64,000 bases of DNA from an uncultured Pelagibacteraceae bacterium (GTDB lineage: Bacteria > Pseudomonadota > Alphaproteobacteria > Pelagibacterales > Pelagibacteraceae), in assembly GCA_902595125.1 (NCBI GenBank), contig CACJOY010000004.1, positions 1 through 64,000 on the forward strand, read 5' to 3'. Shown piece by piece: positions 1 through 64,000 of this stretch. A program made the position numbers and the translations under genes. The stretch's first letter is position 1. The number at the start of each line of letters is the position of its first letter. The notes beneath the pieces are model-generated. The model was given only the letters and a program-made list of their open reading frames with translations. It did not search any database and was not told where the DNA came from.

Positions 1-287
1 TTGGTGCTATGAATAAAGGATCTGCCGATCGATATTTTCAATCAAAACAAAAAGATTTATCCAAATATGTTCCAGAAGGAGTAGAGGGATTTGCAAAATA
101 CAAAGGGAAAGTTAATAATATAATTTTTAAATTAATTGGGGGCTTAAAATCATCTATGGGATATCTTGGATCAAGACAAATTAAATTTTTAAGAGATAAA
201 CCACAATTTGTTAAGATTACAAAAGCTGGGTTTTATGAAAGTATGGTTCACAATGTAGATATAATTAAAAGTGATAATAAATATTAA
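1..287 (+). CDS. guaB: IMP dehydrogenase, C-terminal end (partial)
   Basis: This is the last part of inosine-5'-monophosphate dehydrogenase, which oxidises IMP to XMP with NAD+ in guanine nucleotide synthesis. The reading frame is open from the window edge, with Gly-Ala codons before the Met at base 9, so that Met is internal and the real start lies outside the window. The family's C-terminal region is recognisable: GSADRYFQ, then VPEGVEGFAKYKG, then LIGGLKSSMGYLG. The catalytic cysteine and CBS domains would be upstream and cannot be seen. The stop overlaps the next start (TAATG). XMP made here is the substrate of GuaA two genes downstream, so the three genes form one purine operon. Confidence 0.93.
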   Translation, partial: GAMNKGSADRYFQSKQKDLSKYVPEGVEGFAKYKGKVNNIIFKLIGGLKSSMGYLGSRQIKFLRDKPQFVKITKAGFYESMVHNVDIIKSDNKY

Positions 288-724
288 TGAAAAAAATACT
301 TAAAACATCAATCCTTTTTTATTTCTTAATTAACATCTATAGTTTTTCATCAAGTGAGCAAAATTTTTTTAACAAAGGTTTGGAGTTATATAATAAAGAA
401 AAATTTGAAGATGCTCGATTTATGTTTGAAAGAAGCATTGTTTTTAATCCGAAACACTTCAATTCGTATTTGTATTTAGCAAAAATTTATAATCAGGAAA
501 AAAATCAAATAAAAGAGGAAAAAAATTTAGAAGCAACTTTATTAATAGAGCCTAGAAATGAAGAAGCAATATTAATGTTAATGAAAATAGCTTTAGAAAA
601 ATCAAATTATTCAAAAGTAAAAGACTTATCGGAAAATTTTATTAAAGTTTGTAAAACTTTATGTGATGAAAATAAAAGTATCTTAGACTCTTTATCTAAT
701 TTAGAGCCAAAAAATGAGTCTTAA
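287..724 (+). CDS. Small secreted TPR-repeat protein
   Basis: A 145-residue protein of unknown specific role. Residues 1-22 form a signal peptide or membrane anchor ([21 protein letters not shown]), followed by two to three tetratricopeptide-like helical repeats, for example [20 protein letters not shown] at about 28-47 and the next around 62-90. TPR repeats mediate protein-protein contact, so an envelope scaffold role is plausible but not shown. There is no lipobox cysteine. It is translationally coupled on both sides: its start overlaps the guaB stop by one base and its end overlaps guaA by 11 bases. Its position between guaB and guaA looks like co-transcription rather than a functional link to purines. 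Confidence 0.75.
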
Positions 725-2276
725 TTATAATTTGAATAAAATTTTAATAGTCGATTTTGGTTCTCAATTTACACAATTAATAGCCAGGAGAATAAGAGAA
801 TTAGGAATTTTTTCAGAAATCATAAGTCATAAAAAAGTTAAAAATAAAGATATTGATAGTACAATAAAAGGAATTATTTTATCTGGTGGTCCGTTGAATG
901 TTTATGAAATAAATAGATACTCATTCGATAAAAAGATAATTCATAAAGGAGTTCCGGTCCTAGGAATCTGTTTTGGCCATCAAATCATATCTAAATTAAA
1001 TGGAGGCAAAGTAAAACAATCCAAACATAGAGAGTTCGGTTTAGCTAATATTTCAAAAAAAAATGATAGTCTTTTAATAAATGATTTATTTAAGAAAAAA
1101 AAATTAATTAAAGTTTGGATGAGTCACGCGGATCAAGTATCAAAACTACCAAAAAATTTCAAAGTGATAGCTTCAAGTCAAAATTCAAAATTTGCTGTAG
1201 TCGAAAATAAGTTAAAGAATTATTATGGGGTTCAGTTTCATCCAGAAGTGACACATACCGAAAATGGTAAAAAACTTTTAAGCAATTTTATTTTTTTAAT
1301 ATGTAAAATGAGAAAAAACTGGTCTTCTAAAGATCAAAAAATTAAATTGATTAAAGATGTTAGAAAATTGGTAAGTAATAATAAAGTTATTTGTGCTTTA
1401 TCTGGCGGTGTAGATAGCAGTGTAGTTGCTCAACTATTAAACAAAGCAATTGGTAAAAATTTGTACTGTATTTTTGTAAATACTGGTCTCTTAAGAAAAG
1501 ATGAGGAAAAACAAGTTGTTGCAACATTTAAAAAGAAACTAAAAATTAATCTTATATATGTAAATGCTGAAAAAGAGTTTATTAAGAAATTATCAAATAT
1601 TTCAGATCCTGAAAAAAAAAGAAAAATAATAGGAAATTTATTTATAAAGATATTTGAAAGATACGCTAAAAAAATTAAAAATGTGAAATTCTTAGCTCAA
1701 GGAACACTTTATCCTGACTTAATAGAGAGTAAATCAGTTACAGGCAGTCAAACATCTAAAATCAAATCTCATCATAATGTCGGAGGTTTACCAAAAAAAA
1801 TGAAACTTAAACTAGTAGAACCATTAAAATTTTTATTTAAAGATGAAGTTAGAAAATTAGGTTTAGAATTAAAATTAAGTAAAGAAATTATTTCAAGACA
1901 CCCTTTCCCAGGCCCTGGACTAGCAATTAGAATGCCTGGAGTTATAACTAAGGAAAAAATCAATATTCTTAAAGAGGCAGATAATTATTTCATTCAATCT
2001 TTAAAAGATCACAAACTTTATGATAAGATCTGGCAAGCTTATGCTGCTCTACTACCAGTAAAAACTGTTGGAGTGATGGGTGATAATAGAACTTATGAAT
2101 ACTTATGTTTGCTTAGGGCTATTACATCTGAAGATGGTATGACTGCAGATTTTTATCAATTTAAAAAATCATTTATACAAGAAATTTCAAATAAAATAGT
2201 TAATAGTATTAGAGGGATTAATAGAGTAGTTTATGATATAACTTCAAAACCTCCTAGCACTATTGAGTTAGAGTAA
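714..2276 (+). CDS. guaA: GMP synthase (glutamine-hydrolysing)
   Basis: Converts XMP to GMP using glutamine and ATP, the last step of guanine nucleotide synthesis, in the cytoplasm. The 520-residue length is normal. Residues 8-195 are a class I glutamine amidotransferase with the nucleophile elbow GICFGHQ (Cys86) and the His-Glu pair in [10 protein letters not shown]. The ATP pyrophosphatase domain follows with its PP-loop SGGVDSS, then the dimerisation domain with [11 protein letters not shown] and the C-terminal tail ending [10 protein letters not shown], as in typical GuaA. The start lies 11 bases inside the TPR gene, giving coupled translation. panB begins one base after its stop. Confidence 0.97.
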
Positions 2277-3056
2277 ATGAATAAAAAAATAAATAAAATT
2301 CTCAATAAAAAAAATAAATCTAAAGTCATATGTCTTACAGCATATTCAAAAAATGTTGCTTCAATTTTAGATAAATATTGCGATCTTGTTCTAGTGGGAG
2401 ATTCATTAGGTTCAGTTCTCTATAATTATAGGTCTACAAAAGAGGTAACCTTAGAAACTATGATCAATCACTCTAAAAGTGTAAGATTAGGGGTAAAAAA
2501 ATCTTTGATGGTAGTTGATATGCCATACAATACATACCGTAATCCGAAAGAAGCTTTGAAGAATGCGAGATTAGTGATGAAAAAAACAAAATGTGATGCA
2601 GTAAAGTTAGAGGGAGGAAAAAGAATTATTCATATAATTAAATCTCTTGTTAGAAATAAAATCCCTGTTATGGGACATTTGGGTATTTTACCTCAAACTG
2701 AAAAAAAGTTTACTTATAAGGGTAAAAAAGTATCAGAGCAAAATAGGATTTTAAAAGATGCTAAATTATTAGAAAGGGCAGGTATCTTTTCAGTAGTGTT
2801 AGAATGTATAGAAACTAAATTAGCAAAAAAAATAACTGAACAATTAAATATTATAACTATTGGAATTGGTTCATCAGTCAATTGTGATGGACAAGTTTTG
2901 GTAATTGATGATTTGATTGGTTTAAGTCAAAGTAAATTTAGGTTCGTAAAGAAATATGCAAATATTAATCAAATCATTAATTCTGCTGTTAAAAAATACA
3001 AATTAGAAGTACTAAAAAAAAGATTTCCTAAAGCTCACCATTCATTTAGCAATTAA
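2277..3056 (+). CDS. panB: 3-methyl-2-oxobutanoate hydroxymethyltransferase
   Basis: Ketopantoate hydroxymethyltransferase transfers a hydroxymethyl group from 5,10-methylene-THF to 2-oxoisovalerate, the first committed step toward pantothenate and CoA. The 259-residue protein shows the metal and substrate motif VGDSLGSVLYNYRST near residues 39-53, VKLEGG around 110, MGHLGILPQ and IGIGSSVNCDGQVLVIDD, all diagnostic for PanB. The start follows the guaA stop directly, with no spacer. panC is not in the window. The convergent aldehyde dehydrogenase ends three bases downstream, and no hairpin terminator is visible between them. Confidence 0.95.
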   Translation: MNKKINKILNKKNKSKVICLTAYSKNVASILDKYCDLVLVGDSLGSVLYNYRSTKEVTLETMINHSKSVRLGVKKSLMVVDMPYNTYRNPKEALKNARLVMKKTKCDAVKLEGGKRIIHIIKSLVRNKIPVMGHLGILPQTEKKFTYKGKKVSEQNRILKDAKLLERAGIFSVVLECIETKLAKKITEQLNIITIGIGSSVNCDGQVLVIDDLIGLSQSKFRFVKKYANINQIINSAVKKYKLEVLKKRFPKAHHSFSN

Positions 3057-3059
3057 AAT

Positions 3060-4541
3060 CTAACCCATGGTAAATGGATCAGTCATCGGTTTATCTGATG
3101 AATTATACCATGTAGTCTTTATTCTTGTGTATTCTTTTATAGACTCAATACCTGCTTCTTTTCCATAACCACTATCTTTAATACCTCCAAATGGTGCCAT
3201 TGGTGAAATTAATCTGTATGTGTTGATAAAAACTATACCTGCTCTTACAGCTTTAGAGACTCTTAAACCTCTCGCAAAATTAGAAGTATAAACTCCTGAG
3301 GAAAGTCCATATTTATTATCATTCATTTTTTCAATTACTTCCTTTTCATTTTCAAATTTCATAACTGATAATATTGGTCCAAATAACTCATTTTCTGCAA
3401 CTGGAAGATTGTGATTTTCACATTCAATTATTGTTGCTGGAAAATAAAAACCTTTATTTGAAATAGAAGATCTTTTTCCTCCACATCTAATTTTTCCACC
3501 TTGTTCAATTGTAGCTTTAATATTTTTTTCTATTGTTTCTAATTGTTTAAAACTATTTAATGGACCCATTTGTGTGTCTTTATCCATAGGACCACCCAAT
3601 TTTATTTTCTCAGCTTTAGCTATCAATTTTTTAAGAAATTCTTCATAAATTTTAGACTGAAGATAAAGTCTTGAACCTGCAATACAACTTTGGCCACTAG
3701 CGCCAAATATTCCTGCGGTAATTCCATTTAATGCATTTTCTTGGTCAGCATCATCAAATACTACAACTGGGCTTTTTCCTCCTAGTTCCAAACTTACTTG
3801 AGATAAATTTTCAGCAGAATTTTTAACAATATGTTTTGCAGTCTCTGGGCCACCAGTAAAAGCTATTCTTTCTATCAGATCATGAGTAGTAAGTGCCTTT
3901 CCACATGGTTCACCAAGTCCAGTAATTATATTAATTACTCCTTTTGGTACCCCAGCTTTTTCAATTAATTTTGCAAACTCTAATAAAGTTACTGGTGCAA
4001 GCTCTGATGCTTTTATTACAACAGTATTACCCATTGCTAGAGCTGGTGCAAGTTTAACCGCGGTTAATAGCATTTGAGAGTTCCAAGGGATAATTGCTGC
4101 GACAACACCTATAGGAATTCTTGTTGTTGTAACTTGCATGTCAGGTTTATCTATTGGAACAACAGTTCCTTCAACTTTATCGGCTAGACCAGCAAAGTAA
4201 TCATAATATTCTGCAATATAATTTGCTTGATTTTTTGTTTCTCTATAAAGTTTTCCAGTATCAATAGTTTCTATTTTTCCAAGATGCTCAGCATTTGCTC
4301 TTAGTTGGTCTGCAATTAATCTTAGATATTTTGCTCTGTCTCTTGGGTGAAGTTTTGACCAATTATTTTCAAAAGCTCTTTGAGCTGATTTAACAGCTTT
4401 GTTGACATCTTTTTCATTTGCCTCTGGAACAGTCGCCCAAATCTCATTATTTTCTGGATTTAAAGTTTCAATTTTTTTTCCAGAAGATGAATCTACCCAT
4501 TCACCATCAATATACATCTTAAAATTTTCAATTTTTGACAT
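3060..4541 (-). CDS. Aldehyde dehydrogenase (betaine-aldehyde DH-like family)
   Basis: NAD(P)-dependent aldehyde dehydrogenase of 493 residues, normal length. Active-site elements are present: the PWN motif with Asn154, KASELAPVT (Lys178) for cofactor, the glycine-rich FTGGPETAK, the general base in LELGGK (Glu252) and the nucleophile in GQSCIAGS (Cys286). The sequence resembles betaine-aldehyde or hydroxymuconic-semialdehyde type enzymes, but the substrate cannot be read from it. It is the last gene of a four-gene minus-strand operon after LLM monooxygenase, AA_synth and alpha/beta hydrolase, so it probably oxidises an aldehyde released by those enzymes. Only one base position separates it from the hydrolase gene upstream. 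Confidence 0.9.
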   Translation of the reverse strand: MSKIENFKMYIDGEWVDSSSGKKIETLNPENNEIWATVPEANEKDVNKAVKSAQRAFENNWSKLHPRDRAKYLRLIADQLRANAEHLGKIETIDTGKLYRETKNQANYIAEYYDYFAGLADKVEGTVVPIDKPDMQVTTTRIPIGVVAAIIPWNSQMLLTAVKLAPALAMGNTVVIKASELAPVTLLEFAKLIEKAGVPKGVINIITGLGEPCGKALTTHDLIERIAFTGGPETAKHIVKNSAENLSQVSLELGGKSPVVVFDDADQENALNGITAGIFGASGQSCIAGSRLYLQSKIYEEFLKKLIAKAEKIKLGGPMDKDTQMGPLNSFKQLETIEKNIKATIEQGGKIRCGGKRSSISNKGFYFPATIIECENHNLPVAENELFGPILSVMKFENEKEVIEKMNDNKYGLSSGVYTSNFARGLRVSKAVRAGIVFINTYRLISPMAPFGGIKDSGYGKEAGIESIKEYTRIKTTWYNSSDKPMTDPFTMG

Positions 4542-5324
4542 TTAATTATTAATAAATTTTTTAATATTCATATTAACATCATCTACATATTCTATACTAC
4601 AAAGATGTTTTCCATTTTTAATTTCGATATAAGTAGAATTAACAAGGTCTTTAACCAATTCTTTAGACATTCTAGGGGTCGAACCAATATCATCTGAACC
4701 AGTCATTACTAAAGTTTTTCTATCTATCTTTTTTATAGCCTCTATGTCATCATAATAATTGGCAAACAACTCATAGGCTTTAAGAAAATTTTTATGATCT
4801 TCTGGTTTTTTATTTAAAATATTCATAAATAAATCATAAGTTTTTGGATTATCTTGAAGGTATTTATCACTAAACCATCTTCTTAAAGCTTGTTTGGATA
4901 TTGATTTATTTAATTTAGCTTGATTGTATCTATCTAATACAAGAGATCTTTCATGTTCTGATCTTTTATAGGTAGTTCCAATTAATATAATTTTTTCAAC
5001 TTTATTTTGAAAATTAGATGAAAAATCTAAAGCAATTAAGGAGCCCAAAGAAAAACCCACAAGATTTATCTTTTCTATCTTTAAATAATTTAAAATTCCT
5101 AAAAGTTGATCTGAAAAATCTTTAAGACTTAATTTATCTTTATTATATGGAGTTTTTCCATGACCTAATAAATCGTAAGTTAAAACAGAAAACTCATTTA
5201 AATAATCTACTTGATTATCCCACATTTTATGGTCTAGACCTACTCCATGAATGAACACGATAGGGATTGACTCTTTTTTATTGTAAAAATAATAATTTTG
5301 ATTTGGATCAAAATTTTGAGACAT
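4542..5324 (-). CDS. Alpha/beta-fold hydrolase
   Basis: A 260-residue cytoplasmic alpha/beta hydrolase without signal peptide. The oxyanion region FIHGVGLDHKMW is at about 24-35 and the nucleophile elbow GFSLGS gives Ser92. An acidic residue lies in MTGSDD and the catalytic His in NGKHLCSIEY near the C terminus. It resembles 3-oxoadipate enol-lactonase or RutD-type hydrolases, so the substrate could be an ester, enol-lactone or amide intermediate. It sits in an operon with a flavin monooxygenase, a DUF1185 protein and an aldehyde dehydrogenase, an arrangement that suggests oxygenase ring or C-N cleavage, then hydrolysis, then aldehyde oxidation. That sequence of steps is inference. Confidence 0.85.
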   Translation of the reverse strand: MSQNFDPNQNYYFYNKKESIPIVFIHGVGLDHKMWDNQVDYLNEFSVLTYDLLGHGKTPYNKDKLSLKDFSDQLLGILNYLKIEKINLVGFSLGSLIALDFSSNFQNKVEKIILIGTTYKRSEHERSLVLDRYNQAKLNKSISKQALRRWFSDKYLQDNPKTYDLFMNILNKKPEDHKNFLKAYELFANYYDDIEAIKKIDRKTLVMTGSDDIGSTPRMSKELVKDLVNSTYIEIKNGKHLCSIEYVDDVNMNIKKFINN

Positions 5325-5328
5325 GAGG

Positions 5329-5916
5329 TTATTTAGGATCTAATCCCATTTCTTTCATATCTTGATATCGATCTCCAGTTCTAGCATGAGCCCTACCACT
5401 TGATGCTCCACCAATTGCAATTATAATCTCATCATCAAAAGGTGCATCGTGAATAGTAAACTCATGAGTTAAATAATATGGTCTAAGACCTGAGTCTGTT
5501 TTATGCATCATGGGTATCGATATCTTAGATCCAGCGGGACCTCTAGTGTTTGTAAAACTTAAATAAGAAGTGCCTCCAACTGCATCTCTAAATTTATTTC
5601 CAAATCTTAAAGTATGGATAAAAGCTGAGGCATGCTCTATTTCACCATTTAAGCCTACAGTTCCTGCTTTACCATAAGCTAAAATTTTTTCTGGTGATCC
5701 GATTTCTTTTATTAATTCTGGAACTAAAATATCACCAAGTTTTGGGGCTAAATCTAAAATGATTGGCTTTAAGTCTTCTACAAATCCCTTACCTGCCCAG
5801 GGATTTTTGATCACAGCAGCTACAGATACTAATAAGACTGGTTCTTTAGCTAACTTTCCACCTTCAATGAGAGTTTTATCTACAAATTTTGTAAATTTTC
5901 TAAGCTCTAAATCCAT
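5329..5916 (-). CDS. Amino acid synthesis (AA_synth, DUF1185) family protein
   Basis: A 195-residue member of the family labelled AA_synth (PF06684, formerly DUF1185). The pattern I recall for the family is present: FVDKTLIEGGK at the N terminus, VAAVIKNPWAGKGFVEDL around 32-49, GLNGEIEHASAFIHTLRFG and DAVGGTSYLSFTNTRG. The family name is misleading; its biochemistry is not established as far as I know. Its members commonly sit beside luciferase-like monooxygenases and hydrolases, as here. The start overlaps the stop of the upstream LLM gene by one base, showing tight coupling. Function in this pathway is unknown; conserved charged and His residues suggest an enzyme rather than a structural protein. 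Confidence 0.85.
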   Translation of the reverse strand: MDLELRKFTKFVDKTLIEGGKLAKEPVLLVSVAAVIKNPWAGKGFVEDLKPIILDLAPKLGDILVPELIKEIGSPEKILAYGKAGTVGLNGEIEHASAFIHTLRFGNKFRDAVGGTSYLSFTNTRGPAGSKISIPMMHKTDSGLRPYYLTHEFTIHDAPFDDEIIIAIGGASSGRAHARTGDRYQDMKEMGLDPK

Positions 5917-7082
5917 TAACTTGCTTTTTCTATATCAGAAGAATCTAAATTTATTTTTGGAATTACCTCATCATTAAATAATTTAATACTTCTCATACAA
6001 GCTTTATGATCTATACCAGGGAAGTTAGACCATACCTGAAGATTCTGTAAATTTAACTCCGACTTTAATTCATTGATTTTATTAACAACATATTCAGGGG
6101 TACCAAATAACAAATTTCTTTTATGAAGAAAATCATAGTTCAATAAATCTAATTTATGTTTTGTTTCAGGTAGCTCTTCCCCAGGATCCATATGATTTCC
6201 CAATCCTCTCCAATGACAAACCCATTTCATATAATTAATAATATGTTGACCAGCCATTTTTTCTGCCTCTTCCATGGTTTCTGCAACAAACATGTCTCTT
6301 ACTAAAGATACACCTTCCCCTAAAGGAACATCTCTATTTTCAGCAGTTGATTTTGCGTCTCTGTATATCTCAAATCTTTTTTTAAGAGCCTTTACAGTTG
6401 GTATCCACATAATTGTATTTAGACCATTTTGTGCAGCCCATTCAATTGATCGGGCACCATCAACAACTTGCCATATAGGAGGATGTGGTGATTGTTTAGG
6501 TTTTGGAACAATACTTATTTTTTTTATTTCATTTGTTTTCATATCTAAAAACTTTTTACTTGGAGGACTCATATCATGTTGCCAAATAAAGTCTGGTGAC
6601 GGATAAGTATAGAATTCCCCTTTGTGGCTAAAAAATTCTTCAGTCCAAGCTTTTTTCATAATTGTTAAAGACTCTTCAAATAATCTAAAGTTTTTAGCTT
6701 GGTCTTTAAGATCAGCTTCTTTATTCATATTAATTGCTTCTCTTCCATAGATTCCTCTTCCAATACCAACCTCGACTCTACCACCAGATAATTGATCAAG
6801 AAGCGCTATGTCTTCAGCTAGACGAATTGGGTTATGAAATGTAATCACATTGCAAGCTTGGCCAATTCTAATTTGTTTAGTTCTGGCTGCTGCATCAACA
6901 CCCATCATCAAAGGGTTTGTACAGGACTCCATTCCTTCATGATTAAAGTGGTGCTCAGTATACCAAATTGAATTCCATTTATTTTGATCACAGTATTCAG
7001 TAATTTCTTTAGTCTCATCTAATAATTTATTATAAGGTTTATGAGTCCAATTAGTTGTATTACAAAAGTATCCAAATTTCAT
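5916..7082 (-). CDS. Luciferase-like (LLM class) flavin-dependent monooxygenase
   Basis: A 388-residue bacterial-luciferase-fold monooxygenase that would use reduced flavin and O2. Family features are the N-terminal strand with WYTEHHFNHEG near 40-50, the barrel segment VEVGIGRGIYGREA around 103-116, and HPPIWQVVDGARS near 200. Such enzymes need FMNH2 from a separate reductase, and no reductase gene is nearby. It is the first gene of the four-gene minus operon and has a strong Shine-Dalgarno (AGGAGG). A 218-base non-coding region lies upstream. Substrate is unknown. RutA-like pyrimidine cleavage is one analogy, but the neighbouring genes do not match the rut operon. Confidence 0.88.
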   Translation of the reverse strand: MKFGYFCNTTNWTHKPYNKLLDETKEITEYCDQNKWNSIWYTEHHFNHEGMESCTNPLMMGVDAAARTKQIRIGQACNVITFHNPIRLAEDIALLDQLSGGRVEVGIGRGIYGREAINMNKEADLKDQAKNFRLFEESLTIMKKAWTEEFFSHKGEFYTYPSPDFIWQHDMSPPSKKFLDMKTNEIKKISIVPKPKQSPHPPIWQVVDGARSIEWAAQNGLNTIMWIPTVKALKKRFEIYRDAKSTAENRDVPLGEGVSLVRDMFVAETMEEAEKMAGQHIINYMKWVCHWRGLGNHMDPGEELPETKHKLDLLNYDFLHKRNLLFGTPEYVVNKINELKSELNLQNLQVWSNFPGIDHKACMRSIKLFNDEVIPKINLDSSDIEKAS

Positions 7083-7086
7083 TCTT

Positions 7087-7092
7087 CCTCCT
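7087..7092 (-). promoter_or_regulatory. Strong Shine-Dalgarno of the LLM operon
   Basis: On the minus strand the sequence AAAGGAGGAAGA precedes the LLM start codon directly. Most genes in this window have weak or no recognisable Shine-Dalgarno, so a full AGGAGG here suggests high translation initiation for this operon. Confidence 0.75.
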
Positions 7093-7300
7093 TTAAACTT
7101 TCAATTTAAAAAAAGACGACCGATCCCACTTTCGTATTGGATTTAACGATGAGTTATGTATCGCTTAATAGATTAATATTATAAATCTTATCGCTGATAT
7201 TCAATAAATTTTTTCATGAGAGTTTTCTTAAAAATTTGAAAAAATATCATTTTTAAGGCTTCTTTATTAAAATTATTATTAATTAAGGAAGTTAAACTGT

Positions 7301-8251
7301 TCATCTATTAGGTGTATCTGAAACAATCATTTGGTCACGAACTTTTTCTCTTATGTAGATATATATTCCTGCTCCAATGATTAAAGCGACACCAAAAAAT
7401 GTCCTTAGGGTTGGAATATCATCAAATAAAAAATAACCGATTAAAATTGCCCATATGATTAAAGAATATTCATATAACGAAACAACCGGGGGTGAAGCAA
7501 TTGAATAGGCTGAAAATACACAGTAAAAAGAAAATGAAGCAACAAAACCCATTCCAACAATAAATGGCCAAGCATACCCTGGATTAGTAAACCATTCCCT
7601 AAAAATAAATTGAAGAGTTGGATTGGGATATATATTTAGTTGTCCTTTTCCTGTAAAAATAAAAAAAATTATACTTATAATGATAGCACCAATGTATAAA
7701 TGAGCCATTTGAGTATAAACACTATCTTTATCTGAAGTGTATTTTGTAATAGTCATAGAAATTGCATAAAATAATGCACATGCAACAGGTGCAAGTTTCG
7801 TATAATCAAAATCTTCAAAACTGGGATTTAAAACAATAATTACTCCAGTAAATCCCACAACAATCCCAAGCCATCTTCTTATTCCAACTTTTTCTTTAAG
7901 AAAGATTATAGCTAAAATGGATACAAAAAAAGGGCTCGAAAAGAATAAAGCATTTGCCATTGCAAGGGACATAAAGGTTAGAGAAACATAAAAAAAACTA
8001 AATCCGAAAAAAAAACATATCACTCTTATAATAGTTAAAAAAGGGTAGTGAGTTTTAAAAACAAGTTTTTGAGAGGTAATTTTTAAAAAAATGAATAATA
8101 ATATTGATGCTACTAATGTTCTTCCTAAATATAATTCATATAAAGCAGTGTCATTATAGATAAATTTTATTAAAGAATCTTGAATTGAAAAGGATGCCAT
8201 TCCAAGCAAGATAAAAATTATACCTTTAGTATTATTTTGTACTTGGTTCAT
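7301..8251 (-). CDS. EamA/DMT-family transporter
   Basis: A 316-residue membrane protein with about ten hydrophobic helices in two repeated halves, the EamA (drug/metabolite transporter) architecture. The first half opens with IFILLGMASFSIQDSLIKF and the second with APVACALFYAISMTITKY. The motif IVVGFTGVIIVLNPSF at the end of the first half is typical. Members export amino acids or metabolites, and the substrate cannot be told. Its start overlaps the stop of the GMC oxidoreductase gene by four bases, so the two are co-translated with a TauD dioxygenase gene upstream. It may move a substrate or product of those enzymes. Confidence 0.87.
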   Translation of the reverse strand: MNQVQNNTKGIIFILLGMASFSIQDSLIKFIYNDTALYELYLGRTLVASILLFIFLKITSQKLVFKTHYPFLTIIRVICFFFGFSFFYVSLTFMSLAMANALFFSSPFFVSILAIIFLKEKVGIRRWLGIVVGFTGVIIVLNPSFEDFDYTKLAPVACALFYAISMTITKYTSDKDSVYTQMAHLYIGAIIISIIFFIFTGKGQLNIYPNPTLQFIFREWFTNPGYAWPFIVGMGFVASFSFYCVFSAYSIASPPVVSLYEYSLIIWAILIGYFLFDDIPTLRTFFGVALIIGAGIYIYIREKVRDQMIVSDTPNR

Positions 8252-9831
8252 GAATTTAAAATAAAATCTGAAGCTCTTTCTCCTATCATCAAAGTAGGGG
8301 CATTAAGATTACCACTTGTTATTTCTGGCATCACTGAAGCATCAGCAACTCTAATATTTTTTAAACCATGAATTCTAAGTTTTTCATCAACAACTGCCGT
8401 ATCATCAATCCCCATTTTTAAAGTGCATGAAGGATGATAGGCAGTTTCAGCTTTAGATCTAATATAATCAATAATTTCATTTTCACTTTCAGCATTATCT
8501 CCAGGTCCAATTTCCTTACCCGCATAAGGCTTCATTGAATTTTGACTTAATATTTTTCTTGCTACTTTTACACATTTTACAGTCTCATTTAAATCGTATT
8601 CATTTTCTAAATAATTAAATTGAATTTTTGGATATTCATAAGGATTGGAGCTATTGAGAGTTACATGGCCTCTGCTCTTTGGTTGATTTAAACTTGCATG
8701 AAGTTGATATCCATGTCTGTCAGGATCTACATTTCCATGATCAATTACAAAAGCAGGAAAAAAATGAAATTGTATATTTGGATATTCTTTATCTGCTGAA
8801 GATTTACAAAATCCACCTGCTTCTAAGAATGATGTTGCACACGGACCACTTTTATTTAAAAACCATTGAATACCTATCTTTAACATACTTAGTTTATTAA
8901 CGTATGAATATAAAGTATCGGGTGTTTTGCACTCTTGCTGAATATAAGTTTCTAAATGATCCTGAAGATTTTTTCCAACTCCCTTTAAATTATGAACTAC
9001 CTCAATACCTTTTTCTTTTAAATGTTCAGCTGGACCTACTCCAGAAACCATTAATAATTGTGGAGAATTTATTGAGCCACCACTAAGAATAACCTCTTTA
9101 TTCGCATAAATTTTTTTAACTTTATCTTTTATTTTAACTTCAATACCGATTGCTTTTTTCCCCTCAAAAATTATTTTTTCCACGAAAGACTGAGTAAAAA
9201 TTTGTAAGTTGTCTCTTTTTTTTACAGGATTTAAATAATATTTTGAGGCACTTGCTCTTTCACCTTTGTGAATTGTTACATCATACATGCCAAATCCCTC
9301 TTGATCTTTTCCATTCATATCATAATTTAACTTATATCCTGCTTCTTCTGCAGAATTTAAGAAAGCATTAAATAAAGGATTTTTGTTTTTAGACTGATTA
9401 ATTGGCAGTATACCATTTCCACCTCTAAATTCATTTTCCCCTTCTGACCAAGTTTCAATTTTTTTAAAGAAAGGTAAAACTTTTTCATATTTCCAATCCT
9501 TTAATCCAAATGAAGCCCATCTTTCATAATCATTTTTATTTCCTCTCACATAAACCATTCCGTTATGTGCCGAGCACCCCCCAATCATTTTTCCTCTCGG
9601 ACAAAATAATCTTCGGTTATTTAGGTATGGTTCAGGCTCTGAAAAATATTTATAGTTATATTTTGGATCATGCATTGTATAAAGAATAGCGAGTGGCATG
9701 TTAACTTTCCAAATGTCACTATTCTTACCTGCTTCAAAGATTGCAACACTATTTTGATTATTTTCTGATAACCTGTTAGCAAGAACACATCCTGCCGTAC
9801 CAGCTCCGATAATTAAGTAATCAAATTTCAA
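8248..9831 (-). CDS. GMC-family FAD oxidoreductase (choline dehydrogenase-like)
   Basis: A 527-residue glucose-methanol-choline oxidoreductase. The ADP-binding fold is at the N terminus (IIGAGTAGCVLANRLSE). GMC signature 1 lies around GGCSAHNGMVYVRG and signature 2 around GGSINSPQLLMVSGVGP. The catalytic His region is in AYHPSCTLKMG, and the C-terminal NAPTLMIGERASDFI is typical. It oxidises an alcohol to an aldehyde; choline is one candidate, but family members act on many alcohols, so I do not assign betA. It lies between a TauD dioxygenase gene (upstream) and an EamA transporter on the same strand with spacing of 8 and -4 bases, so the three form an operon. Confidence 0.88.
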   Translation of the reverse strand: MKFDYLIIGAGTAGCVLANRLSENNQNSVAIFEAGKNSDIWKVNMPLAILYTMHDPKYNYKYFSEPEPYLNNRRLFCPRGKMIGGCSAHNGMVYVRGNKNDYERWASFGLKDWKYEKVLPFFKKIETWSEGENEFRGGNGILPINQSKNKNPLFNAFLNSAEEAGYKLNYDMNGKDQEGFGMYDVTIHKGERASASKYYLNPVKKRDNLQIFTQSFVEKIIFEGKKAIGIEVKIKDKVKKIYANKEVILSGGSINSPQLLMVSGVGPAEHLKEKGIEVVHNLKGVGKNLQDHLETYIQQECKTPDTLYSYVNKLSMLKIGIQWFLNKSGPCATSFLEAGGFCKSSADKEYPNIQFHFFPAFVIDHGNVDPDRHGYQLHASLNQPKSRGHVTLNSSNPYEYPKIQFNYLENEYDLNETVKCVKVARKILSQNSMKPYAGKEIGPGDNAESENEIIDYIRSKAETAYHPSCTLKMGIDDTAVVDEKLRIHGLKNIRVADASVMPEITSGNLNAPTLMIGERASDFILNS

Positions 9832-9839
9832 AATGTTAC

Positions 9840-10679
9840 CTATTGAGGATGATCACCTTCAATAGCAATTCTATCCATTACTCTCTCATGACCCAAACCT
9901 CTACCTGGGAAAAAATCAGTTAATCCTTGATGTAATGTGCTTCTATTATCCCAAATTGCCACTGCGTTTTCTGTCCATTTAAATCTACAAGTAAAATCTA
10001 ATCGTTCTTGATGTCTAAAAATTTCATTTAAAATATCTTCACTTTCATTTTTTTCTAAATCTAAAATTTTTTTTGTATACATTGAATTCACATATAAAAT
10101 TTTTTTACCTGTTTCAGGGTGTGTTCTAACCATTGGATGTGCATTTGAATATTCATCTAAGTTTCCATTTCCTTCCATTGCTTTATAATCTTCAGTAAAA
10201 GCTGCTGCACCTAAAGAACTATGTATGGCTTTTTTATTATCTATTTTATCTTTAATTTTATCATCTAAAGTTTCATATGCGATTTCCATATTAGAAAACA
10301 TAGTATCTCCACCTACAGGTGGAATCTTTAATGATCTTAAAATGATTACTTTGGTAGGTTTAGGATTATAACTTACGTCAGTATGCCATGTTTCTCCCCA
10401 TTGTCTTTTTTCATCAGGTTCTTTGATAATTCTTAAAATCTCAGGATATTTATCTCTTCCCTTGACGTATATGTGTCTTTCTAAAGGGCCAAAACGTTTG
10501 GCAAGATTTATTTGTTCCTCCGAGCTGATATCCTGATCTCTGAAAAATAGGGCTTTATGTTCTAATAACAAATTATTAATTATATTCCAATTTTCTAAAG
10601 ATGAGTCTTTTAAATTAATTCCAGAGATTTCAGCTCCTAGAGCACCTGATAACAATTTAATATCCATTAAGATCAACAT
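9840..10679 (-). CDS. TauD/TfdA-family Fe(II)/2-oxoglutarate dioxygenase
   Basis: A 279-residue non-heme iron dioxygenase that couples 2-oxoglutarate decarboxylation to hydroxylation of a small substrate. The facial triad is visible: HTD (His99, Asp101) in GETWHTDVSYNPKPT and the distal His in STLHQGLTDFFPG, with the oxoglutarate-binding Arg in LGHERVMDR. Taurine or sulfonate dioxygenases look like this, but the family is broad and taurine is not certain. An alternative start is Met5 (MDIKLLSGALGAEISG), which fits family N termini slightly better. It is the first gene of the TauD-GMC-EamA operon, in a divergent arrangement with the SMR gene 39 bases away. Confidence 0.87.
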   Translation of the reverse strand: MLILMDIKLLSGALGAEISGINLKDSSLENWNIINNLLLEHKALFFRDQDISSEEQINLAKRFGPLERHIYVKGRDKYPEILRIIKEPDEKRQWGETWHTDVSYNPKPTKVIILRSLKIPPVGGDTMFSNMEIAYETLDDKIKDKIDNKKAIHSSLGAAAFTEDYKAMEGNGNLDEYSNAHPMVRTHPETGKKILYVNSMYTKKILDLEKNESEDILNEIFRHQERLDFTCRFKWTENAVAIWDNRSTLHQGLTDFFPGRGLGHERVMDRIAIEGDHPQ

Positions 10680-10718
10680 ATTACTAGATGTTTATTTTGT
10701 CAAAATGTATAAGAGATA

Positions 10719-11054
10719 ATGACTTTAACCCAAGCATATTTATTATTAGGAGTTGCTATTGCGGGAGAGATTATTGCAACCGGATCTCTAAAAGCCACAG
10801 AAGGATTTACTAAATGGGCACCTTCACTCATTTCTGTAGCAGCAATTATTGTTTGTATGTATACGATGTCTCACGTAATGAGAATATTACCTATAGGAAT
10901 AACCTATGCCACTTGGTCAGGGGTAGGAATTGTTGCATTATCTTTATGGGGTATTTATAAATATAAACAAATACCAAATATACCAACTATAGTAGGCTTA
11001 CTATTTATTATAGTTGGAGTTATCATTGTAAACACAATGAACAGTAATCAGTAA
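10719..11054 (+). CDS. Small multidrug resistance (SMR/EmrE-like) exporter
   Basis: A 111-residue protein with four hydrophobic helices, the standard SMR size. The membrane-embedded Glu in helix 1 (VAIAGEIIATGSLKATEGF) corresponds to Glu14 of EmrE, and the helix 3 motif YATWSGVGIVALSLWG is present. SMR proteins exchange protons for quaternary or guanidinium cations. The next genes degrade carnitine to glycine betaine, so a quaternary-amine exporter or osmolyte valve is a reasonable inference, though a guanidinium or toxic-cation exporter is equally possible from sequence alone. Confidence 0.9.
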   Translation: MTLTQAYLLLGVAIAGEIIATGSLKATEGFTKWAPSLISVAAIIVCMYTMSHVMRILPIGITYATWSGVGIVALSLWGIYKYKQIPNIPTIVGLLFIIVGVIIVNTMNSNQ

Positions 11055-11103
11055 ATTATTTTTTTTATATCCTTAAGATTTTTATTATATTATAAATACT
11101 TTA

Positions 11104-11991
11104 ATGAGTAACAAAGTATTTATATCATGTGCAGTTACGGGTTCAGGTGATACAGCAAGTAAACATCCTGATTTACCTAAAACTCCTGAACAAATAGCCA
11201 AAGCCTCTATTGAAGCTGCAAAAGCTGGTGCAGCAATAGCCCACATACATGTAAGAGAAGAAGATGGTACTCCAAGTAGAAGATTAGATTTATACAAAGA
11301 GGTGGTAGATAGAATTCGATCAAGTGATACTGATGTAGTATTAAATTTAACTACAGGGATGGGTGGAGATTTAGATATTGGACAAGGAAGTAATCCTTTA
11401 GAATTTGGACCATTGACCGATATGGCAAATGTTATGGAAAGAATAGCAAATGTAGAACAGTTCCTTCCAGAAATTTGCACTTTAGATGCAGGAACATTAA
11501 ATTTTGGAGATAGCTCTGTGATAACAGTTAATACTCCTAATGATTTAAGAAAAGCAGCAAAAAAATTGAAAGAATTAAAAGTTAAACCTGAAATAGAAGC
11601 TTTTGATTTAGGTAACATGTGGTTTGGATCTCAACTATATAAAGAGGGATTGTTAAGTGATCCCCCACTGTTTCAAATGTGCTTAGGTATTCCTTGGGGA
11701 GCGCCTGCCACAACTCTTGCGATGCAAGCGATGAAAGAAATACTTCCAACAGAAGCGGTATGGTCTGGCTTTGCCATCTCAAAAAATGAAATGCCTTTTG
11801 TAGCCCAAACAGTTCTAATGGGAGGTAATCCAAGGGTTGGATTAGAGGATAATTTATATTTATCAAAAGGAAAATTAGCAACAAATGCTCAATTAGTTGA
11901 AAAAGCCAAAAGAATTATAGAAGAATTAGGTTATTCAACTATGACGCCTTCTGAAACTAGAGAAAAGTTAAAACTTGTTAAACACAAGTAA
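11104..11991 (+). CDS. BKACE-family beta-keto acid cleavage enzyme (dehydrocarnitine cleavage candidate)
   Basis: A 295-residue member of the BKACE (DUF849) family, Zn-dependent enzymes that split a beta-keto acid with acetyl-CoA. The Zn ligands appear as HIH (His47, His49) in AAIAHIHVREEDG, with the later acidic ligand near AVWSGFAISKNEMP. GIPWGAPAT and EDNLYLSKGKLATNAQLV are typical. Its start codon region is followed directly by L-carnitine dehydrogenase (one-base overlap, TAATG). The pair matches the known carnitine route, in which 3-dehydrocarnitine and acetyl-CoA give glycine betaine and acetoacetyl-CoA. Substrate assignment rests on this neighbourhood. Confidence 0.9.
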   Translation: MSNKVFISCAVTGSGDTASKHPDLPKTPEQIAKASIEAAKAGAAIAHIHVREEDGTPSRRLDLYKEVVDRIRSSDTDVVLNLTTGMGGDLDIGQGSNPLEFGPLTDMANVMERIANVEQFLPEICTLDAGTLNFGDSSVITVNTPNDLRKAAKKLKELKVKPEIEAFDLGNMWFGSQLYKEGLLSDPPLFQMCLGIPWGAPATTLAMQAMKEILPTEAVWSGFAISKNEMPFVAQTVLMGGNPRVGLEDNLYLSKGKLATNAQLVEKAKRIIEELGYSTMTPSETREKLKLVKHK

Positions 11992-12932
11992 TGTCTACCA
12001 TTAAAAAAGTTGCAGTCATAGGCACTGGAGTTATAGGAGCAGGATGGATTATTCGATGTTTAGCACACAACAAGATCGTTTATGCCTTTGATAAAGATTT
12101 AACATTAAAAAAAAAATTACTAGCCGAGATTAAAAGAACTTGGCCTTATGTTAAAAAGCTTTTTAATAAAAAGAAACTTAATTTTAAAAATTTTAAATAT
12201 TTTACCTCTATTCAAGAAACTTTGAAGGATGCTGATTTTATTCAAGAATGTGCAACTGAAAATTATGTTTTAAAAAATAAGTTGATGAAAATCATAGGAA
12301 ATTATGCAAAATCAAATGCAATTATTTCCTCTAGTTCTTCTGGATTGTTGCCAACAAGAATTTATTCACAATGTAAAAAACCTGAACGAACAATGATTGG
12401 ACACCCTTTTAACCCCGTTTATTTATTACCAGCCGTTGAAATTGTACCTGGAAAAAAAACAGCCAATAAATATCTAAACAAAGCTAACAAGTTCTATAAG
12501 TCAATTTCCATGAACCCAATAATAGTTAAACATGAGTTACCAGGTTATTTATCAGATAGACTTCAAGAGGCTTTATGGAGAGAAGGACTTCATATAATTA
12601 ATGAAGGACATGCAACTACAGAAGATTTAGATAGAGCTATAGAAGATGGGCCAGGTTTGAGGTGGTCGTTAATGGGTACATTTTTAACTTTTCATTTAGC
12701 TGGAGGAAAATCCGGAATGAAACATATGTTGGAACAATTTGGACCAGCCTTAAAACTACCATGGACTAAATTAAAAGCTCCAAAATTATCTAATAAATTG
12801 ATTAATAGATTGGTACTAGGAACTAAAAAACAATCTAAAGGGCGATCTGTTTCAAAAATATCAAATATTAGAGATGAGTATTTAGTTAAACTTCAACATC
12901 TAAGAAAAAAATACGAAAAAAAATTAAGATAA
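11991..12932 (+). CDS. lcdH: L-carnitine dehydrogenase
   Basis: A 313-residue NAD+-dependent 3-hydroxyacyl-CoA-dehydrogenase-fold enzyme oxidising L-carnitine to 3-dehydrocarnitine. The Rossmann motif VIGTGVIGAGW is at 9-19. The sequence follows the carnitine dehydrogenase pattern I recall from Pseudomonas: SSSSGLLPT, MIGHPFNPVYLLPAVEIV, DRLQEALWREGLHI and GPGLRWSLMGTFLTFHLAGG. These differ from fatty-acid HADH. Some bacteria carry a fusion of this protein to a thioesterase; none is fused here. It is coupled to the BKACE gene upstream. A gamma-butyrobetaine dioxygenase gene lies 0.9 kb downstream, completing the route from gamma-butyrobetaine. Confidence 0.9.
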   Translation: MSTIKKVAVIGTGVIGAGWIIRCLAHNKIVYAFDKDLTLKKKLLAEIKRTWPYVKKLFNKKKLNFKNFKYFTSIQETLKDADFIQECATENYVLKNKLMKIIGNYAKSNAIISSSSSGLLPTRIYSQCKKPERTMIGHPFNPVYLLPAVEIVPGKKTANKYLNKANKFYKSISMNPIIVKHELPGYLSDRLQEALWREGLHIINEGHATTEDLDRAIEDGPGLRWSLMGTFLTFHLAGGKSGMKHMLEQFGPALKLPWTKLKAPKLSNKLINRLVLGTKKQSKGRSVSKISNIRDEYLVKLQHLRKKYEKKLR

Positions 12933-12933
12933 A

Positions 12934-13722
12934 TTAGTCATTTCTTTCTGTGTGTCCGTCTACGGATATAACTTGACCAGATACTCTTAATGAGTCATCT
13001 GAAATTAAAAAGGAACACATTTTACCTATATCATCTTCTAATATCCATTGCTTCATTGAACTCATTGAAATAAAATCCTTTTCAATTTTTTTTGTAGAAA
13101 CTTTTTTAAACTTTGCCTTATCTCGTATAACTCTCTTCATTCTGTCACCTTTAATAGTTCCAGGACAAACAGCATTTACTCTAATATTATATCTACCAAG
13201 TTCCATAGCTAAAGTTTTTGTAATACCAATAATTGCCCATTTACTGGCTGCGTAAGGAGAACGTAGTGGGAATCCAAGTATTCCTGCAGTTGATGAAATA
13301 TTTATTATTGAGCCGTTTTTAGATTTTTTAATTAAAGGGATAGCTCTTTTAGTAAAATAAAAGTGACTATTTATATCTACTTGTAAAGTATTTTCCCAAT
13401 CTTTAGATTTAATTTTTTCTAAAGATCCTGTAGGTCCTGCAACTCCCACATTATTAATTAAAGCATCAATTTTTTTTGTTTTTTTCTTAACTTTATCAAA
13501 AAATTTGGAAACTTGATTTTCATTAGAAGCATCACAAATATAAGTAAATAATTTTTTATTTATTAATGGATGCTTATTGAGTTTATTAAGAGATTTAATA
13601 TCTAAATCACAAATATAGACGAAAGCTCCTCTAGATAAACATATTTTTGCTATAGCCAGCCCTATACCCGATGCCCCAGCAGATATAATGATTTTCTTAT
13701 TCTTAAGAGTTTGATCTGACAT
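12934..13722 (-). CDS. SDR-family NAD(P)-dependent oxidoreductase
   Basis: A 262-residue classical short-chain dehydrogenase. The cofactor loop reads SAGASGIG at about 14-21, with Ser-Ala replacing the usual Thr-Gly of TGxxxGxG. INNVGVAG, the catalytic Ser in INISSTAG and the YAASK active site (Tyr and Lys) are present, and VNAVCPGTI is typical. It converts an alcohol and ketone pair, substrate unknown. It sits convergent with carnitine dehydrogenase and divergent from the gamma-butyrobetaine dioxygenase gene, with about 98 bases of shared promoter space. That position suggests a link to carnitine or a hydroxybutyrate-type product, which is inference only. Confidence 0.85.
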   Translation of the reverse strand: MSDQTLKNKKIIISAGASGIGLAIAKICLSRGAFVYICDLDIKSLNKLNKHPLINKKLFTYICDASNENQVSKFFDKVKKKTKKIDALINNVGVAGPTGSLEKIKSKDWENTLQVDINSHFYFTKRAIPLIKKSKNGSIINISSTAGILGFPLRSPYAASKWAIIGITKTLAMELGRYNIRVNAVCPGTIKGDRMKRVIRDKAKFKKVSTKKIEKDFISMSSMKQWILEDDIGKMCSFLISDDSLRVSGQVISVDGHTERND

Positions 13723-13820
13723 TTGAATACTTTAATAATGAATAAGCGTAAAAAACAAGAATATTTTTTCTTATCTTATTTATCATTGAAAATTGCTTAA
13801 AAGTAAATAATCATTGTAAA

Positions 13821-14945
13821 ATGCCCAGTATTTCAAAAATAGAAAAAGATGAAAATAATCTTAATATTAAATGGAGTGACGGAGAGGTAAGTAGTTTCAA
13901 TTACCTATGGCTAAGAGATAATTGTCCCACAGCACATGACAAAGACTCTAATCATCGAATGTTTAACATTCTTGATGTTTCAACAAATCTCAATGCGGAA
14001 AACTTTAAGGTAAATAATGAAGGTAAACTAGTTATTAAATGGAGCGAAGGAAATCATGTAAGTTACTATGATACGGACTGGCTTAGAAAAAATTGTTATA
14101 CTCTAAAAAATAAAAAAAAATATATTTCTCCTTATCAATTATGGGACAACTCATTAGAGAAAGAAATAGATTCTATTTGTATTGAACACAATGAAATATT
14201 GAATACAGAAAAGGGACTTATAAAATGGCTAGAATTATTACACCATAAAGGAATTGCTATAGTAAAGAATTCACCAACAGAAAAAAAATCGGCCTTTAAA
14301 GTTCTGAATAGAATAAGTCATATTAGACAAACTTTTTTTGATACTCCATTTGAAGTTATTAATATTCCAAAACCAAATAATTCAGCTTATACAGCTCATG
14401 AGCTTAAGAATCATATGGACCTTCCATGGTTTGAAAATCCTCCTGGTTACCAATTTCTTCATTGTTTAATCAATTCAGCAAAGGGTGGTGACTCGTCAGC
14501 AGTTGATGCATTTAAAGTTGCAGATTTTTTAAGGGATAACGAAAAAGAAATTTTTGAAACTTTAGTTACAATTCCACTTAAATTTCGTGACAAAGATTAT
14601 ACTCAAGAGGCTCATAGAAGTTTTTATGCTCCAGCACTTAGTCTCACTAAAGACGGGGATTTTAATGATATAAGATTTAGTGTTGCAACTATGGATGCTT
14701 TAGACTGTCACCCAAGTGAAATGGATAGAGTATACAAAGCTCATCACAAATTGGGAAATTTGTTACATGACGATAAATTTCAAATAAAGTTTAGACTAGA
14801 ACCAGGTGATATTTTTTCTTTCAACAATAGGAGAGTATTACATGGAAGAACAGCCTTTGATCCTAACTCTGGCCACAGACATCTTCAGGGATATTATATG
14901 GATAGGGATGAAATAATTGGAAGATTAAATTATTTAAAAAAATAA
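13821..14945 (+). CDS. Gamma-butyrobetaine dioxygenase family (BBOX)
   Basis: A 374-residue Fe(II)/2-oxoglutarate dioxygenase with the two-domain layout of gamma-butyrobetaine hydroxylase. The N-terminal DUF971-like domain covers about 1-95 (YLWLRDNCP, then TDWLRKNC) and the TauD-like catalytic domain follows. The iron ligands are His198 and Asp200 in ELKNHMDLPWF, followed by NPPGYQFLHC; the distal His is in VLHGRTAF and the Arg in GHRHLQGYY. It should hydroxylate gamma-butyrobetaine to L-carnitine, feeding lcdH and BKACE nearby. The N-terminal zinc site looks eroded: only Cys35 of the animal C-x-C-x-x-C cluster is kept. Another hydroxylase of the same family is possible. Confidence 0.85.
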   Translation: MPSISKIEKDENNLNIKWSDGEVSSFNYLWLRDNCPTAHDKDSNHRMFNILDVSTNLNAENFKVNNEGKLVIKWSEGNHVSYYDTDWLRKNCYTLKNKKKYISPYQLWDNSLEKEIDSICIEHNEILNTEKGLIKWLELLHHKGIAIVKNSPTEKKSAFKVLNRISHIRQTFFDTPFEVINIPKPNNSAYTAHELKNHMDLPWFENPPGYQFLHCLINSAKGGDSSAVDAFKVADFLRDNEKEIFETLVTIPLKFRDKDYTQEAHRSFYAPALSLTKDGDFNDIRFSVATMDALDCHPSEMDRVYKAHHKLGNLLHDDKFQIKFRLEPGDIFSFNNRRVLHGRTAFDPNSGHRHLQGYYMDRDEIIGRLNYLKK

Positions 14946-14960
14946 AAATTATTTTCGTAA

Positions 14961-15827
14961 TCACACCTCTTTTTTTTTTGTAGTCCTAAAAACTATCATA
15001 ATTACACCCACAATTATAATTGAACCACCAATAAATAGTTCTGGTGTAGGTTTTTCTCCTAATAAAAATATTGCTGCTAATAAACCAGTTGGGGGTATAC
15101 CCATTGTTACGATCGGAAGAACTTTGTATAAAGGATTATTTTTAAGTACATAGTAAAAACAACCATAAGTAATTGGTTGCATTATAAATCCTATATAAAG
15201 TGCTATTAGCCAATGATCCAGTTTAGCAGAAAAAATATAATTTAACGAATTTCCCTCAATTAAGTTTGATAATAAAATTAGCGTTGGCCCTGAAAAAAAT
15301 GCTAGCCAAGCAACTAAAGCTAATGGATTAATTTTTTTACTCAACGGTTTTACAATTACTTGACCAAGTGCCCAAATAGCAGATCCTAAAATTGTTAATA
15401 AAATACCAAAAAATTTTCCGTCCAAATTTGGAGAACCTGTTAAAATATATACACCAATAAAAGCTATAAAAATTCCAATAAGAGATCTAATTGTTGGTTT
15501 TTCTTTGAGTAAAAAATATGCAAAAATAACTCCAAAAGGAACCTCAGTTTGAACAAGAAGTACAGCGGCAGAGGCATCAATATAGTTTAATCCAGTATAA
15601 GTTATGCTGTATTGCAAAGTATTTGCAATTAAAGAGGCAAAAAATATTTTTTTAAGATATTCTTTTGGAATAGGGAACCACCAGATTAAAATAGATGCTG
15701 CAAAAATAAATCTAATTCCCATTAAAAGAATTGGAGGAAAAGATTCAAATGCTGGTTTTGCTATTACGAAACCAAAACCTAAAAAAATAGGAACTAGTGA
15801 AGCAATTAAGGTATCTTTTAAATTCAT
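14961..15827 (-). CDS. EamA/DMT-family transporter
   Basis: A 288-residue ten-helix membrane protein with two EamA repeats, the first ending in FIGVYILTGSP and the second beginning at GILLTILGSAIWALGQVIVK. A conserved Pro-rich stretch (VTMGIPPTGLLAAIFLLGEKP) is typical for the family near the end. Such exporters move amino acids, sugars or other metabolites. It is convergent with the gamma-butyrobetaine dioxygenase gene and divergent from the EutA-like gene, with only 59 bases between starts, so it may share regulation with either. Substrate unknown. Confidence 0.87.
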   Translation of the reverse strand: MNLKDTLIASLVPIFLGFGFVIAKPAFESFPPILLMGIRFIFAASILIWWFPIPKEYLKKIFFASLIANTLQYSITYTGLNYIDASAAVLLVQTEVPFGVIFAYFLLKEKPTIRSLIGIFIAFIGVYILTGSPNLDGKFFGILLTILGSAIWALGQVIVKPLSKKINPLALVAWLAFFSGPTLILLSNLIEGNSLNYIFSAKLDHWLIALYIGFIMQPITYGCFYYVLKNNPLYKVLPIVTMGIPPTGLLAAIFLLGEKPTPELFIGGSIIIVGVIMIVFRTTKKKEV

Positions 15828-15886
15828 GTAATTTTTTTTATATTAATGATTATTAAAGAACTTATGATATATTCACTTTTTAAAAT

Positions 15887-16630
15887 ATGAATTCAACAAA
15901 AATAGAACCTAAATATAGCCCTTCCTTGAACCCAAAAGTTGGATTAATTGCACTAGCTACTGATTTTAGAATTGAAAAAGATTTTATAAGTGTAATTAAA
16001 GATCAAAGTATAGATTTCTTTGTAAATCGAATTCATTGCTATTTCCCTTTAACAAATGAGAATCTAATTAAAATGTCTGATAGTATTACTGAAATTTCAG
16101 ATGATATCTTGCCAAATGAAAAGTTAGATTGTGTAGTTTATGGATGTACATCAGGCACAATAGCATCAGGATACAGTTCAATAAAAAAAAAAATACATTT
16201 AGCTAAACCAGATGCAAAAGTTACTACTCCAAGTACTGCCGCAGTAAATGCTTTACGAAAGTTAGGATTAAATAAGTTATCAATTTTTACTCCATATTCA
16301 AAAGCACTTAATGATGAAGTTGTAGAATATTTTAAAAAAGAAAATTTTGAAATCACTACTAACTCTTATTTTGATATTTCAAATGATCTAGATATTGGAA
16401 AAATAGATGAAAATTACTTATATGAAACATTATGTGATATGGATTTAGGTAATGCTGAAGCTTTATTTATTTCATGCACTGCACTACCCGCATTATCAAT
16501 AATCGATAGACTTGAAAAAAAATTGAATAAAGTTGTCCTATCCAGCAATCAAGTTTTGATATGGGATACTTTACAAACAATAGGTAAAAAAGATCGAATA
16601 GAAGGCTTCGGAAAACTTTTTAAAAATTAG
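15887..16630 (+). CDS. eutA: Asp/Glu racemase-maleate isomerase family protein (EutA-like)
   Basis: A 247-residue protein of the maleate isomerase / Asp-Glu racemase superfamily. Both catalytic cysteines are seen: Cys87 in VVYGCTSGT and Cys197 in ALFISCTALPAL. This superfamily racemises or isomerises alpha-carbons with a two-cysteine acid-base pair. The next gene, four bases downstream, encodes an ectoine hydrolase-like enzyme. In proteobacterial ectoine-utilisation clusters EutA is a racemase-like protein of this kind found beside EutD, so I call it EutA-like. Maleate isomerase or arylmalonate decarboxylase activity cannot be excluded from sequence. Confidence 0.75.
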   Translation: MNSTKIEPKYSPSLNPKVGLIALATDFRIEKDFISVIKDQSIDFFVNRIHCYFPLTNENLIKMSDSITEISDDILPNEKLDCVVYGCTSGTIASGYSSIKKKIHLAKPDAKVTTPSTAAVNALRKLGLNKLSIFTPYSKALNDEVVEYFKKENFEITTNSYFDISNDLDIGKIDENYLYETLCDMDLGNAEALFISCTALPALSIIDRLEKKLNKVVLSSNQVLIWDTLQTIGKKDRIEGFGKLFKN

Positions 16631-16634
16631 ATCG

Positions 16635-17804
16635 ATGAATTTTTCAAAAGAAGAATACAAAAGTAGATTAAAAAAAGTTCAAAAAATGATGCAAGATAAG
16701 AATATTGAACTTTTAATATCACATGACACAAATAACATTAACTACCTTACTGGTTATGATGCATGGTCTTTTTATTATGCACAATGTGCAATTGTCCACG
16801 TAAATTCAGAGGAACCATTATGTTTTGTCAGAGCACAAGATGCTGGAGGAGCATACATAACCACATATCTTAAAAAAGAAAATATTATCGTATATGACGA
16901 AAACTATATACACAAATGGCCAAGCCATCCTTATGATTATTTGGTTGAGATTATAAAAAAAAAAAAATGGGACAAATTATGTATTGGAGTTGAAATGGAT
17001 GCTCATTATTTTACAGCATTTTGTCATGAAAAAATTAAAAACGGATTACCAAATTCAAAGATAAAAGATTGTGATCGATTAGTTAATTGGGCACGATTAG
17101 TAAAATCTGAAAAAGAAATTAGCTACATGAAAGCTGCAGCTAAAATTTCTGAAAACGGTATGAAAACTGCCATGCAAGTAATTAATCCTGGAGTAAGACA
17201 GTGTGATGCCGTTGGAGAAATTCAAAAAACATTATTCTATGGAACAGAGGAATATGGCGGTGAATATGCAAGTATAACAACTTTATTACCAACAGGAAAA
17301 GGAACTTCAGCGTCTCACTTAACAGCAACACAAGATAAATTTGTTGAGGGGGAGGCAACTATAATTGAGTTATCAGGCGTTTATAAAAGATATCACTCAC
17401 CAATGGCCAGAACTGTATTACTTGGCAAACGAGATCAAGTAAAAATTGACACAATGAAAAAAACGATAGAGGCATTAAATGCTGGGATTGATGCAACTAA
17501 ACCCGGGAATACTGCTGATGAAGTTGCTCAAGCTTTTTGGAAAATTTTAGATAAATATGGAATAGAAAAAAAATCTAGAACTGGATATTCGATTGGTATT
17601 GGATACCCACCTGATTGGGGTGAACACACATTAAATATTTATAAGGGTGATATGACTGTATTAGAGCCTAATGTTTGCTTTCATATGATAGCCGTTATGC
17701 AATTTGGGGACTGGGGAGTAGAAGCATCTGAAGCAGTAAGAGTGACAGAAAAAGGTTCTGAGCTTTTTTGCAATTTTCCTAAAGAACTTCATATCAAAAG
17801 CTAG
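16635..17804 (+). CDS. doeA: Ectoine hydrolase (M24/creatinase fold)
   Basis: A 389-residue pita-bread-fold protein of the M24 group matching ectoine hydrolase (DoeA/EutD), which opens ectoine to N-acetyl-2,4-diaminobutyrate. Features include the creatinase N-terminal domain (NINYLTGYDAWSFYYAQ), LVNWARLVKSEKEISYMK at the domain junction, GEYASITTLLPTG, and the distinctive IGIGYPPDWGEHTLNI and LEPNVCFHMIAVM. The canonical M24 metal-binding aspartates are not all present (ELSGVYKRYHSPMARTV replaces the usual D-x10-D), as in metal-independent creatinase-like enzymes. Creatinase itself is the main alternative. It follows EutA-like and precedes an ABC transporter; the deacetylase EutE/DoeB is not adjacent. 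Confidence 0.85.
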   Translation: MNFSKEEYKSRLKKVQKMMQDKNIELLISHDTNNINYLTGYDAWSFYYAQCAIVHVNSEEPLCFVRAQDAGGAYITTYLKKENIIVYDENYIHKWPSHPYDYLVEIIKKKKWDKLCIGVEMDAHYFTAFCHEKIKNGLPNSKIKDCDRLVNWARLVKSEKEISYMKAAAKISENGMKTAMQVINPGVRQCDAVGEIQKTLFYGTEEYGGEYASITTLLPTGKGTSASHLTATQDKFVEGEATIIELSGVYKRYHSPMARTVLLGKRDQVKIDTMKKTIEALNAGIDATKPGNTADEVAQAFWKILDKYGIEKKSRTGYSIGIGYPPDWGEHTLNIYKGDMTVLEPNVCFHMIAVMQFGDWGVEASEAVRVTEKGSELFCNFPKELHIKS

Positions 17805-17860
17805 TTATTAGGGGTTGATATTTATACTTACAAATGTTTTAAATTCATAGATTAATTTGA

Positions 17861-18940
17861 ATGAATAAAGAATTCGTAAAATTTGATAAAGTAGATAAAA
17901 GCTATGATGGAAAAGTCTTAGTAGTTAAAGATCTTCAACTGGATATTGAAGAAGGAGAATTCGTTACAATGTTAGGACCATCTGGTTCAGGTAAAACTAC
18001 TTGTTTAATGATGTTAGCAGGCTTTGAAACACCAACTCATGGTGAAATTTATTTAGACGGAAAAGCAATTTCAAGTATTCCGCCACATAAAAGAGGAATA
18101 GGAATGGTATTTCAAAATTATGCATTGTTTCCACATATGACTGTTTATGAAAACTTAGCTTTTCCTTTAAGAGTTAGAAAAATTCCTAAAGATGAAGCAG
18201 ATAAAAAAATTGATAAAGCATTATCAATGGTATCATTGCAAGGATTTGCTCAAAGAATGCCAGGTCAATTATCTGGGGGACAACAACAAAGGGTTGCAGT
18301 AGCAAGATCTTTAGTTTTTGACCCACAACTTGTTTTGATGGATGAACCCCTTGGTGCTTTAGATAAAAATTTAAGAGAAAGTATGCAGTATGAGATTAAA
18401 CATATTCACGAAAGTATAGGAGTAACAGTTGTTTATGTAACTCACGATCAAAGTGAAGCGCTTACAATGTCTAACCGTATTGCTGTGTTCAATGATGGTA
18501 AAGTTCAACAACTATCTAGTCCAGATGAGCTTTATGAAAAGCCAGTTAATTCTTTTGTTGCTGAATTTATAGGAGAAAACAATACTTTTGCGGGAGAAGT
18601 TTTAGATATTTCAGAAGGGAAATGTAAAGTTAAGTTAGCTAATGCAGAAATTATGGCAAATCCAATTTCAGTTAAAGGAAAAGGTGAAAAAACAACTGTT
18701 TCTCTGAGACCCGAAAGAGCATTGATTAATCCTAGTGACAAAATGGATAACATTCACAAAGGAAAAATTGAGGAAGTTATTTATCATGGTGATCACACAA
18801 GAGTTAGAATTAATTTATTAGGAAACTCTGATTTTATTCTTAAAGTACCTAATAGCTCGTCTAATCTTGATATAAAATTAGGAAACGAAATTAAGATTGG
18901 CTGGAATAGTCAAGATGCTAGAGCATTAGACCCAAAATAA
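17861..18940 (+). CDS. ABC transporter ATPase (PotA-like)
   Basis: A 359-residue import ATPase. Walker A is GPSGSGKTT near residue 40, the Q-loop is FQNYALFPHMTV, the signature LSGGQQQR is near 142, and Walker B with D-loop is LMDEPLGALD. The switch His is in VYVTHDQSEAL. The C-terminal TOBE domain spans about 245-355 (VSLRPERALI). This is the spermidine/putrescine and opine-type subfamily. It lies 57 bases after the ectoine hydrolase gene and before the binding protein and two permease genes, so the set forms one importer. Ectoine or another small amino compound is the inferred cargo, not proven. Confidence 0.92.
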   Translation: MNKEFVKFDKVDKSYDGKVLVVKDLQLDIEEGEFVTMLGPSGSGKTTCLMMLAGFETPTHGEIYLDGKAISSIPPHKRGIGMVFQNYALFPHMTVYENLAFPLRVRKIPKDEADKKIDKALSMVSLQGFAQRMPGQLSGGQQQRVAVARSLVFDPQLVLMDEPLGALDKNLRESMQYEIKHIHESIGVTVVYVTHDQSEALTMSNRIAVFNDGKVQQLSSPDELYEKPVNSFVAEFIGENNTFAGEVLDISEGKCKVKLANAEIMANPISVKGKGEKTTVSLRPERALINPSDKMDNIHKGKIEEVIYHGDHTRVRINLLGNSDFILKVPNSSSNLDIKLGNEIKIGWNSQDARALDPK

Positions 18941-18973
18941 ACACCATTTACATCCTGTATAACTCACAAAAAG

Positions 18974-19007
18974 GGCTGTTGACTCTCATTATCGATCTTG
19001 CTGTAAT
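18974..19007 (+). promoter_or_regulatory. Promoter of the PotD-like binding protein gene
   Basis: TTGACT at 18979-18984, a 17-base spacer and TGTAAT at 19002-19007 make a near-consensus sigma-70 promoter 35 bases before the true start codon. The 19 bases 18974-18992 match 17 of 19 positions with the region upstream of tmoX. The promoter falls inside the ORF-track extension of the binding protein, which argues against that longer start. Confidence 0.8.
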
Positions 19008-19041
19008 TGGTTTTTATAAAAAACGTTTAAACGGAGGAAAA

Positions 19042-20163
19042 ATGAAAACAATTAGTAAATTATTACTAGCCATTTCTTTTGCTATCTCTGTAACTACTTC
19101 AGCATTTGCAGTAACTGCAGTGTCTTGGGGTGGAGCTTACACAGAGTCTCAAAAGTTAGGTTATGGTGATCCTACTGGTAAAGCCCTTGGTATAACAATC
19201 AATTGGGTTGATTATTCAGGTGGATTATCTGAGATCAAAGCGCAAAAAGAAGCTGGCAAAATTACGTGGGATATAATCGACGTATTTGCAATGGACACTA
19301 TCACAGGATGTGACGAAGGATTATTTGTTGAGTTTGATTTCGACAAAGACTTTCCACCCGCACCAGATGGAACTCCAGCAAGTAAAGATTTCTTTACTGC
19401 TATGCCAAGTAAATGTGCTGTAGGAAATATTCTATATTCTTGGAACTATGCTTATAACTCAGAAAATGTTAAAGGCACTCCAAAGACTATCAAAGATTTC
19501 TTTAACACAAAAAAATTTCCTGGCAAAAGAGCTATCTACAATAGCGCTCTAACAAATTTAGAGATCGCTTTAGCTGCAGATGGTATCAAACCTGGAAAAG
19601 GTGGAGCAAAAATCTACAAAGCTTTAAACACAGAAAAAGGTGTTGATAGAGCTATGAATAAGATCAAAGAATTATGTACAGATCCAAAAGGTGGATGTGT
19701 ATTTTGGTCTGCAGGTGCTCAACCACCAGAATTATTAATGAGCGGTGAAGTTGTTATGGCAACTGGTTGGAATGGTAGATTCTTTAACGCTATCGTTGGA
19801 GAAGGTGCACCACTAGTTCAAGTATGGGATGGACAAGGTCTTGACTACGAATACTTCGTACAAGTTAAGGGTGGACCAAACGATGCTAATGGTATGGCTA
19901 AAAAAGCTTTAGCTATGATGACTAGCACAGAAATGTTAGCAGGAAGTGCGAAATATATCGCATACGCTCCTTGGAGAAAATCTTCTATAGCTATTATGGA
20001 AGCAGGAGAGCCGTGGTATAAAGATGGTAAGACTAATATGGTACCACAAATGCCAACTGCACCAGCTAATACTAAAAATTACTTCTTAGTAGATCCACTT
20101 TACTGGGCTGACAACGGTACAGAGCTTGGTGAAAAATGGGAAGCTATGAAAGCTGGTCTATAA
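19042..20163 (+). CDS. ABC transporter substrate-binding protein (PotD-like)
   Basis: A 373-residue periplasmic binding protein for the adjoining importer. I start it at 19042, not at the ORF-track TTG at 18979. ATG there follows a strong GGAGG, opens a normal signal peptide (MKTISKLLLAISFAISVTTS, then AFA) and leaves the promoter non-coding. The mature part begins VTAVSWGGAYTESQK, typical of SBP_bac_8 polyamine-type proteins. Four cysteines (GCDEG, KCAVG, LCTDPKGGC) may form disulfides. Codons here are less A/T-ended than in neighbours (many ATC, TTC), which suggests high expression. The gene is followed by a strong terminator. Ligand unknown; ectoine-like compounds fit the neighbours. Confidence 0.92.
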   Translation: MKTISKLLLAISFAISVTTSAFAVTAVSWGGAYTESQKLGYGDPTGKALGITINWVDYSGGLSEIKAQKEAGKITWDIIDVFAMDTITGCDEGLFVEFDFDKDFPPAPDGTPASKDFFTAMPSKCAVGNILYSWNYAYNSENVKGTPKTIKDFFNTKKFPGKRAIYNSALTNLEIALAADGIKPGKGGAKIYKALNTEKGVDRAMNKIKELCTDPKGGCVFWSAGAQPPELLMSGEVVMATGWNGRFFNAIVGEGAPLVQVWDGQGLDYEYFVQVKGGPNDANGMAKKALAMMTSTEMLAGSAKYIAYAPWRKSSIAIMEAGEPWYKDGKTNMVPQMPTAPANTKNYFLVDPLYWADNGTELGEKWEAMKAGL

Positions 20164-20202
20164 TTTAAGTTTTATTAAACTTAATTATATATTATAATTT
20201 AA

Positions 20203-20230
20203 GGGCGGTTATCTGATAACCGCCCTTTTT
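20203..20230 (+). terminator. Intrinsic terminator between binding protein and permease genes
   Basis: A perfect inverted repeat GGGCGGTTATC / GATAACCGCCC (20203-20213 and 20215-20225) is followed by five T residues. It lies 39 bases after the binding protein stop and 9 bases before the permease gene. It should end most transcripts after the binding protein, with partial read-through to the permeases. Confidence 0.9.
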
Positions 20231-20234
20231 ATTT

Positions 20235-21488
20235 ATGAGCTCAGAAACAAAACAAATTTTAACAACAGATGGAATTCCTTTAGAGGTAAGTCTTAAAAAA
20301 GCTGAAAGAAGAAATAAGATTAAAGCATTCTTGCTAGTAGCTCCTTTACTATTATTTATAATTATCACTTATGTTCTTCCTATTGGAGACATGCTCATGA
20401 GAAGTGTGGATGATAAAATGGTTACTCAAATGCTTCCCAAAACTTTTAAAGCTATGGAAAAATGGGATGGGAAAGAGTTACCAGAGGAAGAAGTTTTTGC
20501 TGCTTTTCATTCAGATTTCATAAAGCTAGTAGAGGAAAAACGTGAGGGAAAATTATCTACACAACTAAATTATACCAAAAACGGATTTAAAAGTATTATT
20601 AAAAAATTAAGAAGAAAATCAAAATCCTTTGAAGATGGAAATTATAAAGAACAAATAATGGCAGTCCACAAAAGATGGGCTAATGTTGAATATTGGCAAG
20701 CGATTAAAAGAAGAGCTCCAGCATATACTGGCCAGAAATATCTAAAGGGTATGGATATGTTCAAAAATGAAAGTGGAGAAATAGTTAGTGTTTCAGAAGA
20801 TAGAAGGATTCATAGAGTTCTATGGTTGAGAACTTTAGAAATTGCATTCTTTGTAACAGTGTTTTGTTTTTTAATGGCATATCCAATAGCTCATTTGTTG
20901 GCAACTTTACCTATGAAGTATAGCAACCTACTAATGATCTGTGTTCTTCTTCCATTTTGGACATCATTACTTGTAAGAACAGCTAGTTGGATGATTTTGT
21001 TGCAACAACAGGGTTTGGTTAATGATTTCTTTGTTGGGATAGGATTAGTAGCTGATGATAATAGGCCTGAAATGATGTTTAATAAGACAGGTAGCTATGT
21101 TGCAATGACGCAAATCCTATTACCTTTTATGGTTTTGCCGCTTTATAGTGTGATGAAAACAATTTCTCCAAGCTTGATGAGAGCTGGAAAGTCTTTGGGC
21201 GGAACCCCTTTTGTGGCTTTTTGGAAAGTTTATTTTCCATTAACTATCCCAGGTATTGGAGCTGGTTGTTTATTAGTTTTTATACTAGCTATAGGTTATT
21301 ATATAACTCCAGCATTAGTTGGAGGAGCCTCTGGTACATTGATTAGTAACCAAATTGCTTTTCATATGAAGAGTACGCTTGATTGGAGTTTTGCATCAGC
21401 AATGGGCTTAATGTTATTGACTGGAGTTTTAGCAATTTACTGGGTGTATAATAAATTAGTTGGAATAGATAACATTAAATTAGGATAA
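20235..21488 (+). CDS. ABC transporter permease (PotB-like) with large periplasmic insert
   Basis: A 417-residue inner-membrane permease. Helix 1 is at about 31-53 (AFLLVAPLLLFIIITYVLPIG) and the remaining helices run from about 197 to the end. The EAA loop appears as MRAGKSLGGTPFVAFWKVYFPLTIPG around 313-338, where it meets the ATPase. Between helix 1 and helix 2 lies about 140 residues of charged, Lys/Glu-rich sequence, much longer than in PotB; it should face the periplasm. The start follows the terminator by only a few bases. It pairs with the PotC-like permease four bases downstream. Confidence 0.9.
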   Translation: MSSETKQILTTDGIPLEVSLKKAERRNKIKAFLLVAPLLLFIIITYVLPIGDMLMRSVDDKMVTQMLPKTFKAMEKWDGKELPEEEVFAAFHSDFIKLVEEKREGKLSTQLNYTKNGFKSIIKKLRRKSKSFEDGNYKEQIMAVHKRWANVEYWQAIKRRAPAYTGQKYLKGMDMFKNESGEIVSVSEDRRIHRVLWLRTLEIAFFVTVFCFLMAYPIAHLLATLPMKYSNLLMICVLLPFWTSLLVRTASWMILLQQQGLVNDFFVGIGLVADDNRPEMMFNKTGSYVAMTQILLPFMVLPLYSVMKTISPSLMRAGKSLGGTPFVAFWKVYFPLTIPGIGAGCLLVFILAIGYYITPALVGGASGTLISNQIAFHMKSTLDWSFASAMGLMLLTGVLAIYWVYNKLVGIDNIKLG

Positions 21489-21492
21489 AAAG

Positions 21493-22347
21493 ATGGCTTT
21501 ACCAAAATATACAGAACCACATTATAGAATTTGGCATTATATTTATTTGACTATTTGTGCGGCAGTTTTCTTTTTTCTTATAGCTCCATTATTCGTAATT
21601 TTTCCATTATCTTTTAACGCTGAAGAATTTTTAGTTTTTTCTGATGGAATGAAAAGTCTAGATCCTGATGCGTTTTCATTAAGATGGTATAAGGACATGA
21701 TTTATGGAACCAAAAATCCTTGGGGTTTAGCTACAAAAAATAGTTTTATTATTGCTATCTTTGCAACGATTGGCTCAGTCATTTTGGGAACAGTTGCTGC
21801 GTTAGGTTTAAGCAGCAGACATATGCCTTACAAAGGTTTAATCATGGCAGTTTTAATATCCCCAATGATTGTACCATTAATTATTTCTGGAGTAGCAATA
21901 TTTTTTTTTATGGCTAAAGCTGGTTTGGCAGCAACTCATTTAGGAATTATTCTTGCACATATTATTTTAGGCACACCATTTGTAGTTATAACAGTTACTG
22001 CTACTTTATCAGGGTTTGATCATAGTGTTACGAGAGCTGCAGCAAGTCTTGGTAGTAATCCAGTTAATACTTTTATGAAAATTACTCTACCACTAATTTT
22101 ACCAGGTGTTATCTCGGGTGGACTATTTGCTTTTGTAACTTCATTTGATGAAGTCGTAGTAGTCTTATTCTTAGCTGGATTAGAAAACACAACTATACCA
22201 ATTCAAATGTGGACAGGTTTAAGAGAACAGTTAAGTCCAACTATTCTTGCTGTTGCAACTTGTCTAATCATTTTATCAACATTAATATTAGTTACTGCTG
22301 AACTCTTAAGAAGAAGGTCTGAGAGACTCAGAGGTATAAATCAATAG
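21493..22347 (+). CDS. ABC transporter permease (PotC-like)
   Basis: A 284-residue permease with six predicted helices, the second membrane subunit of this importer. The EAA loop reads TRAAASLGSNPVNTFMKITLPLILPG at about 179-204. Helix 1 is around 18-37 (TICAAVFFFLIAPLFVIFPL). Length is normal for PotC-type proteins. It is four bases from the PotB-like gene and 13 bases from the FadN-like gene, so the importer and the following enzymes are probably on one transcript. That links the transported compound to acyl-CoA-like or dioxygenase chemistry. Confidence 0.92.
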   Translation: MALPKYTEPHYRIWHYIYLTICAAVFFFLIAPLFVIFPLSFNAEEFLVFSDGMKSLDPDAFSLRWYKDMIYGTKNPWGLATKNSFIIAIFATIGSVILGTVAALGLSSRHMPYKGLIMAVLISPMIVPLIISGVAIFFFMAKAGLAATHLGIILAHIILGTPFVVITVTATLSGFDHSVTRAAASLGSNPVNTFMKITLPLILPGVISGGLFAFVTSFDEVVVVLFLAGLENTTIPIQMWTGLREQLSPTILAVATCLIILSTLILVTAELLRRRSERLRGINQ

Positions 22348-22360
22348 TAAATATCATTTT

Positions 22361-24583
22361 ATGAAGATCAAGAATGTAGTAGTGATTGGTTCAGGAACAA
22401 TGGGAAGTGGGATAGCTGCTCATTTATGTAATGCAAGCGTGCCAGTGACCTTACTAGATTTAAAAACAGAAATTAGCGAAAAAGCTAGAGATAGAATTTA
22501 TAAATCAAGACCACCTTTGTTAATCGATAAATCCAAAATCAATAACATTAAAGTTGGAAATATAAATGACGATTTTAATGTAGTTGAGGATGCTGATTGG
22601 ATTGTTGAGGCAGTTGTAGAAAGAATCGATATTAAACATCAAATTTATGAAAAAATTTTTAAATCAAGAAAAGATGGAGCAATTGTTTCTTCAAACACAT
22701 CATCTATTCCAATCAAAGTTTTATCAGAAAATTTAACTGATAAAGAAAAAAAAGATTTTTGCATTACACACTTTTTTAATCCTGTTAGATATATGGGTCT
22801 TTTAGAAATAGTTAAAAATGAAAATAATGATCTAAACAAAATTAATCAATTAAAAGAATTTTGTGAAGTAGAATTGGGTAAAGGGGCAATCATATGTAAC
22901 GATACCCCGGGGTTTTTAGGGAATAGAGTAGGTGTATACGCTATGCAAATAGCAATGACTGAAGCTTTTAAAATGAAACTTTCAGTCGAAGAAGCTGATG
23001 CGATCTTCGGAAGACCAATGGGAATTCCAAAAACTGGTGTATTTGGTCTTTATGACTTGATTGGTATTGATTTAATGGCTGACGTTCTAAAAAGTTTTAT
23101 AAAGGAATTACCAGAAACAGATGAATTTCATGAAGTAGCTAAAGAAATTCCTTTAGTAAAAAAATTAATTGAGTCAGGTTATACTGGAAGAAAAGGCAAG
23201 GGTGGTTTTTATAGAATAAACAAAACAGGAGCCACAAAAATTATGGAGGCAATCAATCTTGAAACCGGCGATTATTTTACGAGTAAAAAGATTGACGTAA
23301 AATCAGACAAAGTAGATCTTAGAGGATTAATTGATAGAAAAGACAAATATGGAGAATATGCATGGTCAGTAATATCTAAAATAATTAAATATGCATCTTC
23401 ATTAGTCCCAGGAATTACAAAAGAATTTAATGACATTGATGAGGCGATGAGACTTGGTTTTAATTGGGCCAAAGGTCCTTTTGAAATGCTTGAGGAAATA
23501 GGGGTTAAAACCTTTTTTGATAAAGTTGATGAGTTTAAGGGAAATAACTTTTTAGAAAGTTTATCGAAAACAAAAAACGAGGATTTTTATGGTGAAAGAC
23601 AAAAATATACAAATATAGAAACTTTAGGAAAAGTTAAAAAAACAGCATCAAGTTTAGATGGAAATGATTCTGCTAAAATTTACAGGTTCAATGATTATAA
23701 TATTGTTGAGTTCACTACTAAAGCTAACGCTTTAGATTATGACTCTATGGATGCTCTTAAAAAAGCTACAGATAAACCTTTAGTAATAATAAATGAAAGT
23801 ATGCAGTTTTCAGCAGGAGTGAACTTAACTTATACAATGCAGTTTGCAGACAAAAAAGATTTTAAATCAATTGAAAAATTTATAAAATATTTTCAAGAAA
23901 CATGTAAACATTTAAAATATTCAAAGTATCCAGTGATTTCGGCTCCTTCAGGACTGACATTAGGTGGTGGTTTTGAAGTAATGGTGCAAAGTAATTTTGT
24001 TGCCTCTCATACAAATATAGTTGTGGGATTAGTTGAAACTATTGTTGGTTTAATTCCAGCAGGTGGTGGGTGTAAAGAGATGTTAGCGAGGTGGCTTGAT
24101 ACAGACGAAGCAAAAGCAGATCCAAATTATGCTCCTCTAAAAGTTTTTGATATTATTGGATATGGAAAGACAGCCACATCTCCTGTTGAGGCAGAACCAA
24201 TGAAATATCTAAGACCAAGTGATAAAAAAATAATGAATAGAAATAGTTTATTGGAAATTTCAAAAAAAATTTTAATGGAAAATAAAGACTTTAAAGCCCC
24301 TGAAGAACCAAAATTTAACCTTCCTGGAAAAGCAGTAAGGGGAGAGATGTATCAAATATTAGATAAACTTTATAATGATAAAATAATATTAGAACATGGT
24401 GTTGAGGTAGCTAAGGAGCTAGCACATGTTTTGAGTGGAGGGGATACCACAATCGATAAAACTTTATCGGAGGATGATTTATTTAAATTAGAATTAGATG
24501 CCTTTATGAGATTAATAGAAACTCAAAAAACTCAAGATAGAATTAAACATACATTGAGTACCGGGAAACCACTAGTAAATTAA
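22361..24583 (+). CDS. 3-hydroxyacyl-CoA dehydrogenase / enoyl-CoA hydratase fusion (FadN-like)
   Basis: A 740-residue bifunctional beta-oxidation protein with dehydrogenase first and crotonase last, the order of Bacillus FadN rather than FadB. The NAD-binding motif is VIGSGTMGSGIAAHL at 8-22. THFFNPVRYMGLLEIV and NDTPGFLGNRVG mark the HADH domain, and a second HADH C-terminal segment covers about 330-400 (MRLGFNWAKGPFEMLE). The crotonase part has MQFSAGVNLTYT and the hallmark VETIVGLIPAGGGCKEML near 560. No thiolase or acyl-CoA dehydrogenase is close, so it may process a CoA-activated intermediate of the imported compound. The PhyH gene follows with one base between. Confidence 0.88.
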   Translation: MKIKNVVVIGSGTMGSGIAAHLCNASVPVTLLDLKTEISEKARDRIYKSRPPLLIDKSKINNIKVGNINDDFNVVEDADWIVEAVVERIDIKHQIYEKIFKSRKDGAIVSSNTSSIPIKVLSENLTDKEKKDFCITHFFNPVRYMGLLEIVKNENNDLNKINQLKEFCEVELGKGAIICNDTPGFLGNRVGVYAMQIAMTEAFKMKLSVEEADAIFGRPMGIPKTGVFGLYDLIGIDLMADVLKSFIKELPETDEFHEVAKEIPLVKKLIESGYTGRKGKGGFYRINKTGATKIMEAINLETGDYFTSKKIDVKSDKVDLRGLIDRKDKYGEYAWSVISKIIKYASSLVPGITKEFNDIDEAMRLGFNWAKGPFEMLEEIGVKTFFDKVDEFKGNNFLESLSKTKNEDFYGERQKYTNIETLGKVKKTASSLDGNDSAKIYRFNDYNIVEFTTKANALDYDSMDALKKATDKPLVIINESMQFSAGVNLTYTMQFADKKDFKSIEKFIKYFQETCKHLKYSKYPVISAPSGLTLGGGFEVMVQSNFVASHTNIVVGLVETIVGLIPAGGGCKEMLARWLDTDEAKADPNYAPLKVFDIIGYGKTATSPVEAEPMKYLRPSDKKIMNRNSLLEISKKILMENKDFKAPEEPKFNLPGKAVRGEMYQILDKLYNDKIILEHGVEVAKELAHVLSGGDTTIDKTLSEDDLFKLELDAFMRLIETQKTQDRIKHTLSTGKPLVN

Positions 24584-24584
24584 G

Positions 24585-25409
24585 ATGTCACAACTTACTG
24601 CCGATGAGATTAAACAATACGATAAAGATGGTTATATTGCTCCAATAAATGTGCTTACAAAAGAAGAAGCAATTCAAGTAAGAAAAGAAATTGAATTAAT
24701 TGAAAAAGAAATGCCTGATGAAATAGATAATTCAGGTAGATATAATGTTCACTTGATTTCTCCAAAATTAGACAAGATAGTCCATAATTCAAATATTTTA
24801 GATTCAGTTGAAAGTATAATTGGTAAAAATATTTTAGTTTGTAGTACTACTTTATTTATTAAAAATGCTTATCAAAAAGGGTTTGTTAGTTACCATCAAG
24901 ATGCAAAATATATTGGATTGGAACCACATAATTGGGTTACAGCTTGGATAGCAATTACAGATTCTAATGAAATAAATGGCTGCATGAGAATGTGGCCCGG
25001 ATCTCATAAGCACCTTAAAAAACATAATCAGAAATTTAATGAGGGAAATTTATTAACAAGAGGCCAAACAATAGAAAATGTTCCTGAAGACCAAATTAAA
25101 CTAATTGAATTAAAAGCAGGACAAATGTCACTTCATCACCCAAGAATAGTTCATGGATCTGGTGTCAACAAAAGTGATGATAGGAGAATAGGTTTTGTTA
25201 TACAGAGTTATATTGGAACTAATGTTAAACAAGTTCTTGGAAAAAATGGTGTCCAGATAGCAAGAGGTTTTGATGAATTCAAATATCACGAAGTAATCAA
25301 TAGAACTAAATTTTTGATGAGTGAGGAAGGAATGTTACTAAGAAAAAGAGAAAACGATAACTTAAAAAAAATTTTTTATAATGGCTCAAATAAAATTGGA
25401 AAATTTTAG
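24585..25409 (+). CDS. Phytanoyl-CoA dioxygenase (PhyH) family protein
   Basis: A 274-residue Fe(II)/2-oxoglutarate dioxygenase. Iron ligands are His104 and Asp106 in SYHQDAKY, with the distal His in HPRIVHGSG and a 2-oxoglutarate-binding Arg in RRIGFVIQSY. NGCMRMWPGSHK is the usual PhyH motif. The FHSDFETW-type signature of ectoine hydroxylase is absent, so this is not EctD. It follows the FadN-like gene directly, and the pair could hydroxylate and then beta-oxidise one substrate. The 3' end overlaps the convergent cyclophilin gene by four bases. Substrate unknown. Confidence 0.85.
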   Translation: MSQLTADEIKQYDKDGYIAPINVLTKEEAIQVRKEIELIEKEMPDEIDNSGRYNVHLISPKLDKIVHNSNILDSVESIIGKNILVCSTTLFIKNAYQKGFVSYHQDAKYIGLEPHNWVTAWIAITDSNEINGCMRMWPGSHKHLKKHNQKFNEGNLLTRGQTIENVPEDQIKLIELKAGQMSLHHPRIVHGSGVNKSDDRRIGFVIQSYIGTNVKQVLGKNGVQIARGFDEFKYHEVINRTKFLMSEEGMLLRKRENDNLKKIFYNGSNKIGKF

Positions 25410-26050
25410 TCTAACATTCTTATAGAATTTATAAAATCTGGCCTTAAAACATACTGTGATTTATCTAAATATTTAATTTTTTCCAGAGCTTCTAATCCAT
25501 AAATTACCTTTCCTATTGGGGTATATTCAGTTTCATATAATGGTTCGTCTCTAAGAATTATAAAGAACTGACTATCTTCAGTATTATATTTTTGTGTTCT
25601 TACTAAGCCAACACTGCCTTTGTCAAAGCTAAAAGGAGCATCTATTTCTGAATTAATTGTTCCTAATCCAGATTTGCCAGTTCCAATCTTTCCATAATTT
25701 AAATTTCCTTTTTTACCAAACTCTAGGTCCCCTGCTTGAACAAGTGTGTCCTTTATTACTCTATGGAAAGCTATATCATTATATGCCTCTGATTTAACTA
25801 ATCTCTTAAATCTTTCAACTGCCTTTGGTGAAATATCTGGATAAAGTTCAATTATTACATTTCCACAATCAACATTTAATATTGCAATATTTTTTGGATT
25901 GTTAAAACTAATCTTTTGAGGATCATAATTTTTTACAAATAAACATTTATCTTTTATCAAAATGAAAGAACCAAAAGAAAATAGTGCTAAAATTATTATA
26001 AATATAAAAATTATTTTTTCTGATCTCGATGCCTTAATTTTTTTGATCAT
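25406..26050 (-). CDS. Peptidyl-prolyl cis-trans isomerase, cyclophilin type, membrane-anchored
   Basis: A 214-residue cyclophilin that accelerates proline isomerisation in the envelope. Residues 12-32 form a single N-terminal membrane helix (IIFIFIIILALFSFGSFIL), and the domain begins near residue 50 (NIAILNVDCGNVIIELYPD). Conserved elements are FHRVIKDTLVQAGD, KGSVGLVRTQ and SQFFIILRDEP. The cyclosporin-binding Trp region is not conserved, as in many bacterial members. Its start overlaps the stop of the upstream metallopeptidase-like gene by four bases, so both act in the same envelope compartment and are coupled. Confidence 0.9.
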   Translation of the reverse strand: MIKKIKASRSEKIIFIFIIILALFSFGSFILIKDKCLFVKNYDPQKISFNNPKNIAILNVDCGNVIIELYPDISPKAVERFKRLVKSEAYNDIAFHRVIKDTLVQAGDLEFGKKGNLNYGKIGTGKSGLGTINSEIDAPFSFDKGSVGLVRTQKYNTEDSQFFIILRDEPLYETEYTPIGKVIYGLEALEKIKYLDKSQYVLRPDFINSIRMLD

Positions 26051-26769
26051 AAAATAAAATTTTGATCAATTTTTAATAAATTTGATTTAATAAAATTTAT
26101 TTTTTTTTCTAAAATTGGATCAAGGTTTTTTAAATTTACTCCAATCATTAAATGTGAAAAAACCTCCGCCATATCTTCAGATGCTGTAGATTGTGAATAT
26201 TCAGAAAAAAAACCTTTAGTATTAGTATATGTATCTAATCCTAATTTATCTGTACAAGTAGAACATTTAGCATACTCAAATTCTTTGTTATTAAAATTAG
26301 ACCAAATTTTTTTATCAAATATATCTTTAAAACTATCATTAATAATATGGAATACCTCATGATGAATCACACGTTCAAAATAGTCCTCATTAAATTTAAT
26401 ATCTAGGATTAGAGTTTTCATTATATTATCTGGAATCCCAGCGGTATTAATCTTTGATATAGATAAATCTTCACATAAAACAATATATTTTAAATTAATC
26501 TTTTTAAGAAAATTTTGATTGTACCTATTTAGATTTTTTTGAATTATTTTATATTTTTGTTCAAGGATTTTTTTTTCAGAATTGTAACAACTTATATTGT
26601 TATCTGCTCCCAATTTGAAGGGTTGTTTAGCATACAAGTATCTTAGCTTGTTTGGAGTTTTGATATCGTAAATTTCTAAATTTGGAATTTTTATAAGATT
26701 ATAAATAGTATCAGCTTGAGTTTGAGTAAAAACAAATAAAGATAGTATAATTAATCTAATTAAGTTCAT
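26047..26769 (-). CDS. Secreted putative zinc metallopeptidase (HExxH)
   Basis: A 240-residue exported protein with a signal peptide (MNLIRLIILSLFVFTQTQA, cleavage near residue 19). The zinc motif HEVFH occurs in RVIHHEVFHIIND around residue 137. A downstream acidic stretch, ASEDMAEVFSHL, fits the third-ligand helix of gluzincin-type peptidases. The pair CSTC lies near 168. I do not recognise a named family beyond this. It is coupled to the cyclophilin gene (four-base overlap), which suggests a periplasmic protein-processing or folding role. It is divergent from the agmatinase-family gene with 53 bases between starts. Confidence 0.7.
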   Translation of the reverse strand: MNLIRLIILSLFVFTQTQADTIYNLIKIPNLEIYDIKTPNKLRYLYAKQPFKLGADNNISCYNSEKKILEQKYKIIQKNLNRYNQNFLKKINLKYIVLCEDLSISKINTAGIPDNIMKTLILDIKFNEDYFERVIHHEVFHIINDSFKDIFDKKIWSNFNNKEFEYAKCSTCTDKLGLDTYTNTKGFFSEYSQSTASEDMAEVFSHLMIGVNLKNLDPILEKKINFIKSNLLKIDQNFIL

Positions 26770-26822
26770 ATATTTACATATAGAAGATATTCCAATTTAG
26801 ACGAATGTGATACAATTTTACT

Positions 26823-27782
26823 GTGAAAAAAAAAAGAAATAAAAATCCAATCCAACCAGTAAGTGGAACAAAAGTACCACGGTTTGCCGGGCCTTCAACG
26901 TTTGCAAGACTACCGGAGTTAAGAGATGTTGAAAGTTGTGATGTCGCAATTGTTGGGATACCATTTGATGCTGGAACTAGCTACAGACCAGGTGCAAGAT
27001 TTGGGCCACAAAGTATTAGGCAAGCCTCTAGACATTTAAGAACAAATTATCACCCAAGTTATGATGTTGAACCTTTTAAAATCCAACAAGTTGCTGATGC
27101 AGGTGATATTACTTGTAACCCTTTTAATATAGATGAAGCAATCAAACAAATAGAGATAGGAGCAACAGAATTGTTGAATAAAGTTGGCGGAATTATTAGT
27201 CTTGGTGGTGATCATACAATTGCATTTCCTTTGTTAAAAGCAGTGAATAAAATTAATGATGGTCCAGTAGCTTTAGTTCATTTTGATGCGCATTTGGATA
27301 CTTGGGATACTTATTTTGGAGCACCATACACACATGGAACTCCTTTTAGAAGAGCAAGAGAAGAAAACTTATTTTTAGATGATGCATCTATGCATGTAGG
27401 TATAAGAGGTCCTCTGTACAGTAGAGATGATTTAAAAAATGATGAAAGTTTTGGATTTAAAATAATTCATTGTGATGAATTTCAAACTCAAGGTACTGAT
27501 AAGATAGTAGAAAAAATAAAAAAAAGAGTTGGGAGCAATCCTTTATATTTATCTATTGATATAGATGTATTGGATCCTGCTTTTGCTCCTGGAACTGGAA
27601 CGCCAGAAATTGCAGGAATGACTTCAAGAGAAATGGTGAATACTATAAGAGGTTTGTCAGGTTTAAATTTAATTTCAGCTGATGTAGTTGAGGTTTCACC
27701 AGCTTATGATCATGCAGAAGTAACCTCTCTTGCTGCGGCAACTATAGTTTATGAATTAACTAATTTGTTTGCAAAAAAATAA
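26823..27782 (+). CDS. speB: Agmatinase / guanidino-acid ureohydrolase family
   Basis: A 319-residue ureohydrolase that cleaves a guanidino compound to urea and an amine. Mn ligands are visible in GGDHTIAFP, HFDAHLDTWD and SIDIDVLDPAFAPGTGTPE. The sequence is closest in feel to agmatinase or guanidinobutyrase, which cannot be separated by eye. The start is GTG at 26823, since no upstream ATG is in frame. It is 20 bases before an aldehyde dehydrogenase gene with a Shine-Dalgarno (AGGAGTC-like) between, so the two may act in sequence on a guanidino-aldehyde or amino-aldehyde product. No urease gene is in the window. Confidence 0.85.
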   Translation: MKKKRNKNPIQPVSGTKVPRFAGPSTFARLPELRDVESCDVAIVGIPFDAGTSYRPGARFGPQSIRQASRHLRTNYHPSYDVEPFKIQQVADAGDITCNPFNIDEAIKQIEIGATELLNKVGGIISLGGDHTIAFPLLKAVNKINDGPVALVHFDAHLDTWDTYFGAPYTHGTPFRRAREENLFLDDASMHVGIRGPLYSRDDLKNDESFGFKIIHCDEFQTQGTDKIVEKIKKRVGSNPLYLSIDIDVLDPAFAPGTGTPEIAGMTSREMVNTIRGLSGLNLISADVVEVSPAYDHAEVTSLAAATIVYELTNLFAKK

Positions 27783-27802
27783 GGAAAGGTTAGGAGTCAA
27801 AT

Positions 27803-29236
27803 ATGGAAAATAAAAAAAATTTTTATATTGATGGAAAATGGGTAACACCAAAAAGCAAAGAAGAAATAAATGTAATCGATCCTGCTACAGAGGAAGAATG
27901 TGCTGTTATATCATTAGGTAATAAAGAAGATATAGATATCGCAGTTATGGCTGCAAAAAAAGCTTATAGTTCTTGGTCATTCTCACCAAAAGAAGAAAGA
28001 ATAAGATTATTAGAAAAGCTTTATGAAAATTATAAAAAAAGATGGGCAGATATTGCTAATGCTATCACTATTGAAATGGGTGCACCAAAAGATTTTGCTA
28101 CAAAACTTCAAGCTGGAACAGGTGCAGCTCATTTAAAATCTTTTATAAGATATTTAAAAAATTTTGAATTTGAAAAACCACTAGGTGATCACGCTCCAAA
28201 TCAAAGACTTATCTATGAACCAAAAGGAGTATGTGCACTAATAACTCCTTGGAATTGGCCAATGAACCAAGTTTGTTTAAAAGTTATGCCTGCAATTGCA
28301 TCTGGATGCACAATGGTTTTAAAACCATCAGAACTTGCACCATTATCGTCAATGATACTCGCTGAACTAATTGATGATACTAAATTTCCCGCGGGAGTAT
28401 TCAACTTAGTTAATGGAGATGGAGCTACAACGGGTGATGCGTTAACAAGCCATCCAGATATAAATATGATTTCTTTTACAGGCTCAACTAGAGCTGGCGC
28501 TTTGATTTCTAAGAATGCTGCTAAAGATTTTAAAAGAGTGAGTTTAGAATTAGGAGGCAAAGGTGCTAATATTATTTTTAAAGATGCTGATCCCGAGGCA
28601 ATTGAAAGAGGCGCTTTAAGATGTTTTAGAAATTCTGGTCAATCGTGCAATGCTCCTACAAGAATGTTGGTAGAAAAATCCATGTATAGTGAGGCAATAG
28701 AAAGATTAAAAAGATATACAGAAAATTTTGAAGTAGGTGATCCTAAAAAAGAAGGAGAGCATATAGGTCCAGTGATTTCTGAAACTCAATATAATAAAAT
28801 TCAAACTTTAATTAAAAAAGGAATTGATGAAGGTGCTAAATTAGTTGCAGGTGGACCAGGTAAACCAGAAGGTTTAGATAAAGGTTATTTTGTAAAACCT
28901 ACTGTATTTGCAGATGTTAATAATAAAATGGAAGTTGCAAGAACAGAAATTTTTGGACCAGTATTATCGGTAATTCCATTTGAAACTGAAGAGGAAGCAA
29001 TAGAAATAGCTAACGACACACCCTATGGTTTAACAAATTATATTCAAACTAAAGACTCAGAAAAAATAAAAAGAGTAGCAAGAAGGTTAAGATCAGGAAT
29101 GGTTGATGTAAATGGAGCGGGTATTGCAGTTGATGCTCCATTCGGAGGCTTTAAACATTCTGGAATAGGAAGAGAAGCCGGAGAACATGGATTAGAGGAA
29201 TTTCTAGAAGTAAAATCTGTAGGTGGTTGGAGTTAA
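27803..29236 (+). CDS. Aldehyde dehydrogenase
   Basis: A 477-residue NAD(P)+ aldehyde dehydrogenase. It carries PWNWPMNQVCLKV with the structural Asn, KPSELAPLSS, FTGSTRAGALI, the general base in LELGGKGANII and the nucleophile in NSGQSCNAPTR. The family is large, covering betaine, aminobutyraldehyde and succinate semialdehyde types, and the substrate is not evident. Co-transcription with the agmatinase-family gene suggests an amino- or guanidino-butyraldehyde substrate. The convergent ArgE-type gene overlaps its 3' end by four bases. It is clearly distinct from the other aldehyde dehydrogenase at 3-4.5 kb. Confidence 0.9.
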   Translation: MENKKNFYIDGKWVTPKSKEEINVIDPATEEECAVISLGNKEDIDIAVMAAKKAYSSWSFSPKEERIRLLEKLYENYKKRWADIANAITIEMGAPKDFATKLQAGTGAAHLKSFIRYLKNFEFEKPLGDHAPNQRLIYEPKGVCALITPWNWPMNQVCLKVMPAIASGCTMVLKPSELAPLSSMILAELIDDTKFPAGVFNLVNGDGATTGDALTSHPDINMISFTGSTRAGALISKNAAKDFKRVSLELGGKGANIIFKDADPEAIERGALRCFRNSGQSCNAPTRMLVEKSMYSEAIERLKRYTENFEVGDPKKEGEHIGPVISETQYNKIQTLIKKGIDEGAKLVAGGPGKPEGLDKGYFVKPTVFADVNNKMEVARTEIFGPVLSVIPFETEEEAIEIANDTPYGLTNYIQTKDSEKIKRVARRLRSGMVDVNGAGIAVDAPFGGFKHSGIGREAGEHGLEEFLEVKSVGGWS

Positions 29237-30423
29237 TTTAAAGTAGACCGGTTTTTAATACCATCCAGAAAATTCAAACACTTTTTTAATTCATTGAGTT
29301 CTATAAATTCATCTACTTTATGAGCTTGCTCAATTGAACCTGGCCCACAGACAACAGTACTCATACCTATTTCTTGAAAAAGCCCAGCTTCTGTTCCAAA
29401 AGACACAACTTCTCTTGAATTGTCTCCAGTAAGACTTGAAACAAACTCACAAGCTTCAGATTTTTCAATACGATCAAATCCTGTAACTTCTCCTATAATT
29501 TCTTTTTTAATATTTGATTTAGGAAAAACTTTTTGCATTTCAGGTAAAAGGACATCATTTGCGTATTCATCAATTTTTTTGTTTAAGAAAATACCATCTT
29601 CTTTTACGACTGGTCTTGTTTCCCAATTAACATGACATTTATCAGCTATTACGTTGTGAGCTATTCCTCCAAATATTCCTCCTACTTGTAAAGTAGAAAA
29701 AGGAGGATCAAATATAGATTCTTTTGGTGCTCTTTTTTTAAGTTCATCTCTTAATTCAATTAATTTAGATGCATATCTTGCAGCAAATTCAACAGCACTA
29801 ACACCTTTATGTGGAGTAGAGCTATGTCCCGCCAAGCCTTCAAAATAAGTTGTATATTCGTAACAACCTTTGTGAGCATCTATGATTTTCATATTTGTAG
29901 GTTCTCCAACAATACAAATACCATTTTCAACATTTCTTTTTTTAAGTTCCTCAATTAGGATTGGTGCTCCTAGACAGGCAGTTTCTTCGTCAAAGGTAAA
30001 TGAAAAATGGATATCTCTATTTAAATTTGTTTTTGCATAAATTGGGGCAAAAGCTAAAGCACAAGCTAAAAAACCTTTCATATCACAGGAACCTCTACCA
30101 TAAAGTTTATTATTTTTTATTGTTGCTTTAAAAGGATCGGTGCTCCAACTTTTAGAGACAGGCACTGTATCGGTGTGTCCAGATAAAATTATTGGTTTAA
30201 TTCCATTTGTTTTTTTTGCTTTAATAGTTGAAAATAAGTTTACTCTTTTTTTTTCACTGTCAAATGTTTTAAAAGAAATAGCACCAATTTTATTGAGCAA
30301 ATTTTCGCAATAATTAATTAATTCACTATTATCTTCTCCTGAAATAGTCCTAAAACCTATTAGATCTGATAATATTTTTACTGAGTCTTTATATAATTCT
30401 TCTAAATTAATTTCTGTACTCAT
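29233..30423 (-). CDS. argE: M20-family deacylase, acetylornithine deacetylase-like
   Basis: A 396-residue M20 peptidase of the ArgE type, which removes an N-acyl group from an amino acid using two metal ions. Metal motifs are LSGHTDTVPV (His, Asp), GRGSCDMKG (Asp), FTFDEETACLG (Glu-Glu) and the final His in EQAHKVDEF. HKGCYEYTTYFEGLAGHSS is typical of the dimerisation domain. Classical acetylornithine deacetylase fits, but alphaproteobacteria usually make arginine by the ArgJ route, so a catabolic deacylase (for example of N-acetyl-diaminobutyrate or another acyl amino acid) is possible. It is divergent from csaA by 29 bases. Confidence 0.85.
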   Translation of the reverse strand: MSTEINLEELYKDSVKILSDLIGFRTISGEDNSELINYCENLLNKIGAISFKTFDSEKKRVNLFSTIKAKKTNGIKPIILSGHTDTVPVSKSWSTDPFKATIKNNKLYGRGSCDMKGFLACALAFAPIYAKTNLNRDIHFSFTFDEETACLGAPILIEELKKRNVENGICIVGEPTNMKIIDAHKGCYEYTTYFEGLAGHSSTPHKGVSAVEFAARYASKLIELRDELKKRAPKESIFDPPFSTLQVGGIFGGIAHNVIADKCHVNWETRPVVKEDGIFLNKKIDEYANDVLLPEMQKVFPKSNIKKEIIGEVTGFDRIEKSEACEFVSSLTGDNSREVVSFGTEAGLFQEIGMSTVVCGPGSIEQAHKVDEFIELNELKKCLNFLDGIKNRSTLN

Positions 30424-30452
30424 TACTAATAATTAATATAAATACTGCATTT

Positions 30453-30794
30453 ATGAAAGAAGAAATAACATACGATATTTTTGATAAAGTTGATATAAGA
30501 GTTGGAACAGTCGTTTCAGTGAAAAAAAATGAAAAGGCTAGAAAGCCATCATTAGTTGTTGAGGTGGATTTTGGAGAAGAAATTGGTATCAAGCAATCAT
30601 CAGCTCAAATTACTCATTATTACAATGAAGAAAATTTGAAAGGTAAACAGGTAATAGGTGTTTGTAATTTTGCAGAAAAAAATATAGCAGGAGTAGTGTC
30701 ACAGGTTCTAATCTTAGGTTCTATTGATAAAGAGGGTAAAGTAATTTTAGTACATCCTTCTCAGAAATCTGAAAATGGTCTTCCTATAGCTTAG
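30453..30794 (+). CDS. csaA: CsaA-type tRNA-binding domain protein
   Basis: A 113-residue single EMAP/Trbp111-like OB fold, the size of CsaA, a small dimeric tRNA-binding protein once linked to protein export. It begins YDIFDKVDIRVGTVVSV and contains KQSSAQITHYYNEENLKGKQVIGVCNF and an FAEKNIAGVVSQVLILG stretch, all typical. No catalytic residues are expected. The function in this organism is unclear, as tRNA-linked chaperone action is the only role known for the family. It is five bases before the LysE gene and likely co-transcribed with it and aconitase. Confidence 0.88.
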   Translation: MKEEITYDIFDKVDIRVGTVVSVKKNEKARKPSLVVEVDFGEEIGIKQSSAQITHYYNEENLKGKQVIGVCNFAEKNIAGVVSQVLILGSIDKEGKVILVHPSQKSENGLPIA

Positions 30795-30798
30795 GTTC

Positions 30799-31389
30799 AT
30801 GCATCCAGAAATTTTATCAATGGCCTTATTTTGGATAGTAGCAGCCTATACACCTGGTCCTAATAATGTGATTGCCTCATATTCAGGTTTTAATTTTGGT
30901 ATAAAAAAAACATTACCACATATTTTTGGTGTTGCATTTGGTTTTACTTTTCTAATCTTCTTACTGACAATTGGTTTGGTAAATGTTTTTAAAATATTTC
31001 CTATTATTCAAGTTTCTTTAAAATATTTAGGAAGTATATTTTTAATTTACTTAGCGTATAAGATTTATTTTTCACAGATAGATAATGAAAAAAAAAATGA
31101 AAATCCAGTTAAATTTATTGAAACATTTTTATTTCAATTTTTAAACCCTAAAGGAGTACTAATTGGAATAATTATAGTTTCTACTTATGTTGAACATGGA
31201 GAAAATTATTTAGCATATGCAACTCAAGTTGTTTTTTTTGCTTTCTTAGTTTCTTTAAGCAGCATTACTTTTTGGACATTTGTAGGTAAATACTTAAGGA
31301 AATTCGCGACAAATGAGAAATTTATTAAATACTTTAATTGTGTTATGTCACTACTTCTTATTTTAAGCATAATTACTTTTTATATATAA
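30799..31389 (+). CDS. LysE/RhtB-family amino acid exporter
   Basis: A 196-residue inner-membrane exporter with about six hydrophobic helices. The N-terminal signature AAYTPGPNNVIASYSGFNFG is the hallmark of LysE/RhtB proteins, and FQFLNPKGVLIGIIIVSTY is the conserved mid-protein motif. Members export basic amino acids, homoserine lactones or similar. It lies between csaA and acnA with 4- and 3-base spacers, so it is part of a long plus-strand operon. An acidic or basic substrate cannot be chosen from sequence. Confidence 0.88.
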   Translation: MHPEILSMALFWIVAAYTPGPNNVIASYSGFNFGIKKTLPHIFGVAFGFTFLIFLLTIGLVNVFKIFPIIQVSLKYLGSIFLIYLAYKIYFSQIDNEKKNENPVKFIETFLFQFLNPKGVLIGIIIVSTYVEHGENYLAYATQVVFFAFLVSLSSITFWTFVGKYLRKFATNEKFIKYFNCVMSLLLILSIITFYI

Positions 31390-31392
31390 TAT

Positions 31393-34062
31393 ATGATACC
31401 AGGTACAAAAAATTCATATAACTCATTAACAAATATAAGAATTAATAATAAAGATTATAAAATTTTTTCTCTGTCTAAAGCCGAAAATAATGGCTTAGAG
31501 GGTATAAATAGACTACCTAAATCACTTAAAGTTTTGCTTGAAAATCTATTAAGATATGAAGATGACTTGTCGGTTACTAAAAATCAAATTGAGGCAATAA
31601 AAAATTGGCTAAAAGAAAAAAAGTCTAAAACTGAAATAGCATATAGACCTGCAAGAGTTTTACTCCAAGATTACACAGGAATACCTGCTGTAGCAGATCT
31701 TGCTGCTATGCGAGAAGCTGTTAAAGAGAAGAAGAAAGATCCAAATACAATCAATCCTCTTTCAGCTGTAGACCTTGTTATTGACCACTCAGTGCAAGTA
31801 GATCAATCTGCAAAATCAGACTCTTTTGATAAAAATGTTGAAATTGAATTTAAGAGAAATGGAGAACGATACTCATTTCTTAAATGGGGACAACAGGCAT
31901 TTAATAACTTTAGAATAGTTCCGCCAGGTACAGGAATTTGTCATCAAGTTAATCTTGAATATCTCTCGAAAGTTGTTTGGTCGGCTGAGCACGAAGGTCA
32001 AAATTATTTATTTCCTGATACACTTGTTGGTACAGATAGCCATACAACAATGGTTAATGGTTTATCTGTTTTAGGATGGGGTGTTGGAGGTATAGAAGCG
32101 GAGGCTGGAATGTTAGGTCAACCAATATCTATGTTAATTCCAGAAGTTATCGGTTTTGAAATAAAAAATAAAATGCCTGAGGGCACTACAGCAACCGACT
32201 TAGTTTTGACAGTTGTTAAGATGTTAAGGGATAAAGGCGTTGTTGGAAAATTTGTAGAGTTTTATGGAGCTGGTTTGAAGAATCTAACTTTAGCTGATCG
32301 AGCAACAATAGCTAATATGGCCCCAGAGTATGGTGCTACTTGTGGATTTTTTCCAATAGATGATGAAACTTTAAAATATTTAAAATTTTCTGGCAGAGAT
32401 CAGTCGACAGTAAAAATAGTGGAAGATTATGCAAAATCACAAGGATTATGGGCAAGCGATGATATTGAATTTACGGATACTTTAACTTTAGATATGTCTA
32501 CAATAGTACCTACAATTTCTGGGCCAAAAAGACCTCAAGATAAAGTTTTATTAACTGATGCATCATCAAGTTTTAAAAAAAGTTTTGAAGAAACAACTAA
32601 TAAAAAAGATTTCTCATTTTCTAAAGTTTCAGATACTGATTTTAAAATTAAAGATGGATCTATCCTAATTGCTGCAATCACATCTTGCACAAATACTTCA
32701 AATCCAAATGTTCTTATTGGAGCAGGTTTATTAGCAAAAAAAGCAGTAGAACTTGGTCTTAATGTAAAACCCTGGGTAAAAACTTCATTAGCTCCAGGGT
32801 CTCAAGTGGTTACAGACTATTTAGCAAAAGCAGGCTTGAACATTTATTTAGATAAATTAGGTTTTAATTTAGTAGGTTATGGTTGTACAACATGCATTGG
32901 AAATTCGGGTCCATTAGCAGATAATATAGTTGAAGCTATTCAAAAAGAGGATATTTATGGCGTCTCAGTTTTATCTGGAAATAGGAATTTTGAAGGAAGA
33001 ATTTCTCCTCACATAAAAGCAAATTATTTAGCATCTCCCCCTTTAGTGGTTGCTTATGCTTTAGCAGGTCATATGGGATTTGATTTATACAAAGATTCTT
33101 TTGGAAAAGATAAAAATGGAAATGATGTTTTTATGAAAGATATTTGGCCAACAAATAAAGAAATAGAAGAAACCCTTAAATCATCTTTAAACGCCGAAAT
33201 GTTTGTCAAAAGATATTCAAATGTTTCTGAGGGACCAAAACAATGGCAAGAAATAAAAACAGAAAAAACTAGTATTTATAACTGGGAAGAAAGTTCTACC
33301 TATGTAAAAAAACCTCCTTTTTTTGACGACCTTTCAGATGAACCAGAGGGTTTTAAAGAAATTAAAGATGCAAGACCATTACTTATATTAGGTGATATGG
33401 TCACAACAGATCACATTTCACCAGCCGGAAATATTCAAAAAGAAAGTCCCACTGGTGAATATTTTATGAAACATCAAATATTACCTAAAGATTATAATTC
33501 CTATGGTTCAAGAAGGGGTAACCATGAAGTTATGATGAGAGGAACTTTTGCTAATATAAGAATTAGAAATGAAATGGCTCCAGGAACAGAGGGAGGTTTT
33601 ACAAAACTTTATCCTGAGGATAAAGTGATGCCAATTTATGACGCTGTTGTCGAATATAAAAAAAGAGGAACTGCCCTAGTTGTAATTGGAGGTAAAGAGT
33701 ATGGAACTGGCTCTTCTAGAGATTGGGCCGCTAAAGGAACAAAACTATTAGGAGTAAAAACTGTAATTGCCGAAAGTTTTGAAAGAATTCATAGATCCAA
33801 TTTGATTGGTATGGGTATTTTACCGTTACAATTTATTGACGATATAGATAGAAAAAAACTTAAATTAATTGGTTCTGAATTGATTAGTATAATGGAAATT
33901 GAAAATGGAATTAATCCATCTGATAAAATTAAAGTTGAGATTAAATATGTCTCAGGAGAGATAAAAAAAATTCAAACATTATGTAGGATCGATACTAAAA
34001 ATGAATTAGAATATTATAAAAACGGTGGAATACTCCAATACGTATTGAGAAATATGATTTAA
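31393..34062 (+). CDS. acnA: Aconitate hydratase A
   Basis: An 889-residue aconitase isomerising citrate to isocitrate in the TCA and glyoxylate cycles. The 4Fe-4S ligands appear in ITSCTNTSNP (near 435) and GYGCTTCIGNSGPL (near 500). Other signatures are TDSHTTMVNGL, GVVGKFVEFYG, ILGDMVTTDHISPAGNI and GKEYGTGSSRDWAAKG. Length and domain order match AcnA rather than AcnB. The iron-sulfur cluster makes it iron dependent, but no iron-box sequence is seen directly upstream. It is followed after two bases by the YfgM-like gene. Confidence 0.97.
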   Translation: MIPGTKNSYNSLTNIRINNKDYKIFSLSKAENNGLEGINRLPKSLKVLLENLLRYEDDLSVTKNQIEAIKNWLKEKKSKTEIAYRPARVLLQDYTGIPAVADLAAMREAVKEKKKDPNTINPLSAVDLVIDHSVQVDQSAKSDSFDKNVEIEFKRNGERYSFLKWGQQAFNNFRIVPPGTGICHQVNLEYLSKVVWSAEHEGQNYLFPDTLVGTDSHTTMVNGLSVLGWGVGGIEAEAGMLGQPISMLIPEVIGFEIKNKMPEGTTATDLVLTVVKMLRDKGVVGKFVEFYGAGLKNLTLADRATIANMAPEYGATCGFFPIDDETLKYLKFSGRDQSTVKIVEDYAKSQGLWASDDIEFTDTLTLDMSTIVPTISGPKRPQDKVLLTDASSSFKKSFEETTNKKDFSFSKVSDTDFKIKDGSILIAAITSCTNTSNPNVLIGAGLLAKKAVELGLNVKPWVKTSLAPGSQVVTDYLAKAGLNIYLDKLGFNLVGYGCTTCIGNSGPLADNIVEAIQKEDIYGVSVLSGNRNFEGRISPHIKANYLASPPLVVAYALAGHMGFDLYKDSFGKDKNGNDVFMKDIWPTNKEIEETLKSSLNAEMFVKRYSNVSEGPKQWQEIKTEKTSIYNWEESSTYVKKPPFFDDLSDEPEGFKEIKDARPLLILGDMVTTDHISPAGNIQKESPTGEYFMKHQILPKDYNSYGSRRGNHEVMMRGTFANIRIRNEMAPGTEGGFTKLYPEDKVMPIYDAVVEYKKRGTALVVIGGKEYGTGSSRDWAAKGTKLLGVKTVIAESFERIHRSNLIGMGILPLQFIDDIDRKKLKLIGSELISIMEIENGINPSDKIKVEIKYVSGEIKKIQTLCRIDTKNELEYYKNGGILQYVLRNMI

Positions 34063-34064
34063 AT

Positions 34065-34709
34065 ATGGATGAAGAAATTTCAATAATTGACAAAAGAACA
34101 AGAAATGAAAGAATTAAAAATTTTTTTAATGACAATAAAAAGAAAATAATCTTTGGAATTCTAAGCATAATATTATTGATCTTTATTTTTTACTCATATG
34201 AAATCTATAAAGAAAGATTTAAAAATCAGTTATCTGATAAATATAATAGAGCTATTATTGAATATGAAAGTGGCGATAAATCTAAGACCTCGTCATTATT
34301 AGTCGAAGTTGTTAAGGATAAGGATAGCACATATTCCCCTCTAGCTTTATATTTTATCCTAGATAATAATTTGATTAATGATCAAAATAAAATTAATGAT
34401 TTATTTGATCTTGTAATAGATAAAATAACTTTAGAAAAAGAAATTAAAAATCTTATTATTTATAAAAAGGCTCTATATAATGCTGATAATATAGGTGAGA
34501 ATCAATTATTAGAGATGTTAAACCCATTAATAAACTCACAAAGTGTTTGGAAATCTCACGCATTATATTTATTAGCTGAATATTTTTACAACAAAAATGA
34601 GAAAGAAAAATCAAAAGAGTTTTTTACTCAAATTCTTAACACTAAGAATGCTAATCAGGATTTAGTAAAAGAGACCAAAAAAAGACTTAATAGAGATTTA
34701 AGTGAATAA
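34065..34709 (+). CDS. YfgM-like membrane-anchored TPR protein
   Basis: A 214-residue protein with a cytoplasmic N-terminal segment, one membrane helix at about 30-47 (IIFGILSIILLIFIFYS) and a helical C-terminal domain of TPR-like repeats (YNRAIIEYESGDKSKTSSLL, ALYLLAEYFYNKNEKEKSKEFF). This matches the YfgM family, an ancillary SecYEG and periplasmic chaperone network subunit. The downstream gene is BamB-like, and yfgM-bamB adjacency is the known arrangement in many proteobacteria, which supports the call. Its 3' end overlaps that gene by eight bases. Confidence 0.75.
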   Translation: MDEEISIIDKRTRNERIKNFFNDNKKKIIFGILSIILLIFIFYSYEIYKERFKNQLSDKYNRAIIEYESGDKSKTSSLLVEVVKDKDSTYSPLALYFILDNNLINDQNKINDLFDLVIDKITLEKEIKNLIIYKKALYNADNIGENQLLEMLNPLINSQSVWKSHALYLLAEYFYNKNEKEKSKEFFTQILNTKNANQDLVKETKKRLNRDLSE

Positions 34710-36003
34710 ATTAATATACTTATTTTTAATAATCACACTACTTAACTCATGTTCTTTTAATAAAAACTCAAAATTTTGGACATCATCAAAAATTTTAGAG
34801 GAAGAAAAATTAGATATCAAAAAAGTTTTAAGAGATGATACTATTTTAAGTCAAGAATTTAATAAAGGTTTAAAGATTAATATAAAATCAAAAATAAATA
34901 AGATTTCTTTTGAAAACAGTTTGTTAAATAATACTGGCAGAATTAATTATAGTGGAAATTTTAAAAAATCCTCAAGATACAAATTTTCAAAAATAAAAAA
35001 TTTTCATCAATATGAACCTGATATTATTTTTTTTAAAGATAATATTATTTTTTTTGACAATAATGGTTCTATTATACAATTTAGTGAAAAATCAAAATTA
35101 ATTTGGAAAAAGAATTATTATTCTAAAAATGAACGTAAATTAAATCCAATCTTACAATTTGCAAGTAATAATAGATATTTGGTGATAGCAGATAACATTG
35201 CAAAATATTACATGGTAGACTTGTTAAGTGGTGATTTAGTATGGAGCAAAAATAATTTAGCTCCATTTAACTCTCAAATAAAAATTTATAATGACAAATT
35301 TTTTATTATAGATTTTTCTAATACCTTGAGATGTTTTTCATTAAAAAATGGAGACGAATTATGGAATATAAAAACAGAAAACTCTTTAATTAGGTCTAAA
35401 AAAAAATTATCGATGGTAATCGTGGATGATAAAATTTTTTTCAATAATTCTATTGGAGATATAAGTGCTATTGATATTAATAAAGGTGAATTGTTATGGC
35501 AACTGCCAACCCAAAGTAGCTTGATTTATGAGTCAGCCTTTTCTCTAGAAACATCAGACATGATATCAGATAAGAATAATCTTTTTTTTTCAAATAATAA
35601 GAATGAATTTTTTTCAATAGATATAAGAACTGGAAGTTTCAATTGGAAAAATAAAGTTAATTCAAATTTAAGAGCTTCTTTGGTTAATGATTATTTATTT
35701 ACATTTTCTTTGGAAGGTTTTTTTATAGTAATAGATAAAAATACAGGGAACATAATCAGGATTACAGATATATTTGATATATTTAAATCTGATAAACGAA
35801 AAGCAATTAAACCAGTAGGATTTATAGTAGGCTTGAATAATATTTTTTTAACTACAAATAATGGTAGACTTCTGATTATTGATATTCTTACTGGAAGAAC
35901 TTTAAAAAACTTAAAAATAGATAATGAAAAAATTTCTAGACCATTTTTTTCAGATAATAATTTATTTTTGATAAAGGATAATGCTATAATTAAACTACAT
36001 TAA
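34702..36003 (+). CDS. bamB: BamB-like lipoprotein with PQQ-type beta-propeller
   Basis: A 433-residue outer-membrane lipoprotein candidate. The start is GTG at 34702 and the lipobox LLNSC is at about residues 13-17. The remainder carries repeated PQQ-like blades such as VDLLSGDLVWSKNN, SLKNGDELWNIKTE, IDINKGELLWQLPT and DIRTGSFNWKN, the propeller of BamB in the BAM outer-membrane assembly complex. Divergence is high, but repeat spacing and neighbour (YfgM-like) fit. The GTPase gene der, which often follows bamB, is absent here and a cupin gene follows instead, with a one-base overlap. Confidence 0.78.
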   Translation: MNKLIYLFLIITLLNSCSFNKNSKFWTSSKILEEEKLDIKKVLRDDTILSQEFNKGLKINIKSKINKISFENSLLNNTGRINYSGNFKKSSRYKFSKIKNFHQYEPDIIFFKDNIIFFDNNGSIIQFSEKSKLIWKKNYYSKNERKLNPILQFASNNRYLVIADNIAKYYMVDLLSGDLVWSKNNLAPFNSQIKIYNDKFFIIDFSNTLRCFSLKNGDELWNIKTENSLIRSKKKLSMVIVDDKIFFNNSIGDISAIDINKGELLWQLPTQSSLIYESAFSLETSDMISDKNNLFFSNNKNEFFSIDIRTGSFNWKNKVNSNLRASLVNDYLFTFSLEGFFIVIDKNTGNIIRITDIFDIFKSDKRKAIKPVGFIVGLNNIFLTTNNGRLLIIDILTGRTLKNLKIDNEKISRPFFSDNNLFLIKDNAIIKLH

Positions 36004-36431
36004 TGTTTTTAAAATTTTTAGAAAAAATTGGAAGAAAAAAAGTTGTTTTTGATAGAGGCCCTTCACACCCGAAATATCATGAGGCCAAACCATGGATGAA
36101 TAGATATTATTTAATTTTTAGAAATAGACCTAAGTGGTTTCCGTTTAATATTTTAATTCATGAAATGTTAGCAGACGACCATGGAGAAGGAGTACACAAT
36201 CATACTTTCCCCTATATAACAATAATTTTAAGAGGCGGTTATTGGGAAACTTTGAAGAGTGGAAAATTTTGGAGATCTCCAGGTTATATTGGATTTAGGT
36301 CTGCAAACAATCTTCATCGTGTTGATATCGAACCCGGAACAAAACCCTTAACACTATTTATATCTGGTCCGTTTGGATTAAGAAAAGGACCAAGATCTGA
36401 GTATGGAATTGACTTTAAATCGAAAAAATGA
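36003..36431 (+). CDS. Cupin-like protein of unknown function
   Basis: A 142-residue protein that looks like a single cupin barrel. A metal-binding-like HNH occurs in GEGVHNHTFPYITIILRGG near residue 68 and a second His in ANNLHRVDIEPG near 105, with the expected Gly and Pro turns. The usual Glu of the first cupin motif is missing. It has a basic, aromatic N terminus (FDRGPSHPKYHEAKPWMNRYY) and no signal peptide. I do not recognise a specific family. It overlaps both neighbours by 1-4 bases (bamB-like and zapE), so it is part of the same transcript. Confidence 0.65.
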   Translation: MFLKFLEKIGRKKVVFDRGPSHPKYHEAKPWMNRYYLIFRNRPKWFPFNILIHEMLADDHGEGVHNHTFPYITIILRGGYWETLKSGKFWRSPGYIGFRSANNLHRVDIEPGTKPLTLFISGPFGLRKGPRSEYGIDFKSKK

Positions 36432-37477
36432 ATTTAAAAGAATCATTTTTAAAACTTTGTGAGAACAAAGAATTTGAGATTAACAAGAACCAATTAATTA
36501 TAATTGAAAAGCTTATCAATTTTTATAATGAAAACTTTAAAAAATCCTTACTTAATAGAATATTAAATAAAAAGGATGTAAATCTTGGTTTTTATTTAGT
36601 AGGAGATGTGGGTGTAGGAAAAACAATGATATTGGATTTTTTTTTTGACAAGTTAGTTGAAAAAAAATTAAGACTTCATTTCAATGAATTCATGATTGCA
36701 TTCCATAATTTTATTTTTAATAACAAAAAAAAAGAAAATGGTATTATCGAATTTGTAAAAGATTTAAGTAAAAGAGCTAAAATTTTATATTTTGATGAAT
36801 TCCAAGTTACTAATATTGTAGATGCTATGATATTAGGAAAATTATTTGAAAAAATATTTGAAGAAAAGATTAAAGTGATTTTTTCATCAAATATTCACAT
36901 TGATGATTTATATAAAGATGGATTACAAAGAGATCAATTCATCCCTTTCATAAAAATTTTAAAAAAAAATTCAAATGAAATAGAACTTAAAATAGAAGAG
37001 GATTATAGATTAAACAATAGTGATATTAATCAAAGATTTCTATCACCACTCAATCAACCTACAAATTTTAAGTTTAATAAATTTTTTAGAAAAGCTACGA
37101 AAAATAAAAAAAAAAATTTAAAAATTTTAGAGATAAAAGGTCGAGAATTGAAAATAGAAAATTTTTATGAAGGAATTATTAAATTTAATTTTAATGAATT
37201 ATTTGATAAAAACTTAGGTTCAGAGGATTATATTAAAATTGCAACAAATAGTATATTTATTTTTTTAGAAAATCTTCCTGATTTTGATGAAAATAATTCA
37301 AACCAGCAGCATAGATTTATTACTTTTATAGATATCGTCTATGAAAAAAAAATTCCATTAATGATTACTTCAGAATCTGATATAAAATTGATTAAATCCT
37401 CAAAAAATTTAATTGATCCATTTAGAAGAACTATTAGTCGTTTATATGAGTTAACATCAATTAACTATAAAGTATGA
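36428..37477 (+). CDS. zapE: AFG1/ZapE-family ATPase
   Basis: A 349-residue AAA-type ATPase of the AFG1/ZapE family, linked to cell division and protein quality control. Walker A is GDVGVGKTMILD near residue 59 and Walker B ILYFDEFQVTNIVDAMIL near 120. The sensor region includes VIFSSNIHIDDLYKDGLQR, and the C-terminal RTISRLYELTS matches the family end. Length is close to E. coli ZapE. It overlaps the cupin gene by four bases and the YjbQ gene by four bases. Confidence 0.88.
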   Translation: MNLKESFLKLCENKEFEINKNQLIIIEKLINFYNENFKKSLLNRILNKKDVNLGFYLVGDVGVGKTMILDFFFDKLVEKKLRLHFNEFMIAFHNFIFNNKKKENGIIEFVKDLSKRAKILYFDEFQVTNIVDAMILGKLFEKIFEEKIKVIFSSNIHIDDLYKDGLQRDQFIPFIKILKKNSNEIELKIEEDYRLNNSDINQRFLSPLNQPTNFKFNKFFRKATKNKKKNLKILEIKGRELKIENFYEGIIKFNFNELFDKNLGSEDYIKIATNSIFIFLENLPDFDENNSNQQHRFITFIDIVYEKKIPLMITSESDIKLIKSSKNLIDPFRRTISRLYELTSINYKV

Positions 37478-37893
37478 GACAAGAATTTTTAGATTTGATA
37501 ATTAAAACAAATGGACAAAATCTTTACGAATTTACCTATAAAACGATTGACTGGATTAAAGAAAAAAAACTTAAGAACGGTATATTAAATTTAAGTATTC
37601 AGCACACCAGTGCATCATTAATCGTTCAAGAGAATGCAGATCCCGATGTTCAAACTGATTTATTAAATTATTTTGATAAAGTGGTACCAATGAACAATAA
37701 ATTATATATCCATTCCACTGAAGGAAAAGATGACATGCCAGCCCACATTAAGTCAGCTTTAACTAATAATCAAATATCTTTAAGTGTAAAAAAAAACGAG
37801 TTACTACTTGGTACCTGGCAGGGTCTATATTTATTTGAGCATCGTATAGAAAACCAGGCAAGAAAAATAATTCATCATTTTATTGGAGAATAA
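37474..37893 (+). CDS. YjbQ-family protein
   Basis: A 139-residue protein of the YjbQ/UPF0047 family (PF01894), for which a minor thiamine-phosphate synthase activity has been reported. Conserved features are LNLSIQHTSASLIVQENADPDV around 38-59, the His-containing YIHSTEGKDDMPAHIKSAL and GTWQGLYLFEHR. No other thiamine gene is close. It is the last gene of the plus-strand run from csaA. Downstream is the Fur-box-like palindrome, so transcription may end or be controlled there. Confidence 0.88.
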   Translation: MRQEFLDLIIKTNGQNLYEFTYKTIDWIKEKKLKNGILNLSIQHTSASLIVQENADPDVQTDLLNYFDKVVPMNNKLYIHSTEGKDDMPAHIKSALTNNQISLSVKKNELLLGTWQGLYLFEHRIENQARKIIHHFIGE

Positions 37894-37922
37894 CTTAAAA
37901 GTTTATTTACTGTAAAAATAAA

Positions 37923-37966
37923 GATAATGATAATCATTCTCAAAAAATCTTTGAGATTGATTATCA
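37923..37966 (+). promoter_or_regulatory. Tandem Fur-box-like operator in a 17-bp inverted repeat
   Basis: GATAATGATAATCATTCTC at 37923-37941 matches 18 of 19 bases of the classical Fur box GATAATGATAATCATTATC. A second, inverted half-matching copy (TGAGATTGATTATCA, 37952-37966) follows. Together 37928-37944 and 37950-37966 form an inverted repeat with one mismatch and a five-base spacer. It sits 51 bases before the small cysteine-rich gene, overlapping the expected promoter, so metal-dependent repression is likely. It could also fold as a hairpin after yjbQ, but no T-run follows. Confidence 0.75.
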
Positions 37967-38016
37967 TTCACTAAATTAATAATTGTAAAATTATTTAAAA
38001 AAATTATTGTAAGTTT

Positions 38017-38193
38017 ATGGAAACACAAAACTATAATTGCAAAAAATGTGGATTAACTGTTTCATCTATTTGCTCAAAATGTGATAGAGTTGTAGATGTT
38101 AAAGTGCTTGATAATGGCTGTATAGTTCAAAAAACTAAGTGCTCAGACTGCGCTAATGTGCCTGTTATCAAGGATGTTTGTTCACAAATTTAA
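38017..38193 (+). CDS. 58-residue cysteine-rich zinc-ribbon-like protein (not in ORF track)
   Basis: An ATG at 38017 opens a 58-codon frame ending TAA at 38191. It reads METQNYNCKKCGLTVSSICS and onward, with nine cysteines including pairs CKKC (8-11), CSKC (19-22) and CSDC (42-45). That spacing is typical of a zinc ribbon or a small iron or rubredoxin-like metal site. It falls below the ORF-track length cutoff. It lies downstream of a tandem Fur-box-like operator and 38 bases before the DUF2061 gene. Function is unknown; a metal-responsive binding, sensor or delivery role is inference from cysteines plus operator. Confidence 0.75.
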   Translation: METQNYNCKKCGLTVSSICSKCDRVVDVKVLDNGCIVQKTKCSDCANVPVIKDVCSQI

Positions 38194-38231
38194 CATTACA
38201 TTTTAAGGATAATCTATTATTAATATTTTAG

Positions 38232-38468
38232 ATGGAATTAACCAAAGGTTTATTTAAAGCAGCCGAAGATATCTTTATAAACAACAAAGGCTCAATATTG
38301 AGAACTATTGTTTATACTGTAGGGCATTTTATTATTGCAATAACAGTATTGATGTTAGTTGCAGATGTTTCGTTCTTAATAGCGCTAACAGATGCCATTG
38401 TTGAACCATTGGCTAATGCCGTTTGGTATTTTATTTTAGATAAATGGTGGGCCAGTAAATCAAAATAA
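38232..38468 (+). CDS. DUF2061 small membrane protein
   Basis: A 78-residue protein of the DUF2061 type, with two hydrophobic helices around 25-45 (TIVYTVGHFIIAITVLMLVA) and 48-68. The family pattern GSILRTIVYTVGHF and the C-terminal ANAVWYFILDKWW are present. Function is not established. It may be co-transcribed with the cysteine-rich gene 38 bases upstream and so be under the same Fur-like control. Convergent with the photolyase gene, 14 bases between stops, with no clear terminator hairpin. Confidence 0.75.
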   Translation: MELTKGLFKAAEDIFINNKGSILRTIVYTVGHFIIAITVLMLVADVSFLIALTDAIVEPLANAVWYFILDKWWASKSK

Positions 38469-38482
38469 ATATTTAGAATATC

Positions 38483-39901
38483 TTATTTTTTCAAGGTTTG
38501 GAAAGCCGATAAAGCAGATTGGCGGGCGACTTCGTGAGTCACAATTGGTTTGGGGTAATCTTTCCCGATAATTGTTTTGATAGCTTTTTGGTACTTATAT
38601 TCCATTTCCCAAGGCTTGTGGATAAATTTAGATGGAACTTTCTTAAGTTCTGGTAACCATTTTTTTACATATAAACCTTCTTTGTCAAATTTTTCACCCT
38701 GAAGTATAGGATTAAAAATTCTAAAATAAGGAGCTGCATCAGCACCACAGCCAGCAACCCACTGCCATTGAGCAACATTATTGGCTTTATTAAAATCAAG
38801 TAAACAATTTCTAAAATACTTCTCGCCTTCAGTCCAATTTATTCTTAGGTGTTTTACTAAAAAAGATCCAACAACCATTCTAATTCTATTGTGCATCCAT
38901 CCTGTCTCATAAAGTTCTCTCATACCAGCATCGACAATTGGATAACCTGTCATTCCAGATTTCCATGCTCTTAAAAATTTTTCATTTTTGACCCAAGGAA
39001 ATTTATCAAATTCTTTTCTATAGTTTCCTTTTAAAAACTCTGGAAAATAATTTATTAAACTGTGTGAAAATTCTCGCCATCCTAATTCATTAATATATTT
39101 TCTATAACCGATTCCTTTTGATTTCAATTCACTGCATTTTTTCCAAATTGTATTTACATGAATTTGTCCATGTTTAATATATGGAGATAGCTTAGATGTA
39201 CCCTCGATCGATGGATAATCTCTGGCAGTACCGTAATCTTTTATTTTACTTTCAATCAAATTATTGAGTATTTTTTTAGACTCACTTTCGGAAACTTTCC
39301 AATAATTTTCAAATTTTTTGTACCAATTATTTTTTGGTAGAATTTTTTTTGGCTCGATACAATTTTTAAATAATGATTTTGTTTTTGTCTTTTTTTTTAC
39401 AATGTAATTTTTATTTGGAGGCAAGCTTAAAAATTTTTGCTCAGCATTTCTCCAAAAAGGTGTAAATACTTTGAAAGGTGTTCCATCATTTTTTGTGACT
39501 TCTTGAAACTCATTTAAAATATTTCCTTTAAAATACTTAAATTCAATCTCATTTTTTAAGAAAGTGTCCCTAATTTTTTTTCCTTTAGCAATTACATCAG
39601 GCTCATAGATTTTGTTCCAATATATCGTAACATCATCTTTTTTTTTGATTTTAGAAAATATTTCTATTTCATCACCTGCTAAAATTTGAAGGTTTATTTT
39701 ATATTTAGATAATTCTGATCTAAATATTTCTAAAGATTTAAACAACCACCACTTTTGTGCCTCTCTTTTATTATCAAAGTCAGCCTTATTATAAATAAAC
39801 AATGCGATTACATTTTCATGATTTTGCGAGGCATATGAAAGAGCAGGATTGTTTTCAATTCTAAAGTCTTCTCTAATCCAAGTTATTGCGTTTTTTGTCA
39901 T
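38483..39901 (-). CDS. phrB: Deoxyribodipyrimidine photo-lyase
   Basis: A class I CPD photolyase that repairs UV pyrimidine dimers with FAD and blue light. I start it at Met27 of the ORF-track frame (39901), giving 472 residues beginning MTKNAITWIREDFRIENNPA. The typical N terminus starts there, and this choice removes a 71-base overlap with the upstream gene. FAD-domain motifs include RDYPSIEGTSKLSPYIKHG, LGWREFSHSL, GMTGYPIVDAGMRELYETGWMHNRIRM (part) and NNVAQWQWVAGCGADAAPYFRIFNP (part). Surface marine bacteria commonly carry it. It is the third gene of a minus-strand run after glnT-like and dpaL-like genes. Confidence 0.95.
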   Translation of the reverse strand: MTKNAITWIREDFRIENNPALSYASQNHENVIALFIYNKADFDNKREAQKWWLFKSLEIFRSELSKYKINLQILAGDEIEIFSKIKKKDDVTIYWNKIYEPDVIAKGKKIRDTFLKNEIEFKYFKGNILNEFQEVTKNDGTPFKVFTPFWRNAEQKFLSLPPNKNYIVKKKTKTKSLFKNCIEPKKILPKNNWYKKFENYWKVSESESKKILNNLIESKIKDYGTARDYPSIEGTSKLSPYIKHGQIHVNTIWKKCSELKSKGIGYRKYINELGWREFSHSLINYFPEFLKGNYRKEFDKFPWVKNEKFLRAWKSGMTGYPIVDAGMRELYETGWMHNRIRMVVGSFLVKHLRINWTEGEKYFRNCLLDFNKANNVAQWQWVAGCGADAAPYFRIFNPILQGEKFDKEGLYVKKWLPELKKVPSKFIHKPWEMEYKYQKAIKTIIGKDYPKPIVTHEVARQSALSAFQTLKK

Positions 39902-39908
39902 ATAAATA

Positions 39909-41042
39909 TTATTTTCTTCCTTTAGATAGCAGCTGTTTGTAAAATTTAACATCTGCATTTCCTTCGCATCCAATGACAAGAATGTTGGAATCTTCCTTCA
40001 AATTTAATAATTTTCTCGCTTTATAGTTGTTAGCTAAACCTATAAGAGCAATAATCCCGGGAGTTGCACATTCGCCTCCTATAATTGAACCTTTACTTAA
40101 TTTTCTATCTTTTAGCATCGCTGTCGTTTTAGCAACATTATTATCAGCAACAGATACGCAATAGTTAGAAGTTTTTTTTAATATTTGCCATGGAACAAGT
40201 GACATTTCATTACATGACATTCCACCCATAATACTTTCTTTTTTTATTATTATTTTTTTCATTTTATTTGCTCTTATACTTTGAAGCACACAATCCGCGC
40301 TGTCAGGTTCAACAACAATTATTTTTGGAATTCTTTTAAAATATTTTGCTACCCCAGCAACTACACCTGCCGCTAATCCTCCAACACCAGCTTGAACAAA
40401 TATGTGTGTTATGTAATGATTAGTTTGTTTAGATATTTCTTTTATCATAATAGAATATCCAGCCATTGTAAGTTGGGGAATATATTTATATTTCTTGGTA
40501 GAAACGTCTTGAACAATTTGCCAATTATTCTTTTTTGAAAGTCTTTTGCATTCCTCTAATGAATTCTCATAATTTCCCTTAACTCTTATGACCTCAGCAC
40601 CAAATTTCTCTATTTCATGAACTCTTGTTTGACTCACATATTGACTTACAAAAATTTTACACTTTAAATTTAATCTTTTTGCACCCCAAGCAACAGACCT
40701 ACCATGATTACCAGCTGTTGCCGATGAAATTACTATATTCTTTTTTCCTTTAGATATTTTTTCTACAGCGTATGCTCCTCCTAAAGCTTTAAAAGACTTT
40801 AAGTGAAATCTCTTAGACTCATCTTTATAAAATATATTATTAAATTTTAAATTTTTCTTCAATTTATCAAGTGATAAAAGAGGGGTTTTTTTATAATTTT
40901 TCCAACTAGATATTGATTTATAGGCATTAGTGATTAGTGCAGATGGAAGATATTTTAAAATATAATTTCTTTTAAAATTATAATGATTATTTTTTAATAA
41001 TTTTTTATATTTCCAGCTTTTAAGATTTTTTAAGCTTTTCAC
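39909..41042 (-). CDS. Diaminopropionate ammonia-lyase-like PLP enzyme
   Basis: A 377-residue fold-type II PLP enzyme. The Schiff-base Lys is in FHLKSFKALGGAYAV near residue 84, and SSATAGNHGRSVAWGAKR is the phosphate and Asn loop of the family. FVQAGVGGLAAGV holds the second glycine-rich loop, and SIMGGMSCNEMSLVPW is the segment typical of diaminopropionate ammonia-lyase (YgeX/DpaL) rather than threonine dehydratase. DpaL deaminates 2,3-diaminopropionate to pyruvate and two ammonia. The N terminus (LKSWKYKKLLKNN) is unusually basic. The start is one base from the GlnT-type gene stop, so the two are coupled; a related ammonia-releasing eliminase is the alternative. Confidence 0.78.
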   Translation of the reverse strand: MKSLKNLKSWKYKKLLKNNHYNFKRNYILKYLPSALITNAYKSISSWKNYKKTPLLSLDKLKKNLKFNNIFYKDESKRFHLKSFKALGGAYAVEKISKGKKNIVISSATAGNHGRSVAWGAKRLNLKCKIFVSQYVSQTRVHEIEKFGAEVIRVKGNYENSLEECKRLSKKNNWQIVQDVSTKKYKYIPQLTMAGYSIMIKEISKQTNHYITHIFVQAGVGGLAAGVVAGVAKYFKRIPKIIVVEPDSADCVLQSIRANKMKKIIIKKESIMGGMSCNEMSLVPWQILKKTSNYCVSVADNNVAKTTAMLKDRKLSKGSIIGGECATPGIIALIGLANNYKARKLLNLKEDSNILVIGCEGNADVKFYKQLLSKGRK

Positions 41043-41043
41043 A

Positions 41044-42369
41044 TTAGCAATCTAGAGTATTTTGTCTTTCCCATTTGGTTATAGGTTTTGATTTATCAAA
41101 TTTCTCTACATTATCAAATTCTTTAATTTCTATACCTCGAAGCTTTATATAACTATCGATTACATCAGCACCAAAAGCCTCATTCATTTCTTTATTTTGT
41201 TTTAATTGTTTTAACGATTGATTTAACTCATCAGGAAGTTTTGGAAGATCTGGATATTTTGCAAAATCTTCATACATATTACAATCAAGAGGTTTACCGG
41301 GATCAATCTTATTTTTAATGCCATTAATTCCCGCTGCAAGAACACTTGCTTGAAGCAAATATGGATTAGCAGATCCATCCATTAATCTTAATTCAAATCT
41401 TCCTGGATCAGGAATTCTTATCATGTGAGTTCTATTATTACCGGTGTAAGATATACTACTAGGTGACCAGGTTGCTCCTGATTTTGTTGGAGGTGCGTTA
41501 ATTCTTCTGTAACTATTAATTGTTGGATTAAAAAATGCTGATAGAGATGAAGCATGCTTTATTACTCCACCCAAAAAATTATATGCCATTTTACTTAGAC
41601 CTAATTCATTATATTTATCTAAAAATTTATTTTTTTTTCCATCCCAAACAGAAATATGGGCATGGCAACCATTTCCAGTTAAACTTTCAAATGGTTTGGG
41701 CATAAACGTTGCTCTGAGTCCATGCTTTTCAGCAATGGTTTTTACCATGTATTTAAAAAATGTATGTCTATCTGCGGTCTTTAAACAATCTGAGTAATCC
41801 CAATTCATTTCAAATTGGCCATTAGCATCTTCATGATCATTTTGATAAGGACCCCATCCCATCTCAATCATACAATCACAAATTTCTTTAATTAAATCAT
41901 ATCTTCTCATTAATGCTGATTGGTCATAACATGGTTTTGATTGAGTATCTCTTGGATCAGCAATTGACTCTCCATCTGAAGATATCAAAAAATATTCACA
42001 CTCCACACCAGATTTCATAGTCAATCCTTGTTTTGATAGTTTTTTAATTTGTTTTTTTAATATTATTCTTGGTGAGGCATCTACTGGTTTTCCGTTCATC
42101 CAAAGATCTGATGCAAGCCATCCTACTTCTTTATTCCAAGGTAGTTGAATTAAACTATCAGGATCTGGAATTCCAAACATATCAGAGTCAGCAGGTGTCA
42201 TATCCAACCAAGCAGCAAATCCTGCAAATCCTGCGCCATTTTCTTGCATTTCCTTAATTGCTTGAGCTGGAACTAATTTTGATCTTAAAACTCCAAATAG
42301 ATCTACAAAACTTATTAAAAAATATTTAATCTTTTTTTCTTTAGCGATTTTAAATAAATTTTTTGACAC
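41044..42369 (-). CDS. glnT: GlnT-type glutamine synthetase family enzyme
   Basis: A 441-residue member of the glutamine synthetase fold resembling rhizobial GlnT. Recognisable segments are YFLISFVDLFGVLRSKLVPA near 15-34, GAGFAGFAAWLDMTPADSDM, the Glu ligands in GVECEYFLIS, NDHEDANGQFEMNW, GNGCHAHISVW and RIPDPGRFELRLMDGSANPY. These enzymes ligate an amine (ammonia or alkylamine) to glutamate with ATP. It is separate from the GmaS-like gene at 48-49.5 kb and shares about the same fold, so the two may have different amine specificity. It heads the operon with the DpaL-like enzyme, which would release ammonia. Confidence 0.88.
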   Translation of the reverse strand: MSKNLFKIAKEKKIKYFLISFVDLFGVLRSKLVPAQAIKEMQENGAGFAGFAAWLDMTPADSDMFGIPDPDSLIQLPWNKEVGWLASDLWMNGKPVDASPRIILKKQIKKLSKQGLTMKSGVECEYFLISSDGESIADPRDTQSKPCYDQSALMRRYDLIKEICDCMIEMGWGPYQNDHEDANGQFEMNWDYSDCLKTADRHTFFKYMVKTIAEKHGLRATFMPKPFESLTGNGCHAHISVWDGKKNKFLDKYNELGLSKMAYNFLGGVIKHASSLSAFFNPTINSYRRINAPPTKSGATWSPSSISYTGNNRTHMIRIPDPGRFELRLMDGSANPYLLQASVLAAGINGIKNKIDPGKPLDCNMYEDFAKYPDLPKLPDELNQSLKQLKQNKEMNEAFGADVIDSYIKLRGIEIKEFDNVEKFDKSKPITKWERQNTLDC

Positions 42370-42386
42370 AAGTTAGGTTAACATAG

Positions 42387-42545
42387 TTATTTGAAAAAGG
42401 AAAAAATTGTTTCTTTATATAAAATTAAATTTACACAGATAACTATTATTACAGCTATAATTACACCATACTTCGCTTTAGGAAAAACAACACCACGCAT
42501 TTTGCTTGGTCTTAATTCTTTGTTATTATTATCTTCTTCAGGCAT
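42387..42545 (-). CDS. Small single-helix membrane protein, 52 residues
   Basis: The ORF track gives 61 residues, but the first nine codons overlap the terminator hairpin at 42560-42590. I prefer the internal Met (MPEEDNNNKELRPSKMRG). The product is a charged N terminus, then one hydrophobic helix (YGVIIAVIIVICVNLILY). I know no function. It lies between the amt-associated gene cluster and the GlnT gene on the same strand, 17 bases before the GlnT start, so it may share the GlnT transcript. Coding status is uncertain because of its size. Confidence 0.45.
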   Translation of the reverse strand: MPEEDNNNKELRPSKMRGVVFPKAKYGVIIAVIIVICVNLILYKETIFSFFK

Positions 42546-42559
42546 TATTAGTAAAGAAA

Positions 42560-42590
42560 TAAAAATGGGCACTGCTTATAACAGTGCCCA
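42560..42590 (-). terminator. Terminator after amt and its small membrane gene
   Basis: TGGGCACTG (42566-42574) and CAGTGCCCA (42582-42590) form a nine-pair stem with a seven-base loop. Read on the minus strand the stem is followed by five T residues. It lies 16-46 bases after the stop of the 76-residue gene and should end the amt transcript. A short T-run on the plus side too makes it partly bidirectional. Confidence 0.85.
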
Positions 42591-42605
42591 AATTTTTAGT
42601 TTAAA

Positions 42606-42836
42606 TTACCAATCGGTAATATTGCTTTTATGGTCATTTGGACCATGTCTTTTTCTACCCAATCTATCAAGCTCATCACTTTCAGATTTGGCAGTTAAAA
42701 CAGTCCAACCAACCCATAAAAGTATAGCTAGTATAACAAGTATACCTTCACTAGATCCGGCACCAGGATAAACAGCACCAACAACTTCTTCTGCTGGTTT
42801 ATTTAGGTGATCTATCCAGTTTGTAACAGTCGCCAT
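42606..42836 (-). CDS. Small membrane protein downstream of amt
   Basis: A 76-residue protein with a soluble N terminus (MATVTNWIDHLNKPAEEVVG), one strong membrane helix at about 31-49 (ILVILAILLWVGWTVLTAK) and a charged C-terminal tail rich in Arg, Lys and Asp. It begins 11 bases after the amt stop with a good Shine-Dalgarno (GGAGAAA) and ends before a terminator, so it is a real member of the amt transcription unit. I do not recognise a family. A role as a small accessory or stabilising subunit of the ammonium transporter is inference. Confidence 0.7.
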   Translation of the reverse strand: MATVTNWIDHLNKPAEEVVGAVYPGAGSSEGILVILAILLWVGWTVLTAKSESDELDRLGRKRHGPNDHKSNITDW

Positions 42837-42847
42837 ATATTTCTCCT

Positions 42848-44248
42848 TTACCTGGTTGCAGATGAAACTGCTTTTTCATCTGATTTAGCAGACTCCATCA
42901 TTTCATAATCTAGACCTGCTATTTCTACTTCTCTTGGGATTCTTAATTTACCCATACCCGCGAGAACTTTAGCAATAACATAGCCCGGTATTAGTCCAAG
43001 AACTACGAACATTATTAATGCTCCTATGAACTGTCCTAATGGATTAATTGTTGCGTAAGTAGTTCCATCCCACATAGCTCCAACATTGTAGCCAGATGAT
43101 GGATAACCATTTAGAACAAAACCGCATATTACTAGACCAATAAATCCAGCGTAACCGTGAACTGCAACTGCACCAACTGCATCATCAATTTTGAACTTAC
43201 GCTCAACCCAATAATGTAGTTTGTATGAAATCACAACACCGATCATACCGATTATCATAGCTTGAATTGGATGATATAAATCATTTCCAGCTGACGCACA
43301 TATAATACCTGCTAGTCCACTAGAGTATGTCCAGAAAGGATCACCTTTTGCAATCCAATATCCAGCTAATAATCCTCCTGATAGTGACATCAAGAAGTTA
43401 AAAGTAATACCACTAAGTGTAGTAGGAGTTACGTATATGTTTGTTGCTGTCCAATAAGATATGCCTTCCATTCCGTATTCAGGTCCAAGATCATATATTG
43501 GTATATTACATGCCGCATAGAATCCCCAGAATCCAGTATAAATTAGAAACAATCCAATTGTTACTAGCCAAGGATTTCTTGGTCCAATATTTCTTGGCTC
43601 ACCACTTGATGAGAATTTTCCAATTCTTGGTCCTAAAACCATTAGAACACCTAAAGCAAATCCACCAGCAATTGCGTGAATTACTCCTGACGCATAAGCA
43701 TCATGATATCCTAAAATTTTAAGCATCCATCCATCAAAGTGCCATCCCCAAGCAGCATCAATTGTCCAGAACACAGATCCAATTGCAATTGCTAAAATAC
43801 CAAATGCAAAAGTTGTAATTCTCTCAATGATTGCTCCTGAAACAATGGAAGCAGCTGTCCATGAGAAGAGTAAGAAAGCAGCCCAGAAGACACCAGAAAT
43901 GTGATCTCCTAAATTGATTGCCATCAACTCACTTGTAGCAGTGTACCATGTAGCACTAAATGCAGAATCATCTGTAATTAAAGCGGTACTTTCATTCATT
44001 ATTGATGGAGCTATTCCTGGTCCTGTTGGAAAAGCCCAATAAATCCACCAACCAAATAAAAACCAAGTTACTGTTACCAGCGGTATCAGCATTGTATTTT
44101 TCATAAGAGTATGTTGATGGTGTTTGTATCTTGATGCACCAACTTCATACATACAGAAACCGACGTGAATTAAAAACATCAGTACCACTGTTACCCAGTA
44201 GTAAAATTCTGTAAATATAGTAGTTAGAGCACCTAACTGATCAGTCAT
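42848..44248 (-). CDS. amt: Ammonium transporter (Amt family)
   Basis: A 466-residue polytopic membrane protein with about eleven helices. Features of the Amt/Mep/Rh family are HVGFCMYEVGASRYKHHQ near 28-45, FDGWMLKILGYHDAYASGVIHAIAGG with the first pore His, LYHPIQAMIIGMIG and AVGAVAVHGYAGFIGLVICG with the second conserved His. It imports ammonium or methylammonium. It has a good ribosome site (GGAGAGAG). It lies 125 bases downstream of the methylamine-type operon (GmaS, MgsABC), so methylammonium transport is a fair inference. No GlnK gene is adjacent. Confidence 0.93.
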   Translation of the reverse strand: MTDQLGALTTIFTEFYYWVTVVLMFLIHVGFCMYEVGASRYKHHQHTLMKNTMLIPLVTVTWFLFGWWIYWAFPTGPGIAPSIMNESTALITDDSAFSATWYTATSELMAINLGDHISGVFWAAFLLFSWTAASIVSGAIIERITTFAFGILAIAIGSVFWTIDAAWGWHFDGWMLKILGYHDAYASGVIHAIAGGFALGVLMVLGPRIGKFSSSGEPRNIGPRNPWLVTIGLFLIYTGFWGFYAACNIPIYDLGPEYGMEGISYWTATNIYVTPTTLSGITFNFLMSLSGGLLAGYWIAKGDPFWTYSSGLAGIICASAGNDLYHPIQAMIIGMIGVVISYKLHYWVERKFKIDDAVGAVAVHGYAGFIGLVICGFVLNGYPSSGYNVGAMWDGTTYATINPLGQFIGALIMFVVLGLIPGYVIAKVLAGMGKLRIPREVEIAGLDYEMMESAKSDEKAVSSATR

Positions 44249-44373
44249 ATTCTCTCTCCATATTAGTTTTGAAAAGCCTATTAAATTTTCTAAGGTGTGA
44301 CAAATAAAACAACTACAAAAAACCTATTATAAACATCCAGTTTTTAAAAAAGAATCAACTTTAGATTGTGAAA

Positions 44374-44772
44374 TTAAAATTTTAAGTAAGCTTTTTTTAA
44401 ATCAACTAGAGGATGCTTTGGAGACATTTGAAATTTTACTAACAGCTCTCTTGCTATCATATCTCTGTCCTGTTGATTTTCTGGGAGTTTGAAGGATTTT
44501 GGAATTGTAACCCAACCGTTTGCATTTCTGCAAAAAACAGCTGGTCTTCCTTCCTCGTAACCCATATGAACATCTTCTAACCAATTCAGGTCATCCCATC
44601 CCATAGCTTCAACGTATTTTTTTAGAAACGGTGTTATCTTTTTATAATCAGGAAGTAAATTTACATCATATCTATAACCGATATGTTGACCTATCATCTT
44701 TTCTCTGGCAGTCTCCTTAAAGGTACCAAGCTTCATTTTTTTTGGTTTACTTTTATTTTTTTTTTTCGCCAT
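44374..44772 (-). CDS. Unknown protein co-transcribed with N-methylglutamate synthase genes
   Basis: A 132-residue protein I do not recognise. The N terminus is very lysine-rich (MAKKKNKSKPKKMKLGTFK), followed by a predicted globular part with EKMIGQHIGYRYDVNLLPDYK and ARELLVKFQMSPKHPLVDL near the end. There is no signal peptide or membrane helix. It starts 8 bases after the MgsC-like stop and is the last gene before the 125-base gap to amt. MgsC-like here has a similar Lys-rich N-terminal tail. A role as an accessory or assembly factor for the synthase is inference. Confidence 0.75.
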   Translation of the reverse strand: MAKKKNKSKPKKMKLGTFKETAREKMIGQHIGYRYDVNLLPDYKKITPFLKKYVEAMGWDDLNWLEDVHMGYEEGRPAVFCRNANGWVTIPKSFKLPENQQDRDMIARELLVKFQMSPKHPLVDLKKAYLKF

Positions 44773-44780
44773 ACAGATCT

Positions 44781-46202
44781 TTATATTTTATGATAGTTGT
44801 CAACTCCAACAGTATAGTTTGTTCCTGCTAAAGGTACTTTTGCTAAAGCTGAAGCTTCTGAAGTTAAAGCTGCCAAATCTTCAGGCTCTAAAGAATGGAT
44901 ATTTGTTTTTCCACATGCTCGTGCTAGAAGTTGAGCTTCCAAAGTCATTGAATGTAAATAATTGTAAACTCTCAGTGCTGCATCATCAGGATTTAATCTT
45001 GCTCTCAATTTGGGATCTTGTGTTGCTACACCGACCGGACATCTTCCTGTATGACAGTGGTAACATTCTCCAGCTTTTACTCCCATTTCTTTTTCAAAAT
45101 TTGCTTCAGGAATATCTTTATTACAATTCAACGCAATCATTGACCCTGTACCTATTGCAATTGCATCAGCGCCTAAAGCTAAAGCCTTTGCCATATCAGC
45201 ACCATCTCTTACTCCACCTGCGTAAATTAAAGTAACTTTTCCAGTTTTACCCACATCATCTAAAGCTCTTCTGGCCTCTCTAATAGCAGCAATTCCTGGG
45301 ATACCTGTGTTTGCTGCTGCAATGTGAGGACCCGCCCCAGTTGATCCCTCCATACCATCTAAGTAGATTGAGTCAGGATCGCATTTTGCAGCCATACGAA
45401 CATCATCGTAAACTTTAGAAGCACCAAGTTTTAATTGAATAGGCACTCTATTTTTTGTTAATTGTCTTAATTCTTCAACTTTCAAAGCTAAATCGTCTGG
45501 ACCTAGCCAGTCAGGATGTCTTGCAGGAGATCTTTGGTCAATACCAGAAGGTAAAGATCTCATCTCGGCAACTTGATCAGTAACTTTTTGACCCATTAAG
45601 TGTCCACCCATTCCAACTTTTTGACCTTGTCCAATAAACACTTCTATTCCATCTGCAAGCTGAGCATGATGCGGATTAAATCCATATCTAGATTGAATAC
45701 ATTGGTAAAACCACTTTTCTGAGTATCTTCTTTCATCAGGTATCATTCCACCTTCACCAGAGCATGTTGCACTTCCTGCCATTGTAGCTCCTCTTGCTAA
45801 AGCTGTTTTTGCTTCGTATGAAAGTGCTCCAAAACTCATACCAGTAATATAGACAGGAATATCTAATTCAATCGGATTTTCGCATCTAGGCCCAATCACA
45901 GTTTTAGTTTCACATTTTTCTCTATATCCCTCAATAACAAATCTTGTAAGAGTTCCAGGTAAAAAAACTAAATCATCAAATGTAGGGATCTTTTTCATTA
46001 ATGCCATTCCACGCATCCTGTATCTTCCTAATTGAGATTTGATATGAATGTCGTCTATTACTTCAGGAGTAAAAATAGCATTATGCCCTAGTAAACTTTT
46101 ATTTCTCTTACCTTCTTCATGTGCGTGAACATCTGCTTTTCCACCCACACCTTTATTTTTTAATTTACCATTTGATTTTTTTTTTACTTTTCTTTTTGCC
46201 AT
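44781..46202 (-). CDS. mgsC: N-methylglutamate synthase large subunit, FMN-binding GltS-type (MgsC-like)
   Basis: A 473-residue glutamate synthase-like FMN domain protein (GlxD/GltB2 type). FMN and substrate-binding elements are GMSFGALSYEAKTALARGA, IYLDGMEGSTGAGPHIAA and GADAIAIGTGSMIALNC. The Fe-S ligand cluster CYHCHTGRCPVGVATQDP is near 385. In methylotrophs MgsABC makes N-methylglutamate from methylamine and glutamate via gamma-glutamylmethylamide. The N-terminal 18 residues are Lys-rich (MAKRKVKKKSNGKLKNKG). It overlaps the MgsB-like stop by one base. Its subunits lie directly upstream; GltB-like glutamate synthase is the alternative but the subunit split fits Mgs. Confidence 0.87.
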   Translation of the reverse strand: MAKRKVKKKSNGKLKNKGVGGKADVHAHEEGKRNKSLLGHNAIFTPEVIDDIHIKSQLGRYRMRGMALMKKIPTFDDLVFLPGTLTRFVIEGYREKCETKTVIGPRCENPIELDIPVYITGMSFGALSYEAKTALARGATMAGSATCSGEGGMIPDERRYSEKWFYQCIQSRYGFNPHHAQLADGIEVFIGQGQKVGMGGHLMGQKVTDQVAEMRSLPSGIDQRSPARHPDWLGPDDLALKVEELRQLTKNRVPIQLKLGASKVYDDVRMAAKCDPDSIYLDGMEGSTGAGPHIAAANTGIPGIAAIREARRALDDVGKTGKVTLIYAGGVRDGADMAKALALGADAIAIGTGSMIALNCNKDIPEANFEKEMGVKAGECYHCHTGRCPVGVATQDPKLRARLNPDDAALRVYNYLHSMTLEAQLLARACGKTNIHSLEPEDLAALTSEASALAKVPLAGTNYTVGVDNYHKI

Positions 46203-47056
46203 TAGATTGCTCCTTTTTTCTCTGTAGGTTCTAAATTGTCATAATTCCAAAGTTTTTTACCAGCTACAATTTTTTTCATTTTACTAACATCAAAATTTTC
46301 ACCAATTTCTGCAACTTTAAGTTTCCTTTTTAACCAATCTTGATCATTTTTAGTTAACTCAGAATCTACTGCATCACTACCATATGAGCCTATTTCTCCA
46401 CCTATGAAAATTGTCCCATCATACATTGAGTCACCTAAATTAATTCCTACATCTCCTAATATAATTATTCTTCCTCTCTGCATCATAAAACCAGTAAATG
46501 CACCAGCATCTCCACCGATTATAATAGTTCCACCTTTCATATCGATACCTGTTCTAGCTCCCACACTTCCTTTGCAGATTAAATCACCACCACGTATAGC
46601 TGCGCCAAAACACGAACCAGCGTTTTTTTCAATTACCACTTTTCCTGCCATTAAATTTTCTGCACAAGACCATCCAACTCTTCCATTAATTCTAACAATA
46701 GGTCCATCACATGAGCCCATTCCAAAATAACCTAAACTTCCTTCAAAAATTAAATTTAATTTATTCAAGATACCCACTCCTAAGCTATGTTTACCTTGTG
46801 GATTTTTAATTACTATTGTTCCAAAACCTTGGCTCATTAAATTATCAATTTCTTTGTTTGCTTCAGCTGCAGTCATATCTTTCACATCAAGATCTGTTCT
46901 TTTATTAAAATCTACATCATAAGTTCCAAAGTAATAAAAATTTTCAGCTTCATCTGGATTAAAAAATTTTTGTTGAGTTCTACCTGTTAAAACTTCAGTG
47001 TGCATACCCATTGCTTGAGCTTTTGTTTTCTTTTCTGTATTTTTTATATTTGCCAT
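46202..47056 (-). CDS. mgsB: N-methylglutamate synthase GXGXG subunit (MgsB/GlxC-like)
   Basis: A 284-residue right-handed beta-helix protein corresponding to the GXGXG domain of glutamate synthase. Typical repeats are SLGYFGMGSCDGPIVRINGRVG, AGSCFGAAIRGGDLICKGSVG and DAGAFTGFMMQRGRIIILGDVG (each quoted in part). It supplies structural interdomain contacts between the amidotransferase and FMN subunits rather than catalysis. It overlaps the MgsA-like stop by 13 bases and the MgsC-like start by one base, so the three are produced in fixed order. The N terminus has a Lys-rich stretch (NIKNTEKKTKAQ). Confidence 0.87.
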   Translation of the reverse strand: MANIKNTEKKTKAQAMGMHTEVLTGRTQQKFFNPDEAENFYYFGTYDVDFNKRTDLDVKDMTAAEANKEIDNLMSQGFGTIVIKNPQGKHSLGVGILNKLNLIFEGSLGYFGMGSCDGPIVRINGRVGWSCAENLMAGKVVIEKNAGSCFGAAIRGGDLICKGSVGARTGIDMKGGTIIIGGDAGAFTGFMMQRGRIIILGDVGINLGDSMYDGTIFIGGEIGSYGSDAVDSELTKNDQDWLKRKLKVAEIGENFDVSKMKKIVAGKKLWNYDNLEPTEKKGAI

Positions 47057-47988
47057 ACTTTAACTTCTCCATCAAATGGGTCGTAAGTATCAATTTCTTG
47101 AGGTAAAATTGATCGAATTGCTATTTCTTCTGAACCCATAGCTACCAATTCATCAGATTCATATAGAACTAGTGGTTTTGCCGCCATAGTATCTTTTGCC
47201 ATACCTAAGGAGTCTTTAGTTGCTACAAAATATGTAAATACACCATCTAAACCAGTTAAAGATTCTTTCATTCCTTCTTCTAATGATGCGCCATCTCTCA
47301 TTTTTTCAGCTAAATAAACAGCAATTAATTCTGAGTCACATTCAGACATAAATCTCATACCTTTGTTTTCTAAAGATCTTCTATTATTCCAGTAATTTGT
47401 AAGTTGACCATTATGAACCACAGATACATCACTAAATGGATAGCCCCAAAAAGGGTGTGCAGATTTTATATCCACTCCAGACTCAGTTGCCATCCTTGCG
47501 TGACCTATTGCGTGTGTTCCAACAAGTTTATCTAGATTGTATCGATCACACACCATTTTAGCGTTTCCAAGATCTTTAATTACCTCTAAAGATTTGCCCA
47601 TTGAAAGAATTTCTACACCAGGAATACTTTCAATTTTCTGTGAAAAATTTAATAAATCTTTTTTATCATATTCTATTTCGTATCTTAATGAGTAGGGCAG
47701 TATTCTTTCTTCTTTAATAATTTTTGCTCCTAACTCTGAAAGATAATTATCTACAATTTTTTTCCTTTCATCATAAACTGATACATCTTCAGCAACTGAT
47801 GTACTTCCTTCTCCAACATTTTCACCTACTTTAAATCGCATGATGAAATTTTTACCATCAGTATCTCCATATAAAGCATACCCAGTTGAGTCTTCCCCCC
47901 TGTGTTTCAGAGCTTGTAACATTCCTTGAAGCTCATGACCTACTTTTGAAGATTTACCTCTATGTATTAATCCTGCAATTCCGCACAT
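47044..47988 (-). CDS. mgsA: N-methylglutamate synthase amidotransferase subunit (MgsA/GlxB-like)
   Basis: A 314-residue class II glutamine amidotransferase with the N-terminal nucleophile Cys2 (MCGIAGLIHRG). ALKHRGEDSTGYALYG, HARMATESGVD and VHNGQLTNYWNNRRSLE are signatures of PurF/GltS-type amidotransferases. In this complex the glutaminase site would act on gamma-glutamylmethylamide rather than glutamine. It begins 25 bases after the GmaS-like stop. It corresponds to GlxB of rhizobia and MgsA of methylotrophs. Confidence 0.88.
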   Translation of the reverse strand: MCGIAGLIHRGKSSKVGHELQGMLQALKHRGEDSTGYALYGDTDGKNFIMRFKVGENVGEGSTSVAEDVSVYDERKKIVDNYLSELGAKIIKEERILPYSLRYEIEYDKKDLLNFSQKIESIPGVEILSMGKSLEVIKDLGNAKMVCDRYNLDKLVGTHAIGHARMATESGVDIKSAHPFWGYPFSDVSVVHNGQLTNYWNNRRSLENKGMRFMSECDSELIAVYLAEKMRDGASLEEGMKESLTGLDGVFTYFVATKDSLGMAKDTMAAKPLVLYESDELVAMGSEEIAIRSILPQEIDTYDPFDGEVKVWQI

Positions 47989-48013
47989 AAATTTGCCTCT
48001 GTTAATCCTGATC

Positions 48014-49483
48014 CTATGGTAAACAATCTAAATATGTATCTAGATCCCATTGAGTTGTTGCACCCAAAAATTTCTCCCATTCATCATTTTTATACCAATG
48101 AAATATTTTATACATTTCATCTGGCATTGCTGATTGAACTATCTTATCCTCAGAAAGTCTATCAAGAGCCTCACCTAAACTTAAAGGTAATTTTTTAACA
48201 TCCTTTCCAGCTTTTTGAGCTTCATAAATATTTCTAGATTCTGGCTTACCTGGATCAATTTTGTTTGTAAGACCATCATCCATAGTTTTTAGTAATGCTG
48301 CACCCATTAAGTAAGGATTATGCATCGAGTCAACCGATCTGTATTCAAATCTGCCTGGAGCAGAGACTCTAAGTCCACAAGTTCTATTTTGATATCCCCA
48401 ATCTGCATAAACTGGAGCCCAAAATCCTTGATCCCATAATCTTCTATAAGAATTTACTGTAGATGATCCGATTGCAGTAAGTGCTGGCAAATGTTTCATT
48501 ATACCACCAATAGACTGCAGACCAACTTTTCCTGGAAGCTGCATATCTTTAGTATCAGGCATAAATGTATTCGTTCCACCTTCAACATAAGTAAATACTT
48601 CTTCAACACCTGGTAATTTTTTATGACCTAATCTATTCACAACATCTTTTCCACCCTTCCATAAAGATAGATTTGTGTGGCATCCACTAGCTGAAACTCC
48701 CATAAATGGTTTTGTCATAAAGCATGCAATCAACCCATGTTCTCTAGCGACTTGGGCACAAATTTGTCTGTAAGTTGAAAGCCTGTCAGCATTTCTTAAC
48801 ACATCATCATACATCCAGTTTAATTCTAATTGACCTGGTGCATCTTCATGGTCACCTTGAATCATATCAAGCCCCATTGCATTTGCATACTCAATCACTT
48901 TCATAAAAACAGGTCTTAAGGATTCAAACTGATCAATATGATAACAGAAAGGTTTAGAAAATCCTTTTCCTGTTGGTGTGCCATCATCATTTTTAGTTAA
49001 CCACATCATTTCAGGTTCAGTACCAACCCTCATTTGATAACCATGTTTTTTCTTGAATTCTTCAGCAATTATTCTTAAATTTCCTCTACAGTCAGAAGTT
49101 AAGTGTCCACCTGGATTTTCTCTCTCTTCTCTATTTCTAAAACAAGTACAAAAAACTCTAGCAACTCTTTTGTCCCAAGGTAATTGAACAAATGTTTCAG
49201 GATCAGGTATACCAACTAATTCTTTAGCTTCAGGACCATATCCAATGTAATTATTGTGACGATCTAAAAATAAGTTTGCAGTTGCTCCATAAACTAATTG
49301 AAATCCCTTTTCAGCAGTTCTCTCCCAATGATCTGCTGGTATACCTTTACCAACAACTCTCCCAGTTACTGAAATAAATTGAAAATAAATATAAGTTATT
49401 CCTAACTCGTTAATTTTATCTCTTACTTTTTTTACTAATTTTGCTCTGCCTGGCTGGTTAACATGTTTTTCTAGATCCGTCAT
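48014..49483 (-). CDS. gmaS: Gamma-glutamylmethylamide synthetase candidate (GS family)
   Basis: A 489-residue glutamine synthetase-fold ligase. Key segments are YIYFQFISVTGRVVGKGIPA near 30-49, the Glu ligands in RVGTEPEMMWL, QGDHEDAPGQLELNW, SASGCHTNLSLWKGG and the APGRFEYRSVDSMHNPY loop. It lies directly upstream of mgsABC-like genes, the place of GmaS, which joins methylamine to glutamate with ATP. Compared with GlnT at 41-42.4 kb it is longer and quite diverged, and I rely on the operon for the assignment. An alternative is an ordinary glutamine synthetase type III feeding the amidotransferase. Confidence 0.78.
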   Translation of the reverse strand: MTDLEKHVNQPGRAKLVKKVRDKINELGITYIYFQFISVTGRVVGKGIPADHWERTAEKGFQLVYGATANLFLDRHNNYIGYGPEAKELVGIPDPETFVQLPWDKRVARVFCTCFRNREERENPGGHLTSDCRGNLRIIAEEFKKKHGYQMRVGTEPEMMWLTKNDDGTPTGKGFSKPFCYHIDQFESLRPVFMKVIEYANAMGLDMIQGDHEDAPGQLELNWMYDDVLRNADRLSTYRQICAQVAREHGLIACFMTKPFMGVSASGCHTNLSLWKGGKDVVNRLGHKKLPGVEEVFTYVEGGTNTFMPDTKDMQLPGKVGLQSIGGIMKHLPALTAIGSSTVNSYRRLWDQGFWAPVYADWGYQNRTCGLRVSAPGRFEYRSVDSMHNPYLMGAALLKTMDDGLTNKIDPGKPESRNIYEAQKAGKDVKKLPLSLGEALDRLSEDKIVQSAMPDEMYKIFHWYKNDEWEKFLGATTQWDLDTYLDCLP

Positions 49484-49551
49484 TTTTCCCTCAATGAATT
49501 ATTTTTTAATCAAACGTAGCTGAAAAATTTATTAGTGTCTAGGCTTGAAGT

Positions 49552-50880
49552 TTAGCTCCAAGGAAACGGACTGTTCGAAGTAGGGTGAAGTTCTCCCTTC
49601 TCGTATCGGTTGTATCTAAACGGTTTCAATAAATCACTTTCAGTTCCAAGAATTTCTTTAGCTACTAATTCTCCCACACCAATCATTTTGTATCCATGAT
49701 TAGCATCAGCTATCATATAAACATTTTCTAAAAATCTATCAAAGATTGGAAACGAATCTGGTGTCATACATCCAAGACCACCTGATGGTCCTTTTCTATA
49801 TAGATCAGATTTTCCCTCAAATCTTTTTTGACAATGCGCTAAAGCAGAACACCACATGTCGTTAAAAGCTTCTGTAGTTTGATATTCTGGAGATTCTATT
49901 CCATAAGGATCAACATTTACTTTATCAAAATGTTTATCAACAATGTAAGGAGAAGTTCCACCTTGGACACCTAAGCCTTCGATATCAGGTTTATAGTATA
50001 TTCCCCAAATTTTATCAGTAATTAGTTTCTTAGTTTTATCTGAATATAAAGGTGCAGTTGAGTCAACGTGAATTACAGGTGGTTGTTTACCATTATTCAT
50101 TTTTAAAAAATCTGGCTCAACACCGATTACTCCTTCTTGCAACATCCAATAAGTCCACATATCAGTTGTATGCATTTTACCATCTTTACCTTTGATGTTT
50201 GCAGTCTTAGGAAGTTCCAACATGTTCCAGAAATCTCTTGCCCATGGTCCCGCTCCGATAACCACTTGTTCACAATCAATTGTCCCTTTATCAGTTTCAA
50301 CACCTGTAACTGCCTTACTATTGCTTCCTCTTTTAAATCCATTTACTTTAATACCCTTAATAACTTGAACACCATTTGAAGTAGATTTGTTCTCAAGCGC
50401 CTTAATAGAATCTTTGTTAAATGCATAACCACCTTTTTTTTCATGAAGTACAGATGTAATTCCTTGTGCTTGCCAGTCATCAAACATTCCCTTCATATAT
50501 TTCATACAGTCTTTTTCACCCTCTATAAATTCTGAGTCATATCCAATAGCTTTTTGTTGCTCATAAATTGTTGCTACATCTTTATGCATAACCTCTGGTG
50601 ATATTTGTAAATATCCAACAGCATTATATTTGAATGCGTCTGGATCACTTTCCCAAACAGAAACAGAATGAGCCATTAATTCTCTCATAGCTGGTTGAAA
50701 GTAGTTATTTCTTACTACTCCACAAGCTATTCCACTTGCACCAGCAGCAGTATCTTTCTTTTCTAAAACGACAATGTCACCAGGATTTTTATATGTTTCT
50801 GATAATTTCCAAGCAGTGCTTAGTCCGTGAATGCCTCCGCCAATAATTACTACTTTAGCTTTAGTTGGTATATTTGACAT
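49552..50880 (-). CDS. FAD-dependent oxidoreductase, sarcosine oxidase beta-like
   Basis: A 442-residue DAO/SoxB-type amine oxidase or dehydrogenase. The FAD motif is VVIIGGGIHGLSTAWKLSE at about 10-28, with GIACGVVRNNYFQPAM as the isoalloxazine region and CEQVVIGAGPWARDF. The C-terminal GLGCMTPDSFPIFDRF and YMIADANHGYKMIGVGELVAKEI are typical. It would demethylate an N-methyl amino acid such as sarcosine or N-methylglutamate, releasing formaldehyde or methylene-THF. It heads the operon before gmaS and mgs genes, with 68 bases between. No SoxADG/MgdBCD partner genes are nearby, so it may be a single-subunit replacement for N-methylglutamate dehydrogenase. Confidence 0.85.
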   Translation of the reverse strand: MSNIPTKAKVVIIGGGIHGLSTAWKLSETYKNPGDIVVLEKKDTAAGASGIACGVVRNNYFQPAMRELMAHSVSVWESDPDAFKYNAVGYLQISPEVMHKDVATIYEQQKAIGYDSEFIEGEKDCMKYMKGMFDDWQAQGITSVLHEKKGGYAFNKDSIKALENKSTSNGVQVIKGIKVNGFKRGSNSKAVTGVETDKGTIDCEQVVIGAGPWARDFWNMLELPKTANIKGKDGKMHTTDMWTYWMLQEGVIGVEPDFLKMNNGKQPPVIHVDSTAPLYSDKTKKLITDKIWGIYYKPDIEGLGVQGGTSPYIVDKHFDKVNVDPYGIESPEYQTTEAFNDMWCSALAHCQKRFEGKSDLYRKGPSGGLGCMTPDSFPIFDRFLENVYMIADANHGYKMIGVGELVAKEILGTESDLLKPFRYNRYEKGELHPTSNSPFPWS

Positions 50881-51014
50881 ATTTGCTTATTATTGAATCT
50901 GTAACAAATACAAAATTCTTATTAAAGTTTATTTTATACTACTAAAAACTATATATATAAAAAATACGTTATTATTTTCTTTAATAATATCTATCAAAAA
51001 ATATACTATTTTTA

Positions 51015-51953
51015 ATGAGTTTTAAGTATTACAAGCCAGCAAAATCTAGATTGCAAAGAAGTGAACTTGCAGTTCCAGGATCATCTCCAGAAATGTTTGA
51101 AAAAGCTTTAAATTCTAAAGCTGATTATATTTTTTTAGATTTAGAGGATGCTGTTTCACCGATGGATAAAACTACCGCTCGCCAGAATGTTGTTAAGGCT
51201 TTGAAAGAGATAAATTGGAGAGAAAAAGGTAAAACAATTTCAGTCAGAATTAATAGTCCTGATACTCATTATATGTATAAAGATTTAATTGATGTAGTAG
51301 AGGAAGCTGGAGAAAAACTTGATACAGTTCTTTTACCAAAAGCTGGTACAGCAAGTGATGTTTACATGATTGATTGTTTATTAACACAAATAGAAACTAG
51401 TAAAAAATTAAATAATAAAATAGGGATTGAATGTTTAATTGAAACCGCATTAGGCATGTCAAATATAAAAGAAATTGCAAAGTCTAGTGAGAGACTAGAA
51501 GCCCTTCATTTTGGTGTTGCGGATTATGCTGCAAGTTTAAGAGCAAGAACTGTCGTAATAGGTGGATTAAATCCTGATTATCCAGGCGATCAATGGCATC
51601 ACGGACTTTCACAATTAGTAATGACATGTAGGGCTTATGGCCTGAGAGCGATAGACGGTCCTTTTGGCGATTTCAATGATCCTGATTCTTATATAGAAGC
51701 AGCAAAAAGAGGAGCAGCTATCGGCATAGAAGGTAAATGGGCAATTCATCCATCACAAATTGAACTTGCAAATAAAGTTTTTTCTCCACCAAAATCAGAA
51801 GTAGATAAAGCAAAAAGAATTTTAGAAGAACTTGATAAAGCAGCAAAAGCAGGAAAAGGGGCCGCACAACTTGATGGCAGGATGATAGATGCTGCATCAG
51901 CAAGAATGGCTGAAAATATTGTTAATATAGATAAACAAATAAATAATAAATAG
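51015..51953 (+). CDS. mcl: L-malyl-CoA lyase (HpcH/HpaI aldolase family)
   Basis: A 312-residue CitE-like lyase that reversibly splits L-malyl-CoA to acetyl-CoA and glyoxylate. It opens LQRSELAVPGSSPEMFEKAL, close to the Methylobacterium MclA pattern I recall, then has FLDLEDAVSP (metal-binding Glu-Asp), IECLIETALGM, GVADYAASLRAR, RAIDGPFGDF and GKWAIHPSQIELAN. It is three bases before mtkA, so the pair is translationally close. Beta-methylmalyl-CoA lyase or citramalyl-CoA lyase is the alternative, but the next two genes support malyl-CoA. It is divergent from the FAD oxidoreductase gene with 134 bases between starts. Confidence 0.9.
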   Translation: MSFKYYKPAKSRLQRSELAVPGSSPEMFEKALNSKADYIFLDLEDAVSPMDKTTARQNVVKALKEINWREKGKTISVRINSPDTHYMYKDLIDVVEEAGEKLDTVLLPKAGTASDVYMIDCLLTQIETSKKLNNKIGIECLIETALGMSNIKEIAKSSERLEALHFGVADYAASLRARTVVIGGLNPDYPGDQWHHGLSQLVMTCRAYGLRAIDGPFGDFNDPDSYIEAAKRGAAIGIEGKWAIHPSQIELANKVFSPPKSEVDKAKRILEELDKAAKAGKGAAQLDGRMIDAASARMAENIVNIDKQINNK

Positions 51954-51956
51954 ATT

Positions 51957-53120
51957 ATGGATATACACGAATACCAAGCTAAAGAAATATTATCAAGTTT
52001 TGGTGTAACGATACCAAGAGGAGGAATCGTTTATAGCCCTGAGACAGCAGAAAACAAAGCTAGAGAAATTGGTGGATCAAAATGGGTAGTTAAAGCACAA
52101 ATACACTCAGGGGCAAGAGGTAAAGCTGGTGGAGTAATTGTTTGTAATTCACCTTTAGAAGTTGCTCAGGCAACAGATAAACTTTTAGGCAAAAAACTAG
52201 TCACAAATCAAACAGGTCCCGAAGGAAAAATAGTTAATAGAATTTATATTGAAGAAGCGACTGACATTGAAAAAGAATTATATTTAGGATTGGTTTTCGA
52301 TAGAAGCTCAGAAAGTATAATGGTTGTAGCCTCTACTGAAGGTGGAATGAGTGTTGAGGAAATTGCTAAAGAAAAACCTAAGTCTATAATTAGATCTAAA
52401 ATTGAAGTCGCAGTTGGTATACAAAGTTTTCAAGCAAGAGAATTAGCATTTGGATTGGGTATTGAACCAGAGTTAATCAGGAGAGCCTCAGAAACTATAG
52501 TTGGATGTGCTAAAGCTTTTAGTGAATTAGATGCAACTATGGTCGAAGTAAACCCCTTAGTGATTTCAAAACAAAAGCAAATCTTAGCTTTAGATTGCAA
52601 AATGAGTTTTGATAATAATGCAATGTTTAGAAGAGATAAAGTTTCTGAACTAAGAGATAAAACACAAGAGGATGACAAAGAAGTTTATGCATCTGATAGG
52701 GGTCTTAACTACGTAAGTTTAGATGGAAATATTGGAAATATTATTAATGGTGCTGGATTGGCAATGGCATCAATGGATATGATTAAATTGGCAGGGGGAG
52801 AACCTGCTAATTTTCTTGATGTCGGCGGCGGAGCAACACCTGAAAAAATAGTTAAAGCTTTTAGATTAATCACTATGGATAAGAAAGTGAAAGTTATTTT
52901 AGTTAACATTTTTGCAGGAATTAATAGATGTGATTGGGTTGCTGAAGGAATAGTCCAAGCGTTAGAGAAAATAGAAATTAAAGTTCCACTAGTAATAAGA
53001 TTAGCGGGAACAAACGTTGAAAAAGGAAATAAAATTCTTCAGGATAGCAAATTAAAATATATTGAAGCAAATACTTTAGAAGATGCTGCAAATAAAGCAG
53101 TTGCAGCATTGAAAAAATAA
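51957..53120 (+). CDS. mtkA: Malate-CoA ligase (malate thiokinase) beta subunit
   Basis: A 387-residue ATP-grasp ligase subunit homologous to SucC. The sequence starts MDIHEYQAKEILSSFGV and contains KAQIHSGARGKAGG, QTGPEGKIVNRIY, GGEPANFLDVGGGATPEKI and NIFAGINRCDWVAEGI. The last segment and IGNIINGAGLAMASMDMIK match the malate thiokinase pattern as I remember it from Methylobacterium rather than ordinary SucC. Together with mtkB it activates malate to malyl-CoA, the substrate of mcl upstream. Succinyl-CoA synthetase remains the main alternative, made less likely by the mcl linkage. Confidence 0.88.
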   Translation: MDIHEYQAKEILSSFGVTIPRGGIVYSPETAENKAREIGGSKWVVKAQIHSGARGKAGGVIVCNSPLEVAQATDKLLGKKLVTNQTGPEGKIVNRIYIEEATDIEKELYLGLVFDRSSESIMVVASTEGGMSVEEIAKEKPKSIIRSKIEVAVGIQSFQARELAFGLGIEPELIRRASETIVGCAKAFSELDATMVEVNPLVISKQKQILALDCKMSFDNNAMFRRDKVSELRDKTQEDDKEVYASDRGLNYVSLDGNIGNIINGAGLAMASMDMIKLAGGEPANFLDVGGGATPEKIVKAFRLITMDKKVKVILVNIFAGINRCDWVAEGIVQALEKIEIKVPLVIRLAGTNVEKGNKILQDSKLKYIEANTLEDAANKAVAALKK

Positions 53121-53121
53121 A

Positions 53122-54009
53122 ATGGCAGTCATAATTGAAAAAAATACAAAAATTTTAGTTCAGGGATTTACTGGAAAGATGGGAACTTTTCACGCAGAGG
53201 AAATGATAAAATATGGATCTAATGTTGTTGGAGGTGTTACCCCTGGAAAAGGTGGCCAAAAACATTTGGATAAACCAGTTTTTAATACTGTTAAAGATGC
53301 TGTAAATAATACTGGAGCAACAGCATCAATATTATTCGTACCACCAGCTTTTGCGGCAGATTCAGCAATGGAAGCAGCGGATGCAGGTATAAAAACATGT
53401 GTAGCGATAGTCGATGGCATCCCTTCACATGACATGATTAAAATTAAAAGATATATGAGAAGGTATTCAAGAAATGAAAAGATGACATTAGTCGGACCAA
53501 ATTGTGCAGGAATTATTAGTCCTGGAAAATCTATGTTAGGAATTATGCCAGGTCATATTTATAAAGAAGGAAGAGTAGGAATTATAAGTAGGTCTGGTAC
53601 TCTTGGATATGAGGCTGCTCAACAATTAAAAAATTTAGATATAGGTATTTCGACAAGTGTCGGGATTGGTGGAGACCCAATAAATGGAAGTTCTTTCAGA
53701 GATATAATTGAAAAATTTGAAACTGATGACGAAACTGATGCGGTTTTGATGATTGGTGAAATAGGTGGCCCCCAAGAAGTTGCTGCTGGAGAATTTGCAA
53801 AAGAGAATATGAAAAAACCAGTAATAGGATACATAGCAGGTTTAACAGCACCTAAAGGTAGAGTAATGGGACATGCAGGTGCCATTGTTTCTGCTTATGG
53901 AGAAAGTGCAGTTGAAAAAGTTGAAATGTTAAAAGAATGTGGAGTTACAATTTCAAAAAATCCATCCGTGATGGGTGAAACGGTAAAACTAGTTTTGAAT
54001 AAAATTTAA
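53122..54009 (+). CDS. mtkB: Malate-CoA ligase (malate thiokinase) alpha subunit
   Basis: A 295-residue SucD-like subunit that binds CoA and carries the phosphohistidine. VQGFTGKMGTFHAEEMI is the CoA-binding N terminus, then VVGGVTPGKGGQKH, VGPNCAGIISPGKSMLGIMPG and ISRSGTLGYEAAQQL, and the active His in MGHAGAIVSAYGES near 250. It starts one base after mtkA, as the alpha/beta pairs usually do. The downstream MarR-like gene is convergent, with its stop adjacent to this stop. Confidence 0.88.
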   Translation: MAVIIEKNTKILVQGFTGKMGTFHAEEMIKYGSNVVGGVTPGKGGQKHLDKPVFNTVKDAVNNTGATASILFVPPAFAADSAMEAADAGIKTCVAIVDGIPSHDMIKIKRYMRRYSRNEKMTLVGPNCAGIISPGKSMLGIMPGHIYKEGRVGIISRSGTLGYEAAQQLKNLDIGISTSVGIGGDPINGSSFRDIIEKFETDDETDAVLMIGEIGGPQEVAAGEFAKENMKKPVIGYIAGLTAPKGRVMGHAGAIVSAYGESAVEKVEMLKECGVTISKNPSVMGETVKLVLNKI

Positions 54010-54360
54010 TTAAATAGAAATTTCTCTTAATTTTTTAAGATAATTATCAAATTCTTTTACAAAATTAACAGTGGGTTTAATACATTTCTTTCTTTGATCA
54101 TCTTGTGTTTTTTCTAAAAAAAAGAAACCTTTTTCACATGCTTCATTTATCATTAGTGCAGATTTTGGTCTTGATGTTTTAAATAATCGAGTTTTTAATT
54201 CTTCAACTGTTAAATTTTCTTTATACTTAAAAGCATTCATCACCAACAACATCATGTGATAGTGGGATGGTGATTTTCTAAAAAAGTAGTTGCTAGACAT
54301 ATGAGATAGTTTCATTTGATCTTCCCAAAAATCTAATAAATCTTTCGTGGTTTGAGTCAT
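54010..54360 (-). CDS. MarR-like winged-helix regulator
   Basis: A 116-residue protein that resembles a short MarR-type winged helix: helices in LLVMNAFKYKENLTVEELKTR, a helix-turn-helix around RPKSALMINEACEKGFFFLEK and a charged wing (TQDDQRKKCIKP). The assignment is by pattern, not a clear family match. Its start codon overlaps the stop of tdm (TAATG), so it is translated with the TMAO demethylase and may regulate this operon or the divergent tmoX gene. Regulators are rare in such streamlined genomes, which makes the linkage notable. Confidence 0.6.
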   Translation of the reverse strand: MTQTTKDLLDFWEDQMKLSHMSSNYFFRKSPSHYHMMLLVMNAFKYKENLTVEELKTRLFKTSRPKSALMINEACEKGFFFLEKTQDDQRKKCIKPTVNFVKEFDNYLKKLREISI

Positions 54361-56699
54361 TAAGCTCTTACCCTAGTTTTGTCAGGATCAAAATGAGGGA
54401 AACGTACAATTTTAGCAGAAATTCTTTTTTGATGACCATCAATTTTTCCTACTTCAACTTCAGTTCCAATCTCAGCGTACTTGCTGTCAATTCTACACAA
54501 AGCAATATTCTTATTTAAAGTTATTGATAAACATCCACTGGTAACCACTCCTACTTGTGATCTTCCGATATGAACGCAGTCACCATGTCCTGCAATCTCT
54601 TTACCTATTAATTCTAATCCAACAAGTTTTTTTTGTGGATTTGCTTTTCGATCAATTAATACTTTCTTTCCAATAAAATCATCTTCTTTAGTTTTAAGAG
54701 GAACGGTAAAACCAACTCCTGCTTCAAAAGGATCTTGTTGTCCATCAAATTCATTACCAAATAATATTAAACCTGCTTCAATTCTTAATTTATCTAAGGC
54801 AGCAAACCCCGCTGGTATTAAACCATTATCTTTTCCTGCATCCATAAGCTTGTCCCAAACTACAGGAGCATCTTTTGGATTACACCACACTTCATAACCT
54901 AATTCACCTGTATAACCCGTTCTAGATACTATCAATGGAATTCCTTGAAGTGTTTCAACTCTACAGATAGTGAATCTAAACCATTCTAACTCATCTATAG
55001 AAGGTTGAGTAGGAGGAGTGAAAATCAATTTTTTTAATATTTCTCTGCTTTTAGGTCCTTGAATAGAAACATTGCTTATTTGATCAGTAGAATTTTTAAT
55101 ATTTACTTTGAAATTTTTCTTTTTGGCAGTTTCTTTTAACCACTCGCCTGCATATTCATCTCCACAAATCCATCTGAAACCTGTCTCGCTTAATCTTAAT
55201 AAAGTTCCATCATCAAACATCATACCATTTTCGTAGCACATTGCTGAATAAACAACCTGACCAATAGATAGTTTTTTTATATTTCTTGTTAATGTATAAT
55301 TCATCAGCTCTTCTGCGTCTGGACCAATTATTTCAAATTTTCTTAAAGACGAAAGATCAATTAATACTGCATTTTCTCTGCAAGCATTATATTCTTCAAT
55401 TGCACCATGTTTTGTATAATCATTAGGTAACCAAAAACCTCTCGCATCAATAAAATTTCTTGTTAATTTTGAAGTTCTTTCATAAAAACCAGAATTCCTT
55501 GTAAGTTTTTTTTCAGAGTCAGCTTTCATCCTAAATGCAAATGATTTTGAGAATTCTTTTTTTTTATCATAAGTTCTAACAAAAATATCAGTTGGATTCC
55601 ACGAATTACATGGATCTATATCACTAGGACATGCTGTTGTACCTATTGTTAAATCTTTAAGTGCTCTAAACATCACATAATCACCAGGTCTAGCATAAGA
55701 CTCATCAGAAATTACTGAATTAAGTCCAGTAGCTGATGTATTAAAAAATAGGTTTATTGCGTGCCAACCCTTTTGTTTCTGCACACCATATTTATCCATG
55801 GAGTCTGTAAGATTATCAGAACAATTTGGATGCCCAAAATATCCTACATCTTCATAGTATTTTGAAGTACAAGCTAAATTAAAAGTATCATGCTTACCAA
55901 CTGTGTCTCTTATAACTTCAACGAGAGGCTCATGGTCTGTATCATAAAATTTTGAAAATAAACCTGGACCAGGAAAGGTATTTCCCATGAAAGTTCTTGT
56001 CGTTTGCCAATCGAGACCTTTTTCTATTCCTTTATCTAACTTTCTAGAGTCAAATGCCACAAAGTCAGAGCATTGTCTACCTGCAGGGCTAATTATTTGA
56101 ATATAATCACCCTCTTTAACTTGATATGAAATAGCTGTTTGCCTATCAATATTTTTTTCATAATTAGGTTCGTAAACGGGATCTGGAATTATTGATAATT
56201 CTTTATCATCTTTAATTTTAGATCTTTTGATAAATAATGTTAAGTCACTCGATGGATTTTGATCACTAATTAACATTTCATTTTGTGGTGCAGCAAATAT
56301 CACATAGCACTTGTCTTTTGATTTAAACTTAAGTTTTTCACCGTTTGGAGTGTCATTATCAAATACTATTGCTGAATTTGCTTCATTTATGTTCAAATTT
56401 CTTTTTTTTAATTGATGATTAGTAATTAATGAACTCTCAATTTTTTTAGTTAGTATTTCCCTAATAAAACTTGCCTTATCATTTACTTTTAAATTTAAAA
56501 TTCCTAATTCAGATTTTCCATTTTTGTCAAAACAAACTATTTCACAAATTTGATTACCTTCTTCATTGATGATCTCTATTTCATCATCTGGGAAAATTTG
56601 TAAACCTGTCAATCCACCAGCGTTTATTACATGCCTTTCAACCCCAGGTGGTAGTGCATTCAAACCAGGTTCTTTAATATTTAGAGTAGTAAGCGACAT
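54360..56699 (-). CDS. tdm: Trimethylamine N-oxide demethylase
   Basis: A 779-residue two-part enzyme: an N-terminal DUF1989 region (about 1-390) and a C-terminal GcvT-like tetrahydrofolate domain (about 400-779). This is the Tdm layout, which converts TMAO to dimethylamine and formaldehyde. Candidate zinc or active-site residues are Cys210 and Asp212 in GRQCSDF, Cys277 in FNLACTSKYY and Cys357 in GTTACPSD. The GcvT part contains VSIQGPKSREIL, SRTGYTGELGYEVW and GLIPAGFAALDKLRIEAGL. DmdA and sarcosine dehydrogenases lack the DUF1989 half, which separates them. It is divergent from tmoX with 100 bases of promoter space. Confidence 0.93.
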   Translation of the reverse strand: MSLTTLNIKEPGLNALPPGVERHVINAGGLTGLQIFPDDEIEIINEEGNQICEIVCFDKNGKSELGILNLKVNDKASFIREILTKKIESSLITNHQLKKRNLNINEANSAIVFDNDTPNGEKLKFKSKDKCYVIFAAPQNEMLISDQNPSSDLTLFIKRSKIKDDKELSIIPDPVYEPNYEKNIDRQTAISYQVKEGDYIQIISPAGRQCSDFVAFDSRKLDKGIEKGLDWQTTRTFMGNTFPGPGLFSKFYDTDHEPLVEVIRDTVGKHDTFNLACTSKYYEDVGYFGHPNCSDNLTDSMDKYGVQKQKGWHAINLFFNTSATGLNSVISDESYARPGDYVMFRALKDLTIGTTACPSDIDPCNSWNPTDIFVRTYDKKKEFSKSFAFRMKADSEKKLTRNSGFYERTSKLTRNFIDARGFWLPNDYTKHGAIEEYNACRENAVLIDLSSLRKFEIIGPDAEELMNYTLTRNIKKLSIGQVVYSAMCYENGMMFDDGTLLRLSETGFRWICGDEYAGEWLKETAKKKNFKVNIKNSTDQISNVSIQGPKSREILKKLIFTPPTQPSIDELEWFRFTICRVETLQGIPLIVSRTGYTGELGYEVWCNPKDAPVVWDKLMDAGKDNGLIPAGFAALDKLRIEAGLILFGNEFDGQQDPFEAGVGFTVPLKTKEDDFIGKKVLIDRKANPQKKLVGLELIGKEIAGHGDCVHIGRSQVGVVTSGCLSITLNKNIALCRIDSKYAEIGTEVEVGKIDGHQKRISAKIVRFPHFDPDKTRVRA

Positions 56700-56735
56700 T
56701 TTTTCTAAATCTATTTCTATAATATATAAATATCT

Positions 56736-56769
56736 GGGTGTTGACTATCATTATACTTAGGCACATACT
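56736..56769 (+). promoter_or_regulatory. Promoter of tmoX
   Basis: TTGACT at 56741-56746 with a 17-base spacer to CATACT (56764-56769) gives a sigma-70-like promoter 59 bases before the tmoX ATG. The block 56736-56754 (GGGTGTTGACTATCATTAT) matches 17 of 19 bases with the block upstream of the other binding protein gene at 18974-18992. The divergent tdm start is 37 bases away on the other strand, so an operator here could control both. Confidence 0.75.
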
Positions 56770-56799
56770 AGATATCATAATATTAAGAAAGGGGAATAA

Positions 56800-57744
56800 A
56801 TGCGAAAAATAATATCGTTAATTTCTGCAGTTATAATTTCAGCAGTAAGTTTTGCTGGACTATCAAATGCAGATAGCAAAAAACCCATAGTTATTCCAAC
56901 ACACAACTGGTCAAGTCAGATTGTAATGGCTTATGTTATTGGTGGAATAATGGAAGATATGGGAAATAATGTTAAATACGTTAATGCTGACTCACAAGCA
57001 GTATATGAGTCAATCAGAATTGGTGACGTAAGTATCTCACACGAAGTGTGGGAATCTGCTTTTGGTAAATCATTTACAACTGCTTTAGATAAAGGCGGCT
57101 TACTTGACTGGGGAGATCATGAAGCAAGAACTCTTGAGGATATGGGTTATCCAAATTGGGTTGCTGAAAAAGGATTATGCCCAGGATTACCAGACTGGAC
57201 TGCTTTAAAAAATCCAGACTGTGCTAAAAACTTTACAACACCTGACTCACCAGATGGAAAAGGAAGGATGTTGGAAGGTCCACAGACTTGGCATGGTGAC
57301 TTAATCCCACAAAGAGTTGACGCTTTAGGCTTAGGAGATCTTTGGTGGGTTAAATTTGCTGGAAGTGCAGACGCGCTATGGGCAGAGCTAGCAGCAGCTG
57401 AAAAAGAAGGAAGAGGAACAATCATCTTTAACTGGACACCAAACTTTACGGATGGTGCTGGTTTTACATTTATCGATTTTCCTCCATACACAGCTGGTTG
57501 TAGACCAGAAGATGGTGGAGATGGAAAATGCGGTTCACCAGATGGTTATTTGAAAAAAGCAGTTAACGCTGATTTTCCAAAAACTCATCCAGATGCAGCA
57601 GCTATGTTTAAAAAACTTTCTTTCACAACAAGTCAAATTGGTGCAATGGCAGCTTTAGTTGATGTCGACAAAATGACTCATGAAGATGCTGCAAAAGCAT
57701 GGTTAAAAAAGAACAAGAAAGTTTGGAAAGCTTTTACTAAATAA
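56800..57744 (+). CDS. tmoX: TMAO ABC transporter substrate-binding protein
   Basis: A 314-residue periplasmic protein of the OpuAC type, matching TmoX, the TMAO receptor. A signal peptide covers about 1-24 (ending SNADS). The mature domain starts KKPIVIPTHNWSSQIVMAYV and includes SHEVWESAFGKSF, GPQTWHGDLIPQRVDAL and FNWTPNFTDGAGFTFIDFPPY, with aromatic residues of the kind that form a cation-binding box for methylated amines. Cysteines (KGLCPG, DCAKNF, GCRPEDGGDGKCG) may form disulfides. Many C-ended and Gly-rich codons suggest high expression. It has a GGGG ribosome site and is followed by a terminator. Glycine betaine is the alternative ligand. Confidence 0.9.
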   Translation: MRKIISLISAVIISAVSFAGLSNADSKKPIVIPTHNWSSQIVMAYVIGGIMEDMGNNVKYVNADSQAVYESIRIGDVSISHEVWESAFGKSFTTALDKGGLLDWGDHEARTLEDMGYPNWVAEKGLCPGLPDWTALKNPDCAKNFTTPDSPDGKGRMLEGPQTWHGDLIPQRVDALGLGDLWWVKFAGSADALWAELAAAEKEGRGTIIFNWTPNFTDGAGFTFIDFPPYTAGCRPEDGGDGKCGSPDGYLKKAVNADFPKTHPDAAAMFKKLSFTTSQIGAMAALVDVDKMTHEDAAKAWLKKNKKVWKAFTK

Positions 57745-57767
57745 GGTTAAAAGCAACTAAATCTTTG

Positions 57768-57803
57768 AATCTCTCCCAACATTGTTGGGGGAGATTTTTT
57801 TTT
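57768..57803 (+). terminator. Intrinsic terminator after tmoX
   Basis: ATCTCTCCCAAC and GTTGGGGGAGAT (57769-57780 and 57784-57795) pair with one G-T wobble around a three-base loop and are followed by a run of nine Ts. It would make tmoX a mostly single-gene transcript, leaving the transporter partner genes 1.5 kb away to read-through or another promoter. Confidence 0.92.
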
Positions 57804-57816
57804 AAGTATTAATTAA

Positions 57817-58278
57817 ATGATTAAATATTTTTTAAGTATATTCATAAGTTTATTATTTTTTAATCAATCTTTAGCAAAAGATATTAGCATAAATGAAAAT
57901 ATTGATCTCCAGTTTGTTTGTGATTTAGAAAAAAAAATAATCAAAAATTCAGAATATAATTATCAAACTTTTTTAGCTGAAGATTTGAATGAGAAAGGTT
58001 TAGATAGATTTAAAATTTTATCAAAAAAACCAGAAACACTTTTGATTAAAGGATTATCATCATTTCTTTCAGACTCAGCAAAACTTAATGTTAAAGTAGT
58101 CAATAAAGATGTAGTTTTATTCAAGTCAATAGATCAAAATAAAAATTATTCTGAGTCTGGTATTATCACAAGGAAAACAGGTGAATTAATTCATGAAATA
58201 ACAAAAAATATCAAAAGTGAAAACTCCGAAAAATATATTTCAATTTATTCATGTAATAAAGATGACAAAAAAGTATAA
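57817..58278 (+). CDS. Small secreted protein of unknown function
   Basis: A 153-residue exported protein with a clear signal peptide (MIKYFLSIFISLLFFNQSLA, cleavage near 20). The mature part is charged and Lys/Asn-rich (INENIDLQFVCDLEKKIIKNS). It has only two cysteines (FVCDLE and YSCNKD), which could form one disulfide. I do not recognise a family. It is the first of three small genes between tmoX and tmoW, and it begins soon after the tmoX terminator, so its expression is likely low. Confidence 0.75.
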   Translation: MIKYFLSIFISLLFFNQSLAKDISINENIDLQFVCDLEKKIIKNSEYNYQTFLAEDLNEKGLDRFKILSKKPETLLIKGLSSFLSDSAKLNVKVVNKDVVLFKSIDQNKNYSESGIITRKTGELIHEITKNIKSENSEKYISIYSCNKDDKKV

Positions 58279-58307
58279 TTTTTTTTATTAATTTCGTGTA
58301 AAATATT

Positions 58308-58688
58308 ATGATGAAAAAATATCTATATATTATTATTTTAAGCTTACTTGTTAGTTCAGGTGCGCTAGCACGAAGCACAGGATGTAAAGAAGGAAATTGT
58401 GAAAATGGTTTTGGCAAATGGGTTTATACGGATAAAACGACTTATGAAGGTGAATGGGTAGGCACTAAGAAAAACGGCCAAGGAGTTGAAACTTGGCCCA
58501 ACGGATACATCTATAAAGGTGAGTTTAAAAATAGTGAATGGAGTGGAGAAGGTGTTTTAACTTTTCCGGACGGCTCAACTTATAAAGGTGAATGGGCAAA
58601 AGGATTTATGAATGGGCAAGGCACTTTTACTTCATCAGATGGAAACCAAAAATCTGGCATATGGAAAAATGGAAAGTTACAAGAGTAA
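58308..58688 (+). CDS. Secreted MORN-repeat protein
   Basis: A 126-residue protein with a signal peptide (MMKKYLYIIILSLLVSSGALA, cleavage near 21) and three to four MORN repeats. The repeats run TYEGEWVGTKKNGQGVETWP, then IYKGEFKNSEWSGEGVLTFP, then TYKGEWAKGFMNGQGTFTS. A cysteine pair near the mature N terminus (GCKEGNCENG) may form a disulfide or cap. MORN repeats form elongated beta-sheets that bind proteins or lipids, and a membrane- or envelope-associated scaffold is the inferred role. The next gene begins at the base after its stop. Confidence 0.85.
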   Translation: MMKKYLYIIILSLLVSSGALARSTGCKEGNCENGFGKWVYTDKTTYEGEWVGTKKNGQGVETWPNGYIYKGEFKNSEWSGEGVLTFPDGSTYKGEWAKGFMNGQGTFTSSDGNQKSGIWKNGKLQE

Positions 58689-59240
58689 ATGTCAAAAGAA
58701 AATTTTTTAAACAGAATAAAATATTTACCCTCAACTACAAAGCAGTTTGGTGGTCTAGTACTAATAATTCTTATTATATTTTCCTCTTTTTTTGCATTAA
58801 ATATAATGTTTGGTGGAGGAGATGAACTTGTGAGAAAAATGAAACTAGAAGAGGAGAGGATCGCTCAAGAAAAAAAATTAAGTGAGTTGATATCTAAACT
58901 ACCTTCAGGAATTTTGGTAACTTTTGACGGTACAGATCACTACAAGTTAACAGATGAAGTTTATCAGCAAGTATGTAAAGCTACAAAATTAATTCCACAA
59001 CGTGCAATTATGGGGGCAAATTTTCTTAATTTTAGGGCACATGAAATTTATACAATTAATGGTAATAAAATTGATGAAACATTTGTTAAGTGGGATGAGG
59101 AGAAAAATAAGTGTTTTGCAGGCTTTACTGTGAGTGGAAACAATGTTGGAGTTGACGAGTCAATAACTGTAAGTGGTGAAGCACTAAGTTTTTTAAGCAC
59201 CGGAATTGATACTAGAGTTTATTATATTAAAAATTTTTAA
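58689..59240 (+). CDS. Single-helix membrane protein of unknown function
   Basis: A 183-residue protein with a basic N terminus and one membrane helix at about 17-38 (FGGLVLIILIIFSSFFALNIM). A charged coiled segment follows (VRKMKLEEERIAQEKKLSEL), then an extracytoplasmic domain with two cysteines (QVCKATK, NKCFAGF). I do not recognise it. It starts immediately after the MORN gene and lies 63 bases before tmoW, so all three inserted genes are likely on the tmo transcript. Confidence 0.75.
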   Translation: MSKENFLNRIKYLPSTTKQFGGLVLIILIIFSSFFALNIMFGGGDELVRKMKLEEERIAQEKKLSELISKLPSGILVTFDGTDHYKLTDEVYQQVCKATKLIPQRAIMGANFLNFRAHEIYTINGNKIDETFVKWDEEKNKCFAGFTVSGNNVGVDESITVSGEALSFLSTGIDTRVYYIKNF

Positions 59241-59303
59241 GGGGAAACTAACAATAATATGGATTTAATTTTATCCTAATTTCATATAACTTAATTAAAA
59301 TTT

Positions 59304-60326
59304 ATGTCTGAGCCAGTTATCAAATGTGAAGGTGTATATAAAATTTTTGGAGCAAATGCTCAAAAAATGCTTCAAGATTCAAATGGAAATGTTGATGCTA
59401 AAACTTTTCAAGATAATGGTTGTATTGTTGGAGTGAACAACGCTTCTTTTGAAGTTTCAAAAGGTGAGATGTTAGTTGTTATGGGTTTATCTGGCTCAGG
59501 TAAGTCAACTTTACTAAGATGCATCTCGAGATTAACTGATGCAACAGGTGGTAAAATTTTTATAGAGGGCCAGGACCTGTTACAATTAAATAATAAAGAT
59601 CTTATAGATCTTAGAAGAAATAAAATGGGGATGGTCTTCCAAAGCTTTGCTTTACTTCCACACAAAACTGTTGTTGAGAACATTGCTTTTCCACTTCAGA
59701 TTAAAGGGATCAAAACTGAGGACAGTATAAATAAAGCAATGGATATGGTTAAACTAGTTGGTCTTGAAGGTAGAGAAAATTATTTTCCTAGAGAACTTTC
59801 AGGAGGACAACAGCAAAGAGTAGGTATTGCAAGATCTTTAGCTGTGGAGCCAGATATTTGGTTTTTAGATGAGCCTTTTTCAGCTTTGGATCCATTAATA
59901 AGAAAAGAGATGCAAGATGAGTTTTTAAGACTTCAAGACAAATTACAAAAAACGATTATGTTTATTACACATGATTTTGATGAAGCTTTAAAACTTGCGG
60001 ATCGGATTGCAATTATGAAAGATGGTATAATTGAACAGTTAGACACTCCTGCTAATATTGTTTTAAACCCAGCTACAGAGTATGTAAGAAAATTTACTGA
60101 AGAAGTACCAAGAGAAAAAGTTTTATTAATTAAAGATGTTATGGATATATCAAAAGATAATTTAGGTGACCTAAAAGTCTCAAAAGATGAAATTATAGAA
60201 AATGTTGCAGAAAAAATTCTTACACAAGAAAAATCAGTAGCTGTAGTTGATGACAAGAATGAAATTATAGGTTCTATTAATCCAACCAAAATAATCAACA
60301 CAGTTTTTGGAGGAAGAAAAAAATAG
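59304..60326 (+). CDS. tmoW: TMAO ABC transporter ATPase
   Basis: A 340-residue OpuAA/ProV-type ATPase. Walker A is GLSGSGKSTLLR near 60, the Q-loop is FQSFALLPHKTV, the signature is LSGGQQQRVGIARSLA, and Walker B is IWFLDEPFSALDP. A C-terminal part (260-340) resembles a reduced CBS-type regulatory region (EKSVAVVDDKNEIIGSINPT). The N terminus has an insertion (ANAQKMLQDSNGNVDAK) as in ProV. It supplies energy for TmoX/TmoV. It is 10 bases before tmoV. Confidence 0.9.
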   Translation: MSEPVIKCEGVYKIFGANAQKMLQDSNGNVDAKTFQDNGCIVGVNNASFEVSKGEMLVVMGLSGSGKSTLLRCISRLTDATGGKIFIEGQDLLQLNNKDLIDLRRNKMGMVFQSFALLPHKTVVENIAFPLQIKGIKTEDSINKAMDMVKLVGLEGRENYFPRELSGGQQQRVGIARSLAVEPDIWFLDEPFSALDPLIRKEMQDEFLRLQDKLQKTIMFITHDFDEALKLADRIAIMKDGIIEQLDTPANIVLNPATEYVRKFTEEVPREKVLLIKDVMDISKDNLGDLKVSKDEIIENVAEKILTQEKSVAVVDDKNEIIGSINPTKIINTVFGGRKK

Positions 60327-60336
60327 TAATTAAATT

Positions 60337-62490
60337 ATGGAATTTTTAAAGAAATATCCAAAAACTTTTCAATGGTTATTTTTATTAATTGTATTCTTTG
60401 CTTTGTGCTTTGCGATTGAAGTTCCTGAAACATATAAGTTCATTAGGGGTCAAGCTGAATTTATTAAAGATCCTAATCAAAGTAGTTACATATTTTTAGG
60501 TAAAGAAGTAAGATACTATGCTTTCGATGTCTTCTGGAGATTACCTCCATTGCTTGGATGGTTACCCATTTGGATAAATGACTCGTTATTTTTCTTAATG
60601 AACGAATGGATGCCCATTGAGGTTTGGAATGAAGATACACAAGAGTTTAAAAGTCGTCCTATAGTTTTACAAATTAGTAGAAATTTGACTGCCTTTATGA
60701 CCTTTTTAATAGAATTAATAAGAGAAATTTTACTAGGAGGTCTTGAAACTATAGTTGCGTTTACAAGTTGGGATTGGATAGATAAAAATCCATGGGCTGA
60801 ACTACCAGGATTACCTTGGACTATTGTTGCAGCAGGTGCAGCATTTCTTTCATATAAGCTTAGCGGCAAAGGTCTAGCTTTTTTTGCCGGTGTAACTATG
60901 ATTTATATTTCAGTGTTTGGTCAATGGAAACCATCAATGCAAACTCTTTCATTTATATTGGTTGCAGCTCCATTATCTTTTATATTCGGTTTAGGATTAG
61001 GAATAGCAGCTTTTAAAAGTAAACGTGTAGAGAAAGCTTTATATCCAATATTATTAGTGATGCAAACAATGCCACAATACGCTGTATTGGTTCCTGCGCT
61101 AGTCCTCTTTGGAGTGGGCGATCATGCTGCAGTCATTATTACTATGGTTGTGGCAATACCACCGATGATATTATTAACCCTATTAGGTTTAAGAGCGGTG
61201 CCACCAGAGGTTATGGAAGCAGGTAGAATGAGTGGATGTAATAATTTTCAATTAATGTTTAAAGTATTAATCCCAACTGCTAGGAGAGATATTTTAATTG
61301 GAGTAAACCAAGTTATCATGGTGTGTTTTTCGATGGCAGTTATTTCAGCCTTTATTGGAGCAAAAGGTTTAGGATTTAATTTATTATTAGCATTAAACCA
61401 ATTGAATATTGGATTAGCTCTGGAGGCAGGCTTATGTATTAGTTTAATTGCAATTCTATTAGATAAGATGTCTTTAGCATGGGCAAATAAACAAACAGAT
61501 TATTTTGGCAATCTTACATTCTATCAAAGAAACAAAAATCTTTTATTTTTTGGAGCTACATTTGTTATTGGAATAATACTAGCTTACATTGGAACTTTTT
61601 TATTCAAAGATACATTCAACTATTTATTTGAAATTCCACACAATAAAGGAATATCTACTGCTGATTTTTGGAATAAAGGGGTAGATTGGATTTTTGATAC
61701 TTTCTTCGTTTACATTAAAGCCTTTAATACATGGTTAATTCAAGAAGTGCTTCAACCAATGAGAGCTTTATATTTAAGAATGCCTGCAATTGCTACAATA
61801 GTATTAGTTGTAGGTGCAGGATATCTAATCGGTGGCCTACGTTCAGCTTTGGTAGTTTGTGCTTTAACTTTATTTATCGCTTTTAGTCCATGGTGGGATA
61901 GAGCATTAGTTACAGCGTATATGGCAACTTTTGGAGTTTTTGTTTCTTGTATTATTGGATTTACTGTAGGAACTTTATGTTTTCAAAATAAACACTCAGC
62001 AAATTTTATGTTAGGCGTTTGTGATATTTTTCAAACATTCCCATCTTTTGTATATTTAATTCCAGTGATGATGTTATTTGGTATAACTGATACATCTGTA
62101 CTTATTGCAGTCATAGTTTATGCAACGATACCAGCAACAAGATATACAATTGAGGGACTTAGAAGTGTTCCTGCTGGCTTACATGATGCAGCAACTATGT
62201 CAGGCGTAAATAAATTTCAAAGATTAACTAAAATAGAATTCCCTTTGGCATTCCCACATATGATGCTTGGTATAAATCAAACGATTGTATTTGCTTTGTT
62301 TATGGTAATTATTGGAGCATTTATTGGAACAGAAGATTTAGGTCAATATATTTTAAAAGCATTATCAGATAAAAATGGTGCAGGAATTGGATTAACACTT
62401 GGTATCTGTGTAGCTTTTATAGCTTTAATATTTGATAACTTAATTAGAGCTTATGTTCAAAAAAGAAAAAAACACCTGGGAATTGATTAA
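60337..62490 (+). CDS. tmoV: TMAO ABC transporter permease, fused double domain
   Basis: A 717-residue permease made of two BPD_transp_1 halves in one chain, like a fusion of two ProW-type proteins. The EAA loops are EAGRMSGCNNFQLMFKVLIP around 295-314 and DAATMSGVNKFQRLTKIEFP around 615-634. Each half has its own pore helices, so it would act without a dimer partner. The N-terminal 150 residues hold a hydrophobic helix and amphipathic segments (VFWRLPPLLGWLPIWIND). TmoV of the TMAO transporter has this long form, which supports the call. It is convergent with tmm, with seven bases between. Confidence 0.9.
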   Translation: MEFLKKYPKTFQWLFLLIVFFALCFAIEVPETYKFIRGQAEFIKDPNQSSYIFLGKEVRYYAFDVFWRLPPLLGWLPIWINDSLFFLMNEWMPIEVWNEDTQEFKSRPIVLQISRNLTAFMTFLIELIREILLGGLETIVAFTSWDWIDKNPWAELPGLPWTIVAAGAAFLSYKLSGKGLAFFAGVTMIYISVFGQWKPSMQTLSFILVAAPLSFIFGLGLGIAAFKSKRVEKALYPILLVMQTMPQYAVLVPALVLFGVGDHAAVIITMVVAIPPMILLTLLGLRAVPPEVMEAGRMSGCNNFQLMFKVLIPTARRDILIGVNQVIMVCFSMAVISAFIGAKGLGFNLLLALNQLNIGLALEAGLCISLIAILLDKMSLAWANKQTDYFGNLTFYQRNKNLLFFGATFVIGIILAYIGTFLFKDTFNYLFEIPHNKGISTADFWNKGVDWIFDTFFVYIKAFNTWLIQEVLQPMRALYLRMPAIATIVLVVGAGYLIGGLRSALVVCALTLFIAFSPWWDRALVTAYMATFGVFVSCIIGFTVGTLCFQNKHSANFMLGVCDIFQTFPSFVYLIPVMMLFGITDTSVLIAVIVYATIPATRYTIEGLRSVPAGLHDAATMSGVNKFQRLTKIEFPLAFPHMMLGINQTIVFALFMVIIGAFIGTEDLGQYILKALSDKNGAGIGLTLGICVAFIALIFDNLIRAYVQKRKKHLGID

Positions 62491-62497
62491 CTTTAAA

Positions 62498-63829
62498 CTA
62501 TTTATCTAAAAAAGTTTTTGATGAGTCATCCATAGCAGTTGCCCATGGAGTATGATGAATAGGAGCTACTGAACCAGTTACTGGAGATGAGAAAGATTTA
62601 TTTCTGTAAGTTGAAATATCCTCAACTTTGTGATGCTCCCATTCCTTAAAGTGCTTTCTTATTAACTCAAAATCAATTTTTGGATAATCAGACATTTCAT
62701 GTAGTTCTTTTGTATACTCAGTTTGAAAATCAATCATTTGATCTGGGTTTTCTAATTTCTCTTCTATTGCTACCCACTTATTAATATCTTTCTCAATTTC
62801 ATTATTATTAGGCAACTTAATTTTATTCATTATTATGTCCCTTGCATACCAAGCCTGACAGTCAAACATATTAAATGTATGAAACTGATCTTGCATTCCA
62901 AGATATAAAAGTTTTTGATTATCTTGCCATACAATACCCTTATATAATTTTGGTGGATAAAGTCTGTTACCAGTTTTTAATTGTAAGCTTTCTTCTAAAA
63001 ATGGAAAATGATGTAAATAACCAGTACATAAAATTACAACGTCAGCTTCCTGTTTAGTACCATCTTTAAAAATTGCTTTTTTACCTTCTAATCTATCTAA
63101 ATAGTGTACCTCTTTCATTCCCTCAGGCCATTTAAATCCCATAGCATTGTGTCTGTATCCTATAGTAACGCTTTTCGCTCCATATTTATTACATTGAAGT
63201 GCAACATCTTCTGCAGAATAGCTACTTCCTAAGACTATCACATTTTTATCTCTAAATTCTTCAGCGTCTCTAAAGTCATGAGAATGCATTATTCTTCCTG
63301 GAAAAGATTTCATACCTTTATATTCAGGAATGAATGGTACAGAAAAATGCCCAGTGGAAACAACAACATAATCAAAATAATCTTTTAAAATTTTATTATT
63401 AACTTTATCTTGGTAACTAATTTCAAATTTTTCATTTTTAAATATTGTATTTATAACCCTTGTATTAAACTTTATTTTACTTTTTAAATTTCCTTTACTC
63501 ACTCTTCCGATAATATAATCATATAAAACCTCTCTAGGTGGGAAAGACGGAATAGGTTTTCCGAAATGTTCATCAAAAGAGTAGTCGGCAAACTCTAAAC
63601 ATTCTTTAGGTCCATTTGACCAAAGATATCGATACATACTATTTGGAACAGGGTCTCCATATTGATCTGAACCAGTTCTCCAGCTATAGTTCCATAATCC
63701 ACCCCAATCTTCTTGTTTTTCAAAACAAACTATTTCAGGAATTTTTTCACCTTTTTTTTCAGCATGCTCAAAAGACCTCAACATTGATAAACCACATGGT
63801 CCGGCACCTATTATTGCAACTCTAGTCAT
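62498..63829 (-). CDS. tmm: Trimethylamine monooxygenase
   Basis: A 443-residue flavin monooxygenase oxidising trimethylamine to TMAO with NADPH and O2. FAD motif IIGAGPCGLSMLRSFE is at 6-21, the FMO signature is FPGRIMHSHDF around 177-187 and the NADPH motif VLGSSYSAEDV follows. CFEKQEDWGGLWNYSW and QDQFHTFNMFDCQAWY match bacterial Tmm. Length is normal for Tmm (about 450). It is convergent with tmoV, so Tmm and the TMAO importer are separately transcribed although adjacent. Some bacterial FMOs also oxidise dimethyl sulfide or other amines. Confidence 0.93.
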   Translation of the reverse strand: MTRVAIIGAGPCGLSMLRSFEHAEKKGEKIPEIVCFEKQEDWGGLWNYSWRTGSDQYGDPVPNSMYRYLWSNGPKECLEFADYSFDEHFGKPIPSFPPREVLYDYIIGRVSKGNLKSKIKFNTRVINTIFKNEKFEISYQDKVNNKILKDYFDYVVVSTGHFSVPFIPEYKGMKSFPGRIMHSHDFRDAEEFRDKNVIVLGSSYSAEDVALQCNKYGAKSVTIGYRHNAMGFKWPEGMKEVHYLDRLEGKKAIFKDGTKQEADVVILCTGYLHHFPFLEESLQLKTGNRLYPPKLYKGIVWQDNQKLLYLGMQDQFHTFNMFDCQAWYARDIIMNKIKLPNNNEIEKDINKWVAIEEKLENPDQMIDFQTEYTKELHEMSDYPKIDFELIRKHFKEWEHHKVEDISTYRNKSFSSPVTGSVAPIHHTPWATAMDDSSKTFLDK

Positions 63830-63912
63830 TCAAATAATAATTTATAATAATATTTTTAAAAAATTAATTTACTAACAAAATACTAAAAATTAAAATAAAA
63901 TAATTTCATTTT

Positions 63913-64000
63913 ATGAAAAAATTTATAATTTCAATAGACCAAGGAACAACCTCAAGTAGAGCAATTTTATTTGATTTAAAAGGTAAACCAATATTTGTTT
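63913..64000 (+). CDS. glpK: Glycerol kinase, N-terminal end (partial)
   Basis: The window ends after 29 codons. The visible residues [20 protein letters not shown] contain the [12 protein letters not shown]-phosphate motif that opens glycerol kinase (FGGY family). The last codons are complete through [10 protein letters not shown]. The rest lies outside, so catalytic residues cannot be checked. Another FGGY kinase is possible, but the TTSSRAILF form is typical of GlpK. The 83 bases between this start and the tmm start show only AT-rich sequence. Confidence 0.85.

Follow-up and report, generated by a model that had tools for sequence, protein, structure and literature searches.

Two binding-protein genes in one stretch of SAR11 DNA, potD and tmoX, are preceded by almost identical 19-base blocks, and the question arises whether these blocks represent a common regulatory site, the trace of a copying event or parts of two ordinary promoters. 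The stretch, referred to as the window, spans 64,000 nucleotides of a Pelagibacteraceae (SAR11) genome of 1.18 Mb in 21 contigs.

The 19-base block and its genes

The match is defined by the following features, the blocks having been located by direct reading and pattern search:

18974..18992, forward strand: potD 19-base block, GGCTGTTGACTCTCATTAT
19042..20163, forward strand: gene of a PotD-like periplasmic binding protein, 373 aa (Pfam SBP_bac_8, 5.1e-26)
56736..56754, forward strand: tmoX 19-base block, GGGTGTTGACTATCATTAT
56800..57744, forward strand: gene of a TmoX-like binding protein of the OpuAC family, 314 aa (Pfam OpuAC, 3.1e-38)

A potA-type ATPase gene (TIGR01187 potA above cut-off) is situated 5' of the gene of the PotD-like protein, which itself has no NCBIfam match, and two permease genes also lie beside it. 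The TmoX-like gene, named here after the first-pass annotation and after PMC5069720, where the opuAC gene of HTCC7211 is called TmoX, is divergent from a DUF1989/GCV_T gene, and a proV-type ATPase gene together with a permease gene is found further 3'. Three genes (57817-59240 of the window) separate tmoX from its ATPase gene; two of them encode proteins of 153 aa and 183 aa for which neither Pfam nor NCBIfam gave a match, the third a MORN-repeat protein of 126 aa.

The first-pass annotation had reported that the blocks agree at 17 of 19 positions and stand at similar distances from their start codons. Both statements are exact: the blocks share the sense orientation, and relative to the ATGs, which stand at 19042 (potD) and 56800 (tmoX), they begin 68 and 64 bases upstream and their TTGACT hexamers 63 and 59 bases upstream, respectively. 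Searching the window at up to three mismatches gave no third match, the number expected by chance being 0.01 in shuffles, a figure that ignores that both sites are promoters. Without TTGACT, the flanks of the two blocks agree at 11/13 positions, which, with the base composition found upstream of genes, has a chance of about 1e-4 per promoter pair. The box statistics were drawn from 864 kb of the genome (stretches of 800 kb plus the window), a sample in which the TTGAC[AT] sites form 276 pairs; among these, 0.03 such flank matches are expected. Since a second, unrelated pair, consisting of an ilvE-like gene and a gene of no assigned identity, equally reaches 11/13, the flank match of potD and tmoX is uncommon, but not unique.

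Conservation at orthologous promoters

Upstream regions from same-genus genomes and named loci were reduced to 108 distinct regions for potD and 50 for tmoX, both counts including sequences picked for closeness to the window and the tmoX set containing one row (L224) that is probably misplaced. The promoter elements and their occurrence in these regions are as follows:

18979..18984, forward strand: potD -35 box TTGACT, exact in 107/108 regions
18985..19001, forward strand: potD spacer of 17 bp, holding CTCATTAT of the 19-mer; 17 in 108/108, with 15-20 allowed by the search pattern
19002..19007, forward strand: potD -10 box TGTAAT, seen as a conservation footprint; exact in 64/108
19033..19037, forward strand: Shine-Dalgarno-like GGAGG of potD, by direct reading; in 103/108
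56741..56746, forward strand: tmoX -35 box TTGACT, in 42/50 regions and missing in its exact form from the other 8
56747..56763, forward strand: tmoX spacer of 17 bp, containing ATCATTAT; 17 in 41/41 regions with both boxes legible, with 16-18 allowed by the search pattern
56764..56769, forward strand: tmoX -10 box CATACT, seen as a conservation footprint

To judge from these sequences, what persists across both orthologue sets is a core of the sigma-70 type, TTGACT-17-(-10 box). TTGACT matches TTGACA at five of six positions, the spacing lies within 16-18 bp throughout, and the -10 boxes, whose position is conserved, match TATAAT at 5/6 (TGTAAT) and 4/6 (CATACT). Both promoters thus resemble the RpoD consensus TTGACA-17-TATAAT in -35 box, spacing, -10 box and distance to the start codon, whereas they differ from it in the sixth -35 base, which is T instead of A. 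Within the -10 box, potD departs from the consensus at position 2 and displays a TGC ahead of the box, the TG resembling that of an extended -10, whereas tmoX departs at positions 1 and 5. A strict consensus promoter scan found no site around potD, because it requires A at position 2 of the -10 box. In two genomes from another family of the order, the TGTAAT of potD is legible, the -35 box is poorer and a leader element described below, AACGTTTAAACG, is missing.

The bases which lengthen the block beyond the -35 box are partly maintained at potD and not maintained at tmoX: TCATTAT is exact in only 29/108 potD and 2/50 tmoX regions and TGTTGACT in 88/108 versus 9/50. The view that the block is more than a generic promoter fails on this point, since outside TTGACT the orthologues do not maintain the match.

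The same comparison bears on the proposal of a shared operator, according to which a global regulator would act on GGSTGTTGACTMTCATTAT at both promoters and co-regulate the uptake of polyamines and TMAO. The 17/19 identity with no further match in the window, the similar distances to the ATG and the coding of binding proteins by both genes would fit such a site, but only the -35 box is kept at both orthologous promoters, and the dyad symmetry of the block is weak (TGA-N3-TCA). Moreover, the two sites do not track each other within genomes. Both promoters could be anchored in 38 genomes, corresponding to 28 distinct pairs (two of the tmoX anchors, in G024 and G219, are misplaced), and block identity amounts to 17/19 in the window genome and to 7-14/19 in the other 37. 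Averaged over the distinct pairs it is 11.1 within the same genome versus 10.9 across genomes; 12% of shuffles reach the same-genome mean, or 27% when the window genome is left out, and no covariation of the two sites is detected over all 19 positions. For the eight spacer positions alone, the signal is reached by 4% of shuffles with and 10% without the window genome.

A genome-wide search, recommended at the outset as a check, gave 24 occurrences (8+16) of the 15-base core at up to two mismatches versus 22 (12+10) for a reversed-pattern control, and therefore no regulon is visible. Other genomes contain 11 exact matches to TGTTGACTNTCATTAT, every one with CTC, the form of the potD promoter; where a located potD was available for comparison, the match stands 64-65 bases before that gene. 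The shared operator is thus largely refuted by the orthologue data and must be considered very improbable.

An equally improbable origin of the likeness is recent copying, in which recombination would have duplicated one promoter segment onto the other gene in this lineage. A donor did exist, as the potD form TTGACTCTCATTAT is present in a potD subclade. However, close tmoX relatives carry TTGACTATCATTTTAC, one substitution from the form in the window, so that a single point change along with upstream drift would suffice, and the identity of the two blocks ends abruptly on both sides, which likewise argues against copying.

The explanation preferred here, with high confidence, is that each of the two highly transcribed genes has an ordinary promoter of the sigma-70 type, independent of the other, that the block comprises its -35 box and the first half of its spacer, and that the additional identity is most likely coincidence. 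Vegetative RNA polymerase, presumably with the housekeeping sigma factor, would read TTGACT, a fixed spacer of 17 bp and the -10 box, namely TGTAAT with TG upstream at potD and CATACT at tmoX, and transcription would start about 24-28 nt before the ATG, the exact start site being a prediction. As the extra bases are unmaintained in either orthologue set, the additional identity (GG.TG upstream of the -35 box and TCATTAT in the spacer) most likely reflects a coincidence of one species. This coincidence is not compelled, given that about 0.03 cases of an 11/13 match between flanks would be expected among strict promoter pairs, and for the first spacer bases the weak same-genome signal counts against it.

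TTGACT boxes elsewhere and transcription

In the 864 kb sample, TTGAC[AT] is located 40-110 bases before the start codons of dctP, znuA, potD and tmoX, and likewise precedes genes that appear, from reading their N-terminal sequences, to be rplU, rpsM, typA, mraZ, ilvE and katG. The box therefore behaves as a housekeeping -35 element that is not specific for binding proteins. TTGACT upstream of genes is mildly enriched (13 versus 7.8 expected, with 13 on the antisense strand as well). Among the listed TTGACT sites at 40-110 bases before a start codon, four out of ten precede binding-protein genes, giving a hint of an association. A bias of TTGACT towards such genes had been suggested by 400 kb plus the window and was rejected when the larger sample added apparent ribosomal-protein, typA, mraZ and katG genes.

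Information on transcription is available for the same two genes in a different strain, Candidatus Pelagibacter HTCC7211 (Hou et al. 2016, PMC5069720). When the protein-coding genes of HTCC7211 are ranked by in situ start-site reads, potD takes the 1st and opuAC/tmoX the 5th place (PMC5069720, Table 2). If each gene span in that table begins at the start site and ends with the stop codon, the two leaders in HTCC7211 would measure about 24-31 nt, which is consistent with predicted starts about 7 nt downstream of the -10 box in the promoters described here.

These ranks lend some weight to the idea of a high-expression class, in which a near-consensus GTTGACT -35 box with 17-bp spacing would mainly serve abundant transporter genes while other promoters have a weak -35 box. 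The box is also carried by dctP and znuA, and [GC]TTGACT occurs seven times sense-upstream, versus 1.8 expected. However, the antisense count upstream is nearly equal (6), and the boxes before the apparent rplU, rpsM, typA and mraZ show that binding-protein genes have no exclusive claim to it. Such a class is conceivable though doubtful, and it refines the explanation by two ordinary promoters rather than contradicting it. Of the enhanced core promoter for high-level expression that the first-pass annotation had offered as a second option, the high expression stands, in line with the HTCC7211 ranks and in a plain sigma-70-type form, while the specificity for binding-protein genes does not.

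Upstream of znuA, at about 13080-13145 of L104 (about 133080-133145 of contig C1), GTTATATTATTACACAGTGTTATATTATAAC directly follows the TTGACT -35 box. It resembles a Zur-type operator lying over the start site and is a putative site of this kind.

Palindromes in the leaders

Each of the two genes displays a palindromic element in its leader, positioned after the predicted start and ahead of the Shine-Dalgarno sequence, and the two palindromes are unrelated to each other:

19022..19033, forward strand: potD leader element AACGTTTAAACG with the palindromic core CGTTTAAACG, exact in 105/108 regions
56776..56787, forward strand: tmoX leader element CATAATATTAAG, a copy of CTTAATATTAAG with one mismatch

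Of 73 same-genus genomes, 50 (its own included) contain exactly one copy of the potD element and none contains two, and it occurs nowhere else in the sampled part of its genome. CTTAATATTAAG is the form present in most tmoX orthologues, being exact in 36/50 regions and matched with at most two mismatches in 42; the 14-base form CTTAATATATTAAG is seen in 4/50, and CTTAATATTAAGNAAGGG occurs at most once per genome. Judged by these counts, the leader palindromes, absent from the first-pass annotation, are better conserved than the 19-base block.

Two variants were observed in relatives. In the tmoX palindrome variant ATTAATATTAAT both ends are changed together. A potD subclade (L055, L057-L062) possesses an extra palindrome, ATATAAATTAATTTATAT, between the -10 box and AACGTTTAAACG, by which the leader is lengthened.

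Several candidate identities were examined. A LacI-family operator was rejected for the potD palindrome, as PF00356 is absent from its own and 12 further same-genus genomes while control genomes were positive. A structured leader RNA or hairpin was likewise rejected, the window leaders folding no better than shuffles (fold z-scores of -0.5 and -1.1). A search of the window against Rfam gave no match at gathering score and a single chance-level match around the potD leader, and a literature search on the potD palindrome found no paper.

The palindromes may act as DNA operators or as elements of translation initiation. A common architecture can tentatively be envisaged, in which a strong TTGACT-17 promoter is combined with a gene-specific palindrome near +1, and each palindrome might serve a separate regulator as its only operator site. 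It is the leader palindromes that deserve a further look.

In conclusion, the comparison shows which bases of the SAR11 potD and tmoX promoters are under constraint, and it cautions that a likeness between two copies within one window can disappear when orthologues are compared. If the common architecture proved true, two of the most abundant SAR11 transcripts would each possess a dedicated switch, in contrast to the frequent description of SAR11 as lightly regulated.
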